10,768 nucleotides of DNA. Source: Chloroflexota bacterium. GTDB lineage: Bacteria > Chloroflexota > Anaerolineae > UBA3071. The notes beneath the pieces are model-generated. The model was not told where the DNA came from, did not search any database, and saw only the letters and a program-made list of their open reading frames with translations. Positions 1-10,768 of the stretch are shown one piece after another. The DNA is taken from positions 1 to 10,768 of the forward strand of contig JACNHM010000199.1 in the NCBI GenBank assembly GCA_014383605.1, given 5' to 3'. Positions within the stretch are counted from its first letter, which is position 1. The number at the start of each line of letters is the position of its first letter. The position numbers were made by a program, and so were the translations under genes.

Positions 1-372
1 ACCTACCTGGAGGTCAAGCCGATCATGCTCAGTTCCTATGCCAAAGACAAAGAAGGGGCCTGGGAGCTGATCAAGTACATCACCTCCAAGGAGAAGATGG
101 GCGAATGGCTGGCGGAATCCGGCGGCATCCCGGCCCGCAAGGACTCCCTGGAGATGCCCGTGTTCACCGAGAGCGACATCGGCTGGTGGATCCAGGGCTT
201 CGCCAACGAGCTGCCCAAGTCGGTGGCCATGGCGCCCATCAACTGGGGTCCCGTGAGCCTGGCCAACCTGCAGGCGGTGAACTACGTCATCTACGATGAG
301 AAGACGCCGGCCGAAGCGGCGCAGTGGCTCTACGACGAGATCATGAAGCTGAAGGAAGCCGGCGAGTTGTAA
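1..372 (+). CDS. CUT1 sugar ABC transporter substrate-binding protein, C-terminal part
   Basis: This is the last 123 residues of an extracellular binding protein; the open frame runs in from the left edge, so the true start lies outside the window. The visible part reads as the C-terminal lobe of a family-1 solute-binding protein (SBP_bac_1, maltose/glycerol-phosphate type). It has the typical stretch in which the residues after A-W-E-L-I-K-Y-I-T-S are followed by G-G-I-P-A-R, then W-G-P near the ligand cleft, and a final helix with A-A-Q-W-L-Y-D-E. The G-G-I-P-A-R element is a common family feature that precedes the last helices. Two MalF/MalG-type permeases follow directly, which fits a CUT1 uptake system for an oligosaccharide or glycoside. 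The substrate cannot be told from this fragment. It ends at TAA 370-372, 91 bases before the permease, with a strong hairpin in between. Confidence 0.88.
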   Translation, partial: TYLEVKPIMLSSYAKDKEGAWELIKYITSKEKMGEWLAESGGIPARKDSLEMPVFTESDIGWWIQGFANELPKSVAMAPINWGPVSLANLQAVNYVIYDEKTPAEAAQWLYDEIMKLKEAGEL

Positions 373-403
373 CCGCAGGCATCCACTGAGAAGTCCGATG
401 GCC

Positions 404-436
404 AAGGTGGGGCATGCTCCCCGCATGCCCCACCTT
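404..436 (+). promoter_or_regulatory. Perfect 14-bp intergenic hairpin between binding-protein and permease genes
   Basis: Bases 404-417 (AAGGTGGGGCATGC) are the exact reverse complement of 423-436, separated by the five-base loop TCCCC at 418-422. The stem is GC-rich and should be very stable in RNA. No run of T follows it (the next bases are CTGCCC), so it is not a standard intrinsic terminator. In binding-protein-dependent transporter operons, hairpins in this position commonly protect the upstream binding-protein mRNA and lower read-through, giving more binding protein than permease. That role is an inference here. Confidence 0.75.
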
Positions 437-463
437 CTGCCCAGAGAGTGATGGCGATCCCCC

Positions 464-1336
464 ATGAAGGAAAGACACAAGGGACTTCTGCTGCTTCTTC
501 CCACCCTGCTCATCATGGTGCTTTTCACGGTCTATCCCCTGCTGGATGGGCTGCGGGTGGCATTCACCAACAAGCATCTGCTGAAGGACGCCGTTCGGTA
601 CGTGGGGCTGGCCAATTTTATCCGCCTGGCTTCCGATGACGTCTTCTGGCTGTCCCTGTACCATTCCGTGCTGTTGACCACTGTTGTTGTCATCCTTCAA
701 CTCATCCTGGGCCTGGTCCTGGCCTCGGCCATGAAGCAGGATCTCCCCGGCATGGCGTTTTTCAAGAGCATCATCATGGCCAGTTGGGTCATCCCCGTGG
801 CGGCGACGGTGATCATGTTCAAGTTCATGGCCCAGCCGGACGTCGGGTTGATCAACATCGTCCTGAAAGGGTTGGGGTTCAAGGGGTTGAACCGCTACTG
901 GCTGGGAGACCTCAACATGGCCCTGCCCTTCATCATGCTCCTGCACTTGTGGCGGAATGTGCCTTTCTACGGCGTGGCCTTCCTGGCGGCCATGCAGGCC
1001 ATCTCCAAGAGTTACTACGAGGCCGCCGAGATTGACGGAGCCAATGCCTGGCAGCAGTTCATCAACGTCACCCTGCCCGGCATCCGCAGCATGATCATCG
1101 TCATGGTCACCATCCACGTGTTGTGGACCTTCAACAACTTTGACTTTGTCTGGCTGTCCACCGGCGGCGGGCCGGTGAACGCCACGGACGTGCTCCCTGT
1201 CTACGTCTATCGCCAGAGCTGGAACAGCTACACCATCGGCTACGGGGCCAGCATCGGTACCGTCATGCTCGTGTTGCTGATGATCTACTTCGTCGTCTAC
1301 ATCCGCATTTCCGAGAGGCGAGCGGTTCGGCAATGA
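464..1336 (+). CDS. CUT1 sugar ABC transporter permease (MalF/UgpA type)
   Basis: An integral membrane permease of 290 residues that should form half of the channel of a carbohydrate importer in the cytoplasmic membrane. The N-terminus is short and basic, followed at once by a first membrane segment (about residues 7-30) and five further hydrophobic stretches. The EAA loop that docks the ATPase is clear at about residues 186-207, with E-A-A-x-I-D-G-A and a closing L-P-G. The length fits short MalF relatives such as UgpA and LacF. The ATG at 464 gives the expected basic start; the ribosome-binding site is weak (GAGAG about 15 bases upstream). The stop overlaps the next start in an ATGA (1333-1336), so the two permeases are translationally coupled. 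No ATPase gene is seen for this transporter; CUT1 systems often share an MsmK/MalK-type ATPase encoded elsewhere. Confidence 0.93.
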   Translation: MKERHKGLLLLLPTLLIMVLFTVYPLLDGLRVAFTNKHLLKDAVRYVGLANFIRLASDDVFWLSLYHSVLLTTVVVILQLILGLVLASAMKQDLPGMAFFKSIIMASWVIPVAATVIMFKFMAQPDVGLINIVLKGLGFKGLNRYWLGDLNMALPFIMLLHLWRNVPFYGVAFLAAMQAISKSYYEAAEIDGANAWQQFINVTLPGIRSMIIVMVTIHVLWTFNNFDFVWLSTGGGPVNATDVLPVYVYRQSWNSYTIGYGASIGTVMLVLLMIYFVVYIRISERRAVRQ

Positions 1337-2178
1337 GCAGCAAAACCGCGAACAGGATCGTCACGGCGGTCCTTTCCTACCTGGTGGTCATCGTCTCGCT
1401 GATCTTCTTCATCCTGCCCATGCTGTGGATCATCTACACCTCCTTCCGCACGCAGGCTTCGATCTTCACGGGCAAGGTCATCCCGCCCCTGAGCGAGTTC
1501 ACCCTGGACAATTACGCCACCATCCTTTCGGTCACCGATTATCCCCAGTACTTCGTGAACTCCTTCCGCATCGCGGCCAGCGTAACCTTGCTCTCGCTCA
1601 TCTGCTCGATCACCGGCGCCTACGCGCTCAGCCGCTTTGACTTCCGGGGCAAGAATGCCTTGATCATGGGCATCTTCTCCACGCAGATGTTCCCGCAGGT
1701 TCTGCTCATCATCCCCATGTACCTGATCATCTTCTCTCTCTCCCTGCTGGACAAGACCATCGGCGTGGTGCTGGGTCAGATGGTCCTGGTGCTGCCGTTT
1801 CAGATATGGATGCTGACAGGCTACTTCGACAATATCCCGGCAGACATAGATGAGAGCGCCCGCATAGACGGCTGCAGCATCTTCCAGCGGTTGGTGTACG
1901 TCATCCTGCCTATTGCTGCACCGGGCATCATGGTGGCGGCCTTCTTTTCATTCGTCGTCTCGTGGGGAGATTATCTGATCGTTTCCATCATCAACCAGAG
2001 CCAGCGCACGGCCACGGTCACGCTGGTGCTCCAGCGGCTCTCTTCGGCGTTGCTCATTCGCTGGGGCCAGGTGGCCGCGGCGACCGTGCTGACCATCGTG
2101 CCCACCGTCATTCTCTTCTCTTTCGTTCAGAACCGCCTGGTGGAAGGCCTGACGGCCGGCGCAGTTAAGGGAGAATGA
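1333..2178 (+). CDS. CUT1 sugar ABC transporter permease (MalG/UgpE type)
   Basis: The second permease subunit, 281 residues, partner of the preceding MalF-type protein. A basic N-terminus leads into a first membrane segment (about residues 11-36), then an extracellular loop with the family-typical F-T-L-D-N-Y, a segment from about 78-97 ending in A-Y-A-L-S-R, and more helices to the C-terminus. The EAA-like loop at about residues 174-198 reads E-S-A-R-I-D-G-C with a distal L-P-I-A-A-P-G. MalG-type proteins commonly keep this A-R-I-D-G core. The start ATG overlaps the previous stop by four bases. The gene ends at TGA 2176-2178 and is the last of the CUT1 group: a gap of 258 bases with its own promoter follows, so this is probably the operon end. 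No terminator hairpin with a T run was seen. Confidence 0.93.
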   Translation: MSSKTANRIVTAVLSYLVVIVSLIFFILPMLWIIYTSFRTQASIFTGKVIPPLSEFTLDNYATILSVTDYPQYFVNSFRIAASVTLLSLICSITGAYALSRFDFRGKNALIMGIFSTQMFPQVLLIIPMYLIIFSLSLLDKTIGVVLGQMVLVLPFQIWMLTGYFDNIPADIDESARIDGCSIFQRLVYVILPIAAPGIMVAAFFSFVVSWGDYLIVSIINQSQRTATVTLVLQRLSSALLIRWGQVAAATVLTIVPTVILFSFVQNRLVEGLTAGAVKGE

Positions 2179-2192
2179 TGAACCACGTGATG

Positions 2193-2221
2193 TTGACGAT
2201 GGGGCGCTTTGTGGATATAAT
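2193..2221 (+). promoter_or_regulatory. Near-consensus sigma-70 promoter
   Basis: TTGACG at 2193-2198 (five of six matches to the -35 consensus) and TATAAT at 2216-2221 (six of six) are separated by exactly 17 bases. There is no extended -10 TG. Transcription would start near 2228, about 210 bases ahead of the lipoprotein start at 2437, leaving a long leader. In a GC-rich background such a match is unlikely by chance. It lies just after the last CUT1 permease and points at the CUT2 group, so it most likely drives the second operon. Confidence 0.72.
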
Positions 2222-2304
2222 GCTGGCGGTACGTGGTGACGCCGTCAACCTCAGGACTGGCCGCGTGCCGCAGAAGGCCCTGTGAGCCTCTTCTAACGCC
2301 TGTG

Positions 2305-2316
2305 AAGGGAGGTGAT
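2305..2316 (+). other. Orphan Shine-Dalgarno-like sequence in the leader, with possible short peptide
   Basis: AAGGGAGGTGAT matches the anti-Shine-Dalgarno complement almost fully but no long reading frame follows. An ATG at 2315 overlaps it and gives only three codons before TGA (2324-2326). A second ATG at 2331 opens 22 codons to TAG at 2397-2399, but its spacing of 18 bases from the core GGAGG is long. It could be a leader-peptide site, a standby ribosome site or a chance match. The 22-codon frame runs across the palindrome at 2353-2373. Confidence 0.3.
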
Positions 2317-2352
2317 GAACGTCTGACCGTATGCTTCTCCGTGTGTCGTCTC

Positions 2353-2373
2353 GTTGTCCACGCTTTGGACAAC
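2353..2373 (+). promoter_or_regulatory. 21-base palindrome in leader, candidate operator or hairpin
   Basis: GTTGTCCA (2353-2360) and TGGACAAC (2366-2373) are perfect eight-base inverted arms around a five-base centre CGCTT. Symmetric sites of about 20 bases are the usual form of operators for LacI-family and ROK-family sugar regulators. It lies about 125 bases downstream of the inferred transcription start and 63 bases before the lipoprotein ATG, where it could act as a roadblock operator or fold in RNA. No regulator gene is visible in the window, so the family cannot be named. Confidence 0.5.
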
Positions 2374-2436
2374 ACCAACCTTATCTCAGGGGGATCTAGC
2401 AAAGAAGCCCCATTCGTTTTCCAAAGGAGGAAAGAC

Positions 2437-3447
2437 ATGAAACTCAGGAAATTCAGTTGGCTGATCGGTGCGCTGATCGTGTTGGTGCTGCTGATCACGG
2501 CCTGCGCGCCGCCAGCGGCAGCCCCCGCTGCTGCCAAGCGCTGCGCGGGCGTGAAGATCGTCTTCTTCCCCGGCGGGCCGCCCGGTTGTCCTTTTGCCAC
2601 CGTCGTCTACAACGGCGCCGTGGCTGCCGCCGAGGACTTGGGCGCTGATGTGGAGTACATGTGGTCGGACTGGAACACCGAGAAGATGGTCCGCCAGTTC
2701 CGAGAAGCCGCGGCCACCAACCCCGACGGCATCGCCATCATGGGCCATCCCGGTGATGACGCCTTCGAGACCGTGGTTGACGAAGCCCGCGCCAAGGGGA
2801 TCGTCGTCACCAGCCAGAACACCACCTTGCCCCGGCTGGAGGGAAGGTACAAGTCCGACGGCTTCGGCTACGTAGGCCAGGAGCTGTACGAGTCCGGTTA
2901 CATGCTGGGCACGGAGGCGCTCAAGAGGAGCGGCCTCGGCTCAGGCGATCGAGCCATGGTCTGGGGGCTGCTGGCCGAGCCGACCCGCGGGCTGCGCACC
3001 AAGGGCGTCATTGACGCCTTGGAAGAGGGTGGCATGACCGTGGACTACCTGGACATCGACTCGGCGACCAACGCCGACGCCACCGCCGGCACCCCGGTCT
3101 TCACCGGCTACGTGTCGGCGAACCCCGATGTCAAGCTGGTCTGCACTGACCACGGCGGCCTGACCGCCACCCTGGAGACCTACCTGAAGGCGGCGGGCAA
3201 GGGCCCGGACGACATCTACGGCATCGGCTTCGACCTCTCCTCGGCCACGTTGGAGGCCATCCGCGGCGGCTGGACGGACCTGGTGCTCGACCAGCAGCAG
3301 TGGCTGCAGGGCTATCTGCCCATCGTGCAGATCTGCCTGACCGATCTGTACAAGTTCTCCGGCCTGCACATTGACACCGGTTCCGGTTTCGGCCACAAGG
3401 ACAACGTCGAGATCCTGGCCGAACTGGTGGAGAAGCAGATCCGGTAG
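2437..3447 (+). CDS. CUT2 sugar ABC transporter substrate-binding lipoprotein (RbsB/FrcB type)
   Basis: A 336-residue periplasmic-binding-protein family (Peripla_BP_4) lipoprotein that would capture a monosaccharide outside the membrane and deliver it to the CUT2 permease. The signal peptide has basic K-L-R-K, a hydrophobic core, and a lipobox L-I-T-A-C with the lipidated Cys at residue 23, followed by a short Ala/Pro linker. The first domain begins with V-K-I-V-F-F near residue 39; family-typical elements are G-A-x-A-A-A-E-D-L-G-A at about 60-70, D-G-I-A-I near 97-101, and L-D-Q-Q-Q near 284-288 close to the hinge. Cys36 and Cys51 are close enough to form a disulfide. ATG 2437 is chosen because AAAGGAGG lies seven bases upstream and the signal peptide starts there; the open frame extends further upstream (to 2233) but without a signal peptide. 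The next gene is the matching ATPase, 130 bases on. Confidence 0.93.
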   Translation: MKLRKFSWLIGALIVLVLLITACAPPAAAPAAAKRCAGVKIVFFPGGPPGCPFATVVYNGAVAAAEDLGADVEYMWSDWNTEKMVRQFREAAATNPDGIAIMGHPGDDAFETVVDEARAKGIVVTSQNTTLPRLEGRYKSDGFGYVGQELYESGYMLGTEALKRSGLGSGDRAMVWGLLAEPTRGLRTKGVIDALEEGGMTVDYLDIDSATNADATAGTPVFTGYVSANPDVKLVCTDHGGLTATLETYLKAAGKGPDDIYGIGFDLSSATLEAIRGGWTDLVLDQQQWLQGYLPIVQICLTDLYKFSGLHIDTGSGFGHKDNVEILAELVEKQIR

Positions 3448-3545
3448 ATTGGGAAACTGGTAAATTGGTAGATTGGGAAACTGGTAAATTGGGTGATGGG
3501 GTTAGCAGAGCCCAAGATACCAATGTACCTATCTACCAATTTACC
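3447..3545. repeat. Strand-flipping octamer repeat array, copy 1
   Basis: Six consecutive eight-base units lie at 3447-3494: GATTGGGA, AACTGGTA, AATTGGTA, GATTGGGA, AACTGGTA, AATTGGGT. The first 48 bases counted from 3445 are also a perfect two-copy tandem of 24 bases, and the first copy begins on the TAG stop of the lipoprotein gene. After a spacer, units on the other strand follow at 3518-3545: TACCAATG, TACCTATC, TACCAATT, TACC. GGTAAATTGGTAGAT (3459-3473) is exactly complementary to 3531-3545, so the RNA could fold into a 15-bp stem with a 57-base loop. It fills most of the gap before the ATPase gene. It shares its unit with the array at 9357-9442. Confidence 0.85.
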
Positions 3546-3577
3546 CCCTGGTGCAGTACTACCCAGGAGATGGCTGT

Positions 3578-4333
3578 ATGGATTACATGCTTGAGATGAG
3601 AAACATCTCCAAGCGCTTCGGGGAAGTGCAAGCGCTGTGCGATGTGGACTTTGCCGTCGCCCCCCGCGAGGTTGTGGGATTAGTGGGCGACAATGGCGCC
3701 GGCAAGTCCACGCTCATCAAGATCGTCACCGGCTATCATCAGCAGGATAATGGCGACGTCTACTTCAAGGACCAGAAGCTGGGCGATCTTTCTGTGGCTA
3801 AGGCCCGGCAACTGGGCATCGAAACGGTGTACCAGGAACGGGCCCTCGCCGACCTGCAGACCCTGTGGCGCAACATCTTCATGGGGCGGGAGCTCACCAC
3901 CCGCTACGGCTTCCTGGACGTGAAGGGGATGAGGCGGGAGACAGAGAAACTGATGGTCGGCTCCATGGGCTTCACGTCGGCCGCTGTGGCCGCCGATTCT
4001 GTGGTCCGCACTTTCTCGGGTGGCGAAAAACAGGGTGTCGCCATCGTGCGGGCTTTGCACTTCGATGCCGAGCTTATCATCCTGGATGAGCCGACCATGG
4101 GATTGTCGCTGTCGGAGACCAGGAAGCTGCTGGATTTTGTGGGCGGGATCAAAGAAGCCGGCAAGTCGTGCATATTCATTGATCACAACATATTCCACGT
4201 GTACTCCGTCGCCGAAAGGGTTGTGGTCTTGGACAGAGGTATGGTGGCCGGTGAGTTCCTGACCAGGGACATCACTCTGGATCAGCTTGTGGACAAGATG
4301 TATCGGGTGGCGCGAACGGGAAGTATTGATTGA
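3578..4333 (+). CDS. CUT2 sugar ABC transporter ATP-binding protein, single domain (FrcA type)
   Basis: A 251-residue ABC ATPase that powers the neighbouring sugar importer on the cytoplasmic face. Walker A is G-D-N-G-A-G-K-S-T at about residues 37-45, the Q-loop glutamine is in V-Y-Q-E-R (Q86), the signature is S-G-G-E-K near 147-151 (usually S-G-G-E-R or S-G-G-Q-Q), Walker B ends L-I-I-L-D-E-P-T with catalytic Glu171, and the switch histidine is His203 in I-D-H-N. The D-loop region has G-L-S-L-S-E-T, typical of sugar CUT2 ATPases. Most ribose/xylose-type ATPases are fused duplicates of about 500 residues; this one has one nucleotide-binding domain, like FrcA of the fructose system, and presumably works as a homodimer. 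ATG 3578 is preferred over the upstream GTG at 3551 because AGGAG lies eight bases before it. Confidence 0.92.
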   Translation: MDYMLEMRNISKRFGEVQALCDVDFAVAPREVVGLVGDNGAGKSTLIKIVTGYHQQDNGDVYFKDQKLGDLSVAKARQLGIETVYQERALADLQTLWRNIFMGRELTTRYGFLDVKGMRRETEKLMVGSMGFTSAAVAADSVVRTFSGGEKQGVAIVRALHFDAELIILDEPTMGLSLSETRKLLDFVGGIKEAGKSCIFIDHNIFHVYSVAERVVVLDRGMVAGEFLTRDITLDQLVDKMYRVARTGSID

Positions 4334-4411
4334 CATAATATTGCGTGCGCCGTCAGTGAACGCGTATGCGGCAGAAGCGTCCTGGTTATCATCATCGCCA
4401 AGGGAATTGAA

Positions 4412-5416
4412 ATGACCTCACCTTCTCATGCCCAAGAACCGGCGCGTCGTTCGGCCAACCTGGCCAGGGTTGCGCGCACGTACGGGCTGCAGATCGGCAT
4501 CGTCTGTGTCCTGCTGGCGATATGGGGGGTGTTCATCATCGGCGCGCCGCAGACGTTCCTTTCTTCCGAAATCTACCGCGCCTACATGTCCACGATACCG
4601 TTCTTCGCGGTCATGGCCCTGCCACTGACGATGGTGGTGATCGCCGGCGAGATGGACCTGTCATTTCCATCCATCATGGCCATGGGCATGCTGGTGTTCG
4701 TCAGGGTCTTCGCGGCCACCGGCAGCGCGTTCCTGGCTTTCATCCCGTGTCTGGCGGCCGGCTTCGTGATCGGGCTGCTGAATGGGGTCATCGTGGTCAA
4801 GTTGGGCATCCCCTCGCTGGTGGCCACCATCGGCACGCAGTTCTTCTGGCGGGGGGCGGTCCTGGTCATCACGGGCGGCAGGCCTGCTTCGCTTGTGCCG
4901 TTGAAGACGACGATCCTGCACGAAGCGCTGGTGGGCCGACTGGCGGGCTACCTGCCGGCCCAGATGATCTGGACGATCGTGGTGGCGGTGCTCGTCTGGC
5001 TCTTTCTGAACCGCCACAAATTCGGCGCCCACGTGTACCTCATCGGGGACAACGAGGACAGCGCCCGGCTGATGGGGGTCAACGTGGCCCGCACGAGAAT
5101 GATGGCCTTCGCTTTGGTCGGTCTGGCGGCGGCCTTTGCCGGCGTCCTGGCCAGCCTGGAGGTGAACTACTACTGGGTCACGTTGGGCGAGGGGTATCTC
5201 ATGAGGACGCTGGCCGCCGTGTTCCTGGGCGGCACGTCGGTGTTCGGCGGCACAGGGACTGTTCTAGGAACCTTCGTCGGCTGCTTCATCATCGGGGCCA
5301 TCGAAGCGGGCATCGTGGCCATCGGCCTGACCGGTTTCTGGACGCAGTTGCTGTATGGCTTGATCATCATCATCTCCGTGTCCATGCACGCCGCGTTGAG
5401 CAGAAGGTTGGAGTAG
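4412..5416 (+). CDS. CUT2 sugar ABC transporter permease (RbsC/FrcC type)
   Basis: A 334-residue membrane protein of the branched-chain amino acid/ribose permease family (BPD_transp_2), forming the channel for the sugar bound by the upstream lipoprotein. After a polar N-terminal tail, the first membrane segment is at about residues 27-45. The hallmark V-I-A-G-E-M-D-L-S at about 76-84 corresponds to the T-G-G-I-D-L-S element of RbsC. The cytoplasmic coupling region appears as G-D-N-E-D-S-A-R-L-M-G-V at about 212-223, and the conserved F-L-G-G-T-S-V-F-G-G-T-G-T at 271-283. Eight to ten hydrophobic segments are expected. ATG 4412 follows AAGGGA with about six bases between. The 78-base gap behind the ATPase gene holds nothing recognisable. 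A GTAG stop is followed after 28 bases by the first URO-D-like gene, so the two are almost certainly co-transcribed. Confidence 0.93.
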   Translation: MTSPSHAQEPARRSANLARVARTYGLQIGIVCVLLAIWGVFIIGAPQTFLSSEIYRAYMSTIPFFAVMALPLTMVVIAGEMDLSFPSIMAMGMLVFVRVFAATGSAFLAFIPCLAAGFVIGLLNGVIVVKLGIPSLVATIGTQFFWRGAVLVITGGRPASLVPLKTTILHEALVGRLAGYLPAQMIWTIVVAVLVWLFLNRHKFGAHVYLIGDNEDSARLMGVNVARTRMMAFALVGLAAAFAGVLASLEVNYYWVTLGEGYLMRTLAAVFLGGTSVFGGTGTVLGTFVGCFIIGAIEAGIVAIGLTGFWTQLLYGLIIIISVSMHAALSRRLE

Positions 5417-5444
5417 GGCAGTCGCTGGGAGGTGCGGTGGGGGG

Positions 5445-6560
5445 ATGAAGCATCGGGATCGAGTGTTGATGGCGCTCAGCCACGAGGAACCGGATCGTTG
5501 TCCCCTGCAGATCAGCTTCACGCCGGAGTTCGCTTCCCGCCTCAAGGACGATCTGGGGCTGACCGACGAAGATCTGCACAACCCCCACGGCGGCGGCAAC
5601 ACCTACGCCCTGGAGCGCGCCCTGGACGAAGATATGCTCCTGACCTCGGTGGGCTGGGCCAATTCCTACTACGCCACCGATGCCTACAGCGACGACGGCC
5701 TGTCCTACACCGACGAGTGGGGCGTGGGCTGGCGGAACGTCGCCTACGAGACCCGCTTCGGCACGGGCCACTACACGGAGATGGTGGGGCATCCCCTGGC
5801 CGAGGACGCCGCGATTGAATCCTACCAGCCGCCCGATCCGCACCGGCCGGAGCTGTACACTGAAGCGGCCAGGGTCATCGAGGATTTCCAGGACGAGTAC
5901 TGGATCGTGGGCGTGACGGTCACGACGATCTGGGAGACGGCCTGGGCGCTACGGGGATACGAGCGGGCGCTGATGGATTTGGCCCTCCATCCCGACCTGA
6001 TGGAGCGGATTCTGGACATCCCGTTCAGCTACCACCTCACCGCCGCCCAGAAGCTGGTGCAGATGGGCGTGGACATGATCTGGATCGGGGATGACGTGGG
6101 CGCCCAGCACCGGATGCTCACCTCCCCCGCCACCTGGCGCCGCTTCTTCAAGCCGCGGATGGCAACGTTTATCTCGAAGCTGAAAGGCAGCAATCCCGAC
6201 GTGAAGGTCGCTTACCATTCGGATGGGGCCATTGATCCCATTATCCCCGACCTGATCGAGGTCGGACTGGATGTGCTCAACCCCGTCCAGCCGCGGAGCA
6301 TGGATCCCGCCCGGCTGAAACAGGCGTACGGGGACAACCTGTGCTTCTGGGGTTCCATTGACGAGCAACACACCCTGCCCTTCGGCACGCCGGCGGAGGT
6401 GCGGCAGGAAGTGATCACCCGGCTGCGGACGCTGGGCCAGGGTGGGGGCTTGATCATCGGACCGACCCATCACGTCCAGTTGGACACGCCGCTGGAGAAC
6501 TTCTGGGCCATGGTCAATACCGTCAGGAACACGCCCTACGGTTCCTTGTGGCGCGGCTGA
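5445..6560 (+). CDS. URO-D superfamily protein (COG0407-like), first copy
   Basis: A 371-residue TIM-barrel protein of the uroporphyrinogen decarboxylase superfamily, which also holds methylcobamide:coenzyme M methyltransferases (MtaA, CmuA). The family opening is clear: R-D-R-V-L-M-A-L-S-H-E-E-P-D-R at residues 4-18. Later elements are G-D-D-V-G (215-219), Y-H-S-D-G (257-261), L-N-P-V-Q (278-282), F-W-G-S-I-D (301-306) and T-P-L-E-N (348-352). The R-Q-A-G-R motif of true haem enzymes is absent, so haem synthesis is unlikely. Zinc-binding methyltransferases use H-x-C and a distal Cys; here the site reads H-S-D and the distal position is T-H-H, so that zinc site is not intact. Function is unknown. 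It sits 28 bases after the sugar permease, with GGGAGGT upstream of ATG 5445, which suggests a role in metabolising the imported compound. Confidence 0.85.
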   Translation: MKHRDRVLMALSHEEPDRCPLQISFTPEFASRLKDDLGLTDEDLHNPHGGGNTYALERALDEDMLLTSVGWANSYYATDAYSDDGLSYTDEWGVGWRNVAYETRFGTGHYTEMVGHPLAEDAAIESYQPPDPHRPELYTEAARVIEDFQDEYWIVGVTVTTIWETAWALRGYERALMDLALHPDLMERILDIPFSYHLTAAQKLVQMGVDMIWIGDDVGAQHRMLTSPATWRRFFKPRMATFISKLKGSNPDVKVAYHSDGAIDPIIPDLIEVGLDVLNPVQPRSMDPARLKQAYGDNLCFWGSIDEQHTLPFGTPAEVRQEVITRLRTLGQGGGLIIGPTHHVQLDTPLENFWAMVNTVRNTPYGSLWRG

Positions 6561-6594
6561 GTCAGAGCCTGAGACTCCCGTGCGTCGAACAGAA

Positions 6595-6652
6595 GTGACG
6601 AAAGACGAACGACGAAGGACGAATTCGTCGTTGGTCCTTCGTCCTTCGTCGT
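6595..6652. repeat. Strand-flipping heptamer repeat array
   Basis: Four seven-base units on one strand, GTGACGA, AAGACGA, ACGACGA, AGGACGA (6595-6622), are followed by AT and then four units of the reverse complement type, TCGTCGT, TGGTCCT, TCGTCCT, TCGTCGT (6625-6652). The switch point makes a GAATTC palindrome at 6621-6626. Shifted by two units, 6609-6623 and 6638-6652 form a perfect 15-bp stem with a 14-base loop. No T run follows, so it is a poor terminator. It lies between the two URO-D-like genes and ends 25 bases before the Shine-Dalgarno of the second. Confidence 0.82.
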
Positions 6653-6689
6653 CCCTTTGGAGATGCTGGCCTGTGCGGAGGGAAGCCCG

Positions 6690-7838
6690 ATGAGACCGCG
6701 AGACAGAGTGATGCTGGCCCTGAATCACCAGGAGCCCGACCGCATTCCCATTGATCTGGGTGGGACGATTTGCTCGTCCATCCACAGAAATGCCTACGTC
6801 GAGCTCAAGAAGCACCTGGGCATGGCGGTGGAGCAGCTCCGGATGGCCGACTACGTCCAGCAACTGCCCTATCTGGACGAGGCCCTTCTGGAGCGGTTCG
6901 CTGTGGACTTCCGCATGGTGCAACTGCCGGCGGCCACGGCGCCGGACGTGGCCATCTTCGAGGAAGGGGAGTACTATGCTCTCATTGACCGCTGGGGCTC
7001 AAAACTGCACATGCCCAAAGAAGGCGGTCTGTACTTCGACTGGGTGGATTTTCCCATCCGGGAAGCGACCATGGAGGCCCTGGACAGCTACAGTTGGCCG
7101 CGGCCAGACCCTCCGGAGGCCATCGCCGGCCTTCGCCAGCAGGCCCGATACCTCTATGAGCACACGGACTACGCCCTGGTAGGCAATGCCATCATCGGCG
7201 GCGGCATCTTCGAGCAGCCGGCCCGCACCATGGGGTTGGAGAGCTTCCTCATGGCCTTGATACAGGAGCCGCAGTTCGCCGACCGGCTGATGGAGCAGAT
7301 CACCGACATCTACATCGAGTCCTGTAACAACTACCTGGATCAGGTGGGCGAATACCTGCAGGTGTTCTGCTACTGGGACGACGTAGCGGGGCAGGATGGC
7401 TGGATCATCTCGCCGCAGATCTACCGCCAGATGGTCAAACCCAAACAGCGCCGCCTGCTGGAGGCCATCAAACGCAAGACGGACGCCAAGGTCTACTACC
7501 ACGGCTGCGGGGCGGTCTTCGACCTGATCCCCGATCTGATTGACCTGGGCTTCGACATCCTCAACCCCGTGCAGGTCTCCGCCCGCGGCATGGACACCCG
7601 GCGGCTCAAGCAGGAGTACGGCCGGGACATCACCTTCTGGGGCGGCGGGGTGGACACCCAATACGTGCTGCCCTTCGGCTCGCCGCAAGAGGTGGCCGAC
7701 GAGGTCAAGCGCCGCATTGACGACCTGGCTCCGGACGGCGGTTTCGTCTTCGCTGCCGTGCACAATATCCAGGCCTTGGTTCCACCGGAAAACATCGTCA
7801 CGGTGTTGGAGACGGCGCTGGAGTACGGGCGATACTAG
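6690..7838 (+). CDS. URO-D superfamily protein (COG0407-like), second copy
   Basis: A 382-residue paralogue of the preceding protein, with the same opening R-D-R-V-M-L-A-L-N-H-Q-E-P-D-R (residues 4-18). Matching elements are W-D-D-V-A-G (229-234), Y-H-G-C-G (270-274), L-N-P-V-Q (291-295), F-W-G-G-G-V-D-T (316-323), V-H-N-I-Q (357-361) and V-P-P-E-N-I (364-369). It keeps the H-x-C pair (His271, Cys273) that binds zinc in MtaA-type methyltransferases, while the distal Cys is replaced in the V-H-N-I-Q stretch, where His358 might substitute. The haem-enzyme R-Q-A-G-R motif is absent. The middle region (residues 20-180) differs widely from the first copy, so this is an old divergence, not a recent duplication. 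ATG 6690 is chosen because GGAGGGA lies six bases upstream; a TTG at 6657 and an ATG at 6663 in the same frame lack a site. Function is unknown. Confidence 0.86.
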   Translation: MRPRDRVMLALNHQEPDRIPIDLGGTICSSIHRNAYVELKKHLGMAVEQLRMADYVQQLPYLDEALLERFAVDFRMVQLPAATAPDVAIFEEGEYYALIDRWGSKLHMPKEGGLYFDWVDFPIREATMEALDSYSWPRPDPPEAIAGLRQQARYLYEHTDYALVGNAIIGGGIFEQPARTMGLESFLMALIQEPQFADRLMEQITDIYIESCNNYLDQVGEYLQVFCYWDDVAGQDGWIISPQIYRQMVKPKQRRLLEAIKRKTDAKVYYHGCGAVFDLIPDLIDLGFDILNPVQVSARGMDTRRLKQEYGRDITFWGGGVDTQYVLPFGSPQEVADEVKRRIDDLAPDGGFVFAAVHNIQALVPPENIVTVLETALEYGRY

Positions 7839-7903
7839 CAAATCGGCAAATCACAAATCGGCAAATCACAAATCTGCAAATCGCAAATCTGCAAATCTGC
7901 AAA
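7838..7903. repeat. Direct 7/8-base repeat array filling an intergenic gap
   Basis: The whole gap consists of units GCAAATC or ACAAATC, most with one extra base, giving alternating spacings of 8 and 7: GCAAATCG, GCAAATC, ACAAATCG, GCAAATC, ACAAATCT, GCAAATC, GCAAATCT, GCAAATCT, then GCAAA. Three 15-base super-units run from 7846 to 7890. The array starts on the last base of the TAG stop codon (7836-7838) and its last GCAAA runs directly into the Shine-Dalgarno AAAGGAG (7901-7907). All units have the same strand; unlike the other three arrays there is no inversion and no hairpin. Confidence 0.88.
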
Positions 7904-7916
7904 GGAGAAGTTGTTC

Positions 7917-9314
7917 ATGGAAAAGGTAACACTGGGGTTCGTGCCGGCTCACCGCGTGCCCTTCGACGAGGAGTGGGCCATTGACATGCGGCGGCGCACG
8001 CTGGAGGCGCTGGCTCAGGTGGAGGGGCTGGAGGTCGTTGTCCCCGACGAGAACTGGACACAGAACGGCCTGGTGCGGGACGACAACGACGCCGAGGCGG
8101 TGATTGACCTCTTCAGCTCGGCGGGCGTGTCGGGCGTCATCATCGGCGCTATGACCTTCGGCGACGAGATCTCCGCCGTCAGCGTGGCCGAGGCCCTGGG
8201 CGTGCCCGTCCTGCTCTTCGGCACAAAGGAGGGCGAGTTCACTGCTGATGGCAACCGCCGTTCCGATTCCTTCTGCGGCACCCTCTCCATCTCCTCGGGG
8301 CTCTACCGGCGCAAGATTCCCTTCATCTTCGGCGGCATCTTCTTCCCCGAGGAGGAGGAGTTCGTGATCTCGGTGGACGATTTCGTGCGCACCTGCGCCA
8401 TCGCCCAGGGCTTCTACGCCGCGCGCGTCGGGCTGGTGGGGCCGCGGCCGGAGCGCTTCGAAACCTGCGCCATCAACGAGTACCCCATGATCGAGCAGTT
8501 CGGCCAGCGGGTGGTGCCCATCTCGCTGGCGGAGGTGTTTGCCACCGCTAACGGCCTGGCCGACGACGATCCAGCGGTGGCGGACATCGTGGCGCAGACG
8601 TGCGACGCTGCCGATTGCAGCGGTGTGGATCGGACGGCGCTGCTCAAGGCGGCCAAGCTGGAGCAGGTCTTGCTCGCCTGGGCCGACGAGAAGAATCTCT
8701 CGGGCATGGGCGTGCAGTGCTGGACGGCCATGCAGGAAGTCTATGGCATCTCCTCCTGCACCACCATGGGCCGGTTGACGGGGCGCGGGATCATGACCTC
8801 CTGCGAGGTGGACATCCACGGCGCGCTGACCATGCTGGTACAGTACCTGGCCTCCCTGGGCACGACGGTGCCGCACTTCATTGACTGGACGATCCAGCAT
8901 CAAGAGCTGGACGATGTCTTCTTCGCCTGGCACTGCGGCAACGCCCCGCAGGGGCTGGTCTGCCCCGGCTGCACGCCCCGCCTGCGGCCGCACAGCATCC
9001 TGAACCGGCTGGTGGGCGATGAGATATCGCAGGGCACGGGTGAGTTCCAGCTCAAACCCGGCGTGGTGACTCTCAACCGGCTGGTGGAGTACGATGGGCA
9101 GTTCAAGATGCTCATCACCACGGGGGAGATCATTCCCAGCGATCAGGATCTGCGCGGCTCCTGGAGCTGGGTGCAGGTGGACGATCTGGACTACCTCTAC
9201 CGCGTGCTGGTCGAGGAGGGCTTCATCCACCACGCCAGCATGATCCACGGCGACTTCACCGTGCCCATTGCTGACTTCTGCGACTTCGCCGGCATTGAGG
9301 TAGTGATTGTCTAG
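7917..9314 (+). CDS. L-fucose/L-arabinose isomerase-fold protein (COG2407-like)
   Basis: A 465-residue protein related to L-fucose isomerase, probably an aldose-ketose isomerase acting in the cytoplasm before the kinase encoded next. The N-terminal half is Rossmann-like, with V-S-G-V-I-I-G-A near residues 71-78. The catalytic half has a candidate metal-binding set like that of FucI (two acids and a histidine): Glu274 in A-M-Q-E, Asp299 in C-E-V-D-I-H-G-A-L-T-M, and His438/His439 in F-I-H-H-A-S-M-I-H-G-D. A conserved H-C-G-N-A lies at 339-343 and G-T-G-E-F-Q-L-K-P-G at 374-383, the latter starting the barrel that lines the fucose isomerase site. It is shorter than FucI (about 590 residues). 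ATG 7917 is preferred to TTG 7911 because AGGAG (7903-7907) is nine bases from ATG and too close to TTG. Real substrate unknown: L-fucose, L-arabinose, D-arabinose or a modified sugar are all possible. Confidence 0.82.
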   Translation: MEKVTLGFVPAHRVPFDEEWAIDMRRRTLEALAQVEGLEVVVPDENWTQNGLVRDDNDAEAVIDLFSSAGVSGVIIGAMTFGDEISAVSVAEALGVPVLLFGTKEGEFTADGNRRSDSFCGTLSISSGLYRRKIPFIFGGIFFPEEEEFVISVDDFVRTCAIAQGFYAARVGLVGPRPERFETCAINEYPMIEQFGQRVVPISLAEVFATANGLADDDPAVADIVAQTCDAADCSGVDRTALLKAAKLEQVLLAWADEKNLSGMGVQCWTAMQEVYGISSCTTMGRLTGRGIMTSCEVDIHGALTMLVQYLASLGTTVPHFIDWTIQHQELDDVFFAWHCGNAPQGLVCPGCTPRLRPHSILNRLVGDEISQGTGEFQLKPGVVTLNRLVEYDGQFKMLITTGEIIPSDQDLRGSWSWVQVDDLDYLYRVLVEEGFIHHASMIHGDFTVPIADFCDFAGIEVVIV

Positions 9315-9325
9315 CGAAGCTTCGC
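9314..9325. other. 12-bp perfect palindrome after isomerase stop
   Basis: GCGAAGCTTCGC is fully self-complementary without a loop and starts on the last base of the isomerase stop codon TAG (9312-9314). It is too short and loopless for a terminator and no T run follows. It may be a protein-binding site or chance. The bases between it and the repeat array (9326-9356) hold nothing recognisable. Confidence 0.3.
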
Positions 9326-9356
9326 CTCAAACTGATAAGTCTATCCATAGCGCGGA

Positions 9357-9442
9357 AATTGGGAAACTGGTAGATTGGGAAACTGGTGAATTGTGAGACT
9401 GGTGCCAAAGCACCAATCTACCAATGTACCAATGTACCACTG
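9357..9442. repeat. Strand-flipping octamer repeat array, copy 2
   Basis: Six units AATTGGGA, AACTGGTA, GATTGGGA, AACTGGTG, AATTGTGA, GACTGGTG (9357-9404) are followed, after a six-base break, by four units of the opposite strand: CACCAATC, TACCAATG, TACCAATG, TACCACTG (9411-9442). The switch point forms a tight hairpin, GGTGC (9401-9405) pairing with GCACC (9410-9414) around a CAAA loop, with the stem extending imperfectly outward. The last base of the array is the first G of GGGAG (9442-9446), the ribosome-binding site of the kinase gene, so the folded RNA could hinder its translation. The unit is the same as in the array at 3447-3545. Confidence 0.85.
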
Positions 9443-9453
9443 GGAGTGAGAAT

Positions 9454-10768
9454 ATGCCTTTGCACCTCGGATTGGACATCGGCACCACCGGCACGAGGGC
9501 GCTGCTCGTGGACGAGGAGGGGCGCGTCGTGGCCAGTGCTGTGTCCGAGTATCCGTTGTACACCCCACAGCCGCAGTGGGCGGAGCAGGATCCCGCCGAC
9601 TGGTGGCAGGCGACCGCCGAGGCGACGCGCGCCGCGCTGGCCCGCGCTGGCGTGAGCGGCGAAGAGGTTGGCGGCGTCGGCCTTTCCGGCCAGATGCACG
9701 GCGTGGTGCTGTTGGACGACGAGGGTGAAGTGCTGCGCCCGTCCATCATCTGGTGCGACCAGCGCAGCCAACCGCAGTGCGATTGGATCACCGAGCGGGT
9801 GGGCGCGCAGCGGCTCATCGAGCTGACCTGCAACCCGGCTCTCACTGGTTTCAGCGCCCCCAAACTGCTCTGGATCCGGGACAACGAGCCGCGCACGTAC
9901 GAGCGGGGTCGCAAGTTCCTGCTGCCCAAGGACTACATCCGCTTCCAGTTGACGGGAGAGTACGCCAGTGAGGTCTCCGATGCCTCGGGCACGACCCTCT
10001 TCGACGTGCGGCAGCGGCGCTGGTCCGACGAGGTGCTGCGCGCCCTGGGCGTGGATCGCGACCTGCTGCCGGAGGTGTACGAATCGCCCGTCGTGAGCGG
10101 AAAGGTGAGCGCTTCGGCGGCGGCAGCTACGGGGCTGGCCCCAGGCACACCCGTAGTCGGCGGCGGCGGCGATCAGGCCGCCGGGGCCGTGGGCAACGGC
10201 GTGGTGGAGACGGGTGTGCTTTCCTCCACCATCGGCTCCAGCGGCGTGCTCTTCGCCTTCACCGACGAGCCGGTGCTGGACCCGCAGGGGCGCATGCAGA
10301 GCTTCTGCCACGCCGTGCCCGGCAAGTGGCACGTCATGGGCGTGACGCAAGGCGCCGGGCTGTCACTGCGCTGGTTCCGCGACAACTTCGGCGGGGCGGA
10401 GATGCTGGTCAGCAACCTGACCGGCGTGGACCCCTACGTCTTGCTCGACCGGGAAGCGGAGCAAGCGCCCGTGGGCTGCGAGGGCTTGCTCTTCCTGCCC
10501 TACCTGATGGGCGAGCGGGCGCCGCACCTCGACCCCGACGCCAAGGGCGTCTTCTTCGGCCTGACGGCGCGGCACACGCGGCTGCACATGGTGCGGGCCA
10601 TCTTCGAGGGCGTGGCCTACAGTTTGCGGGATTCGCTGGAGATCATCCGCGGCGAGATGGCCATCCCGGTGGAGCAGGTGCGGGCGTCGGGCGGCGGCGG
10701 GCGCAGCGCTCTCTGGCGGCAGATCCAGGCCGACGTTTTCGACACGGAGATGGTGACCATCAACGTGG
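9454..10768 (+). CDS. xylB: FGGY-family sugar kinase, xylulokinase-like (3' end missing)
   Basis: The first 438 residues of a kinase of the FGGY family, open to the right edge; xylulokinases are about 500 residues, so roughly 60 are missing. It would phosphorylate a ketose (D-xylulose to D-xylulose 5-phosphate if the XylB assignment is exact) with ATP in the cytoplasm. The phosphate-binding D-I-G-T-T-G-T-R is at residues 8-15, G-L-S-G-Q-M-H-G at 76-83, W-C-D-Q-R at 100-104, and the catalytic base is probably Asp240 in G-G-G-G-D-Q-A-A-G-A. The M-H-G element is typical of XylB. The start ATG 9454 has GGGAG seven bases upstream. A xylA-type isomerase is not next to it; instead the partner is a fucose-isomerase-like protein, so the real substrate may be another ketose such as L-fuculose, D-ribulose or L-xylulose. 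Confidence 0.9.
   Translation, partial: MPLHLGLDIGTTGTRALLVDEEGRVVASAVSEYPLYTPQPQWAEQDPADWWQATAEATRAALARAGVSGEEVGGVGLSGQMHGVVLLDDEGEVLRPSIIWCDQRSQPQCDWITERVGAQRLIELTCNPALTGFSAPKLLWIRDNEPRTYERGRKFLLPKDYIRFQLTGEYASEVSDASGTTLFDVRQRRWSDEVLRALGVDRDLLPEVYESPVVSGKVSASAAAATGLAPGTPVVGGGGDQAAGAVGNGVVETGVLSSTIGSSGVLFAFTDEPVLDPQGRMQSFCHAVPGKWHVMGVTQGAGLSLRWFRDNFGGAEMLVSNLTGVDPYVLLDREAEQAPVGCEGLLFLPYLMGERAPHLDPDAKGVFFGLTARHTRLHMVRAIFEGVAYSLRDSLEIIRGEMAIPVEQVRASGGGGRSALWRQIQADVFDTEMVTINV

Follow-up and report, generated by a model that had tools for sequence, protein, structure and literature searches.

Arrays of 7- and 8-base repeats in the operon gaps of a Chloroflexota bacterium and the strand polarity of their hairpins

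The closest described counterparts of the repeats discussed here are the heptamer repeats of cyanobacteria, known as STRR. In Beggiatoaceae, a single word, TAACTGA, forms 169 direct sets and one inverted set, in the part of the source cited here (PMC4679880). Geobacter metallireducens carries hepta- and octanucleotide elements, which the cited sections interpret as sites where regulators bind or as regulatory RNAs (PMC2700814), and Chloroflexus aurantiacus has 22 (GATAGRA)n satellites, described there as derived from a single heptamer (PMC6749651). We focus here on arrays of this kind that fill four gaps of one operon in another member of the Chloroflexota, and in particular on the inverted arrangement that many of them adopt.

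Repeat arrays in four gaps of one operon

The window, that is, the whole stretch of 10,768 nucleotides that was analysed, contains the following genes around the gaps.

2437..3447, + strand: periplasmic sugar-binding protein (Pfam Peripla_BP_4), 5' of gap 1
3578..4333, + strand: ABC transporter ATPase (Pfam), 3' of gap 1
5445..6560, + strand: uroporphyrinogen-decarboxylase-family protein (Pfam URO-D), 5' of gap 2
6690..7838, + strand: second URO-D-family protein (Pfam), with gaps 2 and 3 on either side
7917..9314, + strand: L-fucose-isomerase-like protein (Pfam Fucose_iso_C and homologues), with gaps 3 and 4 on either side
9454..10767, + strand: FGGY-family sugar kinase (Pfam), 3' of gap 4, truncated by the window end

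The gaps hold these arrays, all of them detected by TRF, with z values for the single-stranded DNA folds relative to shuffles.

3443..3492, + strand: G-rich arm of gap 1, units GGTAGATT/GGGAAACT/GGTAAATT in a 24-bp super-repeat (TRF and sequence)
3518..3545, - strand: C-rich inverted arm of gap 1, TACCAATC-type units (fold z -6.36)
6597..6623, + strand: G-rich arm of gap 2, GACGAAG-type heptamers
6624..6650, - strand: C-rich inverted arm of gap 2, TTCGTCC units, joined to the other arm without a loop (fold z -3.06)
7838..7903, - strand (the G-rich strand): single array of gap 3, GCAAATC(A/G/T) 7/8-mers (fold z -0.07)
9357..9404, + strand: G-rich arm of gap 4, ATTGGGAAACTGGTAG-type units
9412..9439, - strand: C-rich inverted arm of gap 4, ACCAATGT units (fold z -3.99)

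The TRF periods are 8/24 in both arms of gap 1, 7 in both arms of gap 2, 8 with indels in gap 3 (alternatives 15 and 23), and 16 (9357-9404) and 8 (9412-9439) in gap 4. They confirm the preliminary description of arrays of period 7 or 8, in three word families, in four gaps of the operon; the first array, placed there from 3447, stands with its start corrected to 3443. At a score of at least 40, the window gives five period-7/8 rows, compared with one in 200 Markov shuffles combined, and none of the period-7/8 rows lies within its genes. An inverted partner is present in gaps 1, 2 and 4, and none was found in gap 3, which bears out the proposed strand switch in three of the four arrays; the single-stranded DNA folds of gaps 1, 2 and 4 are more stable than shuffles and that of gap 3 is not. 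Read directly from the sequence, the first unit of the gap-1 array includes the TAG at 3445-3447 with which the upstream gene ends, the first base of the gap-3 array is the last base of the TAG at 7836-7838 while its far end enters an AAAGGAG Shine-Dalgarno, and the end of the gap-4 array (9439) is followed by GGGAG at 9442-9446 and then by the sugar kinase ATG at 9454. Arrays that begin at a stop codon or end at a Shine-Dalgarno, as had been claimed, are thus seen at these sites.

Abundance, placement and turnover across genomes

G001, a sister genome that has this operon too, was sampled over 1.463 Mb and contains 269 period-7/8 arrays (184/Mb), against 0, 2, 1, 0 and 0 rows in five Markov shuffles, so that the suggestion of a general repeat system, rather than one confined to this locus, is upheld. 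About 21 recurrent word clusters contain 240 of these arrays, with about 113 expected from uniformly random words. Counted as units, there are 247, made up of 72 hairpins and 175 single arrays; G170 has 95 arrays and 41 hairpins. A census of one word only, CCGCAWT x3, found matches in 5 of 251 Chloroflexota genomes, G001 included, and the word is rich only in G001 (94 overlapping matches) and G170 (15); a de novo look at one stretch per genome found arrays in 6 of 20 genomes (19 'relatives' and G170). Words that recur at many loci number in the tens, and the array system is genome-wide and patchily distributed. The sequences are fragmentary MAGs, with genes called by our own codon-score script. 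One word guided the choice of 62 IMG/VR stretches, whose contigs may be viral or host, and of some G170 stretches, so that array densities in them are unfair estimates; the IMG/VR pairs L259/L317 and L267/L277 carry identical hairpins, with five duplicates seen.

Arrays in G001 lie mostly in gaps between same-strand genes, often reaching from the stop codon to the ribosome-binding site, so that the placement seen in the window recurs. Tandem gaps hold 51 of the 72 hairpins; 39 of these start at most 30 bp from the upstream stop (12 do not), and 31 end 5-31 bp 5' of the next start (20 do not). Divergent gaps, on the other hand, contain 2 of the 55 intergenic hairpins, yet represent 29 of the 172 kb lying in gaps. 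The genes were said to be untouched, which is true of the window but not of G001, where 94 of the 247 units (16 hairpins and 78 single arrays) fall within predicted genes. The gene for an HdrA-like protein has five arrays; in that for a xanthine-dehydrogenase-like protein, two arrays of opposite orientation, which do not reach the hairpin threshold as a pair, are placed between two domains. Both proteins are cases of in-frame insertion. Lag-7 autocorrelation is barely higher in intergenic than in coding sequence (0.280 versus 0.266), partly because many arrays fell within called ORFs, and it was this weak signal that led to the discovery of the in-gene arrays. The arrays thus occupy sites that tolerate inserted DNA, namely spacers between stop codon and ribosome-binding site and some sites within proteins; they insert in enzymes, give rise to repetitive peptides and produce ORFs that are too long, and those in operon gaps could be misread as regulatory hairpins.

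Arrays come and go fast between relatives at orthologous sites. Among 34 readable sites (six of 40 being dropped for N runs), three are occupied in both genomes, ten in one and 21 in neither at a score of at least 34, and two, nine and 23, respectively, at a score of at least 40. Inverted arrays are present in both G001 and G252 at two gaps, with the same word at C45:100535 and a different one at C45:170746, and the same site in relatives can carry different words. By eye, gap 2 of L004 contains a GTTCGG-type hairpin nested between GACGA-type units, and gap 4, where a period-7/8 array is absent, has instead a non-array inverted repeat that is C-first. No clean empty site with breakpoints was found among relatives differing by about 18% in DNA.

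These observations bear on whether the hairpins are selected intercistronic elements, acting as RNA structures to adjust stability or translation between genes of the operon and kept while their sequence drifts. The concentration of hairpins in tandem gaps, most of them starting at the stop codon, and the two gaps with inverted arrays in both genomes are what such a role would lead one to expect. Their presence at orthologous sites is unconserved, however, gap 4 of L004 lacks a period-7/8 array, and numerous arrays are single-armed or lie in genes. On the sense strand, mismatches in tandem-gap hairpins comprise 63 G-U and 72 A-C (coding hairpins lean the opposite way, 21 versus 15, with few cases); G-U and A-C being about equally frequent in the tandem gaps, nothing shows selection on RNA pairing. 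An Rfam search of the window at gathering scores gave no match. Terminator-like sites between 3400 and 9500 number two, compared with 3.0 in shuffles, one being in gap 2 on the minus strand and one in a gene; on the sense strand of the four gaps there are none, and the stem with a following T run that marks intrinsic terminators is not seen there. We therefore regard a selected RNA role as unlikely.

Strand polarity and the possible origins of the hairpins

The most informative property of the arrays, and one absent from the claims of the preliminary description, is the fixed polarity of the hairpins. The G-rich strand runs 5' to 3' into the hairpin centre (G-first) in 154 of 167 hairpins from eight data sets and several lineages, or 149 of 162 (149:13) once known duplicates are subtracted. 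Of 263 arrays in G001, 86 have an inverted partner on the 3' side of their G-rich strand and 8 have one on the 5' side; in G252 the figures are 10 and 0 of 27. These counts took 263 of 269 and 27 of 28 arrays, with those having G = C, N or short flanks dropped; shuffled flanks at the same threshold gave no inverted partners. Ordinary intergenic inverted repeats show no such polarity at arm 10 (76:80) or arm 12 (28:30) and are mildly G-first at arm 8 (152:110); N runs and equal-skew arms were also included in this control, and neither enters the ratio. Per word family in G001 and G252 together, the ratio is 14:3 with one mixed (p 0.013), and the order of arm orientation looks fixed per word. 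The words of the 13 C-first hairpins include CAAAGC/CAAAATC (3), CCCCC-type (2) and AGTCGAC (4), and these hairpins follow their word, so that G-richness is not an absolute rule. Purine-richness describes the polarity less well (139:23, against 154:13 for G over C), and A over T fails (71:92). Since a palindrome is identical on both strands, polarity cannot serve one transcript direction, which further speaks against selected RNA hairpins.

One polarity across more than a dozen words and several lineages points to a single physical mechanism of DNA growth. We favour, with a probability of roughly 0.6, the reading that the arrays are largely neutral, dispersed 7-8-bp satellites produced by a strand-polar process at the DNA level. 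Their origin would owe nothing to selected RNA hairpins: at double-strand breaks, for example, or where forks stall, 3' ends that carry the G-rich word would be lengthened and those of the other polarity would not. One broken end, extended by copying from an existing array or by slippage on it, might leave a single array; were both broken ends extended and then joined head to head, a hairpin would result, and the operon-gap arrays would be scars rather than regulators. Counting against this reading, slippage alone could suffice for array growth. Slippage satellites of the ordinary kind, as in cyanobacterial heptamer repeats, with hairpins formed by chance juxtaposition, would suit the predominance of period 7, and the cited part of PMC4679880 mentions slippage as a proposed origin, 7 nt being a polymerase contact length. 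Chance juxtaposition, however, gives both polarities, and 154:13 is observed; in G001, moreover, few arrays have a direct partner within 90 bp (2 and 0 of 263), whereas inverted partners are common (86 and 8). This account is thus very improbable.

Growth from 3' ends at breaks may be replaced by fold-back copying, which is another version of the same strand-polar core at the DNA level and overlaps with the favoured reading. Here slippage would make the single arrays, and a nascent G-rich strand would fold back and copy its own array, leaving mirror arms and a short loop; G-first polarity follows if snap-back is restricted to nascent strands that are G-rich. For the templated addition turning at a hairpin, a candidate mechanism first suggested in the preliminary description, the evidence is divided. 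In G170, the two arms of one hairpin resemble each other more than arms taken from different hairpins with a shared word do (0.911 versus 0.806, permutation p 0.0002, 23 hairpins). Fold-back copying accounts for this more readily than two independent additions. The pooled values for G001 are 0.713 and 0.661 (p 0.04, 44 hairpins); the test covered hairpins of listed word families only, 23 of 41 and 44 of 72, respectively. The GGTAGATT family of G001, on the other hand, with the most hairpins tested (n=10), shows no likeness to its own partner (0.640 versus 0.638), and two small families fall under their controls. An earlier test with loose clustering on the same hairpins merged families and is superseded, and the idea that arms have a constant length near 31 nt, taken from medians, was dropped, with arms in G001 and G252 ranging from 12 to 189. 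Loops are short, with medians of 13 and 11 nt, and those of one word vary among G170 loci (similarity 0.439 within a word and 0.402 between words), as expected if hairpins form anew. Neighbouring opposite arrays with unlike words or unit lengths, AGGCAACG/CCTCTTG at L101 and GTTCGGC/AACCTGG at L116, both below the hairpin threshold, do not fit, and the arrival of the same words at many loci is unexplained by fold-back copying alone. We thus retain it as a tentative possibility.

A further specific proposal is telomerase-like healing, in which G-rich tandem repeats would be added to broken 3' ends that are then joined, the head-to-head arrays being the scars. The direction of the G-rich strand towards the junction, with its 13 exceptions among 167 inverted pairs, is that of telomere insertions. 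No responsible enzyme was identified, which counts against the favoured strand-polar reading as well: a PF00078 profile search of G001 found one reverse transcriptase (RVT_1) only, which by eye resembles a diversity-generating one, reverse transcriptase genes occur at two places in G252 and three in G170, and Ku was not found in the incomplete assemblies of G001 or G252. We consider this proposal doubtful; if true, these genomes would preserve, outside eukaryotes, a natural archive of interstitial sequences resembling telomeres.

Finally, the hairpins may be palindromic mobile elements (REP/REPIN, MITE or Rickettsia-palindromic-element-like) moved by a transposase, with arms that became repetitive secondarily. 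The same words do occur at many loci, the in-gene insertions bring Rickettsia palindromic elements to mind, G001 and G252 each have one Y1 transposase-domain (Y1_Tnp) gene, and loops are partly common to copies in the GAGGCAAC family of G001 and the AGTCGAC family of G170. The loops of copies are mostly unrelated, however, single arrays outnumber hairpins in G001 (175 versus 72), and about 3.2 kb around each Y1 gene contains no period-7/8 rows with a score of at least 40; at the Y1 locus L213, a single period-7 row of 15 bp scores 30. We accordingly give this origin little credence.

Comparison with known repeat systems

REP, BIME and REPIN elements are dispersed intergenic palindromes. The present arrays differ in that their arms consist of tandem 7-8-mers, drawn from many words, and often occur singly. 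A conserved palindrome copied whole is not seen in G170, apart from the partial exception of AGTCGAC (and, in G001, of GAGGCAAC), and neither G001 nor G252 has a repeat-flanked Y1 gene in the 3.2 kb surveyed. In-frame insertion in protein genes, as in the HdrA-like and xanthine-dehydrogenase-like cases, is shared with the Rickettsia palindromic elements; conservation of sequence across copies is not, as different words occur at the same site.

Telomere fusion produces a head-to-head geometry, as in these hairpins. Eukaryotic interstitial telomeric sequences, which the cited part of the source describes as insertions at double-strand breaks, likewise are short tandem repeats at internal sites (PMC7215372). 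Here, on the other hand, there are many words and not one, and neither telomere nor telomerase was identified in these bacteria. The telomerase-like DRT10 antiphage reverse transcriptases make RNA-templated tandem-repeat DNA, with a 9-nt period in one system and other lengths elsewhere, and thus exemplify bacterial enzymes able to do so, although their product, as given in the sections cited, is protein-primed cDNA and not chromosomal arrays (PMC12632851).

Like our arrays, the Geobacter metallireducens elements are built from 7- or 8-mers in tandem, four or five of them; members of one family occur both within and between genes, and other families are described as site pairs on opposite strands; polarity and word turnover, in contrast, go unmentioned in the sections cited (PMC2700814). 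Chloroflexus aurantiacus likewise has heptamer satellites in a Chloroflexota genome, though a strand-flipped design is not mentioned in the cited text, from which the word 'hairpin' is absent (PMC6749651). Hairpin polarity was not found described in the open-licence literature searched, and it hints at a little-known route of bacterial DNA growth or healing.

The likeness to STRR heptamers holds for the tandem 7-nt units (121 period-7 and 76 period-8 TRF rows in 1.063 Mb). Intergenic location gives a divided picture, with arrays enriched between genes but 94 of the 247 units of G001 in predicted genes. The likeness does not hold for direct orientation, a feature of the TAACTGA sets: hairpins number 72 per 269 arrays in G001 and 41 per 95 in G170. 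Inverted partners occur in one of 12 arrays of cyanobacterial plasmids, a small sample, in keeping with the view that the strand flip is a distinct trait. With the cyanobacterial and Beggiatoaceae repeats, as far as the cited part of the account goes, our arrays share 7-nt units, dispersed intergenic sets, a patchy occurrence over distant lineages and some copies in ORFs (PMC4679880). Unlike the one word of Beggiatoaceae reported there, they comprise about 21 word clusters in one genome, both 7- and 8-mers, and polar hairpins are common. The arrays are thus a new variant within the heptamer-repeat kind of repeats.

Arrays in the operon and across genomes

By Pfam, the gene content of the window is a sugar-uptake and sugar-metabolism cluster:

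Transport genes: two BPD_transp_1 permeases, a periplasmic binding protein, an ABC ATPase and a further permease
Other genes: two URO-D-family proteins, an L-fucose-isomerase-like protein and an FGGY kinase

Tandem Repeats Finder (TRF) places period-7/8 arrays in all four operon gaps for which the preliminary description had claimed them, with five rows in the window versus one in 200 Markov shuffles of it. The strand switch claimed for three of the four is also borne out, gaps 1, 2 and 4 being inverted pairs (hairpins) and gap 3 a single array. The same operon was found in a sister genome, G001, by scanning genome contigs with an isomerase alignment (L004, JARYMM010000006.1, Anaerolineae bacterium A05DMB-I-32; isomerase 89% identical to that of the window). 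As the preliminary description had proposed, the gaps were compared in this relative: unit numbers differ in gap 1, which retains its GGTAGATT hairpin, and in gap 3 (three to four units versus about eight in the window), while gap 2 retains its outer GACGA-type units with, by eye, a GTTCGG-type hairpin nested within. No period-7/8 array was found in gap 4 of L004, which instead contains a non-array inverted repeat, by eye with its C-rich strand leading (C-first). Elsewhere, L004:16059-16115 is a perfect 18-bp tandem repeat of 3.2 copies, unlike the 7-8-mers.

A general repeat system beyond this locus had also been claimed, and G001 upholds it: a sample of 80 stretches plus L004 (1.463 Mb out of 3.8 Mb) holds 269 non-redundant period-7 or -8 arrays, 184 per Mb, versus 0-2 rows in each of five Markov shuffles. 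The initial 1.063 Mb alone yields 121 rows of period 7 and 76 of period 8, versus 0 and 1 in one shuffle. The consensus words form 46 clusters, 21 of which have at least three arrays and jointly hold 240, versus about 151 clusters and about 113 arrays in clusters of at least three for uniformly random words; the same words therefore recur at many loci. G252, the relative whose HdrA is most similar, carries 28 non-redundant arrays in 228 kb. Density is 30 per Mb in 19 relatives versus 184 in G001, 19 in 78 loci of other genomes, drawn from several phyla, and 494 in G170, another array-bearing genome whose stretches were partly chosen for carrying one word. A one-word census of 251 Chloroflexota genomes finds the word in five, two of them rich, and a de novo search of single stretches finds arrays in six of 20 genomes.

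Turnover is fast. Among 40 sites collinear between G001 and G252, six were unreadable and 34 were scored at a TRF score of at least 34: 21 have no array, six have one in G001 only, four in G252 only and three in both, one of these three retaining the same word (23, 6, 3 and 2 at a score of at least 40). At the G252 site matching L102:535-580 (L172, contig C9), ~430 bp lie between alignment blocks versus 45 in G001, the extra part reading like a small ORF, which we take to be four-helix-bundle-like.

Placement relative to genes

With 1154 genes called by codon score in the G001 sample, 51 of the 72 hairpins fall in tandem gaps and 16 in predicted genes; convergent and divergent gaps have two each, and one hairpin is at an edge. 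Of the 175 single arrays, 83 fall in tandem gaps and 78 in genes, the others being in divergent gaps (5), in convergent gaps (4) and at edges (5). Tandem-gap hairpins start a median 4 bp past the upstream stop and end a median 25 bp ahead of the next start; the few far from either probably adjoin uncalled genes. Operon spacers being short, any DNA inserted between two essential signals is bound to show this pattern; no function is needed for it.

The statement that genes are untouched fails in G001, where several proteins carry arrays in frame. The count of 94 of 247 units in predicted genes is an upper one, because the remaining ORFs may have a start predicted too far upstream, or the array may lie in a linker; in several cases, however, in-gene arrays are real, as in one protein with five:

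L102:571-5286 (G001), HdrA-like fusion protein, 1571 aa, five period-7/8 arrays in frame

These yield repeat peptides such as QSAIRNPQSAI, and database peptides resembling it may be array translations. Most of the five insertions are absent from eight aligned, more distant HdrA homologues; three homologues (L157, L158, L160) carry insertions of their own at certain of these positions, and the G252 protein has a different word at one array-bearing loop and N sequence at another. From its sequence, an ORF with an in-frame GTTCGG hairpin is taken for a nonribosomal peptide synthetase. All nine further array-bearing ORFs (9/9) have Pfam domains; judged by coordinates, a xanthine-dehydrogenase-like protein has a pair of opposite arrays between two of its domains, and in two other ORFs arrays fall within the span of a PolyA_pol and of a DUF2079 domain, respectively.

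Strand polarity of the hairpins

Each array was oriented to its G-rich strand and inverted partners were scored (at least 12, within 90 bp). Of 263 arrays in G001, 86 have the partner downstream and 8 upstream; of 27 in G252, 10 have it downstream and none upstream. Shuffled flanks gave no partner at this score, and 3 and 2 at a score of at least 10. Unique hairpins are predominantly G-first, the G-rich strand running 5' to 3' into the centre, at 154:13 over eight data sets, or 149:13 minus five duplicates noticed.

Unique hairpins, G-first:C-first
Window, 3:0
G001, 66:6
G252, 8:0
G170, 37:4
19 relatives, 2:0
78 loci from several phyla, 4:0
IMG/VR stretches (every one selected for the presence of one word), 33:3
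Cyanobacterial plasmids, 1:0

Because the two strands of a palindrome read alike, this polarity belongs to the DNA strands rather than to the direction of transcription. As a control, ordinary inverted repeats between genes of G001 give 152:110 for arms of 8, 76:80 for arms of 10 and 28:30 for arms of 12. The C-first exceptions largely follow the word (CAAAGC/CAAAATC, CCCCC-type, AGTCGAC), and one, SL139, has the usual GACGAA word order and is merely ambiguous in composition. Counted per word family in G001 and G252, 14 are G-first, 3 C-first and one mixed (p 0.013, weaker than the per-hairpin count); the CCGCAWT word is G-first in 18/18 hairpins of nine IMG/VR stretches (13 without duplicates).

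Origin of the arrays and known repeat systems

If RNA pairing were under selection, G-U should be spared, yet the arms of tandem-gap hairpins, compared on the sense strand, show 63 G-U and 72 A-C mismatches alongside 94 transversions and 1228 matches. An Rfam search of the window gave no match, and no terminator-like sites were found on the sense strand of its four gaps. We consider a DNA-level, strand-polar and mainly neutral origin probable, at 0.6. Growth at a break, in which a 3' end bearing the G-rich strand is lengthened on one side or on both and the ends are then joined, would explain polarity and single arrays as well as independent arms, nesting and neutral placement.

Hairpins would also result if a G-rich nascent strand folded back and copied itself, which would explain both polarity and mirror arms. 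Arms of the same hairpin are indeed more alike than those of different hairpins of the same word in G170 (0.911 vs 0.806, p 0.0002) and slightly so in G001 (0.713 vs 0.661, p 0.04), while GGTAGATT hairpins of G001 show no own-partner likeness (0.640 vs 0.638) and neighbouring opposite arrays have unlike words in some cases. Loops are short (medians 13 and 11), those of G170 being mostly unrelated from locus to locus. On contig C47 of G001, GGTTTCA-type arrays at L111:19118 and L112:17488 are followed by a common stretch of ~50 bp (loop score 53) that may be a distinct repeat element.

With the G-rich strands pointing inward, the arms are arranged like two chromosome ends joined head to head, as in telomere fusion. 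A telomerase-like version of the origin seems quite unlikely. DRT10 enzymes show that tandem-repeat-making chemistry of a telomerase-like kind exists in bacteria (PMC12632851). A PF00078 search of G001 gives only one reverse transcriptase:

L147:1285-3048 (G001 contig C78), reverse transcriptase ORF, N-rich stretch ahead in the same frame

Its sequence has the look of a diversity-generating retroelement; its best plasmid matches are cyanobacterial RNA-directed DNA polymerases, and an annotated avd gene adjoins one of these, the closest of those inspected.

Among the passages of open-licence literature examined, no description was found that joins the polarity to numerous words, copies inside genes and rapid turnover. 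Heptamer satellites are on record for Beggiatoaceae and cyanobacteria (PMC4679880), Chloroflexus (PMC6749651) and Geobacter (PMC2700814), and the Geobacter repeats were noted both inside genes and in the gaps separating them, some of them octamers paired on opposite strands.
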